A stretch of 51,580 nucleotides of DNA from assembly GCF_016793225.1 (NCBI RefSeq), contig NZ_JAEUMN010000023.1, forward strand, positions 1-51,580. The letters run 5' to 3'. Of the stretch, positions 1 through 51,580 are shown piece after piece; position 1 is the first letter of the stretch, and each line of letters opens with the position of its first letter. The notes under the pieces were generated by a model. That model made no database searches. It was not told the DNA's origin and was given only the letters and a program-made list of their open reading frames with translations. This DNA is from Phenylobacterium sp. (GTDB taxonomy: Bacteria > Pseudomonadota > Alphaproteobacteria > Caulobacterales > Caulobacteraceae). Made by a program: the position numbers and the translations under genes.

Positions 1-2
1 TG

Positions 3-1412
3 CTAGAGCGGCGCCACCCGGTCGAACCACGGCCGTGCCTGCTCCAGTTGACCCGCCAGCCGGAACAGCACGGCCTCGTCGCCCATCTTCGCCGCGAACT
101 GGATGCCGATGGGCAGCCCATCGCCCTCGCGCCAGGCCAGCGGCACGGTCATGGCGGGCTGGCCGGAGTTGTTGAAGGCCTGGGTGTTGGGCATGTAGTC
201 GAACAGGCGGTCGTTGGTGAGCCGCGGGTCCTCGAACAGCCAGTTGATGGGGATGGCCACGCTGCCCAGCGTCGCCAGCAGGAAGACGTCGTACTGCTCG
301 AACAGCGCGGCGCAGGCGCGGCCCCAGGCGTGGAGCGTCTGCACGGCGCGCACGTAGTCCGGAGCGGCCGTCCGGCGGCCCAGCTCGGCGATCTGGCGCG
401 TGACGGGCTCGACCTCGCCGTCCAGCAGCGGCCGGCCGCGTCGCTCGCACTCGGCGTCGATGGTGTTCGCGATCGAAGCCCAGAGCACCGTCCGCGCCGC
501 CGCCTGCATGGCGGCGTGGTCGCCGGGCAGGGTCGCCGGCTCCACGTGGTGGCCGAGGCTCTCGCAGAGCCGCGCGGCGTCGCGCACCGCGTCCGCGACT
601 TCGGGCGCCAGGGAGCGGCCGGCAGTCAGCGCGCCGTCGAAGAACCCGATCCGCAGCTTTCCCGGGTCGCGGCGCACCTCCTCGGCATAGGGACGCTCGG
701 GCGGGGCCAGGAAGTAGGGATCGCCCGGCTGCGGGAGGCAGGTGGCGTCGAGCAGGACGGCGCTGTCGCGGACCGACCGCGTCACCGCGTGGGGGATCGA
801 GGCCCCCGCCCAGCCTTCGCCGGCCGGGGCGAACGACACGCGGCCCCGCGAGGGCTTCATGCCGAAGAGGCCGGTGGCCGCGGCGGGAATGCGGATCGAG
901 CCCCCGCCGTCGGTGGCGTGCGCCGCCGGGACGATGCCGGCCGCCACGGCCGCCGAGGCGCCGCCCGACGAGCCGCCAGGGCTGCGATCCAGGTCCCAGG
1001 GATTGCGGCACGCGCCCAGCAGGTGCGGCTCGGTCACCGGCCAGATGCCGAACTCGGGCGTGTTGGTCTTGCCGAAGATGTTCAGGCCGGCCGCCTTGTA
1101 GAGCCGGGTCATGGCGCTGTCGGCCGCCGGGGTGACCTCGGCGAACAGACGCGAGCCGGCGGTCGACGGAACCCCGGCATAGGACGCGCTGAGGTCCTTG
1201 AGCAGGTAGGGCACGCCCTTGAGGGGTCCGTCGGCCAGCGTCGCGCCGCGGGCCAGGTCGCTCATGTCGCGGACGACGGCGTTGATCCTGGGATTGACCT
1301 CGGCCATCCGCGCCACGGCCGCCTCGAGCAGCTCGTCGGCGCTCACCTGCCCCTTGCGAACCAGCTCGGCCAGGCCCACCGCGTCGTGGGCGCGATACTC
1401 CTCGAAACGCAT
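3..1412 (-). CDS. Amidase signature family hydrolase
   Basis: A 469-residue amidase-signature enzyme expected to hydrolyse a carboxylic amide in the cytoplasm; the substrate cannot be read from sequence. The Ser-cisSer-Lys triad is visible: Lys72 in LLKD, the Gly/Ser loop GGSSGGAS with Ser148, and the nucleophile Ser172 in GGSIRIPA. The 24-residue distance between the two serines is that of the family. I chose the ATG at 1412 because MRFEEYRAHD follows a purine-rich GGGAGGGACAGG; an upstream in-frame start at 1496 would add 28 low-complexity residues. The stop lies three bases from the window edge, so the gene is complete. It stands alone, divergent from the tRNA gene. A second, unrelated-looking amidase lies at 45604-46884. 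Confidence 0.93.
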   Translation of the reverse strand: MRFEEYRAHDAVGLAELVRKGQVSADELLEAAVARMAEVNPRINAVVRDMSDLARGATLADGPLKGVPYLLKDLSASYAGVPSTAGSRLFAEVTPAADSAMTRLYKAAGLNIFGKTNTPEFGIWPVTEPHLLGACRNPWDLDRSPGGSSGGASAAVAAGIVPAAHATDGGGSIRIPAAATGLFGMKPSRGRVSFAPAGEGWAGASIPHAVTRSVRDSAVLLDATCLPQPGDPYFLAPPERPYAEEVRRDPGKLRIGFFDGALTAGRSLAPEVADAVRDAARLCESLGHHVEPATLPGDHAAMQAAARTVLWASIANTIDAECERRGRPLLDGEVEPVTRQIAELGRRTAAPDYVRAVQTLHAWGRACAALFEQYDVFLLATLGSVAIPINWLFEDPRLTNDRLFDYMPNTQAFNNSGQPAMTVPLAWREGDGLPIGIQFAAKMGDEAVLFRLAGQLEQARPWFDRVAPL

Positions 1413-1474
1413 GCCTGTCCCTCCCCGTCCGGTTTTCGCCCAGCATACCGCCGGCGCCCGCCCGCGCGAGCCCC

Positions 1475-1504
1475 TTGGCGCCGCCGCGCGTTTCACCGCA
1501 TAAG
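1475..1504 (+). promoter_or_regulatory. Candidate housekeeping promoter of the tRNA-Thr gene
   Basis: TTGGCG at 1475-1480 and CATAAG at 1499-1504 are separated by 18 bases, each matching four of six positions of the sigma-70 consensus. The -10 ends 17 bases before the mature tRNA 5' end, a usual distance for a tRNA gene. This is pattern matching only, but position and spacing fit. Confidence 0.42.
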
Positions 1505-1521
1505 CACCCGCATCCTGGAAG

Positions 1522-1597
1522 GCCGGATTAGCTCAGCTGGTAGAGCAGCGGTTTTGTAAACCGAAGGTCGCGGGTTCGAGTCCTGCATCCGGCACCA
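1522..1597 (+). tRNA. tRNA-Thr (anticodon TGT)
   Basis: A full cloverleaf can be drawn. The acceptor stem GCCGGAT (1522-1528) pairs with ATCCGGC (1587-1593), followed by discriminator A and an encoded CCA. The D stem is GCTC/GAGC and the T arm GCGGG-TTCGAGT-CCTGC. The anticodon loop TTTGTAA (1553-1559) places TGT at 1555-1557, which reads threonine ACA and related codons. The top pair of the anticodon stem (1548/1564) is a G-A mismatch, so that stem has four canonical pairs. No intrinsic terminator is evident in the 60 bases before the next gene, which is convergent. Confidence 0.97.
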
Positions 1598-1657
1598 TCC
1601 CTCCCGGCCTGACGCCGCCCGCCGACCCTGCCCTCCCAGCCCCCTGCGGCCTTCTCG

Positions 1658-1906
1658 TCAGGCTTCGGTGAAGGGAAAGGGCAACTCGCCGGATCGGAAC
1701 AGGATCACCGGGTTCTCGTCGTAGTCCCCCAGCTCGGTGTCGGCGGTCGCGGAGAAGGCGACGACGCCGACGCGCAGGGGGCCGAGTCGCTCGGCCTTCC
1801 GGCGCGCCTCTTCGGCCGTCTTGCAGCCGACCTGTTGCTCGGGCTTCAGGGCCCTCCCACGTCCCCGAACGTACGACTGCACGATATGGACGGTCTCACG
1901 GGCCAT
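1658..1906 (-). CDS. Small conserved-looking hypothetical protein (82 aa)
   Basis: An 82-residue soluble protein of unknown function; I recognise no domain. Its sequence begins MARETVHIVQSYVRGRGRAL and has a central stretch rich in Arg, Lys and Glu (EEARRKAERL) followed by a beta-like segment, which fits a small alpha/beta fold. It is the last gene of a four-gene minus-strand operon: its ATG lies 6 bases after the stop of the transglutaminase-like gene, so co-translation is likely. The balanced amino-acid composition argues for real coding. It could be an accessory of the transglutaminase-like protein, but that rests on position only. Confidence 0.75.
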   Translation of the reverse strand: MARETVHIVQSYVRGRGRALKPEQQVGCKTAEEARRKAERLGPLRVGVVAFSATADTELGDYDENPVILFRSGELPFPFTEA

Positions 1907-1912
1907 GGATCG

Positions 1913-3046
1913 TCACCCTTGCGATGGAGCTTCGCCGGCTGCCCCGTCCAGCGCTTCCGCGCTGGCCACCTCGAACGCCACCAGCTCTGCGGCGCCGAAG
2001 GTGTGCGCGATCGGCACATCGACAGCGTCGCGGCCGCGCGCGATGAGCACGCGGGCCATGCGCGGCATGTTGTTGCGCGCGTCGAAGGTATGCCAGCGGC
2101 CGCCGAGATAGACTTCGAACCAGGCGCTGAAGTCCATGATCCCCTGGACGGGAACCCCGATGTCGCCCAGGTAGCCGGTGCAGTAGCGCGCCGGGATGTT
2201 CATGCACCGGCAAAGCGCGATCGCCAGGTGCGCATAGTCGCGGCACACACCGGCCCGGTCCTGCCAGACGTCGTAGGCGGTCTTGTCGGCGCGCGCGGCG
2301 TCGTGGCTGAACGCGATGTGCTGGTGCACGTAGTCGGTGATGGCCTGCACCAGGGGCCAACCGGCCGAGCCCGGGCCGAAGAGCGACCAGGCCGCCTCAC
2401 TCAGCCGGTCGGTCTCGCAGTAGCGACTGCCGAGCAGGAAGACCACCACCTCGTCGGGCAGGTCCTGGACCGGATGCTGGACGGCGTCGGGCGCATAGGG
2501 GTCGATCAGGCCGCTGTCGCGGATGACGAAGTCCGAGGACAGGGTCAGGCGACCTTCCGGGGCCATCAGCCGGCTGCACACATTGCCGTAGCTGTCGAGG
2601 TACTGGCTCACGTCGAGCGGCGGCTCGGTGCGGATCCAGTCCGGTGTTTCGAGGTCGCCGCGGCGGGACGGGTGCACGCTGAGCGCCAGCAGCATGGGGG
2701 TCGGCGCCGGGCAATCGTAGGCGATGGTGAATCCGCAACGGATCCGCATCGACGCCGCCCCTTCAAGGTGGCCCGGACGAAGCGGCTCCAACGGCACGGA
2801 GGCCGTGGGTCGGGCGGAGCGGCTGGCGAACACAGCGCTGCCCAGGGGCGTGATGTCCCATCCCTCCTGACTTCGGACCGCCAAGCCGGCGTCGCACAGG
2901 GTCCGGGCGGCGGCGATCTTCACGAACGCGACCGGCCGGCCGGCCTTCTTCAGCGCGAGCAGCTCCAGGGCGTGCAGCTCAGGCCCCGTGAGATCGTCGC
3001 CCCTGGCGCGGCCGGCGGCTTCGGCGTCGCTGCCGTCATCCGTCAT
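1913..3046 (-). CDS. Transglutaminase-like cysteine protease-fold protein with N-terminal extension
   Basis: The C-terminal two thirds is a bacterial transglutaminase-like protein: a beta-rich N-domain from about residue 100 (RIRCGFTIAYDCP, with the conserved PTPMLL and HPSRR) and a core with catalytic Cys268 (AGVCRDYAHLA), His319 and Asp322 (GRWHTFDARNN). Such proteins act as peptidases or acyl transferases; the substrate is unknown. Family members usually start at the residue equivalent to Met100 (position 2749), which has its own GAAGGGG ribosome-binding site. The open frame continues 99 residues upstream with a helix-rich stretch (LHALELLALKKAGRPVAF) that reads like a small winged-helix domain. 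The ATG at 3046 overlaps the stop of the 60-aa gene (ATGA), so the long form is the operon-consistent start. Both forms may be made. Confidence 0.88.
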   Translation of the reverse strand: MTDDGSDAEAAGRARGDDLTGPELHALELLALKKAGRPVAFVKIAAARTLCDAGLAVRSQEGWDITPLGSAVFASRSARPTASVPLEPLRPGHLEGAASMRIRCGFTIAYDCPAPTPMLLALSVHPSRRGDLETPDWIRTEPPLDVSQYLDSYGNVCSRLMAPEGRLTLSSDFVIRDSGLIDPYAPDAVQHPVQDLPDEVVVFLLGSRYCETDRLSEAAWSLFGPGSAGWPLVQAITDYVHQHIAFSHDAARADKTAYDVWQDRAGVCRDYAHLAIALCRCMNIPARYCTGYLGDIGVPVQGIMDFSAWFEVYLGGRWHTFDARNNMPRMARVLIARGRDAVDVPIAHTFGAAELVAFEVASAEALDGAAGEAPSQG

Positions 3047-3225
3047 TGTCCGCTCCCGAGGGGGTTGGGCGGCCGCGTCGCCCGGCGACCGTGGAGCCGT
3101 TCCAGTTCCTCGCGCAGGCGGTTCGCCTCGGCCGTCACGTCGGCCATGTCGGACTGCAGCTGCGCGATCCGGCTCTTGAGGTAGGCATTCTCGCGGACAA
3201 GCTCCGCGGGGGTGGGGTCAATCAT
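3043..3225 (-). CDS. Short coiled-coil protein (60 aa)
   Basis: A 60-residue protein dominated by one amphipathic helix (AYLKSRIAQLQSDMADVTAE) with heptad-spaced hydrophobics, predicted to form a coiled coil, followed by a basic/proline tail. No catalytic motif. It is preceded by GAGGG and ends in an ATGA overlap with the transglutaminase-like gene, so the two are probably translationally coupled. A role as an oligomerisation or anchoring partner is inference from position. Confidence 0.72.
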   Translation of the reverse strand: MIDPTPAELVRENAYLKSRIAQLQSDMADVTAEANRLREELERLHGRRATRPPNPLGSGQ

Positions 3226-3233
3226 GTGGACCC

Positions 3234-3446
3234 TCAGAAGACCGTCGTCGAAACACCCTGCAGGCGCGCGTTGATCGCGCGGCAGAGCCGCTCGGCCGAC
3301 GCAAGGCTGACGTCCGGCAGCAGGTCGAGCGTGAAGAGGGAATTGCTGTACGACGATGACACACGGCTGGACGGCTCGAACGCGAGATACGGCCGTCCGT
3401 CCATCTTGGTCTGGACCGTGCAGCGGTGGTCTTGATCGGGACTCAT
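3234..3446 (-). CDS. Small hypothetical protein (70 aa), first gene of the operon
   Basis: A 70-residue protein starting at the ATG at 3446, which has a strong GGAGGA ribosome-binding site 8 bases upstream; the open frame extends to 3569 but that part looks non-coding. It contains a mostly polar N-terminal half and a C-terminal helix (LASAERLCRAINARLQ). No family recognised. Its stop is 8 bases before the ATG of the coiled-coil gene. As the first gene of the 3446-1658 operon it marks the promoter region, which faces the A+T-rich segment at 3550-3760. Confidence 0.72.
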   Translation of the reverse strand: MSPDQDHRCTVQTKMDGRPYLAFEPSSRVSSSYSNSLFTLDLLPDVSLASAERLCRAINARLQGVSTTVF

Positions 3447-3549
3447 CGGCGGCGTCCTCCGCAGCGCATGAGCGTCAGGGAGAGACCCGCAGCCGCGAGC
3501 GCCCGTGGGACCGGAAAAAAGGACATCGCGGGCTCCTGGAGTGGCGTCA

Positions 3550-3760
3550 GGCGGCCGGCGATCAGCCAAAGACTCGCGACTCCTATAACGAAAGAGATAT
3601 CGTTATCGTCGAGACGATTAGCAATACTATCAGGCTTTGCGTTCGCATTTTTCGATCACAATAGAACTTTCGCTAAATTATTTCGAACGTCCTCTGGATT
3701 ACGTGACTTATTTCTTTGTTGTCGTGATACGCTCGATCCTAACGAACGAATTTCACGCGC
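3550..3760. other. A+T-rich intergenic island
   Basis: The 365-base stretch between 3447 and 3811 holds no convincing long gene. Between 3601 and 3760 only 67 of 160 bases are G or C (42%), against about 70% elsewhere. It separates the minus-strand four-gene operon from two tiny plus-strand ORFs. The inverted AACGA/TCGTT pair near 3589-3606 is the only visible symmetry. It may be a regulatory region for divergent transcription, a remnant of transferred DNA, or an unrecognised RNA gene. I could not pick a promoter with confidence. Confidence 0.6.
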
Positions 3761-3811
3761 CAGCCCACTCCGACTTCCGGCGCCTGCGGCGTCGGGAAAG
3801 GCGTTCGCCAC

Positions 3812-3928
3812 GTGGCCAGGCCGCTGGATGGCGCGCTTGCGGAGCTGCGCGAAACTAACCTGTCGCCGGACCGCGCAGTCCTGCTGCTCGCCTGCATCGA
3901 CAAGCTCACGCTGGAGAAGACGCGATGA
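3812..3928 (+). CDS. Candidate micro-ORF (38 aa)
   Basis: A GTG-initiated 38-residue frame (VARPLDGALAELRETNLSPD, ending in LTLEKTR) with GGAAAGG about ten bases upstream. The composition is that of a genuine amphipathic helical peptide (LLLACIDKLTLEK), and the stop codon overlaps the start of the next small ORF as ATGA, a signature of translational coupling. The start could lie further upstream, since the frame is open from 3743. No family recognised. It directly follows the A+T-rich island. Confidence 0.42.
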   Translation: MARPLDGALAELRETNLSPDRAVLLLACIDKLTLEKTR

Positions 3929-4062
3929 CCCGTTCCCTGAAGCCCGGCGGGCCGCCGTACGTGCCCAGCGCCCGCGGCGGTCTGGTCGATCCGCGTTCGA
4001 CGGGCGGGCCGCCTTCGGTGGCGCCGCGGCCCGTCCTCATGGACCGCCGCAGCACGCGCTGA
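3925..4062 (+). CDS. Candidate small Pro/Gly/Arg-rich protein (45 aa)
   Basis: A 45-residue frame beginning MTRSLKPGGPPYVPSARG, with the repeated motif GGPP, rich in Pro, Gly, Arg and Ser, hence probably disordered. The ATG overlaps the stop of the preceding micro-ORF. It ends 92 bases before the convergent DUF1206 gene. Low-complexity composition is easily produced by G+C-rich noncoding DNA, so the call leans on the ATGA overlap. Confidence 0.4.
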   Translation: MTRSLKPGGPPYVPSARGGLVDPRSTGGPPSVAPRPVLMDRRSTR

Positions 4063-4154
4063 CCCCGCCGATCGCTCGGCGCGGCAGGCGCCAGCCTGCT
4101 CGTTCGACGCCGAGATGTCATGATGGCCCGGCGCGGGGCGCAGGCGCCGAAACC

Positions 4155-4997
4155 TCAGTGGCGGACGGTCGCGCCCCGCCCACCGGCGGGCCGGCGTCGG
4201 TGCTCGAACCGCCGGACGACGTCGGGGCTGGTTATGCGTCGGTAGACGGCCTGGACGAGGCTGAAGGCGCCGAACATCCCGAGCCCGGCCGCCACCACGA
4301 GCCGGCTCGCGCCGGAGAGGGTGTCCAGCGCCTCGGCGAGGCCGCCGGCCTTCGACGGGGCGTGAGCCCCCGCGGCGCGCCAGAGCAGGACGCCGATCAG
4401 GGCGAACACGACACCGCGGGCGATGTAGCCCAAGCGGCCGACCCACCTGATCCAGGCCTGCCTGGCGGCCCTTCCGTCCAGCTGCTCGAGGAACTTCAGG
4501 CGGTAGGCGCTCCAGGCCTGGAAGAGGCCGCCCAGCATGAACGCGAGCGCCAGGAGCCGCAGCATGAGCTCCCCGCCCGGGAGATCCATGAGCCAGCCGG
4601 CGGCCTTGTCGGACGTCTCGCCGACCGCCCCGGAGGCCACGACGCCCAGAGCGAGCCCCGCCGCGAAGAGGCCCATGACAATGTGCAAAGCGCCGCTCAA
4701 GGCTTGTCCGGCCCGCGCGATCGCGCCCTTCCCGTCCCGTCCGGCGCCCTCCAGGTCATAGGCCGCCGAAAGGGCGCGCCACGCGCCGTAGGCGAACAGG
4801 CCCAGCGCGATCAGGCCCAGCGCGATCAGGCCCAGCACCAGCCGGCTGCCTCCGCCGTCGGCCATCGACCGCATCACGTCGGAACTGTCCGAGTTCCGAC
4901 CGGCGGCGATCGCGAGATAGGCGATGAGGAGGTAGAGGACGCCCCGGGCGGCGAAGCCAAGCCGGGTCAGGGTCTCGAAGCGTGGGATTGCATCCAT
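4155..4997 (-). CDS. DUF1206 integral membrane protein
   Basis: A 280-residue inner-membrane protein of the DUF1206 family, function unknown. Three copies of a two-helix repeat are visible: RLGFAARGVLYLLIAYLAI near the N-terminus, a middle copy around GQALSGALHIVMGLFAAGLA, and RLGYIARGVVFALIGVLL in the C-terminal third, each carrying the family's Gly-x-x-Ala-Arg-Gly entry motif or a variant. The total fits six transmembrane helices. I chose the ATG at 4997 (MDAIPRFETL) with GGAGAG upstream; the longer frame to 5177 is antisense to the neighbouring gene's start region. Single gene, divergent from the YaiI gene. The basic C-terminal tail (RRFEHRRRPAGGR) probably faces the cytoplasm. Confidence 0.9.
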   Translation of the reverse strand: MDAIPRFETLTRLGFAARGVLYLLIAYLAIAAGRNSDSSDVMRSMADGGGSRLVLGLIALGLIALGLFAYGAWRALSAAYDLEGAGRDGKGAIARAGQALSGALHIVMGLFAAGLALGVVASGAVGETSDKAAGWLMDLPGGELMLRLLALAFMLGGLFQAWSAYRLKFLEQLDGRAARQAWIRWVGRLGYIARGVVFALIGVLLWRAAGAHAPSKAGGLAEALDTLSGASRLVVAAGLGMFGAFSLVQAVYRRITSPDVVRRFEHRRRPAGGRGATVRH

Positions 4998-5163
4998 GCG
5001 CCGTTCTCTCCGCGAGCGGGTAGAAGACGGGCGCAGGATGTTGGTTCCGAGGGGCCCGCGAGTTGCCTTGGGACCGCTTTCGAGTGATCTAGGGGTCGCC
5101 GTCCGCGCCCGTCGACGCGCAGGCGCCATGCCATCACCGAACCAACCCGAGCCGCCGCATCGC

Positions 5164-5616
5164 ATGCGCATCTTCATCGACGCCGACGCCTGCCCCGTGA
5201 AGGACGAGACCTACAAGGTGGCGGCGCGCTACGGGCTGAAGACCTTCGTTGTCTGCAACAGCTTCATCCGCGTGCCCGCGACGCCGACCATCGAGCTGCG
5301 TGTGGTGGAGGCGGGGCCGGACGTGGCCGACGACTGGATCGCCGCCGAGGCGCGGCCGGGCGACATCGTGGTGACGAACGACATCCCGCTGGCCGACAGG
5401 GTCCTGAAGGCCGGGGCGGCCGCCATCGCGCCGAACGGCCGGGCGTTCACCGTCGACTCCATTGGCTCGGCGCTGGCCCAGCGCGCGGTGATGGAGCACA
5501 TCCGCTCGACCGGCGAGATCACGGGCGGCCCCCGGCCCTTCGCCGCGGCGGACCGCTCGCGGTTCCTGCAGGCGCTGGACGAGGCCGTGAACCGCGAGCG
5601 CCGAAAGCTTCGCTAG
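5164..5616 (+). CDS. YaiI/YqxD (DUF188) family protein
   Basis: A 150-residue cytoplasmic protein of the UPF0178/DUF188 family, which has a PIN-like fold with conserved acidic residues; activity in vivo is not established. The hallmark N-terminus MRIFIDADACPVKDE is present, as is the second acidic motif DIVVTNDIPLA. I prefer the ATG at 5164 because it gives the family N-terminus exactly; an ATG at 5128 would add twelve residues, and neither has a strong ribosome-binding site. The usual family length is about 150. Single gene; the cytochrome c gene follows 60 bases downstream on the same strand and could be read through. Confidence 0.92.
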   Translation: MRIFIDADACPVKDETYKVAARYGLKTFVVCNSFIRVPATPTIELRVVEAGPDVADDWIAAEARPGDIVVTNDIPLADRVLKAGAAAIAPNGRAFTVDSIGSALAQRAVMEHIRSTGEITGGPRPFAAADRSRFLQALDEAVNRERRKLR

Positions 5617-5676
5617 ACCGCTTGCATCGCGGTGCGGCGACACTACGTTGCCGCCGATTTCATTCGGAGATGAACT

Positions 5677-6192
5677 ATGCGCCTGGGACCGATCGCCGCC
5701 GCCACCGCTTTCGCCACGCTGGCGGCCGCCTGCAGCCCGTCCCAGCCCGCCGCCGACCCGGCCGCCGCCGATCAGGCTTCGACCGCCGCCGCCCCGACGG
5801 CCACTCCGGAGATCAGCGACGAGGAGAAGCTGAAGCTGCTCGCGAGCCTCCCCGCCCCCTACAACGCCGCCGACCTGGCGAACGGCGAGGCGAAGTTCGC
5901 CCTCTGCCAGTCGTGCCACACGATCACGCCGGGCGGCGCGAACATGACCGGGCCGAACCTGCATGGCGTGTTCGGCAAGAAGGCCGGCACGGGCAACGCC
6001 GACTTCAAGTACTCGGACGCCGTGAAGAACGCCGGCTTCGTTTGGGACGGCCCGCATCTGGACCAGTGGCTCGAGAAGCCCCAGACCTTCCTGCCGGGCA
6101 CGAAGATGACCTTCGCCGGCATCAAGAACCCGAAGGACCGCACGGACCTCATCGCCTACCTGATGGTGGAGACCGGCCACGGGCAGAAGTAG
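5677..6192 (+). CDS. Class I c-type cytochrome, predicted lipoprotein
   Basis: A 171-residue single-heme cytochrome c acting in electron transfer at the periplasmic side. The N-terminus has a short hydrophobic signal with a lipobox ending at Cys19 (TLAAAC), so it is likely lipid-anchored, followed by an Ala/Pro-rich linker to about residue 45. The heme site is CQSCH at 77-81 and the distal ligand is Met144 in GTKMTFAGIK. The ISP-like core GPNLHGVFGKKAG is typical of mitochondrial-type c2/c552 cytochromes. No oxidase or reductase gene is adjacent, so the redox partners are unknown. Confidence 0.94.
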   Translation: MRLGPIAAATAFATLAAACSPSQPAADPAAADQASTAAAPTATPEISDEEKLKLLASLPAPYNAADLANGEAKFALCQSCHTITPGGANMTGPNLHGVFGKKAGTGNADFKYSDAVKNAGFVWDGPHLDQWLEKPQTFLPGTKMTFAGIKNPKDRTDLIAYLMVETGHGQK

Positions 6193-6378
6193 ACACCACA
6201 ACTTGGTGGTGCTCGCGCCACAGGCGCAACGCCTTGTCCCAGGACAACCTTGACGCGCAGATCATTCGCGCTCATGTTGCGTGGGTCGACGAAGAGCATC
6301 TGTCTGGATCGACAGACTATCCGAATGGCGGCGCCCCCCGCCGCCGGCCGGGCCCAGGGACCTGACACCCCCCTTTTT

Positions 6379-6411
6379 CCAGGCTCCCTGGCGCCGGCCG
6401 GATAGGCCGGC
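6379..6411. terminator. Tandem hairpins between convergent genes
   Basis: CCAGG-ctc-CCTGG (6379-6391) and GCCGGCC-ggata-GGCCGGC (6393-6411, seven perfect pairs) lie between the convergent cytochrome c and RND genes. Neither is followed by a T-run in either direction, so this is not a textbook intrinsic terminator, but it is the best candidate for 3' end formation in the 252-base gap 6193-6444. Nothing else recognisable is in that gap. Confidence 0.3.
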
Positions 6412-6444
6412 TACCGCCGCGCCGCGCATGCCCCGCCGCAGCCG

Positions 6445-9400
6445 CTACTCCGCGGCGTTCGCGACCCGCGCCTTCTCCGCTTCCTCGAAGGCCTCGATGC
6501 GCCGCGCCGTAGCCATGGGCGACTTCGTGAAGCGCGCCAGCAGGTTGTAGAACACCGGCACGATGAACAGCGTGATCAGGGTCGCGAAGATGGCCCCGAA
6601 GAAGATGGTCACGCCGATGGACCGGCGAGCCTCGCCGCCCGCCCCGCCCTCGAGGATGAGCGGGATGGCCCCCGCGGCGGCCGACACGGACGTCATGATG
6701 ATCGGGCGCAGGCGCAGGCTGGCGCTCTCGATCACCGCCTCGCGGATATTCAGGCCCTCGTCGCGCAGCTGGTTGGCGAACTCGACGATCAGGATGCCGT
6801 TCTTGGCCGCGATGCCGATGAGGATGATCAGGCCGATCTGGCTGTAGGTGTTGATGGACGAGTCCGCAACCAGCAGCCCGAACAGGCCGCCCACCGCCGC
6901 CACGGGCACGGTCAGCATGATGACGGCCGGGTGGATCCAGCTCTCGAACTGGGCCGCGAGCACCAGGAAGACCAGCAACAGCGCCATGCCGAACGCCAGA
7001 CCCACCGAGCCGGAAGCCTCGAGGTAGTCCCGGGCGCCGGCGCCCCATTTGATCGTGATGGCCGACCCTTGCTGCTTCGCCGCCTCGTCGCGGAAGAACT
7101 GGATCGCCTCGCCCATGGTGTAGCCCGGGTTCAGCTGGGCCGAGAGCGAGATCGAACGCAGCCGGTCGACGCGCGAACGGTCCGGCGTGTCGCCTCGCAC
7201 GCGCGTGGTCACCACCGAGCTCAACGGGACCGGCTCGCCCGAGGCGGAGCGCACGTACAGACGGCTGAGGTCTTCCTCGGTCTGTCGGTTGGCCCGCTCG
7301 GTCTGCAGCAGCACGTCGTACTCCTGCCCGTTCTTGATGTAGGTGGTGGACCGCCGGGAGCCGAACATCGTCTCGAGCGCCCGCCCGATCGCCTGAGCCG
7401 ACACGCCCAGGGCGGCGGCCTTGTCACGGTCGATGTCGACCACCACGCGCGGCGCGGTGGGCTCGTAGTCGAGGCGCGGACGCGCCAGGCCGGGATTCTC
7501 GGACGCCGCGGCGAGGATCGGCTGGATCCATCGCGCGATCTCGGGATAGTCGGTCCCCGTGGCGATCAGCTGGAGGCTGGAACTGCCGCCGCTCCCGCCG
7601 CCCGGTCCACCCCGCTGAAGCCCGCCTTCCGGCGCCACGAGCGCCCGCACGGACGTGACGGACGAGAGCTCGCGGTTGAGCTTGGCCGCCAGCTCAGGCG
7701 CCGTGATCTCGGCGTCCTTCGCCAGGATGGCGTTGCCGCCGCCCGAGTTGAAAGAGTTGTTGCCGAAGCGCGGCATCGAGAAGACGAAGCGCTCCAGATC
7801 CCCGCTGGCGACGTACTTCATCAGGATGCCCTCGACCTGCTTGGCAGCGGTGAGGGTGTAGTCGAAGCCCGCGCCCTCGGGGCCGGTGAACATCACCATG
7901 GCGCGGCGCCGGTCCTCCTCGGGCGTGAGCTCGCGGGGCAGGACCGAGAACAGGCCCCAGGCGCCCAGCCCCAGCAGCACCACCAGCGCGCTCGCCGCGA
8001 TCGAGGCGATGCGCCGGCCCAGCATCGCGTCCAGCGAGGCGTGGTACGACGACCGCAGCCGCGTCATGGCCGAGTCCACCTTGCGCGCCACAAACCCCTC
8101 GCCCTGCGCCGGACGCAGCAGCTTCGACGACAGCATGGGCGAAAGGGAGAAGGCCAGCAGGGCCGAGAACACGATGGCGGCCGCCACCGAGACGGCCAGC
8201 TCCACGAAGAGCCGGCCCGTGAAGCCCGGCAGGAACATCAGCGGGGCGAAGACGGCGACCAGCACGATGGTGGTGGCCACGACGGCGAAGAACACCTGCC
8301 GGGCCCCCCGCTGGGCGGCCACCGCGGGGGGTTCGCCCTCGTCGATGCGGCGCTGGATGTTCTCGGTCACCACGATGGCGTCGTCCACCACCAGGCCGAT
8401 CGCCAGCACCAGGGCCAGGAGCGTCAGCAGGTTGATGGAGAACCCCAGCGGGGCCAGGACGATGAAGGTGGACAGGATGCAGATCGGCGCGACGATCGTC
8501 GGGATGATCGCGGCCCGCGCCGTGCCCAGGAACAGGTAGTTGACCAGCGCCACCAGGGCCAGGGAGATGCCCATGGTGATCCAGACCTCGCGGATCGCCT
8601 GGCGCGTGAACTCGGTGTAGTCGACGGAAACGCCCAGCTGCGTGCCCTTGGGCAGGCCGGCGTTGATCTCCTTGATGGCCGCCCGGACGCCGTCCGAGAT
8701 CTCCAGGTCGTTGGCCTGGCTCTGGCGCGTGATCGCGATGCCGACCATGTCGCGGCCGTTCATCCGGAAGATTCGGCGGCGCTCGTCGGGCCCCTCCTCC
8801 ACCCGGGCGATGTCGCCCAGCCGGGTGATGTAGCCCTGCGCGGCCACGGCCGAGGTCACCTCGCGCGTCGCGCCCTGCGCCGCGCCGGCCCCCGCGGCCG
8901 AGCCGCCCAGCGCGGCGGAAGCCTGCGTCGTGGCGCCGCCCCGCGCGGGGACCACCGGAAGCTGGGCGAATTCCTCAGGGGTGGAGTAGCCGCGCGCCAC
9001 GCGGATGGTGAAATCCTTGGCCGGCGCCTCCAGCGAACCGGCGGGCAGTTCCGCGTTCTGGGTCTGCAGCGCCGTCTCGACGTCCTCGACGGTGATCCCC
9101 CGCGCAGCCATGGCGTCGGGGTTCAGCCAGATGCGCATCGAGTAGAGCTGCGAGCCGCCCACGCCCACGGCGGCGACGCCCGGCACCGTGGAGAGCCGTT
9201 CGACGAGGTAGCGCTGGGCGTAGTCCGACAGCTCGAGACGGTTCATCGTCTGCGAAGTCAGGTTCAGGAAGATGATCGGCGAGGCGTCCGCGTTCGCCTT
9301 CTGGATCTGCGGCGGGTCGGCCTGTTCCGGCAACTGGCCCGCGACGCGGCTCACCGCGTCCCGGACATCGTTGGCGGCCGCGTCGAGGTCGCGATCCAGC

Positions 9401-9687
9401 TTGAAGGAAATGCTGATCCGCGACGAGCCGTCGCGGGACGCCGAATAGACCCGGTCGATGCCTTCGATCCCGGCCACCTGACGCTCGATCACCTCGGTGA
9501 TCCGCTCCTCGATGACCTCGGCCGAGGCCCCGCGGTAGCTGGTCGAGATGCCCACCACGGGCGGATCGACGCTGGGCAGTTCGCGGACGGTCAAGGCGTT
9601 GAAGGCCGCGAAGCCGACCACGCACAGGATGATGGCCGCCACCGCCGCGAAGACGGGACGGCGCACCGAGATGTCGGAGAGCATCAT
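6445..9687 (-). CDS. RND-family multidrug efflux permease
   Basis: A 1080-residue proton-driven inner-membrane pump of the hydrophobe/amphiphile efflux type, exporting toxic compounds through a tripartite complex. TM1 follows SVRRPVFA; the proton-relay helix has GLVVDDAIVVTENIQRR with Asp435/Asp436. Two stretches are unlike relatives: an Ala/Gly-rich run at about 246-284 in the first periplasmic domain, and a Gly/Ser-rich run at about 688-704. Family length is about 1030-1050, so these account for the excess. The first ATG overlaps the stop of the membrane fusion gene (ATGA). No outer-membrane factor gene is adjacent, so a TolC-like channel must come from elsewhere. Substrate unknown. Confidence 0.96.
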   Translation of the reverse strand: MMLSDISVRRPVFAAVAAIILCVVGFAAFNALTVRELPSVDPPVVGISTSYRGASAEVIEERITEVIERQVAGIEGIDRVYSASRDGSSRISISFKLDRDLDAAANDVRDAVSRVAGQLPEQADPPQIQKANADASPIIFLNLTSQTMNRLELSDYAQRYLVERLSTVPGVAAVGVGGSQLYSMRIWLNPDAMAARGITVEDVETALQTQNAELPAGSLEAPAKDFTIRVARGYSTPEEFAQLPVVPARGGATTQASAALGGSAAGAGAAQGATREVTSAVAAQGYITRLGDIARVEEGPDERRRIFRMNGRDMVGIAITRQSQANDLEISDGVRAAIKEINAGLPKGTQLGVSVDYTEFTRQAIREVWITMGISLALVALVNYLFLGTARAAIIPTIVAPICILSTFIVLAPLGFSINLLTLLALVLAIGLVVDDAIVVTENIQRRIDEGEPPAVAAQRGARQVFFAVVATTIVLVAVFAPLMFLPGFTGRLFVELAVSVAAAIVFSALLAFSLSPMLSSKLLRPAQGEGFVARKVDSAMTRLRSSYHASLDAMLGRRIASIAASALVVLLGLGAWGLFSVLPRELTPEEDRRRAMVMFTGPEGAGFDYTLTAAKQVEGILMKYVASGDLERFVFSMPRFGNNSFNSGGGNAILAKDAEITAPELAAKLNRELSSVTSVRALVAPEGGLQRGGPGGGSGGSSSLQLIATGTDYPEIARWIQPILAAASENPGLARPRLDYEPTAPRVVVDIDRDKAAALGVSAQAIGRALETMFGSRRSTTYIKNGQEYDVLLQTERANRQTEEDLSRLYVRSASGEPVPLSSVVTTRVRGDTPDRSRVDRLRSISLSAQLNPGYTMGEAIQFFRDEAAKQQGSAITIKWGAGARDYLEASGSVGLAFGMALLLVFLVLAAQFESWIHPAVIMLTVPVAAVGGLFGLLVADSSINTYSQIGLIILIGIAAKNGILIVEFANQLRDEGLNIREAVIESASLRLRPIIMTSVSAAAGAIPLILEGGAGGEARRSIGVTIFFGAIFATLITLFIVPVFYNLLARFTKSPMATARRIEAFEEAEKARVANAAE

Positions 9688-10943
9688 GCCGCGGGTCGCG
9701 CGGCGGGCCGCGCGCCTTCAGGTGGGGGTGCGGGGCGCCCGGCCGCCGGGCGGGCCTGCGTAGGGTCGGCCCCGATGCCGGGGCTGCGCCCGACGCGGAC
9801 GGGCTGGCCCGGCTGCAGCTTGTTGAGCCCGTCGGCGACCACCTGCTCGCCGGCGCGGAGGCCCTCGCGGATCTCCACGTAGCCCTGCTGCCGGACGCCG
9901 GTGACGATGGGCCGCTGCTCCACCATGGCGCCCGCCGGGCGCGGGCCCTGGGCGGGCCGCTGCCGGATGGCGAACACGAACGCGTTGTCGCCCTGCACCG
10001 AGACGGCGGACTCGGGGACGCTCACGCTGGTCCGCTGACCACGGGAGACGCCGACGCGGAACATCATGCCAGGCTTGAGCCGGCCGCCGGCGTTCGGGAA
10101 CTCGGCCCGGGCGGTGATGGCCCTCGTCCGCTCATCCACCCGCGTGTCCAGGCGGGCGATGCGGCCGCGGATCGTCTCTCCGGGGAAGGCGTCGGTCGTG
10201 GCGAGCAGCGGCTGGCCTTCGCGCAGCTGGCTCAGGTAGCGCTCCGGGACCTGGAAATCGACGCGCACAACCGAAATGTCGTCGAGGGTCACGATGGGCG
10301 CGCCCGGGTTCACCAGGGCGCCGGGCGCCACATCCGACAGCCCGACCACGCCGGAGAACGGCGCGCGGATGATGCGATCGTTCTGCCGCGCCTGCGCCGC
10401 GTTCACGTCCGCCTGGGCCGAGCGCCACGCCGCCTCGTACTGGTCCAGCGCCGCCTTCGACGCGAAGCCCTTGTCGTTGAGTTCCTTGTAGCGGTCGTAG
10501 GCCCGCTTGGCCTGCACCAGCCGCGCCTGGGCCTGGGCGATCCCGGCGCTCTGTTCGGTGTCGCGGAGCTCGACCAGGACGGCCCCACGGCTCACCTGCT
10601 GGCCGTCCCTGAACCGCACGCGATCCACGAGCTGCGTGGCCGCGGCCGTCAGGGTCACCGACTGCCGGCCCTTGGCGACGCCCAGGACCTCGATGGTGTC
10701 CTCGAAGACGCGAGGCTGGCCCGAGGTGACCGAGACCAGGGTGGGGCCGCCGAACCCGCCGCCGCCGCGGCGACCGCCAGGGCCGCCTGGACCGCCGCCG
10801 CCCCCCATGCCTTGCGCGGCGGCGCCCGGGCCTCCGGGGCCGCCCGGCCCGGCGCTCCTGGCCAGCACCTTGTAGGTCGCGAACACGACCATGGCCCCCA
10901 GGACGATCAGGGCTGCAACCAGAAAGAAGTGACGTCTGACCAA
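9684..10943 (-). CDS. RND efflux membrane fusion protein (HlyD/AcrA type)
   Basis: A 419-residue periplasmic adaptor linking the RND pump to an outer-membrane channel. It has an uncleaved N-terminal membrane helix (FLVAALIVLGAMVVF), then a Gly/Pro-rich run at about 31-67, a lipoyl half-motif (VRFRDGQQVSRGAVLVEL), an alpha-hairpin (AQARLVQAKRAYDRYKEL), the second lipoyl half (RIIRAPFSGVVGL) and a beta-barrel domain. The C-terminus is Pro/Ala-rich. I use the TTG start at 10943, because GGAG lies 9 bases upstream and no other in-frame start precedes the helix. It ends in an ATGA overlap with the pump gene. The glycine run before the first lipoyl half is unusually long. Confidence 0.94.
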   Translation of the reverse strand: MVRRHFFLVAALIVLGAMVVFATYKVLARSAGPGGPGGPGAAAQGMGGGGGPGGPGGRRGGGGFGGPTLVSVTSGQPRVFEDTIEVLGVAKGRQSVTLTAAATQLVDRVRFRDGQQVSRGAVLVELRDTEQSAGIAQAQARLVQAKRAYDRYKELNDKGFASKAALDQYEAAWRSAQADVNAAQARQNDRIIRAPFSGVVGLSDVAPGALVNPGAPIVTLDDISVVRVDFQVPERYLSQLREGQPLLATTDAFPGETIRGRIARLDTRVDERTRAITARAEFPNAGGRLKPGMMFRVGVSRGQRTSVSVPESAVSVQGDNAFVFAIRQRPAQGPRPAGAMVEQRPIVTGVRQQGYVEIREGLRAGEQVVADGLNKLQPGQPVRVGRSPGIGADPTQARPAAGRPAPPPEGARPAARPAA

Positions 10944-11135
10944 CCTGGCGGGCTCCGTCGCCCGCGAAGCGGCAGGCGCATGACTGTAAATTCGTTCGCG
11001 CTCTTAGAGCCGCTCCATACACGCGGTCCAGTGACACGAGGATGGCTGATGGTTTCGGCGCTGAAACTTTAGCGCGCAAAGCTGCGCGGCGCCTCCGCGG
11101 GGCCGCGACTGCCTATGCACTAAGCGCCGGAGCGC
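10944..11135 (-). promoter_or_regulatory. Presumed promoter region of the RND operon
   Basis: A 192-base gap between the class II aldolase gene and the efflux operon, both on the minus strand. It contains an 11-base palindrome GCTCTTAGAGC (11000-11010) about 57 bases upstream of the TTG start, a possible repressor site, and GCGCT-N8-AGCGC (11058-11075). No adjacent TetR or MarR regulator gene is present. I cannot assign -35/-10 boxes. Confidence 0.3.
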
Positions 11136-11906
11136 TCAGGCGTCGTAGCCAGGAAGCGACCGATCCAGCTTCCGCAGGCAGGCCGGCCAGGCGAGGGCCC
11201 CGCCGAAGCCGCGTCCTGTCTGGTTGCGCACCTCGGCCTGCGCGGCCTCCGGCGCGAGCAGGACGTTCTCGCGCCCGCCGGAGAGGGCCTGGACCTGCAT
11301 CGTGCAGGCGCGCTCGAGGTAGAACATCCCCAGCCAGCAGTCCGCCGCCGTTTCTCCGGTGGAGAGCGTGCCGTGATTGCGCAGCAGCATCAGAGGCTTG
11401 TCGCCGATATCGGCCACCAGGCGCTCGCGCTCGTCGTGGTTCAGCGCGATGCCTTCGTAGTCGTGGTACGCCAGGCGCGGGATCACGATCAGCGCATGCT
11501 GGCTGAGCGGCAGCAGGCCCTCTTTCTGCGCCGCCACGGCGACGCCCTGGTCGGTGTGAAGATGCATGACGAACTTCGCGTCCTCGCGCGCCGCATGCAC
11601 GGCCGAGTGGATCGTGAAGCCCGCCGGATTGATGAAGTAGGGCGTCTCCTGGAGGATGTTGCCGTCCAGGTCGATCTTGACCAGCGACGAGGCGGTGATC
11701 TCCTCGAAGGTGAGGCCGTAGGGATTGATCAGGAAGTGGTGTTCCGGCCCCGGAATACGGGCCGAGATGTGGGTGTAGATCAGATCATCCCACCCGTAGA
11801 GCGCCACCAGCCGGTAGAGCGCCGCAAGGTCCACCCGGGCCTGCCATTCCTCGGCGCTGACCTTACCCTTGAGCGACGTGACGCTCGCGATCGAACCGTC
11901 AGCCAT
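11136..11906 (-). CDS. Class II aldolase/adducin family protein
   Basis: A 256-residue protein of the class II aldolase/adducin fold, related to fuculose-1-phosphate aldolase and to uncharacterised family members common in alphaproteobacteria. Zinc-site histidines are visible in VMHLHTD and a third in LLRNHGTLSTG; an Asn/Gly-rich sugar-phosphate loop is present only in part (NPYGLTFEEIT). The start at 11906 is backed by GAGGAGGGAG; the longer frame to 12059 runs into the mnmH gene. It lies 55 bases downstream of mnmH on the same strand. The substrate cannot be predicted. Confidence 0.9.
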   Translation of the reverse strand: MADGSIASVTSLKGKVSAEEWQARVDLAALYRLVALYGWDDLIYTHISARIPGPEHHFLINPYGLTFEEITASSLVKIDLDGNILQETPYFINPAGFTIHSAVHAAREDAKFVMHLHTDQGVAVAAQKEGLLPLSQHALIVIPRLAYHDYEGIALNHDERERLVADIGDKPLMLLRNHGTLSTGETAADCWLGMFYLERACTMQVQALSGGRENVLLAPEAAQAEVRNQTGRGFGGALAWPACLRKLDRSLPGYDA

Positions 11907-11961
11907 GGCGCTCCCTCCTCTATCCTGCCGGGCTGCAGACTCCTCCCGCCGGCCCGAGGCG

Positions 11962-13017
11962 TCAAGCACGCGACAGGGCGATGATCCTCTCGCAGGCTGC
12001 GTCGAACGACCGGGCGTCCGTCGGGTCCAGCACGATCTCGCCCAGCAGTGGGCGGTCATGCCGCTTCCGGGCCCGCTCGTAGGCGGGGTCGTAGTGGAGC
12101 GCCATGACGGCCTGGGCGAGTTCCACGAAGCGGCCCTCGGCGACCATCGTCCGCCAGGCCGTGAGGCGGTCGCGGCTCGGGTGGACCGGCAGGCGTTCGA
12201 ACGCGCCCTCGATCGCCGCGGGGTCCGCGACGAGATCGGCGTAGGCGCCCACCAGGTAGCGCGCGCGGGCCTCAGGCGGCGCGGTGAGCTCGATCCGGGG
12301 CGCCTGGGCCAGCCGGCGCCACAGCGCGGGCGGGATCATGCGTTCGCCGATCTTGCTCGACTCCGCCTCCGCGACCACCGGCCGATGCGGATCGAGCGCG
12401 TCGAGCTGGGCCAACAGGCGGCTCTCGAACATCTTCTGGCTCGGCTGCGGCCGCCCCGGCAGCGCGCCGAAGAGGGATCCGCGGTGCGAGGCCAGCCCCT
12501 CGAGGTCGAGGGTCTGCAGCCCCCGGGCCGCCAGCCGCCCGAGCATCTCGGTCTTGCCCACGCCCGTCTGTCCGTCGAGCAGGACGAAGTCGAGCGGCAG
12601 TTCCCCGTCATAGAGCCGCGCTGTGACGCTGCGCCGCCAGGTGCGATAGCCCCCGTTCAGCACCGTCGTGGGCCAGCCGACCTGGGAGAGGATCGTGGCC
12701 ATGGCGTTCGAGCGCATCCCGCCGCGCCAGCAGTAGACCAGGGGCCGGAAGCCGCCGGGCCGGTCGGCCAGCGCCGTTTCCAGGTGATGGGCGATGTTGC
12801 GGGCGACGTGGGCGGCGCCGATCCGCCGCGCCTTGAAGCGGCTCTCCTGGACGTAGATCGTCCCCACCTCGGCCCGCTCGAGATCGCTGAGGACCGGCAG
12901 GTTGACCGCGCCGGGCACGTGATCCTGCGCGAATTCGCCGGGACTGCGCACGTCGATCAGCAGATCGAAGCGCGCGAGCGCCTCCGGGCTGACGTCGTCT
13001 GTAAGCTGCAGGGCCAT
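11962..13017 (-). CDS. mnmH: tRNA 2-selenouridine synthase
   Basis: A 351-residue enzyme that converts 2-thiouridine to 2-selenouridine at the wobble position (U34) of certain tRNAs, using selenophosphate. The N-terminal rhodanese domain carries the active-site Cys96 in VYCWRGGMRS, and the C-terminal part has a P-loop GQTGVGKT at 149-156 (DGQTGVGKTEML). Length and order match SelU/YbbB. The start is the ATG at 13017 (MALQLTDDVS), giving the family N-terminus. It is transcribed divergently from selD, which makes its substrate, with 38 bases between start codons; a shared bidirectional promoter is likely. Confidence 0.95.
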   Translation of the reverse strand: MALQLTDDVSPEALARFDLLIDVRSPGEFAQDHVPGAVNLPVLSDLERAEVGTIYVQESRFKARRIGAAHVARNIAHHLETALADRPGGFRPLVYCWRGGMRSNAMATILSQVGWPTTVLNGGYRTWRRSVTARLYDGELPLDFVLLDGQTGVGKTEMLGRLAARGLQTLDLEGLASHRGSLFGALPGRPQPSQKMFESRLLAQLDALDPHRPVVAEAESSKIGERMIPPALWRRLAQAPRIELTAPPEARARYLVGAYADLVADPAAIEGAFERLPVHPSRDRLTAWRTMVAEGRFVELAQAVMALHYDPAYERARKRHDRPLLGEIVLDPTDARSFDAACERIIALSRA

Positions 13018-13055
13018 GCTGGTGCTATAGCCCGGATCGCAGACACGGTGAGTCG

Positions 13056-14111
13056 ATGCCACAACCTCAACGCCTGACATCCTTGGCGCACGGCGGCGGC
13101 TGCGGGTGCAAGATCGCGCCCGCAGTGCTGCGCGACATCATGAGCCGGATGCCGGCCGCCGCCGCGTTCCCCGACCTGCTGGTGGGGACCGAGAGTTCCG
13201 ACGACGCCGCGGTGTGGCGCCTGAACGACGACCAGGCGCTGGTGGCGACCACCGACTTCTTCATGCCGGTGGTCGACGACCCCTTCGACTTCGGACGCAT
13301 CGCGGCCACCAACGCGCTCTCCGACGTCTACGCCATGGGCGGCCGGCCGATCCTGGCGCTCGCCATCGTCGGGATGCCGGTGAACAAGCTCCCGCCCGAG
13401 ACGATCGGCCGGATCCTCGCGGGCGGCGCGACCGTATGCGCCGAGGCCGGGGTCCCGGTGGCCGGCGGTCATTCGATCGACAGCGTCGAACCCATCTACG
13501 GGCTCGTCGCGCTGGGCCTGGTGCGCCCCGATCGCGTGCTGACCAACAAGGGCGGGCGCGAAGGCGACCTCCTGATCCTCACCAAGCCGCTCGGGGTGGG
13601 CGTGCTCTCGGCGGCCTTCAAGCAGGAACGCCTGGAACAGGCCGGCTACGACGCCCTGATCGCCACCACCACCCAGCTGAACGTGCTAGGCGCCGACCTG
13701 GCCGACATCCCGGGCGTCCATGCGGTCACGGACGTCACCGGCTTCGGCCTGATCGGCCACGCCCTGGAGATGGCCCAGGGCGCGCAGCTGCTCGCCGATA
13801 TCGAGGTCGCCAAGGCGCCCGTCCTGCCGGGCGTCGAGGCCCTGGTCCGTTCGGGGGTGCGCACCGGCGCCTCCACACGGAACTGGGACAGCTACGGGGA
13901 ACTCGTCCAGGAACTCGCCGCCGTGCCGCACTGGCGTCGGGACCTGCTCACCGACCCGCAGACGAGCGGCGGCCTGCTCATCGCCGTCTCGCCTCAGCAG
14001 GCGCCGGCGGTGCTGGAGGCCGCGCACGCGCGCGGCTTCCGCCACGCCGAGGTCATCGGCCGCCTGTCGGGACGTTCCATGGGCATCAAGCCCCGCGTCC
14101 GGCTGGTCTAG
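13056..14111 (+). CDS. selD: Selenide, water dikinase (selenophosphate synthetase)
   Basis: A 351-residue cytoplasmic enzyme that makes selenophosphate from selenide and ATP. The N-terminal active-site loop LAHGGGCGCK contains Cys16 and Lys19, equivalent to the catalytic pair of E. coli SelD; Cys rather than selenocysteine is used. Further landmarks are DDAAVW, the metal-binding VATTDFFMPVVDD and TDVTGFGLIGH. No selA, selB, selC or selenoprotein gene is seen in this window, so the local evidence supports selenouridine use only. The last four bases overlap the end of the convergent glpK gene. Confidence 0.96.
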   Translation: MPQPQRLTSLAHGGGCGCKIAPAVLRDIMSRMPAAAAFPDLLVGTESSDDAAVWRLNDDQALVATTDFFMPVVDDPFDFGRIAATNALSDVYAMGGRPILALAIVGMPVNKLPPETIGRILAGGATVCAEAGVPVAGGHSIDSVEPIYGLVALGLVRPDRVLTNKGGREGDLLILTKPLGVGVLSAAFKQERLEQAGYDALIATTTQLNVLGADLADIPGVHAVTDVTGFGLIGHALEMAQGAQLLADIEVAKAPVLPGVEALVRSGVRTGASTRNWDSYGELVQELAAVPHWRRDLLTDPQTSGGLLIAVSPQQAPAVLEAAHARGFRHAEVIGRLSGRSMGIKPRVRLV

Positions 14112-15607
14112 GCGCCGCTGCGCACCCGGTTCACGGCGTCGAGCCAGCGGGCGTAGGCCCGCTCGCGCCCGTCGGCGCCCAGGGCCGGACCGTAGCCTTC
14201 CGTGCTCGGCCGGGCGGCGGCGGCCTCGGCGACATCGGCGTAGACGCCGGCGCCGACGCCGGCGAACAGCGCCGCGCCCAGCGCGGTCGTCTCCTGATAG
14301 GTCGCCCGACAGACGCTCACGCCGGTCAGATCCGCCAGCCGCTGGCTGAACCAGGCGCTGCGCGACATCCCGCCGTCGATGCGCAGTTCGACGTCGCCGC
14401 GGAAGGCCTGCGGCGCGTCCGCCCGCATGGCTTCGATCAGGTCCCGGGTCTGCAGCGCGCACGCATCGAACGCAGCGCGGGCGATCTCCGGCAGCCCGGC
14501 GTCGCGCGTGAGCCCGAACAGCGCGCCCCGTGCATTGGCATCCCACCACGGCGCGCCGAGGCCCGTGAACGCCGGCACCAGGACGACGCCGAGGTCGTCG
14601 TTCGCCTCCGCCGCCAGTCGCTCGGCCGCCTGCGGTCCTCCGGGGATGCGGAGCCCCTCGCCCAGCCACTGGATGGCGGCGCCCGCGATGAAGATCGCGC
14701 CCTCCAGCGCATAGGTGGTCCGGCCGCCCACCTGAGCCGCGACGGTCGTCAGCAGCCGCGCCTCGCTCACCGGCGCGGCTTCACCGGTGTTGAGCAGCAT
14801 GAAGCACCCGGTGCCGTAGGTGGCCTTCATCTCGCCGGGACGTATGCACCCCTGCCCCATCAGCGCGGCCTGCTGGTCCCCGGCCACGCCCCGGATCGGG
14901 ATTGCGCGGCCCAGCAGCCCAGGCTCGGTCTCGCCGTAGTCGCCGGTGCAGTCCAGGACCTGCGGGAGCATGGCGAGGGGGACGTCCAGCATCTCGCCCA
15001 TCTCGGCCGACCAGGACCGGGTGCGGATGTCGTAGAGCAGCGTCCGCGAGGCGTTCGTCGCATCCGTGGCGAAGGTCCGGCCGCCGGTCAGCTTCCAGAT
15101 CACCCAGGTGTCGATCGTCCCGGCCAGCAGCTCCCCGGCCGCGGCGGCCCGGCGGGCTCCCGGCACATGATCGAGGAGCCAGGCGAGCTTGGTGCCGGAG
15201 AAATAGGGGTCCAGCAGCAGGCCCGTGAGCTGCGTGACCCGCGCCTCGTGGCCCGCCTCGCGCAGCGCAGCGCAGGCCGGTTCGGTCCGGCGATCCTGCC
15301 AGACGACGGCCTTGTGCACCGGCCGCCCGGTGGCCTTTTCCCAGACCACCACCGTTTCGCGCTGGTTGGTGACGCCGATCGCCGCCACGTCGCTCATCCG
15401 GCGGCCGGCCTTCTCGACCGCCGCTTTCAGCACCTCGACCGAAGCGGCGAAGATCTCGTCGGCGTCGTGCTCCACCCAGCCGTCATGCGGATAGTGCTGC
15501 TCAAGCGGCCGGCCAGCCTCGGCGAGCGCGGTCCCGTCCGCGGCAAACAGGATCGCGCGGGTGGATGTCGTGCCCTGGTCCAGCGCGAGGATCAGCGGTT
15601 CGGCCAT
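14108..15607 (-). CDS. glpK: Glycerol kinase
   Basis: A 499-residue FGGY-family kinase phosphorylating glycerol to sn-glycerol 3-phosphate. It has the N-terminal phosphate-binding DQGTTSTRAILF, GVTNQRETVVVW, the substrate-binding WQDRRT and IDGGMSRSAWF, and the C-terminal nucleotide-binding segment TTALGAALFAGVGAG. Length equals the E. coli enzyme. The gene stands alone: no glpF, glpD or glpR is adjacent. Its stop codon overlaps that of selD on the other strand, so the two transcripts have overlapping 3' ends. Confidence 0.96.
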   Translation of the reverse strand: MAEPLILALDQGTTSTRAILFAADGTALAEAGRPLEQHYPHDGWVEHDADEIFAASVEVLKAAVEKAGRRMSDVAAIGVTNQRETVVVWEKATGRPVHKAVVWQDRRTEPACAALREAGHEARVTQLTGLLLDPYFSGTKLAWLLDHVPGARRAAAAGELLAGTIDTWVIWKLTGGRTFATDATNASRTLLYDIRTRSWSAEMGEMLDVPLAMLPQVLDCTGDYGETEPGLLGRAIPIRGVAGDQQAALMGQGCIRPGEMKATYGTGCFMLLNTGEAAPVSEARLLTTVAAQVGGRTTYALEGAIFIAGAAIQWLGEGLRIPGGPQAAERLAAEANDDLGVVLVPAFTGLGAPWWDANARGALFGLTRDAGLPEIARAAFDACALQTRDLIEAMRADAPQAFRGDVELRIDGGMSRSAWFSQRLADLTGVSVCRATYQETTALGAALFAGVGAGVYADVAEAAAARPSTEGYGPALGADGRERAYARWLDAVNRVRSGA

Positions 15608-15721
15608 GATGAGATTACCCCTGCTTCAACCTTGTCCTTAAGCATGTCTTCACCCGCCGGCCCCAGTGTCATTCCAGCCGTGTCGAACGTCGAATGTGGG
15701 GGATCCGGCTTGAGTCTCGCG

Positions 15722-16849
15722 ATGAGCAGCGAAAGTCTGCTCGATCTCGCCAAGAGCCGCCAGCCGGCGGACCGTGAACGCCTCCTTCTGGCGATCGCAG
15801 ACCTGTGCGACACGCCCCACGCCGCCACGGCCATGACATCCGCGCCGATCCAGGCGCTGCTGTCGTCCATCTTCATGAGCCTCGTGGTGGAGGCCGAGCG
15901 GGAAATCCGCCGCCGTCTGTCCGAGAAGCTGGCCGAAGCCGAGTGGGCGCCGAACGCCCTCGTCAACGTGCTCGCGCTCGACGACATCGAGATCGCGCGC
16001 CCCCTGATCGCCGGCAGTCCGGTCCTGAAAGACCTCGACCTCGTCCGGCTGCTGGTCGAGGCGACGATCGAACATCAGATCGAGGTGGCCCGCCGCCCCA
16101 ACCTCTCGCACGCCGTGGTGTCGGCGATCCTCGAGCAGGCCGAGCCCGCCGTCCTGACCGCCCTGGCCGGCAACCACACGGCCGAGCTTTCCACGTCGGA
16201 CATGGAGGAACTGGTCGAGGCCTCGCGCCGCGTCGCGGCCATGCGCACGCCCCTGTCCCAGCACCCGAAGCTCACCGGACAGCTCGCCAAGCGCCTCTAT
16301 CTCTGGGTCGGCCTCGCCCTGCGCAAGGGACTTGCCGACCGGTTCCGGCTGGACGTCTCGATCCTGGACGAGGCGCTCGCGGCGTCCGTGAGCGAGGGCT
16401 ACTACGACATCGTCGCCGTGCCTGCGGCCGAGGCCAACCCTCGCGTCACGCGGGACGGCGAGCGCGAACTGATGGAGCAACGCCTCCTCGACAAGCTGCA
16501 CGCCGCCGGCCAGCTGCGGCCGGGGTATCTCGTGCGGGCGCTTCGGGAGGGACGACTCAGCCTCTTCTGCGGCGCGCTCGCCATGCTGGGCCGGTTCGAG
16601 CTCGCCCAGGTTCGGGCGACCATCGACTCCGACCGCCCCGAACTGCTCGCCCTGGCCTGCGCGGCCGTCGGCATCGACCGCAGCGTCTTCCCCGACATCC
16701 TGCAGATGACCCGCAAGCTGAACGACGGGCGTCCCGGCGGCGGCCAGGAGGCGAGCCGCAAGGCCTCGGTCGCCTTCGCCCCGGTTTCGCCCGAGGTCGC
16801 CGGCGCAGCGTTCCGGCAGGCGGCGCAGTCGCTGCTGGTCGCCGCCTGA
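15722..16849 (+). CDS. DUF2336 domain protein
   Basis: A 375-residue soluble helical protein of the DUF2336 family, found mainly in alphaproteobacteria. Repeated two-helix units of about 20-25 residues are visible ([20 protein letters not shown], then [18 protein letters not shown]), giving a HEAT-like solenoid in the first 220 residues; the C-terminal part has [20 protein letters not shown]. Function is unknown; a scaffold or signalling adaptor is plausible for a helical repeat. I chose the ATG at 15722 ([17 protein letters not shown]) over an ATG at 15644 because the extra 26 residues look non-coding. A second DUF2336 gene is at 19167-20297. Confidence 0.88.
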
Positions 16850-16895
16850 CGCGTCTTCAAACTGCCGTTTGACACGGGGCGAAGCTTCGGCGGTT

Positions 16896-17684
16896 ATGGC
16901 CGCGATGAACCGCTCGTCCTTCGTCACCCGCCTCACCTTCGTGGCTTCGACGCGCCCCGAGGCGCAGGAATCCCGGGATCGGCTCGCAGCCCGCTACGGA
17001 GACGCCGGGATCGAGAACGCCCAGGTGATCGTGGCCCTCGGCGGCGACGGCTTCATGCTGGAGACGGTGCACGCCCTCATGGCGTCGGGAAAGCCGATCT
17101 ACGGCATGAACCGCGGCTCCGTCGGCTTCCTGATGAACGAGTTCGCCGACGACGACCTGCTGGGGCGGATCAACGCGGCGGAGCAGGCGATCATCCACCC
17201 GCTGCGCATGAACGCTGTCGACGTGCAGGGGCAGAGCCACGAGGCCATCGCGTTCAACGAGGTCAGCCTCCTGCGGACAACGCGCCAGGCCGCCAAGCTG
17301 CGGATCTCGGTCGACGGGAAGGTGCGGCTGCAGGAGCTCATCTGCGATGGCGCGCTGCTCTCCACGCCGATGGGGTCGACCGCCTACAACCTCTCGGCCC
17401 ACGGTCCGATCATCCCGATGGACAGCCAGATCCTGGCCCTGACGCCCATCAGCGCGTTCCGCCCGCGGCGCTGGCGCGGCGCTCTCCTCTCCCATACCGC
17501 ACGCATTCGGCTGGAGGTGCTCGAGGGCGCCAAGCGGCCGGTCAGCGCCGTCGCCGACAACTTCGAGGCGCCGAACGTCCTCGAGGTCTACATCGCCGAG
17601 GACCGCAACGTGTCTGTCTGCATGCTCTTCGACGCCGGCCGCAGCCTGGGCGAGCGCGTGCTGGCGGAGCAGTTCTCGGTCTGA
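16896..17684 (+). CDS. nadK: NAD kinase
   Basis: A 262-residue enzyme phosphorylating NAD to NADP, of the short alphaproteobacterial type. The diagnostic motif [13 protein letters not shown] is present, followed by [15 protein letters not shown] and the conserved [12 protein letters not shown] that forms the NAD site. Start choice is between ATG codons at 16896 and 16905; neither has a strong ribosome-binding site, and a TTG at 16869 is less likely. It lies about 46 bases after the DUF2336 gene and may be read from the same transcript. Confidence 0.94.
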
Positions 17685-17761
17685 GCCGTCCGGCCCCAGG
17701 CGACATCATCGCTCATTAACGCGTTCACCCTATCCTCCCGCGCAAGTGTGGGAGAATACCT

Positions 17762-18247
17762 GTGAGCAATCCCAAGCCTGGGCAGTTGATCCAGCCGCCG
17801 AACGCCCTCCGTCTTCGGGTCGGCGGCGGCCGGCCGGGCGGCATCGATCCGGCCGCCATCGCCAAGGCCGAGGCTGCGCTTCAGAGCCTCTCCGGCAACT
17901 TCGGACAGTGGCTGAACGACGAAGTCGCCAAGCTGGAAGCCGCGCGCCAGGTGGTTCGCAGCGGCGGCCCGACGGTTGAGAACATGGAAGGCCTGTACTT
18001 CCGCGCGCACGACCTGAAGGGTCTTGGCGCCACCTACGGCTATCCGCTCGTCACCCGCATCGCGGGCCTTCTCTGCCGCATGATCGACGACAAGCAGAAG
18101 CGGCTCGAGGCCCCGATGTCGCTCGTCGACGCCCACATCGACGCCATCAAGGCGGCGGCCCGGGACGGCATCAAGACCGAGGATCACCCGGTCGGCGCCC
18201 TCCTCGTCAAGGAACTCGAAGGCCGCGTGCAGGCGTTCGGGGCTTAG
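17762..18247 (+). CDS. Histidine phosphotransfer (Hpt) domain protein
   Basis: A 161-residue soluble protein with one Hpt domain, which relays phosphate between receiver domains in multistep phosphorelays. The phosphoacceptor is His83 in RAHDLKGLGATYG, the canonical Hpt motif. The first 35 residues are proline/glycine-rich and probably disordered. It starts at a GTG with GGGAGA-like purines upstream. It is an orphan, since no complete hybrid kinase is adjacent; the nearest hybrid kinase is at 31391-33784, and a receiver-like protein is at 20467. Orphan Hpt proteins serve cell-cycle and stalk phosphorelays in Caulobacter; which one this is cannot be told here. Confidence 0.9.
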   Translation: MSNPKPGQLIQPPNALRLRVGGGRPGGIDPAAIAKAEAALQSLSGNFGQWLNDEVAKLEAARQVVRSGGPTVENMEGLYFRAHDLKGLGATYGYPLVTRIAGLLCRMIDDKQKRLEAPMSLVDAHIDAIKAAARDGIKTEDHPVGALLVKELEGRVQAFGA

Positions 18248-18257
18248 GCGAGAGTCC

Positions 18258-19061
18258 TCAGCCCGCTCGGCTCTCGGCGGCGATGCGATCCATGGGCTCG
18301 GCGACCTCGCCGTAGCCCGCGTTCGACGGGATCACCAGGAAGCGCGCTTCGCCGCGCTTCTCCACCACCGGCAGCACGGTGACGAGCTCGCGGGATTCCG
18401 CGCGCGCGACGCAGTCCGACGCGCTGGTCGCCTCGGCCAGCAGCTGCACGTTCATGCGCGTCGGGAAGATCACCGTGCGCTCCCCGGCGTCGGCCAGGCG
18501 CAGCACCTCGGCCGGCGTGATCCACTCCGCGTCCACCGCCTCGCGCCCGTCGGCAACGGCCAACTGGTCCGCGGGCGCCCGCACGGCGTAGAACCAGGTG
18601 TCGAAGCGCTTCGGCATCATGGTGGGCGTGATCCAGCGCGCGAAGACGGTCAGCGCATCGAGCCGCAGGCGCACGCCCAGGTCCTTGACCACGTCGAGGA
18701 ACGGGGTCTCGCCGCGGTCCACTGCGGAACGCACCTGAGGATCGCAGACCTCGGCGAAGTCGGACCCGTCGAGCCCCTCGGCGAGAAGGATGCCCGCTTC
18801 CTCGTAGGCTTCGCGGATCGCCCCGATGCGGAGGGCGCGTTGCTCGGAGTCGAACCTGTCCCATCCGACGCAATGGTCGGCCCAGGCCGGGTCATGGTCG
18901 CCCGCGTGGGTCTTGCCGCCCGGAAAGACCAGCGCTCCGGAGGCGAAGTCGATCTGGTGGTGCCGCTTGACCATCAGGACCTCGAACTCCGGATCGTCGC
19001 GGAGCAGGAGGATGGTCGCGGCGGGTTTCGTCTCGGCCGGCTGGCGGGGCGCTTCGCTCAT
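18258..19061 (-). CDS. Nudix hydrolase
   Basis: A 267-residue Nudix pyrophosphohydrolase. The Nudix box is split by a long insert: GALVFPGGKTHAGDHD is followed some 30 residues later by IREAYEEAGILL, which carries the metal-binding REXXEE. That layout resembles NUDT7/NUDT19-type enzymes acting on CoA or nucleotide-sugar substrates rather than MutT; the substrate remains inference. The ATG at 19061 (MSEAPRQPAE) was chosen over 19097, since the extra twelve residues lack family character. The gene converges on the Hpt gene with 10 bases between stops. Confidence 0.9.
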   Translation of the reverse strand: MSEAPRQPAETKPAATILLLRDDPEFEVLMVKRHHQIDFASGALVFPGGKTHAGDHDPAWADHCVGWDRFDSEQRALRIGAIREAYEEAGILLAEGLDGSDFAEVCDPQVRSAVDRGETPFLDVVKDLGVRLRLDALTVFARWITPTMMPKRFDTWFYAVRAPADQLAVADGREAVDAEWITPAEVLRLADAGERTVIFPTRMNVQLLAEATSASDCVARAESRELVTVLPVVEKRGEARFLVIPSNAGYGEVAEPMDRIAAESRAG

Positions 19062-19166
19062 GGGGGCAGCTTGGGACCCTGACCGCGGGGAAGGCAAGGT
19101 CGCCGGCCACCGTCCACCTTCCGGAAGATCCGGCCGCCTGCGCCGGCTCGTGCCTGGCGGGGTGCG

Positions 19167-20297
19167 CTAGGCGACTTCCCGGGCCACGTCCGCCGCGCGT
19201 CCCATGCGATCGAGAAGGTAGTCCACGTCCTCGCGCCCCGCGCCGGCGGGCTGCGTCAGGAACCGTTGCAGCATCCGCTCCTGGAACCGCTCACGGTCCC
19301 GGGGACCTCCGTCGAACTCCATCGAGTGGAAGGTGTCCACCGCGGCGCGGAAGGCGGGGAACAGCCGCGCCGGCAGGCCCGCACGCTCGTAGATGGCCCG
19401 CAGGCCCAGGGGCCCCGCGTCATGGATCATCAGCCAGGTCCGATGGTGCGGCACGCCGGCGAGTTCCGCGACCCCCCACTCGAAGAACGTCATGTGCCCG
19501 TGCGCGAGCGCGCGCAGCAGCAGCGAGGCGGTCAGCCGGGACTCGGCGCGCAGGTGAGCCACGAGGCCCTTCACGTCGGCCGTCCGGCCCGCCTGGTCGA
19601 CCAGGTCCACGGTCGCGCGCTCGGCGGCGCCGGTGGCGATTTCGACCGCAGCCTCGGCGCTCAGGGGCTGATGCTCGAGAAGGTGATCCCGGACCTGATC
19701 GCTGACGAGCGTGATCAGTCGCTCCGTGATCGAGAGCGGCAACGCCTGGCGGTAGGCCATCGCCGCAAGCACCTGCTCGGACGCCTCGAAGCGATCGATC
19801 ACCCGCTTGAGCCCGGACTCGCCGAAATCCGCGCCGGGGTTTGCACAGGCCGTCGTGAGGGCGCGCTCGCCGCCATGTTCGGCCAGCGTGTCGGTCACGC
19901 TGCGGGAAAGCTGCGGCCGACGCGCGATGGCGACCTGGCGGACCGGCCCGCCCAGGCGGACGATCTCGCTCAGGTCCTGGTCGGTGAAGACCGGCGAATG
20001 GGTGAGCAGCGGCAGGCAGACGCTTTCCACGTCCCGCGCGAGGCGGACGGCCACGTCGTGCGGCACCACCGTGGAGGCCCGAAGGGTCTCCGCAATGGCC
20101 TTGCGCACCAGTTCGGCGGCGTCGACGGCCATGACCCGAAGGATGTCGGCGGCGAGGGCGCGATCCTCGTCCGAGAGGGGCTGGCGATCCATCGCGCCGC
20201 AGAGCTTGCGCGCCGCCACGGCGCGTTCGTCCGGGGTCGCGCCTTTCACCAGCGTGCGGATGTCCTCATCCGTCAGCGCTGATCGCGTGGTCGCCAT
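19167..20297 (-). CDS. DUF2336 domain protein (second copy)
   Basis: A 376-residue helical-repeat protein of the DUF2336 family. Repeat units are visible as DVESVCLPLLTHSPVFTDQD, then VAIARRPQLSRSVTDTLAEH and LPLSITERLITLVSDQVRDH. It aligns in architecture with the protein at 15722 but the two are clearly diverged, not a recent duplication. Function unknown. Located 105 bases from the Nudix gene on the same strand and divergent from the membrane receiver-like gene at 20467. Both DUF2336 genes bracket the NAD kinase, Hpt and Nudix genes. Confidence 0.86.
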   Translation of the reverse strand: MATTRSALTDEDIRTLVKGATPDERAVAARKLCGAMDRQPLSDEDRALAADILRVMAVDAAELVRKAIAETLRASTVVPHDVAVRLARDVESVCLPLLTHSPVFTDQDLSEIVRLGGPVRQVAIARRPQLSRSVTDTLAEHGGERALTTACANPGADFGESGLKRVIDRFEASEQVLAAMAYRQALPLSITERLITLVSDQVRDHLLEHQPLSAEAAVEIATGAAERATVDLVDQAGRTADVKGLVAHLRAESRLTASLLLRALAHGHMTFFEWGVAELAGVPHHRTWLMIHDAGPLGLRAIYERAGLPARLFPAFRAAVDTFHSMEFDGGPRDRERFQERMLQRFLTQPAGAGREDVDYLLDRMGRAADVAREVA

Positions 20298-20466
20298 CGT
20301 CCCGAATCGCCCCTGTCCGAACCAGGTCCGGAGTCCCGCGATTCGAGATTGCCCACTCGCGCCTTAACGAGAGGTTGCCGGGCGAATCTGTGGATTAAGG
20401 ATTTCGCGTAACCGGGGGCCAAGCCCTGCGCCGCATGCTGGCGGGGAGTTCAGCCGGGAGCCGCCC

Positions 20467-21690
20467 GTGTCCACCTCCAGCACCGCGCCGCAGACCCCGG
20501 CGATCAGCGCCGCGAGCCAGGGCATGCGGGCGCAGGCCGCACTGCTGCCGTACGCCATCCTCGCCTTCGGCGTGGCGCTGCCGATCTTCGTTTGGGCGGG
20601 CAGCCACGCCGCCAACGCCGCCTGGATGGGGGCCTGCCTCGCCGTCTTCGCCATCGGCTGGGGCGCCTTCTACGGCGTCTTCAACTGGCTGAAGACCCCG
20701 GCCGCGGACGATCTGCGGCATCGGGCGCGGATGCAGATCCTGGGCGGCCTGATCTGGGCCGGCGCCGTCGCGAGCGTGGCCCTGTTCGCCCACTTCGCCG
20801 GCCCGGCGCGCGAGACCCTCCTCCTCCTGGCCCTGGGGGCCGCGATGATCTGCGTGGTGTTCACCACCCCCTGGCTGCCCAGCCTCATGATCGTCGCGCC
20901 CGCGGCGATGGCGACGCCGCTCGCGGCGCTCTTCCTTCACCCGGAGGATCTGCCCGCCGCGCGGCTCGGCCTCGCGGCCGCCGCCCTGTCGCTGGCCCTG
21001 GCCATGCTCGTGAACCGGATCCTGCGCCGTCAGTACGCCCTGGCGGCCGAGCGCGAACGCCTGCTGGCCGAGCGTGCGGAGCAGGCCGAGGCCGCGCGCC
21101 GCTTCGCGCGGGTGAAGTCCGAGCTGGCCGAGACGCTTTCGGAGGAGCTTCGCGACGGCCTGAGCGGCGTGGCCCATGTCCTCGCCACCGCGGCGCGCGG
21201 CCGGGCTGCGCCGACGCGGGGTCAGGTCGGCGTCGCGCTGGACGCCGTGAACGAGCTGCTCGCCATCGTGGGCGGCCCCGCGCCGGGCGCCGCGGACGAT
21301 GCGCCGGCGCGCCGGCTGCGCATCCTGGCGCTCGACCCCGAACCGCTGGGGGCTGCGGCGCTGCGGGCGAGCCTGGAGCAGCTGGGCCACCAGGTGGTCA
21401 GCGCCAGCCGCGCGTCGCGCGCGCTCGACCTCGCGCGCATCTGCGACCTCGACCTCATCGTCTGCGGGGATCCCGACGCGATCCCGGGCGTCCGCGGCCT
21501 TCCGGGGGGCGCGGGAGCGACCCCCATCGTCGCCCTGATCGGCCAGGACATCGCGGAGGCCGAAGCCGCCCTCCAGGCGGGCGCCGACGCGTTGCTGCGT
21601 CGCCCGGTCGGAACCGCGCCCGCGGCCCGCGCGATCGCCGAAGCCCTGGCCAGCGCCCCGGCGGCCAACGACCGGGACGCCGCCGCCTGA
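20467..21690 (+). CDS. Membrane protein with degenerate kinase-like helix and receiver-like domain
   Basis: A 407-residue protein with about six transmembrane helices in the first 185 residues, a charged coiled linker (AAERERLLAERAEQAEAARR), a DHp-like helix and a CheY-like alpha/beta domain from about 284. The layout is that of a hybrid histidine kinase lacking its ATPase domain. Key residues are lost: the H-box position reads LSEELRDGLSGV without His; the receiver phosphosite in DLIVCGDP is Gly334 where Asp is expected, and the switch Lys is replaced by Arg379. It therefore probably cannot be phosphorylated in the usual way and may be a pseudo-receiver. GTG start, GGGAG upstream. Monocistronic. 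Confidence 0.8.
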   Translation: MSTSSTAPQTPAISAASQGMRAQAALLPYAILAFGVALPIFVWAGSHAANAAWMGACLAVFAIGWGAFYGVFNWLKTPAADDLRHRARMQILGGLIWAGAVASVALFAHFAGPARETLLLLALGAAMICVVFTTPWLPSLMIVAPAAMATPLAALFLHPEDLPAARLGLAAAALSLALAMLVNRILRRQYALAAERERLLAERAEQAEAARRFARVKSELAETLSEELRDGLSGVAHVLATAARGRAAPTRGQVGVALDAVNELLAIVGGPAPGAADDAPARRLRILALDPEPLGAAALRASLEQLGHQVVSASRASRALDLARICDLDLIVCGDPDAIPGVRGLPGGAGATPIVALIGQDIAEAEAALQAGADALLRRPVGTAPAARAIAEALASAPAANDRDAAA

Positions 21691-21776
21691 AGGCATTGCC
21701 CCCGGCGCCGCGCAACCGACTGGGCGCCGCCCCGTCAGGTCCGTTAGTGTCCCCCGGCCAAGGGGAGATGTGACAC

Positions 21777-22976
21777 GTGCTGCTGCAGGGTCTGAGGGTC
21801 GTCGATTTCACCGCCTACATCGCGGGTCCGGGTACGGCCGCGATCCTCGGCGACTGGGGCGCCGAGGTCATCAAGGTCGAGCGTCCCGAGGGCGACAACA
21901 TGCGCCACGTCTTCGCCGACCTGAAGAACGACATCGGCGCGAACCCGACCTTCGACGTCGACAACCGCGGCAAGCGCGGCGTGGTGCTGGACATCACCAA
22001 GCCGGCCGGCCGCGACGCCCTGGCCAAGCTGGCCGAGACCGCCGATGTCTTCCTCACCAACACGCGGCCCGCGTCGCTGAAGAAGTACGGCCTCGACGAA
22101 GCGACCCTGCGCAAGGCCAATCCCCGCCTCGTGTATGCGGTGATCACCGGCTACGGCCTCGAGGGGCCCGACGCCCACCTCCCCGGCTTCGACGTCACCG
22201 CATTCTGGGCCCGTTCGGGGATCGCCTACATGACCGCGCCCAAGGGCACGGAGCCCTTCATGCGCACCTCGGGCATGGGCGACCATTCCACCTCTCTCGC
22301 CACCGTCGCAGCCATCCTGGCGGCGCTGTACGAGCGGGAGAAGACGGGACAGGGCCGCCTCGTCCAGACCTCGCTGCTGGCCACCGGCGTCTACCTGTGG
22401 AGTTCGGATCTCGCCGTGCAGCTGAAGCTGGGCCGCGTCGCCTCGGTCCGGTCGCGCGACAATCCGATGAACGCCATCGCCAACCACTTCCGCAGCTCGG
22501 ACGGCCACTGGTTCGTGCACAACCCGCGCGGTGCGTCCGGCGGCTGGGACAAGTTCGTGAGGGCGGCGGGCCGCGAGGACCTGATCACCGACCCTCGCTT
22601 CGCGGGCGGCAAGGAGCGGCGCGCCAACGCCAAGGCGCTGGCCGAGGAGCTGGACGCCGCCTTCGGGCAGCTGCCCATGGCCGAGATCGCCCGCAGGCTC
22701 GACGAGGCCGACCTGGTCTGGGCGCCCCTGCAGACGCCGGCCCAGGTGGCCGAGGATCCGCAGATCGCGGCCGCCGGCGGCTTCATCCAGATCGAGGACG
22801 GCCAGGGCGGGACCTATCGATCGGTGGCCGCGCCCGCCCGCTTCCCGGGCGCCGACGTCACCGCGCGCCCGCGTTCCCCGAAGCTCGGCGAGCACACGCG
22901 GGACGTCCTGAAGGAGCTGGGCTACGCCGAGGCCGACATCGAGGCGATGTACGCCGAGGGCGCCGCGGCCGGCTGA
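21777..22976 (+). CDS. Family III CoA transferase (CaiB/BaiF)
   Basis: A 399-residue enzyme of the formyl-CoA transferase/CaiB family, moving CoA between acyl groups. The N-terminal Rossmann-like segment LRVVDFTAYIAGPGTAAIL, the AEVIKVE strand and catalytic Asp169 in SGMGDHSTSL are present; the interlocked dimer fold is typical of the family. It begins at GTG, with AGGGGAG upstream. Substrate unknown; nothing adjacent hints at one. The convergent lytic transglycosylase stop is two bases away. A second family III enzyme is at 40883-42088. Confidence 0.93.
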   Translation: MLLQGLRVVDFTAYIAGPGTAAILGDWGAEVIKVERPEGDNMRHVFADLKNDIGANPTFDVDNRGKRGVVLDITKPAGRDALAKLAETADVFLTNTRPASLKKYGLDEATLRKANPRLVYAVITGYGLEGPDAHLPGFDVTAFWARSGIAYMTAPKGTEPFMRTSGMGDHSTSLATVAAILAALYEREKTGQGRLVQTSLLATGVYLWSSDLAVQLKLGRVASVRSRDNPMNAIANHFRSSDGHWFVHNPRGASGGWDKFVRAAGREDLITDPRFAGGKERRANAKALAEELDAAFGQLPMAEIARRLDEADLVWAPLQTPAQVAEDPQIAAAGGFIQIEDGQGGTYRSVAAPARFPGADVTARPRSPKLGEHTRDVLKELGYAEADIEAMYAEGAAAG

Positions 22977-22978
22977 GG

Positions 22979-23806
22979 CTAGCTGTCGCGGTTGTCGCTC
23001 AGCATCTTCAGCATCTCGCTGGTGAACAGCGAGCCGGCGAGGCGGCTGCCGACGCCGGCCTGATCGGCGGGCTGCGAGCCCTTCAGGATCATGGCCACGA
23101 GGGCGTCCTGCTCGCGCTGCCGCGCGGCGCGGCGCGTCGAGGCGTACTGGACGAAGCCGCCGTCCACCGGGTCGGCCTCGGGGCTCGGGATCGAGACGGC
23201 CTCCTGGTTCCCGCCGGTCCGGGTGAGGTTCGCATAGACCTCGCTCACCGTGGCGGCGCGGCCCTCGCGGTAGAAGATCGAGCGGTTGGCGCGGGCGGCG
23301 TCCGGGAACAGGGAGGCCGCCGACGCGCCGGGCTGGGTCTGGACGGCGTTGATCAGGCGCGCCGAGCCCTGGGGGCCCAGGAAGTGCGCGGCGTAGAGCT
23401 CGCCGGCGGTGGGCGCGCGGCCCGTGCGGCCCTTGAGGTAGGCGGCGTGGTCGGAGGCGAGCTCGCCCGCCATCAGCGAGGCGGCGTGCGGATCGAGCTT
23501 CAGGTCCATGACCGCGCGGCGGGCCTCGGCGCCGTCCACGCGGAGCCGGCCGTCCGAGCCCCGGCTGATCAGGTCGGCGTAGCGGGCGTAGCCGTGCTTG
23601 GCGCCGTGCTGCTTCAGCGTCGAGAGCCAGGTCTGGTCCACGAACTGGAAGAGCCCGGCGGCGGACGAGGTGGAGGCCCGCGCCTTCGGGTTGAAGCTGC
23701 TCTCGCGGCCGGCGGTCTTCATCAGGAAGCCGAAGTCGACGCCCGTCGCCTTGGAGGCGCGTTCGATGGCGGCTTCGACGATGCCCCGGATACCCTGCAC
23801 GGACAT
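22979..23806 (-). CDS. Lytic transglycosylase-like (SLT) protein
   Basis: A 275-residue protein with an SLT-type transglycosylase fold that cleaves peptidoglycan glycan strands. Catalytic Glu35 lies in [10 protein letters not shown] and is followed by [15 protein letters not shown], the family's GLFQ motif. There is no clear signal peptide, so export could be by a flagellar, pilus or other secretion apparatus, as for rod-cap muramidases; this is inference. A CtrA-like box lies about 24 bases upstream of the start, and the TonB gene is divergent. The C-terminal 100 residues are low in recognisable motifs. Confidence 0.85.
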
Positions 23807-23829
23807 GGTCCCAGGAGTCGGCGATCATG

Positions 23830-23845
23830 GTTAATGCCCCGCTAA
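23830..23845 (-). promoter_or_regulatory. CtrA-like box upstream of the transglycosylase gene
   Basis: Read on the minus strand the sequence is TTAG-CGGGGCA-TTAAC, matching the CtrA consensus TTAA-N7-TTAAC except for one base. It sits 24 bases upstream of the minus-strand ATG at 23806. A cell-cycle-regulated peptidoglycan enzyme would fit, but single-mismatch sites are expected by chance at low frequency. Confidence 0.35.
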
Positions 23846-23870
23846 ACGCTAAACAGGCGTCTTTAGCGGG
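23838..23870. promoter_or_regulatory. 9-bp inverted repeat in the transglycosylase/tonB intergenic region
   Basis: CCCGCTAAA (23838-23846) and TTTAGCGGG (23862-23870) are perfect inverse complements with a 15-base spacer, also able to form a hairpin. A third partial copy, CGCTAAA, lies in the spacer. It overlaps the CtrA-like box, so it may be a second operator. Confidence 0.4.
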
Positions 23871-23878
23871 CCGCCACA

Positions 23879-23914
23879 TTACGGCTGTAATTCACGATCA
23901 GCTTACGTCTGTAA
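23879..23914. promoter_or_regulatory. Pair of TTAC-N4-GTAA operator-like repeats upstream of tonB
   Basis: TTACGGCTGTAA (23879-23890) and TTACGTCTGTAA (23903-23914) are direct repeats differing at one base, each a palindrome in its outer four bases. Their starts are 24 bases apart, so they lie on nearly the same helix face, and the second ends 20 bases before the tonB ATG. Tandem dyads close to a start suggest a dimeric repressor binding site; the regulator is unknown. Confidence 0.5.
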
Positions 23915-23934
23915 GCCAATCGTGGAGCTGTCCC

Positions 23935-24615
23935 ATGGTCATCCGCCAGGCCACCCCCTTCGACGTCCGACCCGCCCGTCGGCCGATGTCGAGGAAGACC
24001 ACCCTGATCGTCGCCGCCTCGCTGGGCGCGCACGCCGCCGTCGCGGCCTATCTCGCGATGATGCAGTTCGCGCCGCCGAAGACCCTGGCGGTCGAGGATC
24101 CGCCGGTCATCATCGATCTCCTCCCCCTGCCCGCGGAGGACGAGCCGCCGCCGCCGCCGGACGAGCCCATCCGCCGGCCGATCGCGCTGCATCCGCCGAC
24201 GGACGTCCCCAGCACGCTGCCCCTGCCGCCCCTGGAGCAGGCCCCCGTCCCCGTCGATGTCCCGCAGACGGTGGGGCCCCTCGCCGCCCTCGACCTCACG
24301 CCCCCGCAGCCGCCGCGGACCCCGGACATCGTCCGCCCCGACTGGCTGAAGCGGCCCGGCGCCGAGGAGTTCGCCCGCTACTATCCGGACCGCGAGGCGC
24401 GCATGGGGACCGAAGGCCAGGCCACCCTGGCCTGCATCGTGACGGCGTCGGGCGCGCTCAGCGGCTGCCGCGTCACCTCCGAGACCGCAGACACCGGCTT
24501 CGGCGCCGCGGCCCTGAAGCTGGCGAAGTTCTTCCGGATGCGGCCGCAGACCATCGACGGCCAGCCGGTGGAAGGGGGCCAGGTCGTGATCCCGATCCGG
24601 TTCAGCCTGAAGTAG
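23935..24615 (+). CDS. TonB-family energy transducer
   Basis: A 226-residue TonB-like protein coupling the inner-membrane proton-motive force to outer-membrane transporters. It has an N-terminal cytoplasmic tail, one membrane anchor ([20 protein letters not shown], about 22-43), a proline-rich periplasmic spacer (about 55-140, [12 protein letters not shown]) and a C-terminal TonB domain with [19 protein letters not shown]. The ATG at 23935 is preceded by GGAG. No exbB/exbD or TonB-dependent receptor gene is adjacent, so it is an orphan TonB that must use complexes encoded elsewhere. Tandem operator-like repeats immediately upstream suggest regulated expression, for example by metal or substrate. 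Confidence 0.9.
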
Positions 24616-24647
24616 GACCGGGTCGAGGGCCTGCCGGGGGGCGGTTC

Positions 24648-25817
24648 TCAGTAGCTCTTCGGCAGGCCCAGCACGCGCTCGGAAATGTAGTTCAGGATCA
24701 TCTCGCGGCTGACGGGCGCGATGCGGGCGATCATCGATTCGCGGAAGTAGCGCTCGACGTCGAACTCCTTGGCGTAGCCCATGCCCCCGTGGCTCAGCAC
24801 GGCGGTCTCGCAGGCCCGGAAGCCCGCCTCCCCGCCCAGGTACTTCGCCGCGTTCGCCTCGGCGCCGCACTCGCGGCCCGCGTCATGGAGGGCGGCGGCC
24901 TTGAACGCCATGAGGTTGGCGGCCTCGAGCTCGGCCCAGCAGCGCGCGAGCGGGTGCGCCACGCCCTGGTTCTGCCCGATCGGCCGGCCGAACACGACGC
25001 GTTCCTTCGCATAGCCGGCCGCCCGCCTGAGCGCCGCGCGCCCCAGGCCCACCGCCTCGGCCGCGATCAGCACCCGCTCGGGGTTCAGGCCCTCGAGCAG
25101 ATAGTAGAACCCCCGCCCCTCCTCGCCGACCAGATGCTCGGCCGGGACATGCAGGTCGTCGATGAAGACCGCGTTCGATTCCACGGCCTTGCGCCCCATC
25201 TTCGCGATCGGCGTGGCGGTGATCCGGCTGCGATCGAAGTCGGTGTAAAAGAGGCTGAGCCCCTCGGTCGCCCGCTTCACCTGATCCTTCGGCGTGGTCC
25301 GGGCGATGATCAGCATCTTGTTCGCGCGCTGGGCGTTGGTCGTCCACATCTTCCGGCCGCGGATGACGTAGCCGTCGTTCGTGCGTTCCGCCCGGGTCGT
25401 GAGGCTGGTCGTGTCCAGCCCGGCGTCGGGCTCGGTCACGGCGAAGCAGGTCTTGTCCTGCCCGGCGATGATCCGGGGGATCGCCGTCTCGCGGAGCGCC
25501 GGCGTCCCGAACTTCACCACCGGCATCAGGCCGAAGATGTTCAGGTGCATGGCGCTGGCGCCCGAGAAGCCCGCGCCGCTCTCGGCCACCGTCTGCATCA
25601 CGATGGCGGCCTCGGTGAGGCCCAGGCCCGAGCCGCCCATCTCGGACGGCATGGCCACGCCCAGCCAGCCCGCCTCGGCCATGGCGTCCACGAACGCCTC
25701 GGGGAACACCCCGCTCTCGTCGGTCTGACGCCAGTAGGCCGCGTCGAACCGCGCGCAGAGCCGCTCGACGGAGTCGCGGATGGCCTGCTGTTCGTCCGTG
25801 AGCCAGAAGCCGCTCAT
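24648..25817 (-). CDS. Acyl-CoA dehydrogenase family protein
   Basis: A 389-residue FAD enzyme expected to oxidise an acyl-CoA to the enoyl-CoA. The FAD/substrate motif CFAVTEPDAGLDTTSL is present, as are the middle beta domain (KMWTTNAQRANKMLI) and the C-terminal HGGMGYAKEFDVERYFRES. The usual IYEGTSE, whose first Glu is the catalytic base in many members, is replaced by IAPVSREM, so the base must be elsewhere or the activity differs. The ATG at 25817 has a GGGGTGAGG site and follows the oxidoreductase stop by two bases, so the genes are co-translated. Substrate unknown. Confidence 0.92.
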   Translation of the reverse strand: MSGFWLTDEQQAIRDSVERLCARFDAAYWRQTDESGVFPEAFVDAMAEAGWLGVAMPSEMGGSGLGLTEAAIVMQTVAESGAGFSGASAMHLNIFGLMPVVKFGTPALRETAIPRIIAGQDKTCFAVTEPDAGLDTTSLTTRAERTNDGYVIRGRKMWTTNAQRANKMLIIARTTPKDQVKRATEGLSLFYTDFDRSRITATPIAKMGRKAVESNAVFIDDLHVPAEHLVGEEGRGFYYLLEGLNPERVLIAAEAVGLGRAALRRAAGYAKERVVFGRPIGQNQGVAHPLARCWAELEAANLMAFKAAALHDAGRECGAEANAAKYLGGEAGFRACETAVLSHGGMGYAKEFDVERYFRESMIARIAPVSREMILNYISERVLGLPKSY

Positions 25818-25819
25818 CC

Positions 25820-26851
25820 TCACCCCCAGAGAGACTGACGGAACCGCGCCGGGTCCATCCGCTCGGCATACCGCCCACGGTCGCGCTCCGTCACGCAAGC
25901 CGTCACCACCCGGGCCACCAGCGGCGCGAGCAGCCAGCCGTTGCGCCGCGCGCCCGCCGCCAGGATCACGCCCGGCTCGGCCTCGCTCCAGCCCACCAGC
26001 GGCAGGCCGTCAGGCGTCGCCGCCCGGACGCCCGCGGCGGCCTGGGCCGGCGCGTCGCGCAGGCCGGGGAAGAGCGAGAGACCCGCCGACAGCAGGCCGG
26101 CGGCCCGCGCCGCGTCGACCTCCGTGTCCGCGACCCCCGGCTCCATGGTGGCGCCGAAGGCCATGCCGGCCCCGGGGGCGGCGTAGATGCCCTTGCTGCG
26201 CACGACGGGGCCCGCCGCGGCGGCCGCCACCCGCACGATGTGGCCCTTGATGGGCGACAGGTGGCGCAGTTCCGGCGCGGCGTGCACGAGGCCAGGCAAG
26301 GCGCCGGTGGCCGCCACCAGCACGTCCTCGCCGCCCCGCCCCCTCGCCATCTCCGGGACGTGCGCCACGCCCGCGGCGACGGCCGCCCGCGCCAGGGCCG
26401 CCAGCGCCGCCGGGGCGTCCAGGCGCCAGTCCTCGCGGGTCAGCAGGGCCCGCCCGAAAGCCTCGGACAAGCCGGGCGCCATGGCCCGCGCCGTCGCCCC
26501 GCCGATCTCGGTCGGCCGCGCATCCAGGGCCGCGAGCGCGACTGCGAGCGCCTCGAGCCAGCCGTCGTCGCCCACCGCCAGCGCGCCCGACCGGTCGAGC
26601 GCGACGCCGGACCGGGTCGCCAGCTCGGGCCACAGGTCGCGGGCCGCCATCAGCAGGTCGAACTGCGTGCGCGCCACGGGGTCGAGCGCGGCCTCGAACA
26701 CCGGCGCGATCATGCCGGCCGCGACGCTGGAGGCGTTCGGCCCGCCGGGGTCGAACAGGGTCACGCGGCAGCCGGCGTCGGCCAGGGCCAGGGCGCTCGC
26801 CCAGCCGAACACGCCCCCGCCGGCGACCGTGACCCTGGGCCCTTGGCTCAT
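25820..26851 (-). CDS. FAD-dependent amino-acid oxidoreductase (DAO family)
   Basis: A 343-residue flavoprotein of the D-amino-acid oxidase/glycine oxidase family. The dinucleotide-binding motif VTVAGGGVFGWASALALADA starts near residue 6, and the C-terminal FAD-contacting segment reads ATPDGLPLVGWSEAEPGVIL followed by GARRNGWLLAPL. The enzyme would oxidise an amine or amino acid with O2 or another acceptor; related ThiO makes the thiazole precursor in thiamine synthesis, but no thi genes lie nearby, so that is only one option. Start at 26851 chosen over 26863. It is the first gene of a two-gene unit with the acyl-CoA dehydrogenase. Confidence 0.88.
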   Translation of the reverse strand: MSQGPRVTVAGGGVFGWASALALADAGCRVTLFDPGGPNASSVAAGMIAPVFEAALDPVARTQFDLLMAARDLWPELATRSGVALDRSGALAVGDDGWLEALAVALAALDARPTEIGGATARAMAPGLSEAFGRALLTREDWRLDAPAALAALARAAVAAGVAHVPEMARGRGGEDVLVAATGALPGLVHAAPELRHLSPIKGHIVRVAAAAAGPVVRSKGIYAAPGAGMAFGATMEPGVADTEVDAARAAGLLSAGLSLFPGLRDAPAQAAAGVRAATPDGLPLVGWSEAEPGVILAAGARRNGWLLAPLVARVVTACVTERDRGRYAERMDPARFRQSLWG

Positions 26852-26890
26852 GCCCCTACCCACCCGCTGCGCGCCGGAAAATCAAGGGCC

Positions 26891-26915
26891 GGAACCGGCG
26901 CACCGGCCGGGTGTT
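26891..26915 (+). promoter_or_regulatory. EcfG-like general stress promoter
   Basis: GGAAC (26891-26895) and TGTT (26912-26915) are separated by 16 bases, close to the alphaproteobacterial EcfG consensus GGAAC-N16/17-CGTT. It ends 34 bases upstream of the hemerythrin ATG. Hemerythrin-like proteins are common members of EcfG regulons, which makes the site more credible, but it is a pattern match only. Confidence 0.5.
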
Positions 26916-26949
26916 CACAAGCCCGAAGCGCAGAGCGATGGAGAGCCCC

Positions 26950-27441
26950 ATGCCCACCCAACAGTCTTCCGGCCTGAACAAGGACGGCAGCGCCTCGTCG
27001 CGCCCCGACGACGCCGTCAGCGACCTGATGGCCGATCACCGCAAGGTGGAGGACCTCTTCAAGCAGTACGAGAAGGCCGGCGACAACGCCGAAAAGAAGC
27101 AGCGGCTCGTCGCGCAGATCACCCACGAGCTGCGCGTCCACATGGCGATCGAGGAGGAGATCTTCTATCCGGCGTCGCGCGACTTCGTGGAGTCCGACAT
27201 GGTCAACGAGGCCGAGGTCGAGCACCAGGGCGCGAAGACGCTGATGGAGGAACTCGAGGGCATGTCCCCCGAGGACGAGTACTACGACGCCAAGGTGAAG
27301 GTCCTGCAGGAGCAGATCGAGCACCACGTCGAGGAGGAAGAGACCGAGTACTTCCCCGCCTGCCGCAAGTCGGAGATGGACCTGAAGGGCATCGCCGACC
27401 AGATGGAATCGCGGAAGGCCGAGCTCGCCAGCGCCGCCTGA
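26950..27441 (+). CDS. Hemerythrin HHE domain protein
   Basis: A 163-residue four-helix protein of the hemerythrin-like family, which binds a di-iron or related metal centre and is linked to oxygen, NO or redox stress. Metal-ligand positions are apparent: His30 in MADHRKVE, His59/His64 with Glu68 in HELRVHMAIEEE, His92 in VEHQGAKTL, and His125/His126 with Glu130 in EQIEHHVEEEE. The first 20 residues are polar and disordered. I chose the ATG at 26950, backed by GGAGAG; ATG 26938 or GTG 26911 would extend it. An EcfG-like promoter lies upstream. The pncC gene follows 5 bases after its stop. Confidence 0.92.
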   Translation: MPTQQSSGLNKDGSASSRPDDAVSDLMADHRKVEDLFKQYEKAGDNAEKKQRLVAQITHELRVHMAIEEEIFYPASRDFVESDMVNEAEVEHQGAKTLMEELEGMSPEDEYYDAKVKVLQEQIEHHVEEEETEYFPACRKSEMDLKGIADQMESRKAELASAA

Positions 27442-27446
27442 GCCGG

Positions 27447-27998
27447 ATGGCCGAGGCCCTCGCCCCACCGCTGCCCGACGACATCGACCGCCTCGCGCAG
27501 GACGTCCTGCGCGAGGCGTGCGCGCGCGATGTCCTGCTGGCGTGCGCCGAGAGCTGCACGGGCGGCCTTCTCGCCTCGCTCCTCACCGACATCCCCGGCC
27601 AGAGCCACGCGTTCGAGCGTGGTTTCGTGACCTACACGAACGACGCCAAGCACGAGATGATCGGCGTTCCCCTCGAGCTCCTGCAGGACCACGGCGCGGT
27701 CTCCGAAGCGGCGGCGCTGGCCATGGCGGAGGGCGCGCTGGCCCACTCGCGCGCCGACATCGCGGTGTCGGTGACCGGCTTCGCCGAGGATGCGCCAGGG
27801 GAGACGGGCGGCCTGGTCCACTTCGCCTGCGCCCGACGCGCCGGCCCCACGCGGCACCGCATCGAGCGGTTCGCGCCGCCCAACCGCATGACCGTGAGGC
27901 TCGGCGCCGTGAGGACCTCGCTCACGCTGCTGCTCGAGGCGCTTCAGGACACCCCCCGCCGCGAAACCCCGCGCAGCGGGACTCAGGGCGATACCTGA
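27447..27998 (+). CDS. pncC: Nicotinamide-nucleotide amidase (CinA C-terminal family)
   Basis: A 183-residue enzyme of the PncC/CinA-C family that deamidates NMN to nicotinate mononucleotide in the pyridine nucleotide cycle. Motifs: LLACAESCTGGLLASLLTDI with the presumed nucleophile Ser, FVTYTNDAKHEMIGV, and HGAVSEAAALAMAEGAL. The normally conserved GIAGPGG is altered to GFAEDAPGE, a departure that may affect activity. The tail after about residue 170 is polar and variable. It follows the hemerythrin gene by 5 bases and would share its stress promoter. Confidence 0.88.
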   Translation: MAEALAPPLPDDIDRLAQDVLREACARDVLLACAESCTGGLLASLLTDIPGQSHAFERGFVTYTNDAKHEMIGVPLELLQDHGAVSEAAALAMAEGALAHSRADIAVSVTGFAEDAPGETGGLVHFACARRAGPTRHRIERFAPPNRMTVRLGAVRTSLTLLLEALQDTPRRETPRSGTQGDT

Positions 27999-28103
27999 CG
28001 CGGCTTGCCCGGCGCCGCTTCGCGCCCTAGCCTCCCCCCAAGGCTTTGTTTCAGCCCGGACGCACCCCAGACATGGGCGCGACAGGCGGCAGCGTATAGA
28101 AGA

Positions 28104-28181
28104 GCCGGTATGGACTGGAGCACGTCCCGCCGAGGGTGAACCGCCGAAGGCGATCGGCGCGCTCCAGAAGAAAAGACGACG
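28104..28181 (+). ncRNA. Candidate structured leader, reminiscent of a singlet glycine riboswitch
   Basis: The 241-base gap 27999-28239 before two membrane-protein genes contains a compact fold. CTGGAGC (28115-28121) pairs perfectly with GCTCCAG (28161-28167), enclosing a CCC/GGG helix and CGCCG-N8-CGGCG. The single-stranded ACCGCCGAAGG and the 3' GCTCCAGAAGAAAAGAC resemble the conserved GCCGAAGG and CTCTCAGG-AAAAGGAC blocks of glycine riboswitches, and CCG (28105) can pair with CGG (28179) as P1. Differences: GGAGC instead of GGAGAG, and no GCAA after GAAGG. A distinct leader class is equally possible. No terminator hairpin is obvious downstream. Confidence 0.38.
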
Positions 28182-28239
28182 GGCCCGTTCCTCCCAATCG
28201 GCTTGATTCGAGCCGGGGGCGGGCTCCAGGGGGGCGCAC

Positions 28240-28857
28240 GTGATCCGGGACTTCCTGGTCTGGATGGCCACTGAGCTGGGCAAGGGTCCCGGCGATACAG
28301 CCTTGTCGTGGAGCGACGCGCTCGCCAGCTCCCTGAACTTCTGGGGCCTGCTCGAGGGGACGCACGTCCTCACGCTCATCCTGTTCGCGGGCACCATCTT
28401 CGTGGTGGACCTGAGGCTCCTCGGCCTCGTCTTCCGCAAGACCCCCGTGTCGGTGATCAGCGACCGGATCCTGCCCCTGACGATCTTCGGCATCTCGCTG
28501 ATGCTGATCACCGGACTGGCCCTCTTCTACGCCAAGCCATTGGTTTATTATCACAATCTCTGGTTCCGCATTAAGCTGGTCTTCCTCGCGATCGCCTTCA
28601 TCAACATCCTCTGGTTCCACTTCCGCGTTCAGCGGGACGTGGCGGCCTGGGACACGCTGGAGCGGCCTCCGGCGCGGGTGCGCGCCTCGGCCGCCATCTC
28701 GCTGGCGAGCTGGATCCTGGTGATCTTCTTCGGGCGCTACATCGCCTACGACTGGATCAACTGCGGCAAGCCCCTGCCCGACTGGATCAACGTGGCGCAG
28801 GAGTGCCGAACCTCCGAGAGCGGCGCCGTCAACCTGCGCGGAGACCTTCTGCAATGA
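28240..28857 (+). CDS. DUF6644-like integral membrane protein
   Basis: A 205-residue membrane protein with about four helices; the segment EGTHVLTLILFAGTIFVVDL, followed by RLLGL, is typical of DUF6644-like proteins, whose function is unknown. Conserved His and Arg in the first two helices could be cofactor ligands, but no heme motif is explicit. A C-terminal hydrophilic tail with CGKPLPDW and two cysteines faces one side of the membrane. It starts at GTG with AGGGGGG upstream and ends in an ATGA overlap with the next gene, a probable partner. The structured leader at 28104-28181 precedes it. Confidence 0.82.
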   Translation: MIRDFLVWMATELGKGPGDTALSWSDALASSLNFWGLLEGTHVLTLILFAGTIFVVDLRLLGLVFRKTPVSVISDRILPLTIFGISLMLITGLALFYAKPLVYYHNLWFRIKLVFLAIAFINILWFHFRVQRDVAAWDTLERPPARVRASAAISLASWILVIFFGRYIAYDWINCGKPLPDWINVAQECRTSESGAVNLRGDLLQ

Positions 28858-29699
28858 GTGTCTTCGCGCCGCAGGACCTGTTCCCGCAGCTCGCGGGCTG
28901 GGTCGCAAACCTGGACGACGTCTTCCCCGGCAAGCCCATCAAGGACTCGGTGTGGGCCTTCGCCCAGATCGAGGTGGGCCACCTGCTGTCGCTCGCCGTG
29001 CTCGGCGGCACGTCGCTTCTCCTCAATCTTCGGCTGATCGGCGTCGGGCTCACCGACGAACCGCCCCGCGAACTGCACCGCAATCTCGCGGTGTGGACCT
29101 GGGCCGGCCTGATCGTGATCCTCATCAGCGGGCTGCTGATGGGCGCGTCGAACGCCGAGCGGCTCTACACCTCGGAAGCCTTCACCGCGAAGATGATCGG
29201 CCTCGCCGCCGGCATCCTCATGACCTTCGGCTTCACGCTCCCGGCGACCCGCAACGACGGCGTCGTCGGCGCCCTTCCGCGGGCGATGGCGGTGATCGGG
29301 CTGGCGATCTTCCTGGTGGCGGTGTGGGTGTTCCTGCAGGCGAAGCTGGCCAACCCGGGCCTGTGGCACGTGATCGTGGCCGGCGGCCTGATCGTGCTCT
29401 TCGCCAGCCGCGGCCTGACGCGCCTGATCTATCTCGGCGTGATCGGGCTGATGATCGTGGCGCAGCAGATCATGACGCACGTGGTCATCCCGAGCGATGC
29501 GTTCGACCGCCTGGATCCGGTGAACAAGGGCTTCGCCTGGGCCTTCGCGCTGGTCATCCTGGCCTTCGGCGTCGTCCAGGCCGTGGCCTCGGGCCGCGAG
29601 GAGAAGGGCGCGGGCTTCTTCGTGAAGGGGATGGCGTTCGCGTCCGTGCTGGTCTGGGTGATGACCGCGGCGGCCGGCCGCTGGCTCGCGTTCGCCTGA
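28854..29699 (+). CDS. Second DUF6644-like integral membrane protein
   Basis: A 281-residue membrane protein with seven or so helices, starting at ATG 28854 inside the ATGA overlap. Its middle repeats the signature of its neighbour (EVGHLLSLAVLGGTSLLLNL followed by RLIGVGL), so the two genes are probably paralogous subunits of one membrane complex. Function unknown. Conserved His in EVGHLLS and in LWHVIVAGG could bind heme, which is speculation. Convergent with the LysR gene, 18 bases between stops. Confidence 0.82.
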   Translation: MSVFAPQDLFPQLAGWVANLDDVFPGKPIKDSVWAFAQIEVGHLLSLAVLGGTSLLLNLRLIGVGLTDEPPRELHRNLAVWTWAGLIVILISGLLMGASNAERLYTSEAFTAKMIGLAAGILMTFGFTLPATRNDGVVGALPRAMAVIGLAIFLVAVWVFLQAKLANPGLWHVIVAGGLIVLFASRGLTRLIYLGVIGLMIVAQQIMTHVVIPSDAFDRLDPVNKGFAWAFALVILAFGVVQAVASGREEKGAGFFVKGMAFASVLVWVMTAAAGRWLAFA

Positions 29700-29717
29700 T
29701 CCGAGCCGGGTCGCAGG

Positions 29718-30650
29718 CTACGCGGCCGTGACGGGGTGGCGGCTGCCCCAGCCCTGGTGCCACTCGGGCTCGCCGGCGTAGCGCGCCGCCAGGAAGTCGA
29801 CGAACGCGCGCACCTTGGCCGCCAGATGCCGCGCGTGCGGGTAGACGGCATGAACGTGGATCATCTCGGGCTCGTGGTTGCAGAGGACCGGGACCAGCCG
29901 CCCCGCGCGCAGATGCTCGGCGGCGGCGAAGGCCGGCGTGCGCACCACCCCGAAGCCCGCCACGGCGGCCGCGACGCAGGGCTCGGCGCCGTTGAACCGC
30001 AGCCGCCCATGCACCCGCACGTCGCGCAGGTCACCGTGAGGCCCGAACCGCCAGACGGTCGGGTCCCGGCCGTTCGCGTCGAGGATCGCCTCATGCCGCG
30101 CGAGATCCTCGAGGGCGTGCGGCGTCCCGGCGCGCGAGAGGTAATCGGGAGAGGCGCAGGTCACGAGGCGCACCGCCGCCAGCCGCCGGGCCACCAGCGA
30201 GGAATCCGCCAGGTGGCCGATCCTCACCGCGACGTCGAAGCCCTCTTCCACCAGGTTCACGATCCGGTCCGAGAAGGCCACCTCCAGCGACACCGCGCCA
30301 CAGTCGCGGGCGAAGTCCAGCAGCGCCGGCGTGAGCTGGTTTGCGCCGAACGACACGGGCGCCGAGACCTTCAGCGTGCCCGACGGACCGCTCTGGTCGC
30401 GGACCGACGTCTCCAGGGCCTCGAAGCGCTCGATCAGGTCGCGCGCCCGGTCCAGGTAGGCCTGGCCGGTGTCGGTGAGCGAGACGTCCCGGGTGGTCCG
30501 GTTGAGCAGGCGCTGCCCCAGCCGGTTCTCCAGGCGCGCCACCAGCTTGGAGGCCTGCGCGCCCGACACCCCCACCTTGCGGGCACCGTGGGTGAAGCTG
30601 CGCGCGTCCGCCACGGCCGCGAAGGCCCTGATCTCGTCCAGACGATCCAT
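29718..30650 (-). CDS. LysR-family transcriptional regulator
   Basis: A 310-residue LysR-type regulator. The N-terminal winged helix (MDRLDEIRAFAAVADARSFT then GARKVGVSGAQASKLVARLE) is standard, and the effector-binding domain of the CrgA/AaeR-like class starts near residue 90 (GTLKVSAPVSFG). It is divergent from the FMN reductase gene, which is its probable target, with 114 bases between starts. Such pairs commonly respond to quinones or electrophiles; that is family knowledge, not shown here. Confidence 0.94.
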   Translation of the reverse strand: MDRLDEIRAFAAVADARSFTHGARKVGVSGAQASKLVARLENRLGQRLLNRTTRDVSLTDTGQAYLDRARDLIERFEALETSVRDQSGPSGTLKVSAPVSFGANQLTPALLDFARDCGAVSLEVAFSDRIVNLVEEGFDVAVRIGHLADSSLVARRLAAVRLVTCASPDYLSRAGTPHALEDLARHEAILDANGRDPTVWRFGPHGDLRDVRVHGRLRFNGAEPCVAAAVAGFGVVRTPAFAAAEHLRAGRLVPVLCNHEPEMIHVHAVYPHARHLAAKVRAFVDFLAARYAGEPEWHQGWGSRHPVTAA

Positions 30651-30764
30651 GTGATTAGTTCCTGATCGGCGACACTCTTGTCCCCGACAGGGTGATTATC
30701 AACGCGGCAGAAGGCAACCACATCCGGCGCTGGACGCTATCGGGCGCCTGCAAGGAACCTTTCC
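30651..30764. promoter_or_regulatory. Divergent LysR/FMN-reductase control region
   Basis: The 114-base gap contains A+T-rich stretches at both ends (ATTAGTTCCTGATC near 30655 and GTGATTATCAAC near 30691) with TGTCCCCGACA between. Either A+T-rich block could be a LysR T-N11-A site, but I see no unambiguous dyad. Confidence 0.35.
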
Positions 30765-31343
30765 ATGTCGCACTCCAAGACCGTCGCCGTCCTGGTCGGC
30801 TCGCTCCGCCGGGACTCCGTGAACCGCAAGGTGGCCAAGGCCCTCGAGGCGCTGACGCCCGGCCTCAGGTTCGACTTCATCGAGATCGGCGACCTGCCCT
30901 TCTTCGACCAGGACCTGGAGGCCGATCCGCCGGCGGCGTGGGTGCGCTTCCGCGAGCAGATCGCCGCGGCGGACGCCGTGCTCTTCGTGACGCCCGAGTA
31001 CAATCGCGGGCTGCCGGCCGTGCTCAAGAACGCCGTCGACGTGGGCTCCCGCCCGTACGGCCACTCGGTGTGGAACGGCAAGCCCGGCGCGATCGTCAGC
31101 ACCACCATCGGCACGACCGGCGCCATCCTGGCGAACCACCAGCTTCGCAGCTCGCTCGTGTTCCTGAACGTGCCGACGCTGTCCCAGCCGGAAGCCTACA
31201 TCTCCAACGCGCTCAGCCTGTTCGACGAGGCGGGCGAGCTGGTCAACGAGAGCACGCGCGGGTTCCTGGCCGGGTTCGGTCAGGCGTTCCAGGCGTGGAT
31301 CGACACCCACACGGCCGCCGGCGCCGCCGCGAAGGCGGCCTGA
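30765..31343 (+). CDS. NADPH-dependent FMN reductase (flavodoxin-fold)
   Basis: A 192-residue flavoprotein of the ChrR/SsuE/NQO-like family, reducing FMN, quinones, azo dyes or chromate using NAD(P)H. The phosphate-binding loop GSLRRDSVNRKVAKAL and the flavin-contact motif TPEYNRGLPAVLKNAVD are intact; a family GT-rich loop follows (STTIGTTGAI). Start at ATG 30765. It is divergent from a LysR gene, the usual arrangement for inducible quinone/azo reductases. The exact substrate is unknown. Confidence 0.93.
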   Translation: MSHSKTVAVLVGSLRRDSVNRKVAKALEALTPGLRFDFIEIGDLPFFDQDLEADPPAAWVRFREQIAAADAVLFVTPEYNRGLPAVLKNAVDVGSRPYGHSVWNGKPGAIVSTTIGTTGAILANHQLRSSLVFLNVPTLSQPEAYISNALSLFDEAGELVNESTRGFLAGFGQAFQAWIDTHTAAGAAAKAA

Positions 31344-31390
31344 GGCTGCGGCCCGCGGTCAGGCTCGACCCGAGCCGTCCGACGGGCGCG

Positions 31391-33784
31391 TCAGGCCGCC
31401 GCGCCGCGCTCGAGGCCCGCCGGGTCGTCGATCGCCTGCTGCAGGGCCTCGTAGAGCCGTCCGGCTTCGATCGGCTTGGCCACGAAGGCGTCCATGCCGC
31501 CGGCCAGGTACTCGGCGATCTGGTGGCTCATGGCGTTGGCGGTGAGCGCGACGATGGGGGTGCGCGGACGGCCCTCGGCCCGTTCGCGCGCGCGGATCAC
31601 GCCGGTCGCCGTGGGCCCGTCCATGTGGGGCATCTGGACGTCCATGAGGATGACGTCCCAGGGCTCGCGCTCCCACGCCTCCACGGCGGCGCGGCCGTCG
31701 GCCACCATGACGGGCTCGACGCCGATCTGGGCCAGCAGCGTCCTCAGGACCAGCTGGTTCATGGCGTTGTCCTCGGCCGCCAGCACGCGCACCTGCGGGG
31801 CGGGCCGGGGACGCGCAGGCGTGCGCCGCGGGCGCGCCGTCCCGGCTCGCGCCACCTTCCTGAGCGGGAGGCTCGCGGTGAAGGTCGACCCCATCCCGGG
31901 GGCGCTGGTGGCGGTGATGGCGCCGCCCATCATCTCGGCCAGCTCGCGGCAGATCGCCAGACCGAGCCCGGTGCCGCCGAACCTGCGGGTCGTCGAGGCG
32001 TCGGCCTGCTCGAACTTCCGGAAGAGGCTGCGAAGCTGATCGGCCCGCATGCCGATCCCCGAGTCGAAGACGGTGAGGCACAGGCGGCCCGCCTCGCGCC
32101 CGATCCGCACCTTGACGCCGCCGCGCTCGGTGAACTTCAGGGCGTTGGAAACCAGGTTCCAGAGGATCTGGCGCACCCGCACCTCGTCGCCCTCGTAGAC
32201 GCCCTGGGCGGCGCGATCCACCGAGAGCTCGAAGGTGAGCCCCTTGGCTTCGGCGATGGCTTGGAAGGTGGCGTGCACGGTCTTGGCCACGACCCGGATG
32301 TCGAAGGGCGCCGCCGTGAGGCCCAGCTTTCCGGCCTCGATCTTGGACAGGTCCAGCACGTCGTTGAGGATCGCGAGCAGGCTCTCGCCGGACTGGCGGA
32401 TCACCTCGATCTTCTCGCGCTGGCCCTTCGAGAGGTCGACGTCCGACGCCAGCGCCTGGGCCATGCCCAGCACGCCGTTCAGCGGGGTGCGGATCTCATG
32501 GCTCATGGTCGCCAGGAAGGCGCTCTTGGCGCGGTTGGCCGCCTCGGCGTCCTCCTTGGCCTGGACCAGCGCCTTCTCGGCTTGCTTGCGCGCGGTGATG
32601 TTGCGCAGAGCGCCCACGAGCCGGATGGGATTGCCCCTGTCGTCGTGGATCACCCGCGCCGTGCCGGCCGCCCAGACCTCCTTGCCGTCGGAACGGGTGA
32701 CGCGGTGCTCGGGCTGGAACGGCACGCCGTCCTGCTCGTGCCGGGCCCACGCCGCCTGCACCTCGGGCAGGTCGCGCCGATCGATGCCGCACCAGATGTC
32801 CTCCAGCAGGCTCTCGTACGTGCTCGGCGTCTCGAAGAAGCTGTCCTCGGCCCCCACCTTGAAGAGCGCGCCCCGCACATAGTCCATCTCGTAGACGTGC
32901 AGTTCGGCGAGCTCGACGGCGACGCGCAGGCGTTCCTCCGAGCGCGCGGTCCGCTCCAGCGCCTCGACGATGTGGGTGATCTCGTAGGACGTGATGATGA
33001 GGCCGCCGACGGCGCCGTCGTGCTCGTACCAGGGCGCGATCTGCACCCTCACCCACTCCGAGCCGCCGTCGGGCCTGGGGATCTGCATCTGGTCGACGGC
33101 GTGGGCGTTGCCGCGCATGCAGTGCTCGAGCCCTCCGCGCCAGGTTTCGAACATGTCGGGCCGCAGTTCGTAGAGCGTCCGCCCGACCACCGGCTGCCCC
33201 TCGAGGCCGCGCGCCTTGATCCAGGGCGGGCTGGCATAGAGCAGCCGCGTGTCCCGGTCGGTGAGCACCATCGAGATCGGCATCGCGTTGACGATGGCCA
33301 GCATGGTGCGCTCGGCGTCGGCCTGGGCTCGCCGGGCGCCGACGCGGGTCCATTCGTCGGCCACGAAGTCGGCGAGGTCCTGCAGGCGCCGCGCGAGCGA
33401 GGCGTCGAAGGCGCGGGGCTCCAGGCCCACCACATGGAGCGTTCCGGGAGAGGATCCGTCCTCCAGCCGGATCGGCGCGCCGGCGAAGAAGCGCACGTGC
33501 GGCGGTCCCGTCACCACGGGCTCGTCCCGCACGCGGGGGTCCAGGGTGCAGTCCTCGATCCACACCAGCTCGCCGAGGCGCATGACCTCCTCGACGCCGC
33601 GGGCGGCGCGCACGGTCTCGCGCGTCCGGCTGCGCCAGTAGCCGTCGCCGATCTTGAGCGTGATCTGGGCTTCGCCGGCGTCGAACAGGGTGCGCGCGAG
33701 ACGGGTGGCGCGATCGAAGACGGCGCCCGAGCCCTCCAGGCCCGGTGGCATAGCGAACGGCTCTCGCAGGCTCTCGCGCGTCAT
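31391..33784 (-). CDS. Hybrid sensor histidine kinase with GAF, two PAS and receiver domains
   Basis: A 797-residue soluble-looking hybrid kinase. Domains in order: a GAF-like domain (about 10-140), two PAS domains (about 155-280 and 285-400, the second with a PAC-like C-terminus), a HisKA domain with phosphorylatable His429 in ATMSHEIRTPLNG, an ATPase domain with LVSNALKFTERG and FGGTGLGLAI, and a receiver with phosphoacceptor Asp715 in VILMDVQMP. It has no transmembrane helix, so it senses a cytoplasmic signal. I use the ATG at 33784; a GTG at 33808 would add eight residues. The orphan Hpt at 17762 could take its phosphate. A CtrA-like box lies 57 bases upstream. Confidence 0.93.
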   Translation of the reverse strand: MTRESLREPFAMPPGLEGSGAVFDRATRLARTLFDAGEAQITLKIGDGYWRSRTRETVRAARGVEEVMRLGELVWIEDCTLDPRVRDEPVVTGPPHVRFFAGAPIRLEDGSSPGTLHVVGLEPRAFDASLARRLQDLADFVADEWTRVGARRAQADAERTMLAIVNAMPISMVLTDRDTRLLYASPPWIKARGLEGQPVVGRTLYELRPDMFETWRGGLEHCMRGNAHAVDQMQIPRPDGGSEWVRVQIAPWYEHDGAVGGLIITSYEITHIVEALERTARSEERLRVAVELAELHVYEMDYVRGALFKVGAEDSFFETPSTYESLLEDIWCGIDRRDLPEVQAAWARHEQDGVPFQPEHRVTRSDGKEVWAAGTARVIHDDRGNPIRLVGALRNITARKQAEKALVQAKEDAEAANRAKSAFLATMSHEIRTPLNGVLGMAQALASDVDLSKGQREKIEVIRQSGESLLAILNDVLDLSKIEAGKLGLTAAPFDIRVVAKTVHATFQAIAEAKGLTFELSVDRAAQGVYEGDEVRVRQILWNLVSNALKFTERGGVKVRIGREAGRLCLTVFDSGIGMRADQLRSLFRKFEQADASTTRRFGGTGLGLAICRELAEMMGGAITATSAPGMGSTFTASLPLRKVARAGTARPRRTPARPRPAPQVRVLAAEDNAMNQLVLRTLLAQIGVEPVMVADGRAAVEAWEREPWDVILMDVQMPHMDGPTATGVIRARERAEGRPRTPIVALTANAMSHQIAEYLAGGMDAFVAKPIEAGRLYEALQQAIDDPAGLERGAAA

Positions 33785-33840
33785 CTTCCCCCCGAGACAC
33801 GCCTGCACGCCGTCCCGGGGGACACTGTCTCGCAGAACGC

Positions 33841-33856
33841 GTTAAGCCGAGGCTAA
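33841..33856 (-). promoter_or_regulatory. CtrA-like box upstream of the hybrid kinase gene
   Basis: On the minus strand the sequence is TTAG-CCTCGGC-TTAAC, one mismatch from TTAA-N7-TTAAC, located 57 bases before the kinase ATG and overlapping the last codons of the TrmH gene. It has the same TTAG first half as the site at 23830-23845. Confidence 0.38.
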
Positions 33857-34662
33857 AGTCGGCGAAGTTCCGCGCTGACGTGATACAGGGCGATGCCGCT
33901 GGTCGTCGCGACGTTCAGCGAGTCGAAGCCGCCCGCCATGGCGATGCGGACGGTGCGGGCGCGGGCGAGCACCGCAGGCGGCAGGCCGGCGCCCTCGGCC
34001 CCCAGCAAGAGCGTCGTGCGCGGCGCCGGCGTCAGCGTCCCGAGTTCCTCGCGGCCCGCCGGCGACAGCGCCAGGACCTCGAAGCCCGCGGCCTCGAAGC
34101 GGTCGAGCATCCCGTCCGCGCCGCCCACGGCCGCGAAGGGGGTGGTGAGCGCGGCCCCGACGCTCACGCGGATGGCCTTGCGGTAGAGCGGATCGCAGCA
34201 CGTGGAGTCGAGGAGCACCGCCGCCGCGCCGAAGGCCGCGGCGTTGCGGAAGACGCCGCCCATGTTGTCGTGGTTGGCGATGCCGACGAGGCCGACGGCG
34301 AGGGCCCGCGCGGGCGCCTCGCGCAGGAGCGCCGCGGCGTCGTGCTGCGGCCGCCGCCCGACGGCCAGGACCCCGCGATGGATCGGAAAGCCCACCACCT
34401 GGTCCATGGCGGCCTGCGCCGCCACGTACACGGGCGTGGCCTCGGGGACCCGCGCCAGCACGTCCGAAAGCCCGGGCAGCCGGGGCTCGGCGACCAGCAC
34501 AGAGCCCAGCCGGTCCGGGTGGGCGGCCAGCGCCTTCTCCAGCACGACCCGCCCCTCGGCGACGAACAGGCCCTGCCGGCCGACCAGGTCGCGTTCCCGG
34601 ACCGCGCGATACGGCTCCAGGCGCGGGTCGTCGGGGTCGGCGATCGGGACGATCCGGGGCAA
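33853..34662 (-). CDS. TrmH-family (SpoU) RNA methyltransferase
   Basis: A 269-residue SPOUT-class methyltransferase that methylates 2'-O-ribose or a base in rRNA or tRNA. The three C-terminal SPOUT motifs are present: VGIANHDNMGGVFRNAAAFG, LLGAEGAGLP and RIAMAGGFDSLNVATTSGIA, the last containing the conserved SLNVA knot loop. The N-terminal part (DPRLEPYRAVRERDLVGRQG, then FVAEG) is the RNA-binding domain. The only start that gives this N-terminus is TTG at 34662, five bases after the M13 peptidase stop, so the two genes are coupled. The modified nucleotide cannot be predicted. Confidence 0.9.
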   Translation of the reverse strand: MPRIVPIADPDDPRLEPYRAVRERDLVGRQGLFVAEGRVVLEKALAAHPDRLGSVLVAEPRLPGLSDVLARVPEATPVYVAAQAAMDQVVGFPIHRGVLAVGRRPQHDAAALLREAPARALAVGLVGIANHDNMGGVFRNAAAFGAAAVLLDSTCCDPLYRKAIRVSVGAALTTPFAAVGGADGMLDRFEAAGFEVLALSPAGREELGTLTPAPRTTLLLGAEGAGLPPAVLARARTVRIAMAGGFDSLNVATTSGIALYHVSAELRRL

Positions 34663-34667
34663 GCCTG

Positions 34668-36791
34668 CTACCAGAGCTTCACGCGGTCGGACGGCGCCAG
34701 GTACAGCGTCTGGCCTTCCTTGACGCCGAAGGCCGGATACCAGGCGTCGAGGTTGCGCACCGTGATCGCCCGCCACGGCCCCGGCGCGTGGACGCCGGTC
34801 ACCACCTGCCGCCGCAGCGCCGCCTCGCGGAACTTCGAGCGGTAGTTCTGCGCCCAGCCCAGGAAGAACCGCTGGTCGGCGGACAGCCCCTCGATCTCCG
34901 GCGCGGGGCGGCCTTGCAGCGAGAGGTGATAGGCGTCGTAGGCGGTGGCCAGCCCGGCCACGTCGGCGATGTTCTCGCCCAGCACCTGCGCCCCGTTGAA
35001 GCGCAGGCCCGGCAGGGGTTCGTAGGCGCTGTACTGGTCGGCGAGCTTCTTCGTCTCGGCCTTGAAGCGGGCGAGGTCCTCGGGCGCCCACCAGTTGCGG
35101 AGGTTGCCGTTCTCGTCGAACTGGGCGCCCAGGTCGTCGAAGCCGTGGCTGACCTCGTGGCCCATCACGCCGCCGATGGCGCCGTAGTTCACCGCCGCGT
35201 CCGCGTTCGGGTCGAAGAACGTCGGCTCCAGGATGGCGGCGGGGAAGATGATGGAGTTCTGGCTGGGCGCGAACAGGGCGTTCACCGTCTGCGGCGACAT
35301 GAACCACTCGGTGCGGTCCACCGGCCGGCCCAGCTTGGCCAGGTTGCGCCGGTACTCGAAGAGCGAGGCGCGCTGGGCGTTGCCGTAGGCGTCGCCCGCC
35401 ACGACCTCGAGGCCGGAATAGTCGCGCCACCGGTCCGGATAGCCGACGTAGACCCGGAAATTGGCCAGCTTCTTCTTCGCGCGGGCCTTGGTGGGCTCGG
35501 TCATCCAGTCGATGCGGTCGATGCGCCGGTCGAACGCCTTCAGCACGTTCGCGGCCATCTCCTGGGCCTGGGCCTTGGCCTGCGGGGAGAAGTGGCGCTC
35601 GACGTAGAGCTTGCCGATCGCCTCGCCCATGGCGGCGGAGGCGTGGTCCACGCCGCGCTTCCAGCGCTCCCGCTGCTGCGGCTGTCCGTTCAGCTCGCGG
35701 CTGTTGAACGCGAAGTGCTCGTCCGCGAAGGGCTTCGACAGGAACGGCGCGCCGCGCGAGACGGCGTGGAACGCCAGGTAGTCCTTCCAGGCCTGCAGCG
35801 GCTGGCTGCCCACCAGCCTCGCCTGGCCCGCGATCGCCGAGGCCTGCCAGGCGCCGAACCGGGTCTCCTTGTCGAGCCCGGCGGCCTCGAGGAACGCCGC
35901 CCAGTCCATGCCCGGCGCCTTGGCCGGCAGTTCGGCGCGGGTCCAGACGGTGTTCGAGCGCGCGACGTCCGAACTCTGGTCGACCGAGACGTGCACGCGG
36001 GCGATCGCCGTCTCGAGCGCCACGACGCGCCTGGCCCGCGCCTCCGGCTCGGAGAAGCCGGCCAGCCGCAGCAGGTTGGCGACGTGGGTCTCGTACTTGG
36101 CGCGCAGCTCCCTGAACCGGGGGCTGTCGCCCAGGAAGTACTCCCGGTCGGGCATGCCGAGGCCGCCCTGCATCAGGTAGGCGCGGTACCTGGTGGTGTT
36201 GTCGAGGTCCTCGGCCACCCAGAGGCCGAACGGGCGCTCGGTGTAGTAGTTGGTCGCGTTGAGCGCGTCCGTATCCGCCCGGATCGTGGCGCCGATGACG
36301 GCCGAGAGATCCCGGCGGGTGCGGATCGCGGCGATCCGGTCGAGGTCCTGCTTGAGGGGCGCCGCGCCCAGGGCCTCGATCCGGGCCTCGTCCATGAAGC
36401 TCGTGAAGTAGTCGCCGATCTTCCGCGCCTCGGAGCCGGCCGGCGCCTGGGCCTTGGCGGAATCCTCGATGATCGCGCGCGTCCGCTCGGCCGCCTTTTC
36501 GGCGATCAGGGCGAAGCTGGTGAGGTTGGAGCGGTCCGCGGGGATTTCGGTGCGGTCCACCCACTTGCCCACGGCGTACCGGAAGAAGTCGTCGCCGGGC
36601 GCGACACTGGTGTCCATGCCCGAGACGTCGAACCCGAAGCCGCCCACCTGGGCGCGGGGCCGTTCGGGCGCCGCGGGCGGAGGCGGGGTCGCCTCGGCGG
36701 CGGGCGGCGGCGGCGGCGCAGACGCCTGGGTCGTGGCGCAGGCGGAGACGAGGGCGGCGGCCGAGCACGCGGCGAGCAGGTGAAGGTACAT
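34668..36791 (-). CDS. M13-family (neprilysin-like) zinc metallopeptidase, lipoprotein
   Basis: A 707-residue exported metallopeptidase of the PepO/neprilysin family, cleaving oligopeptides. Zinc ligands are His545 and His549 in MGHEVSHGFDD, Glu606 in GENIAD and Asp610; the substrate-anchoring NAxY-type motif appears as VNALF. An N-terminal lipoprotein signal ends at Cys (ALVSAC), followed by a Pro/Ala-rich linker (about residues 23-50), so it is probably anchored to the envelope and acts in the periplasm. I chose the ATG at 36791; 36809 is possible. Divergent from the methyltransferase at 36968; the TrmH gene follows. Confidence 0.94.
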   Translation of the reverse strand: MYLHLLAACSAAALVSACATTQASAPPPPPAAEATPPPPAAPERPRAQVGGFGFDVSGMDTSVAPGDDFFRYAVGKWVDRTEIPADRSNLTSFALIAEKAAERTRAIIEDSAKAQAPAGSEARKIGDYFTSFMDEARIEALGAAPLKQDLDRIAAIRTRRDLSAVIGATIRADTDALNATNYYTERPFGLWVAEDLDNTTRYRAYLMQGGLGMPDREYFLGDSPRFRELRAKYETHVANLLRLAGFSEPEARARRVVALETAIARVHVSVDQSSDVARSNTVWTRAELPAKAPGMDWAAFLEAAGLDKETRFGAWQASAIAGQARLVGSQPLQAWKDYLAFHAVSRGAPFLSKPFADEHFAFNSRELNGQPQQRERWKRGVDHASAAMGEAIGKLYVERHFSPQAKAQAQEMAANVLKAFDRRIDRIDWMTEPTKARAKKKLANFRVYVGYPDRWRDYSGLEVVAGDAYGNAQRASLFEYRRNLAKLGRPVDRTEWFMSPQTVNALFAPSQNSIIFPAAILEPTFFDPNADAAVNYGAIGGVMGHEVSHGFDDLGAQFDENGNLRNWWAPEDLARFKAETKKLADQYSAYEPLPGLRFNGAQVLGENIADVAGLATAYDAYHLSLQGRPAPEIEGLSADQRFFLGWAQNYRSKFREAALRRQVVTGVHAPGPWRAITVRNLDAWYPAFGVKEGQTLYLAPSDRVKLW

Positions 36792-36967
36792 GCTTGCGAA
36801 CAACTCCATGATGCCGGGCGGCGGCGGCCCGCGCACGATTTTGGCGCTTCTTACATTCCCACGGGCACAAGGCGAGCGTTTCGGGCCCGCTCTGCGACAT
36901 TCGCTGCCTGGGCGGCGACGATCGGAGACCGCCGTGAACCTCCCGGGCTCCCGCGCCTTTTCACCCG

Positions 36968-37900
36968 GTGACCGATCCCTCAGCCGACGCCACCCTCCTC
37001 GAACTGCTGGCCTGGCTCGAGGCGGACGGCTACGCCTTCGTCACGCCCACGCCCCTCACCCACGCCCGCATCCTGGCGCGCGACGGCCACGCGCCCGCCC
37101 GCGACGTCCGGGACGCGCTGGGGTGGAGCCGGGACTTCGCGCCCGACGTCCTTCCGCGCGACGTCTTCCGGATGCTGCAGGCTGCGGGAATGCTGGAAGC
37201 CCGCGGCCCGCTCTATCGAAGCCGGGTGCGGGTCTCGCGGGTGCGCGGCCGCCTGTTCCTGCACTCGGCCTATCCCACCGACGACCAGGACGCCGTCTTC
37301 CTGGGCCCGGACAGCTACCGCTTCGCCGACCTCGTCGCGCGCGAACTGCCGACGATCCCCGTGGGGCCGATCGCGGACGTCGGCGGGGGCGCGGGCGTGG
37401 GCGCGATCACCGCCGGCGGGCTGGCGGCCTCCCGCCTACTCCTGACCGACGTGAACCCCAGGGCCCTGCGGCTCGCGCGCCTCAACGCCGCCCATGCGCA
37501 CGTGCAACTGGAGGTCCTGGAGGCGGACGGCCTGGACGGCGCGCCCGACGGACTGGGGGTCGTGATCGCCAACCCGCCGTACATCGCCGACGCCGACCAG
37601 ACCTATGCGTCCGGCGGCCGCCGGACGGGCGGAGAGCTCTCCCTGGCCTGGACCCGGGCCGCCCTCGAGAAGCTGGCGCCCGGCGGCCGCCTCATCCTCT
37701 ACACCGGCAGCGCCATCGGGAATGGCGGCCGCGACGCGCTGCACGAGGGCCTCGCGGACATCGCCGCGACGCAGGGCGCCGACATGGACTATCGCGAGCT
37801 CGATCCCGACGTCTTCGGGGAAGAACTGGAGCGACCCGCCTATGCCGCGGTCGAACGGATCGCCGCCGTCGCCTGCGTGATGACCGCCGGGCGGGGGTAG
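36968..37900 (+). CDS. Class I SAM-dependent N-methyltransferase (NPPY type)
   Basis: A 310-residue methyltransferase with a Rossmann core: SAM motif I as IADVGGGAGVGAIT (about 135-147), motif II acidic DVNPRALRLA, and catalytic NPPY at 202-205, typical of enzymes modifying Gln, Asn or adenine nitrogen (PrmC/HemK-like). The N-terminal 110 residues resemble the helical substrate-recognition domain of PrmC-like enzymes but are not diagnostic. It starts at GTG 36968. The specific target is unknown. It is divergent from the M13 peptidase, with 176 bases between starts. Confidence 0.86.
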   Translation: MTDPSADATLLELLAWLEADGYAFVTPTPLTHARILARDGHAPARDVRDALGWSRDFAPDVLPRDVFRMLQAAGMLEARGPLYRSRVRVSRVRGRLFLHSAYPTDDQDAVFLGPDSYRFADLVARELPTIPVGPIADVGGGAGVGAITAGGLAASRLLLTDVNPRALRLARLNAAHAHVQLEVLEADGLDGAPDGLGVVIANPPYIADADQTYASGGRRTGGELSLAWTRAALEKLAPGGRLILYTGSAIGNGGRDALHEGLADIAATQGADMDYRELDPDVFGEELERPAYAAVERIAAVACVMTAGRG

Positions 37901-37975
37901 CCTATCGCACATGAAGGTCCGGCGGACGTGAGGGGCGGTGGCCGCGCCCTGTCTCGCCGTGGGTCGCCCCCCTCC

Positions 37976-38012
37976 ACCGCCTTCGGCGGTCCCCCTCCCG
38001 CTGCGGGGGAGG
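37976..38012. repeat. REP-like C-rich palindromic element, copy 1
   Basis: The 143-base gap between the methyltransferase and thioesterase genes carries ACCGCC-ttc-GGCGGT (37976-37990), directly followed by GGTCCCCCTCCCGC and GCGGGGGAGG, which fold into a C/G-rich hairpin. The core GGTCCCCCTCCCGC...GCGGGGGAGG recurs at 40022-40051. Both are intergenic, as expected for a dispersed palindromic repeat. Confidence 0.65.
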
Positions 38013-38043
38013 ACCTGAGCGCGGGCCGTAGAGGCCATGCCCC

Positions 38044-38862
38044 TCAGCGGTCCTCGGCGGTCTCCCGGACACGGACGATGAGCGACTGGCTGGCGGTCGC
38101 CATCAGCTCGCCGTCCTGCGCGAAGAGCGCCATCTCGCCGTGGGCGAAGCCGTCGGCCACCCCCGACACGCGGATGTCGCAGAGGACCCAGTCGGTGGGC
38201 ACAACGCGACGGATGCGCAGGGTGTTGTCCAGGCTGTTGCCGCCGGCGTTGCGGCCCAGCGCGTTGCCCACGCCCTGCGGCACGAAGTCGGCGAGGACCG
38301 CGAGCATGGACGCGTCGATCGGGAAGCCCTCGCGCGGCCGCGCCCAGAGCTGGGTGCGGCCGTCGACCTCGGGATTGCCGATCCGGTCGGGGCCCCGCCG
38401 TCCCTTGACCATCCGCACCTCCATGCGGGTGTGCAGGCCCACCTCGGCGCCGCGCCAGTGCTCGGACGGCTCGCAGTCCTCGGGCGGCGGGGCGTCGGGC
38501 ATCGGCGCCCACTGGCCGGCCAGCTCACTGGGCCGCGCGCCGAGCGCGGCGCTGACCGAGATGATCTCCTTGTCGTCGATGTGCACCTTGGCGTTGGCCT
38601 GGGTGATGTACTTGCCCTCGACCGGGGTCCAGACGTCGATGTCCACCACGCTGGGCGGCCGGGCGTAGCCCAGGTACTGGGCGGTGGCGCAGATCAGGGG
38701 CCGACCGGTGGTGCGTTCGAGCGCCGCCACGGCGGACGCCATCCCGACGCCGCCGAACATGAACAGGTTTCCGGGCGGCCCGACGCAGATCGGCGGCTCG
38801 ATGGGCATGTACCACCGGTGGGGATTGTGCGTCGGGCGCAGGTCGAAGAAGAGCCTTTCCAT
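38044..38862 (-). CDS. Acyl-CoA thioesterase (TesB-like, double hotdog)
   Basis: A 272-residue protein predicted to have two hotdog domains and to hydrolyse acyl-CoA thioesters. The first domain contains FMFGGVGMASAVAALERTT, LICATAQYLGYARPPSVVDI and the VDIDV-like strand; the second has the Asp/Gln/Thr-like features of TesB only in degenerate form (LDNTLRIRRVVPTDWVLCDI, AHGEMALFAQDGELMATASQ). Activity on a given acyl chain cannot be predicted. The start is ATG 38862. Divergent from the VanZ-like gene at 38980, with an A+T-rich gap between. Confidence 0.8.
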   Translation of the reverse strand: MERLFFDLRPTHNPHRWYMPIEPPICVGPPGNLFMFGGVGMASAVAALERTTGRPLICATAQYLGYARPPSVVDIDVWTPVEGKYITQANAKVHIDDKEIISVSAALGARPSELAGQWAPMPDAPPPEDCEPSEHWRGAEVGLHTRMEVRMVKGRRGPDRIGNPEVDGRTQLWARPREGFPIDASMLAVLADFVPQGVGNALGRNAGGNSLDNTLRIRRVVPTDWVLCDIRVSGVADGFAHGEMALFAQDGELMATASQSLIVRVRETAEDR

Positions 38863-38925
38863 CGGCCCCTCAAACCGCGTTCGCGCGCGTCACGCAAGCG
38901 CCGCGAGTCGCCGCCGCAAACCTTT

Positions 38926-38946
38926 GCTTAACTGCATAAATTAAGC
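38926..38946. promoter_or_regulatory. A+T-rich inverted repeat in divergent promoter region
   Basis: GCTTAA (38926-38931) and TTAAGC (38941-38946) are inverted repeats with a 9-base spacer in the only A+T-rich part of the thioesterase/VanZ-like gap. It resembles a CtrA site but has N9 instead of N7 between the TTAA halves, so I treat it as an unassigned dyad. Confidence 0.35.
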
Positions 38947-38979
38947 CTGAAGTCAGGGCGGCCGCGTACCTTGGCCCGC

Positions 38980-39381
38980 ATGATGTTGGGGCATCAGATC
39001 GACTTCCGGGCCCGCGGCCTCCCCCGCGCGCTCTACACGCCCGTCGGGGCGGGCCTGTGCCTGGCCGTGCTGATCCTGTCGCTCAGCCCGGCCGCCGAGC
39101 CGTTCCTCGCGCGCCTGATGATCTTCTACGGCGCCACGACCCTGGCCTACGCGATGATGCCCTACGTCCGCCGCGGCGACATCCCGCTCGTCGCCGCATG
39201 GGTGATCCTGTTCGCCGAGCTGGCCCCCTGCTTCACGGGCCAGCTGATCTCGCCGGTGAAGGTCGCCGCCGACGGGCTGGGCGTGCTCATGGCCGCCGCC
39301 CCCGTCTACGTGGCCCGTCTGCGGCAGGTGCAGCAGGGCGACACCCGGCCCGCCGGCCGCCGGGCCGGCGAACCCGACTAG
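38980..39381 (+). CDS. Small integral membrane protein, possibly VanZ-like
   Basis: A 133-residue protein with four predicted membrane helices (VGAGLCLAVLILSLSP; LMIFYGATTLAYAMMPYV; LVAAWVILFAELAPCF; AADGLGVLMAAAPVYV) and a charged tail. The spacing of Glu in ILFAELAPCF and Asp in KVAADGLGVL recalls VanZ-like proteins, but the match is weak. Starts possible at ATG 38980 or 38983, or TTG 38971. Single gene, ending 94 bases before the left inverted repeat of the GIY-YIG unit. Confidence 0.65.
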   Translation: MMLGHQIDFRARGLPRALYTPVGAGLCLAVLILSLSPAAEPFLARLMIFYGATTLAYAMMPYVRRGDIPLVAAWVILFAELAPCFTGQLISPVKVAADGLGVLMAAAPVYVARLRQVQQGDTRPAGRRAGEPD

Positions 39382-39475
39382 ACGAGGGGCCGACTGCGCT
39401 GAGGTCCGCTTGCCACCGGGTGAGCGATGACCGCATTCGACCCGTTGCGGACATCGACCCTTGCGCCCCAACCTC

Positions 39476-39526
39476 CGTCATCCCGGGCGCAGCGCTCGCC
39501 AGAGCGCGAAGACCCGGGACCCAGCC
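39476..39526 (+). repeat. Left 51-bp REP-like inverted repeat
   Basis: A 51-base palindromic unit: outer stem TCCCGGG (39481-39487)/CCCGGGA (39513-39519), inner stem GCGCTC (39492-39497)/GAGCGC (39502-39507) with loop GCCA. It is the inverse complement of 39947-39997 at 50 of 51 positions (one A/G difference). The match stops abruptly at both ends, so the unit is a discrete repeat. Confidence 0.9.
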
Positions 39527-39546
39527 GCACAGCTCTCGACGCGCCC

Positions 39547-39882
39547 CTACGACTGCATCCACGACAGCGGCCCCTCCGGAGCCTCGAACCACGCGTCGGA
39601 CAGGTCGCGCCAGTCCGGGTTTTGGGTCTCGATCAGTTGCAGCTTCCAATCCCGTCGCCAGCGCTTGATCTGCTTCTCGCGCCGGATCGCCTCACCCATC
39701 ACCGCATGAACCTCGTACCAGACGAGCCGCCTGCAGCCGTGGGTCTTGGAGAAGCCTTCGAAGGTCCCGAGCTTGTGCTGTCGGATGCGGGTGACGAGGG
39801 TGCTGGTCACGCCCGTGTACAGCGTCCCGTTGCGCCCGCTCGCCAGGATGTAGACCGCGATGAGGGGGTCTCGGCCGACCAT
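39547..39882 (-). CDS. GIY-YIG domain nuclease-like protein
   Basis: A 111-residue stand-alone GIY-YIG domain of the UPF0213/YhbQ type. The two signature tyrosines are Tyr11 (AVYILAS) and Tyr22 (LYTGVTS); the catalytic Arg32 lies in TRIRQHK and metal-binding Glu69 in IRREKQIKRW, so the nuclease centre looks intact. A conserved NPDWRDL follows near the C-terminus. Such proteins are assumed to cut or bind DNA, but the cellular role is unclear. It fills the space between the two inverted repeats: its stop is 20 bases from the left one and its ATG 64 bases from the right one. Confidence 0.92.
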   Translation of the reverse strand: MVGRDPLIAVYILASGRNGTLYTGVTSTLVTRIRQHKLGTFEGFSKTHGCRRLVWYEVHAVMGEAIRREKQIKRWRRDWKLQLIETQNPDWRDLSDAWFEAPEGPLSWMQS

Positions 39883-39921
39883 CGCTGCAGGTTAGGTCAA
39901 GGCCGCGTGCGTGTCGCCTTT

Positions 39922-39940
39922 CCCGGCGCAGCTTGCCGGG
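39922..39940. other. Small hairpin upstream of the GIY-YIG gene
   Basis: CCCGGC-gcagctt-GCCGGG gives six perfect pairs with a 7-base loop, between the GIY-YIG start and the right inverted repeat. It may be part of the repeat unit or a 5' untranslated structure. Confidence 0.35.
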
Positions 39941-39946
39941 TGGAGT

Positions 39947-39997
39947 GGCTGGGTCCCGGGTCTCCGCGCTCTGGCGAGCGCTGCGCCCGGGATGACG
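39947..39997 (-). repeat. Right 51-bp REP-like inverted repeat
   Basis: Inverse complement of 39476-39526 except for one base. Inner stem GCGCTC (39966-39971)/GAGCGC (39976-39981), outer TCCCGGG (39954-39960)/CCCGGGA (39986-39992). The nine bases GGGATGACG at its end recur once more at 40005-40013, a possible fragment of a further copy. Confidence 0.9.
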
Positions 39998-40021
39998 GGG
40001 GGATGGGATGACGTCCGCCAC

Positions 40022-40051
40022 GGTCCCCCTCCCGCCGCTTCGCGGGGGAGG
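40022..40051. repeat. REP-like C-rich palindromic element, copy 2
   Basis: GGTCCCCCTCCCGC-cgctt-cGCGGGGGAGG shares its arms with copy 1 at 37976-38012 but has a longer loop. It lies 24 bases from the right 51-base repeat, in the 251-base gap 39883-40133, which otherwise shows no gene. Clustering of different palindromes suggests a compound repeat site. Confidence 0.65.
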
Positions 40052-40133
40052 TAAGGCGCCGCAGCCCACCCCTATCGGATGTTCAAGCAGTCCGCCTTCC
40101 ACCTGCTCCCAGGTTATGAGTCCTCGACCTAGG

Positions 40134-40886
40134 CTAGCTGCGCGTGAAGACCGGGTCGCGTCGCTCGCGGAAGGCTTCCAGCGCCGCCTTGTGGTCGTTC
40201 GACCTGCGCAGGATCCGCAGCTCGTCGCCCCAGATGCGCCCGGACTCCTCGGGCGACAGGTCGAGCGCCCGGTGCGCCGTGCGCTTGGTGGCCTCCACCG
40301 ACAGCGGCGCCCGCGTGGCGATCCGCTCGGCCAGCGCCACCGCGGCGTCCTGAAGTCCCTCCGGCGCGTGCAGGCCGGTCACCAGGCCGTAGCGCTCGGC
40401 CGTCTCGGCGTCGTGGGGCAGGCCGGTCAGCAGCATCGACTTCGCCCGCGACTCCCCGATCAGGCGCGGCAGCCGGTAGGTCGAGGCCATCAGGCCCACG
40501 TTGACGCCCGCGCACACGAACCGGGCCTCGGTCGACGCCAGCCGGATGTCGCAGCACAGGGCGAGTTCGAACCCGCCGCCCACGCACCAGCCGTTCACCG
40601 CGGCGATCACGGGAACGCGGCTGCCTTCGACACGGTCGAGCAGGCGGCCGAAGCCGGCCAGGTCCTCGCCCTTGCCCGCCGCCTGCTTGAGGTCGTCGCC
40701 CGAGCAGAATGCCCGGCCCCGCCCGGTGACGATCAGGCAGCGCAGGGCGTCGTTCCGCTCCACCTCGTCCAGCGCGGCCATGAAGGTGGCGCGCATCTCG
40801 GGACCCAGGGGGTTCATGGGCGGGTTGTCGAGTTCGAGCCGCGTGATCGCGTCGGAAATCCGCTCGATGTGCACAACCCCGCTCAC
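40134..40886 (-). CDS. Enoyl-CoA hydratase/isomerase (crotonase) family protein
   Basis: A 250-residue crotonase-fold protein acting on acyl-CoA. The oxyanion-hole segments FCSGDDL and WCVGGGFELALCCD are present, the latter with Glu107 equivalent to Glu144 of rat hydratase. The second catalytic Glu of hydratases (Glu164) appears replaced by Gly in FVCAGVNVGLMAS, so the protein may be an isomerase, a different lyase or a carnitinyl-CoA-type enzyme rather than a standard hydratase. It starts at GTG in a GTGA overlap with the CoA transferase gene, third gene of a three-gene operon. Confidence 0.92.
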   Translation of the reverse strand: MSGVVHIERISDAITRLELDNPPMNPLGPEMRATFMAALDEVERNDALRCLIVTGRGRAFCSGDDLKQAAGKGEDLAGFGRLLDRVEGSRVPVIAAVNGWCVGGGFELALCCDIRLASTEARFVCAGVNVGLMASTYRLPRLIGESRAKSMLLTGLPHDAETAERYGLVTGLHAPEGLQDAAVALAERIATRAPLSVEATKRTAHRALDLSPEESGRIWGDELRILRRSNDHKAALEAFRERRDPVFTRS

Positions 40887-42088
40887 GCCGTCGCCTCCCT
40901 GCGTTCCACCGCCGCCGCCCCGCTGGCGAGCAGCGCCTCGATCTCGTCCGCCGTGTAGCCCGCCTCGGCCAGCACGGCGCGGGTGTCCTGCCCCACGTCG
41001 CCCGGCCCGCGCAACAGCGCCACCGGCGTGTCGTGCAGCCTTATGGGGGTCTTCACGAACCGCCGCCCGTCCACCTCGCCCATCAGGCCGCGCGCGCGGA
41101 CCTGCGGATCGTCCCAGGCCTGGGCGATGTCGTTGAGCGGGCCCGCGGGCACGCCCTCGGCCTCGAGCCGCGCGAGCCAGTGATCCCGACCCGCCGTCGC
41201 CAGCACGGCCTCGATCCGCGCCTGCAGGGCGTCCCGGTTCCGCATCCGGGCGCCCGGGCTGTCGAACCCGGCTTCCGTGGCGAGATCGGGCGCGCCGATC
41301 GCCCGGCAGAAGCGCGTCCACAGGCGCTGGCTGTTCACCCCCACCACGAGGTGGCCGTCCGCGGCCTTCAGAGGCTCATAGGGCGCCGCCAGCCGATGCC
41401 GGGCCCCGTTGCGCTTGGCCACCTCTCCGGTCGAGAGGTACATGCCTGTTTCCCAGATCGTGTAGGCCAGCGCCGATTCCAGCAGCGAGGTCTCCACATG
41501 CTGGCCGCGGCCGGTGGCGTGCCGGTTCTGCAGCGCGGCCAGGACGCCCACGGCCGCGAACACCCCCGCGTTGAGGTCCGAGATCGGCACCGCCGTCGAG
41601 CACGGAACGTCGCTGCCCGCCTCGCCCACGAAGCTCATGATCCCGCTCATCGCCTGGGTCACGAGGTCGAACCCGCCCCTCTCGCGATAGGGACCGTCCA
41701 GTCCGAACCCGGAGACCGAGCAGTAGACGAGCCGCGGGTTGATCCCGCTGAGCCGCTCGTAGCCCAGGCCCATCCGGTCCATCGCGCCCGGCCGGTAGTT
41801 CTCCACGAAGACGTCGGCCGTCTTGGCCAGCCGCCGGACCACGTCCGCCCCGGCCTCGGTCGACAGGTCGAGGGCGATCGCCCGCTTGTTGCGGTTCACA
41901 TAGTCGAAGGCGCGGAAGCCGTCGGTGCGGCCCAGCATCCCGCGGGTGGACTCGCCCGCCGGCGGCTCGATCTTGATCACGTCCGCGCCCAGGTCGGCCA
42001 GCACCAGCGAGCAGTAGGCGCCCGCGATCACGTGGGTGCAGTCCAGGACCTTGAGGCCGGCCAGCGCGCCCGCCCCGGCCGCGCCCAT
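40883..42088 (-). CDS. Family III CoA transferase (CaiB/BaiF)
   Basis: A 401-residue CoA transferase with the family N-terminus LKVLDCTHVIAGAYCSLVLA, the strand ADVIKIEPPAGESTRG and the presumed catalytic Asp171 in PISDLNAG. The second half has the VPAGPLNDIAQAWDDPQVRA linker motif. Its ATG overlaps the SDR stop by one base (TGATG), and its own stop overlaps the crotonase start, so SDR, transferase and crotonase form one translationally coupled unit. Such a trio suggests activation, dehydrogenation and hydration of one carboxylate, perhaps carnitine-, bile-acid- or branched-acid-like; the substrate is unknown. Confidence 0.93.
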   Translation of the reverse strand: MGAAGAGALAGLKVLDCTHVIAGAYCSLVLADLGADVIKIEPPAGESTRGMLGRTDGFRAFDYVNRNKRAIALDLSTEAGADVVRRLAKTADVFVENYRPGAMDRMGLGYERLSGINPRLVYCSVSGFGLDGPYRERGGFDLVTQAMSGIMSFVGEAGSDVPCSTAVPISDLNAGVFAAVGVLAALQNRHATGRGQHVETSLLESALAYTIWETGMYLSTGEVAKRNGARHRLAAPYEPLKAADGHLVVGVNSQRLWTRFCRAIGAPDLATEAGFDSPGARMRNRDALQARIEAVLATAGRDHWLARLEAEGVPAGPLNDIAQAWDDPQVRARGLMGEVDGRRFVKTPIRLHDTPVALLRGPGDVGQDTRAVLAEAGYTADEIEALLASGAAAVERREATA

Positions 42089-42858
42089 CAGAAGTTGGCC
42101 CGCCGCGAGATGGCGCCGTCCACCACCATGTTGATGCCGGTCGTGAACGCCGAGCGCGGGCTCGCCAGGAAGACGGTCGCGGCCGCGATCTCTTCGGGCG
42201 TGGCCATGCGGCCGGTCGGGTTGCGCGCGATCATCTGGTCGAAGAACTGCGGCATGCCCGCCTTCACGTTGCCCCAGACGCCGCCTTCGAAGAACACGGT
42301 GCCGGGGGACACCACGTTGCAGCGCACATGCTTGGGCGCGTACTGCCGCGCGACACCCTTGGCGAAGTGGATCTGGGCGGCCTTCATGGCGCCGTAGCTG
42401 CTGGGGTTGTCGGCCTCGGCCGCCGAGATCGACGAGGTGATGATGAAGGCCGCATCCCCCCGCTCGGCGGCTGCGGCCTCGAGGAACGGCAGCGCGGCCT
42501 CGAAGGTGCGCACGGCGCCCAGGATGTCGACGTCGAACATCGCCTTCCAGGACCCCTCGTCGTTGCCCTGCACCAGGGCGCTGGCGTTCGAGACCAGCAC
42601 GTCGACGCCGCCCAGCGCCTCGCCGGCCGCCTTGACGAAGCCCTTCAGCGCCGGGCCGTCGGCGATGTCGACCGCCTGGCCGAACGCCTTGACGCCCCTG
42701 GCCTCCAGCGCCTTGACCGCGTCGGCGACCTGCTCGGCGTTGCGGGCGCAGATGGCGACGTTCGCGCCCTCGTCGGCGAAAAGGTCGGCGATGGCGCGGC
42801 CGATCCCGCGCGTCGCGCCGGTCACCACCACGTTCTTGCCCTTCAGTTGCAGATCCAT
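42088..42858 (-). CDS. Short-chain dehydrogenase/reductase
   Basis: A 256-residue SDR. The NAD(P)-binding TGATRGIG is at 13-20, the active-site Tyr155 and Lys159 in SSYGAMKA, the serine near 142, and the structural NASA at 91-94 in place of NNAG. The cofactor-site residues after the second strand (CARN) suggest NADP preference but this is not decisive. The C-terminus GINMVVDGAISR is family-typical. First gene of the SDR/CaiB/crotonase operon; the LuxR-type gene is divergent. Confidence 0.94.
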   Translation of the reverse strand: MDLQLKGKNVVVTGATRGIGRAIADLFADEGANVAICARNAEQVADAVKALEARGVKAFGQAVDIADGPALKGFVKAAGEALGGVDVLVSNASALVQGNDEGSWKAMFDVDILGAVRTFEAALPFLEAAAAERGDAAFIITSSISAAEADNPSSYGAMKAAQIHFAKGVARQYAPKHVRCNVVSPGTVFFEGGVWGNVKAGMPQFFDQMIARNPTGRMATPEEIAAATVFLASPRSAFTTGINMVVDGAISRRANF

Positions 42859-43025
42859 CGGCGCTTCGCTCCCAATCCTGTTGGGGTGAAGCGCTATCGC
42901 ACATTGCCCGCGCCGTCATCCGACGCCGGCCGTCCGGGAGCTGAGCCGGGGCGCGCTATCCAAATGGATGATGCCGGCTTGCCGGATCCTGGCCGAACAT
43001 AGTTCATTCGGATGATGAGGCCTCC
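42859..43025. promoter_or_regulatory. Divergent control region between SDR operon and LuxR-type regulator
   Basis: This 167-base gap contains two direct copies of GGATGATG at 42966-42973 and 43010-43017, 44 bases apart, the second just upstream of the regulator's GTG, and an ATCC-AAAT-GGAT dyad overlapping the first. Repeated sites in a divergent region next to a regulator gene are candidate operators for it. Confidence 0.35.
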
Positions 43026-44138
43026 GTGTTCGACGAAGCCCGCCTGATCGACGACATCTACGCCGCGGCGCTGGACCCCGCGCGCTGGGTCGGCGTCATG
43101 GAGCGGCTGTCGGACGCGGTGGGCGGCCTGCGCGGCTGCCTGACCCGCATCGACACGCGGACCGGCCAGGGGGTGGACGCGATCCTCTTCCGCTCGGACC
43201 CCGCCTGGGTGGACGCCTACGCGCGCCACTTCGGCACGGTCAACGTCTTCATGGGCAAGGGCGGCGAGGCCGCGCCCACCGTATCCACCGAGCTGGATTG
43301 CCTCGCGCGCGAGGACTACCTGCGGTCCGAGTACTACAACGACTTCATGCGGCCCCAGGACGTGGACCGCGCCCTGTTCATCCGGCTGGGCGCCACCGGC
43401 ACGGTGGCCAGCACCATCAACATCGGCCGCCGGACCGGCCAGACGTTCGACAACGCCGACCTGGAGCTGGCCGCGCGGCTACGGCCGCACATGGTGCGCG
43501 CGTTCGAGATCGGGCAGCGGCTGGCGGGCTCGGCCGGCATGACCCGCACCCTGGTCGACGCGCTGCAGGTGTCGTCGCACGCGATGTTCCTGGTCGCGCC
43601 GGACGGAGCCCTGGGCTACGCGAACGCCGCCGGCGAGCGGCTGCTCGCCCGCGGACGCGGCCTGACGGTGCTGAACGGTCGCCTGACCACGTCGCACGCC
43701 GAGAGCGCGCGCCGCCTTGAGCAGCTGCTGGCCGACGCCGCGTTCCGGGCGGGACCGCGGGCGGCCGGCGCCATGAACGTCCCCAGCCCCGCGGGCGGGA
43801 TGCCCCTGGCCCTGCGCACCACGCCGATGCCGCTGGACGACGGCCCGGTCTTCCGGGCGGCGGCGCCGGTGCTGGTCTCGGTCACCGACCTCGAGGACGA
43901 GGTCCGCGCGCCGGAGGACGAGCTGCGGCTGCTGTTCGGCCTCACGCCCGCCGAGGCCCGCCTCGCCGCCGCGGTGTTCGACGGCCTCACCCTGGCCGAG
44001 GCGGCGGAGCGGTTCGGGGTCAGCGTGAACACCACCCGCTTCCAGCTCGCCCGGGTCTTCGACAAGACCGGGGTGACGCGCCAGGCCGAGCTGGTGAAGC
44101 TGATGATGCGGCTCGCCAGCGGCCCACCGGGCGTCTGA
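43026..44138 (+). CDS. LuxR-type HTH transcriptional regulator
   Basis: A 370-residue protein with a C-terminal LuxR-like helix-turn-helix (LTPAEARLAAAVFDGLTLAE, then AAERFGVSVNTTRFQLARVF) and an N-terminal ~290-residue region with a PAS/GAF-like feel but no clear match (RTLVDALQVSSHAMFLVAPD). It is not a response regulator: there is no receiver domain. GTG start 43026. Divergent from the SDR/CoA-transferase/crotonase operon, its likely target, so it may sense the acyl substrate or product. It converges on the MatB-like gene with four bases between stops. Confidence 0.88.
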   Translation: MFDEARLIDDIYAAALDPARWVGVMERLSDAVGGLRGCLTRIDTRTGQGVDAILFRSDPAWVDAYARHFGTVNVFMGKGGEAAPTVSTELDCLAREDYLRSEYYNDFMRPQDVDRALFIRLGATGTVASTINIGRRTGQTFDNADLELAARLRPHMVRAFEIGQRLAGSAGMTRTLVDALQVSSHAMFLVAPDGALGYANAAGERLLARGRGLTVLNGRLTTSHAESARRLEQLLADAAFRAGPRAAGAMNVPSPAGGMPLALRTTPMPLDDGPVFRAAAPVLVSVTDLEDEVRAPEDELRLLFGLTPAEARLAAAVFDGLTLAEAAERFGVSVNTTRFQLARVFDKTGVTRQAELVKLMMRLASGPPGV

Positions 44139-44142
44139 CCGG

Positions 44143-45546
44143 CTACCCCCGGAACAGTTCGGCGTAGCGTTCGCGCAGCAGGTTCTTCTGCACCTTCCCC
44201 ATGGCGTTGCGGGGCAGTTCGTCGACGAAGACGATCCGCTTCGGCGCCTTGTAGGCCGCCAGTTGCGATCGCGCCGCGGCGATCATCTCGGCCTCGTCGC
44301 CCTGGCCCATCACCACCGCGACCACGCCTTCGCCGAAGTCCGGATGCGGGACGCCGACCACGGCGCTCTCGGTGACGCCCGGAAGCTCGTCGAGCACCAG
44401 CTCGACCTCCTTCGGATAGACGTTGTAGCCGCCCGAGATGATCAGGTCCTTGGCGCGGCCCGAGATCCAGACCCGCCCGTCCGGGTCGCGCCGGCCCACG
44501 TCGCCGGTGAGGAAGAAGCCGTCGGACGTGAACTCCTCGGCGGTCTTCTCGGGCATCCGCCAGTAGCCGGAGAACACGCTCGGCCCGCGGATCTGGATCA
44601 CGCCGGTGTCCTCGGTCCCGTCGCCGATGCGCAGGTCCACGCCCGGCAGCGGATAGCCGACGGAGCCGGCGATCCGCTCGCCGTCCAGCGGGTTGGTGGT
44701 GATGATCACCGCCTCGCTCATGCCGTAGCGTTCCAGGATGCGCTGGCCGGTCCGCTCTTCGAACTCGGCGAAGGTCGACGGCAGGAGCGGCGCGGATCCC
44801 GAGATGAAGACCCTGACGTTGTCGGCCCGGGCCCTGGTCAACGCCGGGTTCGCCAGGAGCCGCGTGTAGAACGTCGGGACCCCCATCATCACCGTCGAGC
44901 GCTCCAGGCCCGCCAGCACCTCGGCGTCCGAGAACTTCGGCAGCCACACCATGGGGCAGCCCGAGAGTAGCGCGCAGTGCAGCGCCACGAACAGCCCGTG
45001 GACGTGGAAGATCGGCAGGGCGTGCAGGAGCACGTCGCCGGGCGTGAAGCCCCAGGCCGCGTGCAGCGCCAGCGCATTCGCGGCGAGGTTCCCGTGGCTC
45101 AGCATCGCGCCCTTGGAGCGCCCGGTCGTGCCCGAGGTGTAGATCAGGGAGGCGAGGTCCCCCTCGGCCCGGGCGACCGTGGCGTCCAGCCGGGGGCCGC
45201 TCATGGCCTCCGTCACCCAGGCCGGGGGATCGGTGATGAACGTCTTCGGCTCGGCGTCGCCCAGGAAGTAGTCCACCTCGGCGCGGGTGTAGGCGCTGTT
45301 GAGCGGCAGGTAGACGGCCCCGGCCTTGAGCACGCCGAGATAGACCATGATGCTCTGCGGCGACTTTTCGGCCTGCAGGGCGACCCGGTCGCCCGGTTGG
45401 ACGCCCTGCGCGACGAGCCGCCCCGCCACGTGCGCGGCGCCGTCCTCGAGCGCCCCGTAACTGATCTCCGAGCCGTCGCTCAGCAGGAAGCAGGGCTTCG
45501 TACGATCGGCCGGAAAGCGCCCGGCCAGCAGGTCGTAGAGGTTCAT
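44143..45546 (-). CDS. AMP-forming acyl-CoA synthetase, MatB (malonyl-CoA synthetase)-like
   Basis: A 467-residue ANL-superfamily ligase that adenylates a carboxylate and transfers it to CoA. The AMP-binding P-loop YTSGTTGRSKGAMLSH, motif FHVHGLFVALH, ERYGMSE and the C-terminal Lys of KVQKNL are present. The segments NLYDLLAGRF, WLPKFSDAEVL and GVDLRIGDG are reminiscent of malonyl-CoA synthetase; specificity for malonate is therefore likely but unproven, with other short dicarboxylates possible. ATG at 45546. Divergent from the amidase gene, with 57 bases between starts. Confidence 0.9.
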   Translation of the reverse strand: MNLYDLLAGRFPADRTKPCFLLSDGSEISYGALEDGAAHVAGRLVAQGVQPGDRVALQAEKSPQSIMVYLGVLKAGAVYLPLNSAYTRAEVDYFLGDAEPKTFITDPPAWVTEAMSGPRLDATVARAEGDLASLIYTSGTTGRSKGAMLSHGNLAANALALHAAWGFTPGDVLLHALPIFHVHGLFVALHCALLSGCPMVWLPKFSDAEVLAGLERSTVMMGVPTFYTRLLANPALTRARADNVRVFISGSAPLLPSTFAEFEERTGQRILERYGMSEAVIITTNPLDGERIAGSVGYPLPGVDLRIGDGTEDTGVIQIRGPSVFSGYWRMPEKTAEEFTSDGFFLTGDVGRRDPDGRVWISGRAKDLIISGGYNVYPKEVELVLDELPGVTESAVVGVPHPDFGEGVVAVVMGQGDEAEMIAAARSQLAAYKAPKRIVFVDELPRNAMGKVQKNLLRERYAELFRG

Positions 45547-45603
45547 GCGGCCCTGCGTAACTCATCCCTGCCTTTCAGGGGAGGCATGGCTTAGAGAGAG
45601 CCG

Positions 45604-46884
45604 ATGACCCCCTCGGACGCCCTCGCCCGCATCCGCCGCTACGACCCGCGCCTGAGGGCGTTCGTGCAGGTGTTCGACCCGCCTCTGTACGGCGAGGACG
45701 AGGACGGCCCGACGGTCGCGATCAAGGACCTGATCGACATCCAGGGCGTCCCCACGGGCGGCGGCGCCCAGGTCGCGCTGGACGGCGACCCGGCCCGGCA
45801 CGCGCGTGTCGTGGAACGGCTGCTGCAGGCGGGCTGGTCGGTGGTCGGCAAGACCCACACCGTCGAGCTGGCGTACGGGGGCTGGGGGACGAACCGGGCC
45901 GTCGGCGCGCCCTGGAACCCCTGGGACGCGGCGGTGCATCGCGCGCCGGGCGGCTCGTCGTCGGGCTCGGCCGTGGCCGTCGCCGCCGGCCTCTGCGACG
46001 CGGCGCTGGGCAGCGACACGGGCGGGTCGGTGCGCATCCCGGCCGCCGTCTGCGGCGTGGTGGGGCTGAAGCCGGGGCGCGGGCTGGTCAGCCTGCAGGG
46101 GGTGCATCCCCTGGCCCCGTCGCTCGACACGGTGGGCGTCCTGGCGCGCGACGTGGCGACCGCCGCCCGTGCGCTGGCTGTGATCTCGGGTCCCGACGAC
46201 GATAGCGCCGTGCGCGGGCCGTTCGACGCCGAGGCGGCCCTTTCGGCCGACGTGCGCGGCCGCCGCCTGGCCGCCATCCCGCCCGCCGCCCTCGGCGAGC
46301 TGGATCCCGAGGTCGAGCGCCTCTACCTCGAAGCCGTCGGGCGGCTGCGCGATGCGGGGCTGGCCGTCGAGATGGTGGTTCCGCCCCGGGCCCTGGAGGA
46401 CTCGTTCACGCCGAACGGCCTGCTTATGGCCGGGGAAGGCTGGCGGATCTGGAAGGACCGCATCCGGGCGCACGCGGCGGTGATGGACCCCTGGATCGTG
46501 CGCCGCTTCGAGGCCGGCCGGGACGTGTCGGACGCGCGGCTCGCCGAGGCCGTCCGCGAGCGCGCCGAGGGGCAGCGCAGCTTCCACGCCTGGCTCGCGG
46601 GGTACGACGGCCTGCTCTCACCCACCTGCCCGATCCCTGCGCCGCCGCTCGACACCATCGACGAGACGACCTCGCCGCTGAGCCGGCTGACCAGGGCCGC
46701 CAACTACCTGGACCTGCCCGGCCTCAGCGTCCCTTGCGGGCTGACGTCCGGCGGCCTGCCGGCGGGGCTGCAGATCCTGGGCGCGCCGGCCGACGAGGAG
46801 ATGGTGGTGGCGCTGGGCGCCGCCTTCGAGCGGGTCTCGGGCTGGGACGGCCGGCGGCCGGACCTCGCGGGCTTCGAACCCTGA
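45604..46884 (+). CDS. Amidase signature family hydrolase (second)
   Basis: A 426-residue amidase-signature enzyme. Catalytic Lys41 is in AIKDLID, Ser118 in APGGSSSGSA and nucleophile Ser142 in DTGGSVRIPA, again with 24-residue Ser spacing. It is shorter than the amidase at the window start and diverged from it. The substrate is unknown; malonamate- or aryl-amide activity would make sense beside a MatB-like ligase, because hydrolysis would give malonate, but this is conjecture. ATG 45604. Convergent with the PAP2 gene, 16 bases between stops. Confidence 0.92.
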   Translation: MTPSDALARIRRYDPRLRAFVQVFDPPLYGEDEDGPTVAIKDLIDIQGVPTGGGAQVALDGDPARHARVVERLLQAGWSVVGKTHTVELAYGGWGTNRAVGAPWNPWDAAVHRAPGGSSSGSAVAVAAGLCDAALGSDTGGSVRIPAAVCGVVGLKPGRGLVSLQGVHPLAPSLDTVGVLARDVATAARALAVISGPDDDSAVRGPFDAEAALSADVRGRRLAAIPPAALGELDPEVERLYLEAVGRLRDAGLAVEMVVPPRALEDSFTPNGLLMAGEGWRIWKDRIRAHAAVMDPWIVRRFEAGRDVSDARLAEAVRERAEGQRSFHAWLAGYDGLLSPTCPIPAPPLDTIDETTSPLSRLTRAANYLDLPGLSVPCGLTSGGLPAGLQILGAPADEEMVVALGAAFERVSGWDGRRPDLAGFEP

Positions 46885-46900
46885 GCCGGACGGCGCGGGC

Positions 46901-47596
46901 TCAGGCCGCGCCGCGCACGGTCCCGCCCATGCTCCGCAGCGCCATCCACGCCGCCAGGGCCCAGGCGGCGCCCAGGCACCATCCGGCCAGCACGTCGGTG
47001 GGCCAGTGCACGCCCAGGTACACGCGGCTGAAGCCGACCGTCACCAGCACGAAGGCGGCCAGGCTGTAGGCCAGCGCCTTGCTGCGCCGCCGCGGCTCGA
47101 GGCTGGCGATCAGCATCGCCACCGTGAGGTAGCAGGCCGCGGCCATGGTGGAATGGCCGCTGGGGAAGCTTCCCGAATAGACGTAGACCTCGTGCGGCAC
47201 GAGGTCGGGACGGGGACGGGCGAAGAACGCCTTGCTCGCGCTGCTCGAAAGCGTCGCCAGGACGACCGTCACGGCCATGACGAGCGCGTGCCGGGGCCTG
47301 CGGTGGAAGGCGAACGACAGGGTCGCCACGATCGTGACCAGCGTGACCATCGTCGTGCCGCCCAGGGCCGTGAGGTCGCGGATCGCCTCCTCGACGCCGT
47401 GGGAGCCGATGGGATCGTTGAGGTCTCCGGGGGTGCGCAGCGCGAGGATCAGACGCTGGTCGATGGCGCGGGTCTCGCCGTCCGCCATCTCGTCGGCGAC
47501 CTCGAGGAACGTCCACAGCACGCCGGCCGCCAGCATCAGGCCGACCAGGACGCGCGCCTCGAAGCGGCGGATGAACCGCCAGATCGTCTGAAGCAT
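46901..47596 (-). CDS. PAP2-family membrane phosphatase
   Basis: A 231-residue integral membrane protein of the type-2 phosphatidic acid phosphatase family. All three active-site motifs are present: KAFFARPRP, PSGHS in SGSFPSGHSTMAAA, and SRVYLGVHWPTDVLAG. Several hydrophobic helices flank these. Family members dephosphorylate phosphatidate, undecaprenyl pyrophosphate or related lipids; which one cannot be told. I chose the ATG at 47596; an in-frame upstream extension to 47728 overlaps the 60-aa gene and is unlikely. The last gene before the small protein at 47640 on the same strand. Confidence 0.9.
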   Translation of the reverse strand: MLQTIWRFIRRFEARVLVGLMLAAGVLWTFLEVADEMADGETRAIDQRLILALRTPGDLNDPIGSHGVEEAIRDLTALGGTTMVTLVTIVATLSFAFHRRPRHALVMAVTVVLATLSSSASKAFFARPRPDLVPHEVYVYSGSFPSGHSTMAAACYLTVAMLIASLEPRRRSKALAYSLAAFVLVTVGFSRVYLGVHWPTDVLAGWCLGAAWALAAWMALRSMGGTVRGAA

Positions 47597-47639
47597 CAGG
47601 CCAAGCTGGGGGCGCGGACCTCGGGCCGCAACCCGGACG

Positions 47640-47822
47640 TCAGGCGGCGACGCCAGCGTCCTCTCCCGTGCGGCGCAGCATCGTCTCCACCGCGGCCATG
47701 GCGGCGTCCTGCGTGGGCAGGCGGCCATCCGCGACGGTCACGCCGTCCTCGTCGTAGACGCTCCAACGCCAAGCGTTGTCGTCCTGGCTCAGGGAATAGG
47801 CGAGCGACATACCTTTACGCAT
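47640..47822 (-). CDS. Small hypothetical protein (60 aa)
   Basis: A 60-residue soluble protein, MRKGMSLAYSLSQDDNAWRW followed by SVYDEDGVTVADG, with a WSVYD-type beta-strand and a helical C-terminus. No family recognised; the compact fold resembles small DUF-type proteins. The ATG at 47822 has a GGAGGA-like site 6-10 bases upstream. Two palindromes lie upstream. An EcfG-like match of GAAAC-N16-GGTT there is weak. Confidence 0.68.
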   Translation of the reverse strand: MRKGMSLAYSLSQDDNAWRWSVYDEDGVTVADGRLPTQDAAMAAVETMLRRTGEDAGVAA

Positions 47823-47843
47823 ACCCGTCCTCCGATACACGAC

Positions 47844-47875
47844 CGGGTTAACCCGTACGAAACCAAACGGTTTCG
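47844..47875. promoter_or_regulatory. Two adjacent palindromes upstream of the 60-aa gene
   Basis: CGGGTTAACCCG (47844-47855) is a perfect 12-base palindrome, and CGAAACC-aaac-GGTTTCG (47858-47875) is a perfect 7-pair hairpin with a 4-base loop. They are 20-50 bases upstream of the ATG at 47822. They could be tandem operators, or together a terminator for the preceding minus-strand gene lldD, although no T-run follows. Confidence 0.45.
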
Positions 47876-47940
47876 CACCGCACAATAGAATTCCCGTGAT
47901 CGCGAATTGGACTCGCCTGCCGCGCGAGGCGGCCGGGCGG

Positions 47941-49083
47941 TCAGGGGCGGTCGAGCAGGCTCCGGCCGGCGTCGCGGGCGTTGTTGCAGCCGGTGAGGAT
48001 CATGGCGACCGCCAGCTCGGCCCGCAGGATGTCGAGCATGCGGGCGATCGCGGGTTCGCCCCCGGCGCCCAGGGCCCAGGCCCATGCGCGGCCCACGAAA
48101 CAGGCCTTCGCGCCCAGCGCCAGGGCCTTCAGGACGTCCAGGCCCGAGCGGACGCCGCCGTCCATGTAGACCTCGAGGTCGCCGCCCACGGCGTCGGCGA
48201 TCGGCCCGAGCGCCGAGATGGTCGAGCGCACGCCGTCGAGCTGCCGCCCGCCGTGGTTGGAGACCACGAGGCCGTCCGCGCCCGCCTTCACCGACGCCTT
48301 CGCGTCCTCCACGTCCAGGACGCCTTTCAGCACGATCGGGCCGTCCCAGGTCTCGCGCACCCAGTCGATGTCCTTCCAGGTCACGGAGCGGTCGAAGTTG
48401 CGCGAGATCCAGGCCAGGAAATCGGTGACCCGCCGCCCCTCCTTCACCGCGGCCTGCACGGACCCCAGCGTGTGCGGCCGGCCGTTCATGAACACGTCCC
48501 AGGTCCAGGCGGGATGCAGGACGCCGTCCTTGAGCTGGGTGAGCATCGACTGGAGCGGCGTGCCGCCCGTGAATCCCGACCGGACGTCGCGGTAGCGCGA
48601 CCCCGGCAGCGGCAGGTCGACGGTGAACACCAGGACGGGCGAGCCGACCGCCTTCGCCCGCGCGAGCAGCTCGCGCATGTAGCCCCGGTCCTTGAGCATG
48701 TAGAGCTGGAACCACGGCGGGGCGCCGGTGGCGGCCACCTCCTCGATGGAGCACACGCTGACCGTCGAAAGGCACATGGGCACGCCGGCGGCCGAGGCCG
48801 CCCGCATCGCCTGGCATTCGCCCCGGCGGCCGTACATGCCCGCCATGCCCACCGGCGCCAGGCCCACCGGCATCTTCAGCGTCTGTCCTAGGGTCTGGAC
48901 GCTCATGTCGAGCTGGGACATGTCGCACATCACCCGCTGGCGCAGGGCCAGCGCCTCGAGGTCCTCGACGTTCCGCCGCAGCGTCACCTCGGCGTAGCTG
49001 CCGCCGTCGATGTACTCGAAGAAGATGTTGGGCAGCCTGCGGCGCGCCAGCTCGCGAAAGTCCGAAACCGAAGCCGCCCGCAT
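47941..49083 (-). CDS. lldD: L-lactate dehydrogenase-like FMN oxidoreductase
   Basis: A 380-residue member of the alpha-hydroxy-acid oxidase family, most like cytochrome-linked L-lactate dehydrogenase (LldD), oxidising L-lactate to pyruvate at the membrane. The FMN-binding and active-site features are DFRELARRRLPNIFFEYIDG, the TVDLPLPGSRYRD segment, and the catalytic His277 in VSNHGGRQLDG, followed by the phosphate site DGGVRSGLDV. Alternative specificity for another 2-hydroxyacid (for example mandelate or glycolate) is possible. Divergent from the 110-aa gene at 49281. No lactate permease is adjacent. Confidence 0.92.
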   Translation of the reverse strand: MRAASVSDFRELARRRLPNIFFEYIDGGSYAEVTLRRNVEDLEALALRQRVMCDMSQLDMSVQTLGQTLKMPVGLAPVGMAGMYGRRGECQAMRAASAAGVPMCLSTVSVCSIEEVAATGAPPWFQLYMLKDRGYMRELLARAKAVGSPVLVFTVDLPLPGSRYRDVRSGFTGGTPLQSMLTQLKDGVLHPAWTWDVFMNGRPHTLGSVQAAVKEGRRVTDFLAWISRNFDRSVTWKDIDWVRETWDGPIVLKGVLDVEDAKASVKAGADGLVVSNHGGRQLDGVRSTISALGPIADAVGGDLEVYMDGGVRSGLDVLKALALGAKACFVGRAWAWALGAGGEPAIARMLDILRAELAVAMILTGCNNARDAGRSLLDRP

Positions 49084-49145
49084 CGCCGCATCCTCCCCGA
49101 CCGACGGTGCGTTTTGGAGCCACGCCGGGGCCGGCGCAAGCGGCT

Positions 49146-49161
49146 GCGGCGCTCGCGCCGC
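49146..49161. other. GC hairpin between lldD and the 110-aa gene
   Basis: GCGGCGC-tc-GCGCCGC gives seven perfect pairs with a 2-base loop in the 197-base divergent gap. The rest of the gap is unremarkable and must contain both promoters. It may be a regulatory dyad; there is no T-run. Confidence 0.35.
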
Positions 49162-49280
49162 CCGCTCAGCGCCGCTGGGACGCCGAAATTTGCGCCCTGC
49201 CGTTGGACGGCGCGGACGGTCGCGGTAAAGGCAATGCAGACCGCCGCGCCGCGGAATCGAAAGCTGGACGGAGAGACTTG

Positions 49281-49613
49281 GTGAGCGACCGTATCGAGCG
49301 ACCCTGGGCCCTGATGCGTCACCACGCAGGCTGGGCGGACGTCTTCCACATCGAGCACGAGACCGCCGATTCCATCACCGGCTTCTATCCCGACCGGGAA
49401 ACCGTCGGCCCGCCGGTGAACTACTCGACCCGCGCGGTGCTCGCCCGCTTCCCCACCCTGGAAGCCGCCCGAGCCGCCCGCGAAGGCGCGGTTTCCGAAT
49501 GGCGCAAGCACGACGCCGGGGTTCGCGACGCCGAGACGAAGCTGCGCGAGGCCGAGAAGGCGCGCGAGGACGCCTGGCTGACCTGCCTGCGGGACGCCGC
49601 CGAGCGAAGCTGA
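49281..49613 (+). CDS. Hypothetical protein (110 aa) with C-terminal helical segment
   Basis: A 110-residue soluble protein starting at GTG 49281, with GGAGAG 8 bases upstream. The N-terminal half is beta-like (RIERPWALMRHHAGWADVFH), and the C-terminal 50 residues form one charged amphipathic helix (AREGAVSEWRKHDAGVRDAE). No domain recognised. It converges on the cytochrome b561 gene with 10 bases between stops. A single gene. Confidence 0.72.
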   Translation: MSDRIERPWALMRHHAGWADVFHIEHETADSITGFYPDRETVGPPVNYSTRAVLARFPTLEAARAAREGAVSEWRKHDAGVRDAETKLREAEKAREDAWLTCLRDAAERS

Positions 49614-49623
49614 GCCGCCGGCC

Positions 49624-50295
49624 CTAGAACCGGGCGCCGCGCGACAGGAACCAGGCGACAGCGGCGGCCAGCAGCACGCCGACGATCAGCCGCCACCACG
49701 GGGCGCCGGCGAGACCGGGATCGCTGGGCAGCACGCGCCGCCCGGTGATCATCGGCCACACCAGGTTCGTCCGCTTCCAGACGGCGTAGAACGCGATCGC
49801 CAGCACGTGCACGGCCACCAGCGCCTGCAGGATGCGGAAGTTGAGTTCGTGCCATTCCGCGATCTGGCGGCCCGTCTCGAAGCTGACGCGGTCCGAGAGC
49901 GGGCCGGCCTCGAAGGCGTCGACGTCGACCGTGAAGAGGCCCAGGCCGACCTGCACCGCCAGGACCAGCAGGATCGCCACGACGCTCAGCGCCCCCAGCG
50001 GATTGTGACCTGGCGTCACGGCCGTCTCGCGCCCGCCCAGCGTCCGCGCATAGGCGGCGATGGCCTTTGGTCCCTTCACGAAGCTCGCGAAGCGCGCCGC
50101 CTCGCCGCCCGCGAAGCCCCACCAGACCCGGAAGACGACGAGACCGAGGATCGCGTACCCGCTCCACCGGTGCCAGTTGAGGTGGTCTTCCGCCGACCAC
50201 CACGAGAACAGCAAGAGGACGACCAGCAGCCAGTGGACCACGCGCACGGGCCCGTCCCACAGCTTCACCGTCGAACCCGCCATCGGCTCGGCCAC
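49624..50295 (-). CDS. Cytochrome b561-type membrane protein
   Basis: A 223-residue diheme-type membrane cytochrome of the prokaryotic b561/Ni-hydrogenase cytochrome b family, with four or five helices. Conserved histidines suit heme ligation: VRVVHWLLVV, HLNWHRWSGYA and QALVAVHVLAIA, with a fourth in IAEWHELNF. It would pass electrons between the quinone pool and a periplasmic acceptor; the neighbouring cytochrome c' is the obvious partner. It starts at GTG 50295, one base after the cytochrome c' stop; ATG 50283 is an alternative. Confidence 0.9.
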   Translation of the reverse strand: MAEPMAGSTVKLWDGPVRVVHWLLVVLLLFSWWSAEDHLNWHRWSGYAILGLVVFRVWWGFAGGEAARFASFVKGPKAIAAYARTLGGRETAVTPGHNPLGALSVVAILLVLAVQVGLGLFTVDVDAFEAGPLSDRVSFETGRQIAEWHELNFRILQALVAVHVLAIAFYAVWKRTNLVWPMITGRRVLPSDPGLAGAPWWRLIVGVLLAAAVAWFLSRGARF

Positions 50296-50296
50296 G

Positions 50297-50800
50297 TCAG
50301 CTCTTCTTTTCCTGCCGGTACTTCTCGTGGCAGCCGCGGCACGCCATGAACGTCTGGCGCGTCTGGGCCCGGATGGCGTCGAGGTCGCTGCCGGCGGCGA
50401 CCTGGGTCAGCTTGGCGGCCTGCGTCTGGAAGTTCGACGCCGCGGAGGTGAAGCCGGCCGCGTCGGTCCATACCTCGGCCTTCGCCTCGCTCATGGGCCG
50501 GGCCTGCACGCCGCTGCCGCGCGGGAACCAGGTGGGCAGCGCACGCGACTGGCTGGCGACGACGCCGGCGTTCGTGCGGACCACCGCCAGACTGGGCGAC
50601 GGCTTGCGCAGTTCGTCGTTCAGGCCCTTGAACGCCCCGCCCAGCTTCTTGAAGTTCTCGTGCCGAGCGTAGGCCGCCTTGGTCGCCGCGTTCGCGTTCT
50701 TGGGCATCACGTCATCGTGCGCGATGGCCCCGCCGGCCGCCACCGCCGCGCCGATGCCCAGCGCCACGGCCAGCGCCGCATTCTTCCCGATTAGCGCCAT
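50297..50800 (-). CDS. Cytochrome c' family protein
   Basis: A 167-residue periplasmic cytochrome c' with an N-terminal signal peptide (IGKNAALAVALGIGAAVAAG). The heme-binding CRGCH is at 154-158, near the C-terminus, as expected for the four-helix c' fold; the mature protein begins around residue 28 (HDDVMPKN). Such proteins bind NO or CO and act as NO buffers or electron carriers. First gene of a two-gene unit with the b561 protein (one-base gap). ATG 50800. Confidence 0.93.
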   Translation of the reverse strand: MALIGKNAALAVALGIGAAVAAGGAIAHDDVMPKNANAATKAAYARHENFKKLGGAFKGLNDELRKPSPSLAVVRTNAGVVASQSRALPTWFPRGSGVQARPMSEAKAEVWTDAAGFTSAASNFQTQAAKLTQVAAGSDLDAIRAQTRQTFMACRGCHEKYRQEKKS

Positions 50801-50861
50801 CGCGAGCCTCTTCCGATCCCCAAGTGTCTCCGTGGAGATTGCCGGGGTCGGCGCACGCCCG

Positions 50862-51580
50862 TCAACGGGCGCGGGCGGAGGGCCTCGCCACGGGCGCGCC
50901 TTCGGCCCGCGCCTCGCTCACCAGGCCTGCGCAGTTCGCGTCCTTGGCCAGGCCGGGGTCGATGAACGGCAGGACCGCGGCCAGAGGCGACAGGAACGAG
51001 CCCAGCGCGAGGCCGCCCGCCCCCTGGGCGATGGCGGCGCCCGGTTCGACCTTCAGCCTCGGCGCCATCAGCGGGCCGCTCATCCTGACGGGCAGCAGCA
51101 CGCGCACCAGCCGCAGCTTCTTGTTCTCGCCCCGCACCTGCAAATCGAGCCGTTCGCGGTCGAGATCGATGGCGCCCTTCCCCTTGACGACCACCGGACC
51201 GGTATCGAGCACGATCCGCTCGGCGCGCAGGACACCGTTCTCGCCGCGGAAACTGGCGACCGCGCAGCGCAGCTCGGTCGTGTCCTTCTTGTTCAGAAGA
51301 CCCAGGCCCTTGATGACGTTGACGCCCATCAGCTCGGCGATCGACTCGCGGATCTCGCCCGCGGGCGCCACCAGCGTGATCTGGCCGTCGGCCCCGCCGA
51401 AGGTCTTGTGCAGCGTGTTCCCGGACCCGGAGAGGCGCGCGCGGCCCACCAGGGTCCCCGTCGCCGGCGGCGCGCCCTTGAAGCTGATCGGGATGAGGCT
51501 TTCCAGGCGCGCGCCGGAGAGCCGCAGATCGAGGTTGGTGGTGGGGGTCGCCCCCCGTGCGTTCAGGGCCACCTGGCCCT
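50862..51580 (-). CDS. AsmA-family envelope protein, C-terminal part (cut by window edge)
   Basis: The last 239 or so codons of an AsmA-like protein. AsmA proteins are large inner-membrane-anchored periplasmic proteins implicated in lipid transport to the outer membrane. The C-terminal domain is visible as LRLSGARLESLIPISFKGAP, a DGQITLVAPAG segment, DTTELRCAVASFRGENGVLR and LRLVRVLLPVRMSGPLMAPR, the closing repeat of the family. The 5' end and the N-terminal anchor lie beyond 51580, so length and start are unknown. Not obviously in an operon with the cytochromes. Confidence 0.85.
   Translation of the reverse strand, partial: GQVALNARGATPTTNLDLRLSGARLESLIPISFKGAPPATGTLVGRARLSGSGNTLHKTFGGADGQITLVAPAGEIRESIAELMGVNVIKGLGLLNKKDTTELRCAVASFRGENGVLRAERIVLDTGPVVVKGKGAIDLDRERLDLQVRGENKKLRLVRVLLPVRMSGPLMAPRLKVEPGAAIAQGAGGLALGSFLSPLAAVLPFIDPGLAKDANCAGLVSEARAEGAPVARPSARAR

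Follow-up and report, generated by a model that had tools for sequence, protein, structure and literature searches.

A stand-alone GIY-YIG nuclease gene between inverted CGTC-tagged REP hairpins in Phenylobacterium: a candidate self-mobile unit

A single nuclease-like gene enclosed by nearly identical inverted hairpins raises the question of whether gene and repeats form one unit, and whether that unit could move itself. We addressed this at a locus of Phenylobacterium sp. that lies in a window of 51,580 nucleotides (the whole stretch of DNA that was analysed, contig NZ_JAEUMN010000023.1). The features of the locus are as follows, with coordinates in the window.

39456..40006, no strand: largest extent of the putative mobile unit, the block common to the copy on contig C82 (95.8% identity, 552 columns)
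39456..39471, + strand: outer flank GACCCTTGCGCCCCAA, present without mismatch at three type-A units (C41, C51, C82) and nowhere else in the genome
39476..39526, + strand: left REP hairpin of the CGTC-tagged kind, its tag facing out and its CCA tail (39521-39523) facing in
39527..39546, - strand: short spacer from the stop codon to the left REP
39547..39882, - strand: GIY-YIG nuclease gene, 111 aa, intact (Pfam GIY-YIG E 4.7e-15)
39883..39946, - strand: leader from the right REP to the start codon, partly retained in gene-less derivatives
39947..39997, - strand: right CGTC-tagged REP hairpin, inverted, 50/51 identical to the left REP

A preliminary description of this DNA had reported a pair of 51-base inverted repeats matching at 50 of 51 positions, each a two-tier hairpin (TCCCGGG/CCCGGGA outside, GCGCTC/GAGCGC inside), around a single intact GIY-YIG gene. 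All three points hold: alignment confirms the match (53/55 identical when the alignment is extended), folding as single-stranded DNA returns two-tier hairpins at -15.5 kcal/mol for the left repeat (z -3.6 against shuffles) and -17.4 kcal/mol for the right (z -4.0), and one open reading frame of 111 aa lies between them. The hairpin pattern CCCGGG..CCCGGG matches the window twice, at the two 51-nt repeats, and is absent from 100 shuffles. Both CGTC ends point outward and both CCA tails inward. A Pfam scan of the 111 aa found the GIY-YIG domain and no transposase, HUH/Y1 or further domain. The unit is neither a classical IS nor a homing intron; the gene is free-standing and intergenic with one Pfam domain, and neither an intron nor an intein was seen there. 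No known RNA family matched positions 38900-40600 at E values up to 0.1, and consensus searches gave no promoters or terminators around the unit.

The 71-nt sequence around the left repeat has 12 matches in the 4.6-Mb assembly, ten of which form five inverted pairs; the other two are a single match (C113) and a weak one of 28 nt (C70). Two pairs, that of the window (C41) and that on C82, enclose the gene, and the units they bound are alike to within about 20 nt of the repeats, outside of which there are just two short matches of 24 and 27 nt. The unit may reach about 20 nt beyond the left repeat, to 39456, because the C82 copy aligns over 39456-40006. The remaining pairs (C51, C137 and C144) are gene-less, measure 192-256 bp and have spacer sequence in common with the full unit. 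C144 still has leader sequence and some of the gene's 3' end, which makes it an internal-deletion relative of the full unit. No target duplication was visible by eye at the five units of this genome, and no clean empty site was found there.

Two further observations concern the edges of the unit. The genome has exactly three copies of GACCCTTGCGCCCCAA, all bordering type-A units on their outer side, and upstream of it further similarity is patchy; it may be an element end or a preferred target. On the other side of the window unit, positions 40023-40061 hold another hairpin that looks like a repeat, CTCCCGCCGCTTCGCGGGGGAGGTAAGG, and sequence similar to it also borders the units at C51 and C137.

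The window repeats fit the CGTC-tagged REPs. In the available part of the survey by Di Nocera and colleagues (2013, PMC3733652), these are described as a CGTC or TGTC tag, a hairpin and a CCA tail, mostly arranged as dimers and commonest in alphaproteobacteria, in a superfamily that takes in the Neisseria dRS3 and Rickettsia RPE-4/6 repeats. Tag, hairpin, CCA tail and dimers are common to the window type and to CGTC REPs including dRS3; the window type differs from those described in the available part of PMC3733652 in its longer, two-tier loop. The superfamily stem opens with complementary A/T and has a loop of 4-5; in the window REP the T pairs, the first A faces a C and the loop is a second hairpin, and the full AT..AT form occurs in many relatives. 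Among 239 REPs near 80 named relatives of the gene, the tag is CGTC in 153 and TGTC in 85 and the tail is CCA in 224, counts to be read with the fact that the scanner itself demanded such ends.

A looser pattern gives 170 CGTC REPs in the window genome against 1 for a reversed-pattern control, with several types among the matches listed. Close REP pairs in 30 loci of this genome have their tags outward in 9 of 10 cases. The commonest is type C, with 92 matches, beside which no GIY-YIG gene was seen in this assembly; type-C-flanked GIY-YIG genes are present in relatives (L256, L280, L287 and L288). Other GIY-YIG genes of the genome go with other REP types, C38 having a type-B dimer directly upstream. 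A frame upstream of C115 resembles a type-D REP end as read from its translation, where the motif scanner made no call.

We then asked how general the pairing of gene and repeat is. The preliminary description had seen a geometry like that of RAYT/REP loci, had read it as a possible alternative to RAYT for spreading repeats, and had proposed to count GIY-YIG genes beside such repeats; the enrichment found supports this reading. Among 80 named loci, the best 80 of at least 584 relatives and found by protein alone, a CGTC REP lies within 300 bp in 77, and on both sides in 60, as it does on both sides in the window; control windows give 30/580 and 1/580. The motif scanner used was written after the repeats had been seen, and a comparison made without it gives inverted flanking repeats at 53 of the 80 loci against 7 of 229 control genes, five of those seven coming from one REP-rich assembly (L126). 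Across genus and class, inverted repeats connect the flanks at 35 of 59 loci, compared with 0 of 100 control positions chosen within those loci (best match per genome, 400-bp flanks, blastn E<1e-4). The genus sample, 93 of 109 matches with the 16 weaker ones left out, has inverted flanks at 43 loci and a REP on at least one side at 59 and on both sides at 25 (controls 6/59 for any side and 0/59 for both). The class loci alone have a REP within 300 bp in 22/29, controls in 4/55.

In a phylum-wide sample a REP was found within 300 bp at 27 of 30 loci, including 11 of the 12 outside the alphaproteobacteria (controls 3/57). Inverted flanks were present at 17/18 alphaproteobacterial and 6/12 other loci, counts made by hand and with no controls of their own, six of the 30 loci being repeats (L092, L098, L100, L102, L106 and L118). 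REP-linked named loci include members of Omnitrophota, Elusimicrobiota, Chloroflexota, Nitrospirota, Bacteroidota and candidate-phylum bacteria, and in Neisseria gonorrhoeae the gene sits among CGTC REPs of dRS3 type. Three records listed as plasmids (NZ_CP119140, NZ_CP119142 and CP090106), of 2.2 Mb in N. gonorrhoeae and 3.7 Mb in Sinorhizobium meliloti ('pSymB'), are probably chromosomes. With UvrC, another GIY-YIG gene, as control, 1 of 19 loci had a REP no more than 300 bp from its domain match; this control is weak because one side of the match falls within the gene. The association of gene and REP is strongly shown. That the gene merely lies among repeats that are common between genes is hardly credible: REPs are frequent in some genomes, as the 170 in the window genome and the L126 matches illustrate, but all control sets and the correlation with nuclease clade described below contradict it. 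A chance origin was likewise rejected, with no match of the hairpin pattern in 100 shuffles and low values in all flank and REP controls.

The protein itself is under purifying selection as judged from dN/dS, which is 0.05 between the C41 and C82 copies and 0.16-0.26 against relatives. Tyr11, Tyr22, Arg32, His36 and Glu69 (Y11, Y22, R32, H36, E69) are invariant in 39 sequences, and we take them to be the catalytic residues of GIY-YIG enzymes. The nearest solved relatives by profile are UPF0213 (YhbQ-like) structures, PDB 1zg2 (E 8e-10) and 1ywl (E 4e-6), and NCBIfam has no match for the window protein. The UPF0213-type label of the preliminary description needs correction: the family does not appear to be UPF0213 itself, and a paralogue in the same genome that is UPF0213-like by reading of its sequence (C49) lies on a very long branch outside the window family, with no REP in its 3.2-kb locus by motif scan. 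A distant GIY-YIG gene (34-37% identity; L122, genome G338) has on its two sides an inverted repeat of a different kind, 131 nt long, and in S. meliloti (L078) the 3' end of a second GIY-YIG frame, with the same REP type, lies 300 bp upstream of the gene.

One reading of a conserved protein so closely paired with its cognate REPs is that of a housekeeping partner, which would trim or resolve REP hairpins or cruciforms and stay nearby without mobilising anything. Purifying selection and the pairing itself agree with this, but the gene is patchy, being present in 51/101 genus and 92/289 class genomes; some genomes carry several copies, and broken copies, plasmid copies and presence or absence at the same sites are also found. 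These features fit a mobile element better, and we regard a purely housekeeping role as improbable. REP-flanked genes are scattered across the whole protein tree. Some well-supported neighbours come from different phyla, which suggests horizontal spread of the REP-flanked genes, in a tree that is built on few columns, has many open forks and includes some assemblies that are metagenome bins.

To see whether the type of REP goes with the nuclease or with the host, we compared protein distance with the edit distance of the nearest REP for 59 genus loci with a recognised REP, leaving out the 34 of 93 without one. Over 1681 pairs from different genomes the Mantel r is 0.71, a value reached in none of 2000 permutations (highest 0.24). 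Similar proteins in different genomes have a mean REP distance of 0.139 (125 pairs); for dissimilar ones that share a genome it is 0.407 (18 pairs). By both measures, REP type within the genus follows the nuclease clade and not the host genome. The correlation shows that nuclease and REP travel together, not an action of either on the other; co-inheritance of a linked unit gives the same correlation.

The pairing also bears on whether gene and REPs could be cargo, moved in trans by another transposase such as a RAYT or an IS. A clade-specific pairing with the nuclease would be unexpected under such an arrangement, and the available part of PMC3733652 reports that transposase genes were sought beside CGTC REPs, with just a few fortuitous associations. 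REP-rich genomes with no intact relative do exist, as cargo would allow; we nonetheless consider this explanation very improbable.

The preliminary description had also raised the question of whether the repeats are equally common without the gene. They are commoner with it: among 289 genomes of the class (Alphaproteobacteria), at least five REPs occur in 42/92 gene-positive and 21/197 gene-negative genomes (odds ratio 7.0, p 1e-10, a p value that is too small because the genomes are related). When the genomes are binned by size, the two middle bins show the difference clearly (p 6e-4 and 4e-5) and the two outer bins show it weakly (p 0.20 and 0.07). Two REP types were counted genus-wide, with carriers defined from the sampled loci only. 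Genomes whose sampled gene is flanked by type AA hold 15, 12, 11 and 23 copies of that type, and at least ten are found in 5 of 97 others (p 5e-5); the type C carriers hold 25, 14, 113 and 20, and at least ten are found also in 16 of 97 others (p 7e-4). Types C and AA together reach five or more copies in 24/51 gene-positive and 11/50 gene-negative genus genomes (p 0.01), so that the link of these types to any such gene within the genus is modest.

REP-rich genomes without the gene do exist, and the tie between gene and REP is thus not strict. For 12 gene-negative class genomes with at least ten REPs, a loose profile search yields a relative in two and none in ten, and 41 of the 92 gene-positive genomes have two REPs or fewer by the pattern used. 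A Pfam GIY-YIG search of 20 genomes returned matches of UvrC length and some that were short or weak. It also returned two frame-broken relatives (L308 and L336) in G038, a REP-rich genome that is gene-negative by threshold; there were no close relatives at the other loci of the 14 examined in that follow-up. The broken relatives fit loss of the gene after spread. E. coli genomes without a RAYT also retain REPINs, according to the available part of PMC8049555.

Sites with and without the gene were found in two further genera. On Sphingobium plasmids, seven records (H54-H60) have an insertion bearing the gene in the gap from fnrL to a response-regulator gene; in one of them, TomTYG73, the protein match is in two pieces. 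Four others (H61-H64) lack the insertion there, and the alignment covered these four together with three of the filled records. In two of the unfilled records, TomTYG64 and TomTYG74 (L083 and L085), a single 29-nt palindrome at the place of the gene consists of the outer halves of both REPs, and could be the scar of a deletion or the target of an insertion. Among Azospirillum plasmids, that of A. lipoferum 4B (L082) carries the gene, flanked left and right by REP dimers, between sufB and sufC, so that the Fe-S assembly operon is split at this point; A. ramasamyi, A. oryzae and strain B510 are without it at that site. REP pairs are polymorphic among Sphingobium spacers in 50-kb stretches of six plasmids, from which no exact insertion junction was obtained, the spacers being too diverged. 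The Rhizobium plasmids L51/94 against B21/90 and R. tumorigenes 1078 gave no exact junction either, as they differ by tandem REP pairs and are uninformative.

The palindrome raises an alternative in which the gene is a homing-type parasite: the REPs would spread by other means, the nuclease would cut unoccupied REPs and its own gene would be copied in, making the REPs landing sites of the gene and not its products. The two unfilled Sphingobium alleles fit this, REPs do occur without the gene, and GIY-YIG is a known homing fold (PMC1564403, available part). Against it, the C51, C137 and C144 spacers match the full unit, C144 with gene remnants, so that the REP pairs of type A descend from the element; REP copy number is also higher in genomes with the gene. 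We consider the homing-type reading unlikely.

Our preferred interpretation is that the locus is likely a small self-mobile unit, a stand-alone GIY-YIG gene in a pair of CGTC-tagged REPs, or in other words an autonomous REPIN. The flank tests, the pairing of nuclease clade with REP type, the two gene-bearing copies, the gene-less pairs and the filled and unfilled sites support it, as do the higher REP counts with the gene, purifying selection and the invariant, presumably catalytic, residues. Counted against it are the REP-rich genomes without a relative (10/12), type C with no resident partner found, the modest link within the genus, the 41/92 REP-poor carriers, the option of co-inheritance, and the lack of an exact junction or target duplication. 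The nuclease may act catalytically on the REP: it would recognise hairpins of the REP type with which it is paired, when replication exposes them as a single strand or cruciform, and nick at or beside the CGTC tag. From this nick the segment bounded by the REPs could be copied into another intergenic position, either by a single-strand route as in RAYT, or by cutting an existing REP with repair from the element, as in homing. Gene-less REP pairs might be moved in trans by the nuclease, and as the gene decays the REPs would be left as relics. Extended to the family, we lean towards the stand-alone GIY-YIG proteins being the dedicated mobiliser of CGTC REPs across bacteria, including alphaproteobacteria, Neisseria dRS3, other Pseudomonadota and candidate phyla.

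Such a unit would work like a RAYT/REPIN system but would not be a member, because the scan gave no HUH transposase domain and the REPs do not have a GTAG tag. In the RAYT/GTAG-REP/REPIN loci described in the available parts of PMC3733652 and PMC8049555, too, REP hairpins enclose a single nuclease-like gene, paired REPs point their tags outward, further pairs without the gene occur in other parts of the genome, each REP type has its own enzyme clade, and REPs are also present in genomes that lack the enzyme. RAYT is an IS200/IS605-like HUH transposase; here there is a GIY-YIG domain, no HUH, and a CGTC tag. The available part of PMC8049555 describes RAYTs as single-copy, vertically inherited and not self-copying, whereas the window-type gene has a patchy distribution and more than one copy, has been duplicated along with the REPs around it and also occurs on plasmids. 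GIY-YIG homing endonucleases of the I-TevI type have the same catalytic fold and a link with selfish DNA, but the window gene is single-domain, is associated with no intron or intein that we saw, and is bracketed by its own repeats. MITEs and classical IS elements share the inverted ends and the gene-less internal-deletion forms, and differ from the unit in that it has hairpin ends, no transposase domain found and no target duplication seen by eye.

To our knowledge, the enzyme class, with its putative action on DNA, is unlike that of every known REP or IS mobiliser. The repeats are known and the enzyme partner appears to be new. The 2013 survey, in its available part, reports that CGTC REPs lack a dedicated transposase and does not mention GIY-YIG (PMC3733652). 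The literature we searched, in the parts available, contained no paper joining GIY-YIG proteins to REPs; an earlier report of the link is possible elsewhere because preprints and most subscription papers were outside the search.

CGTC REPs are widespread, and what spreads them was left open by the 2013 survey in its available part (PMC3733652). If a GIY-YIG protein spreads them, that gap would be closed and a new enzyme class would be added to the movers of DNA, in mobile elements of a kind that would have a GIY-YIG nuclease as their sole enzyme, with hairpin ends as its substrate. It would also provide a second, independent REPIN system in which to study how small repeats spread and persist, a candidate explanation for the dRS3 arrays of Neisseria, and a likely function for a large group of genes annotated merely as GIY-YIG nuclease family protein.
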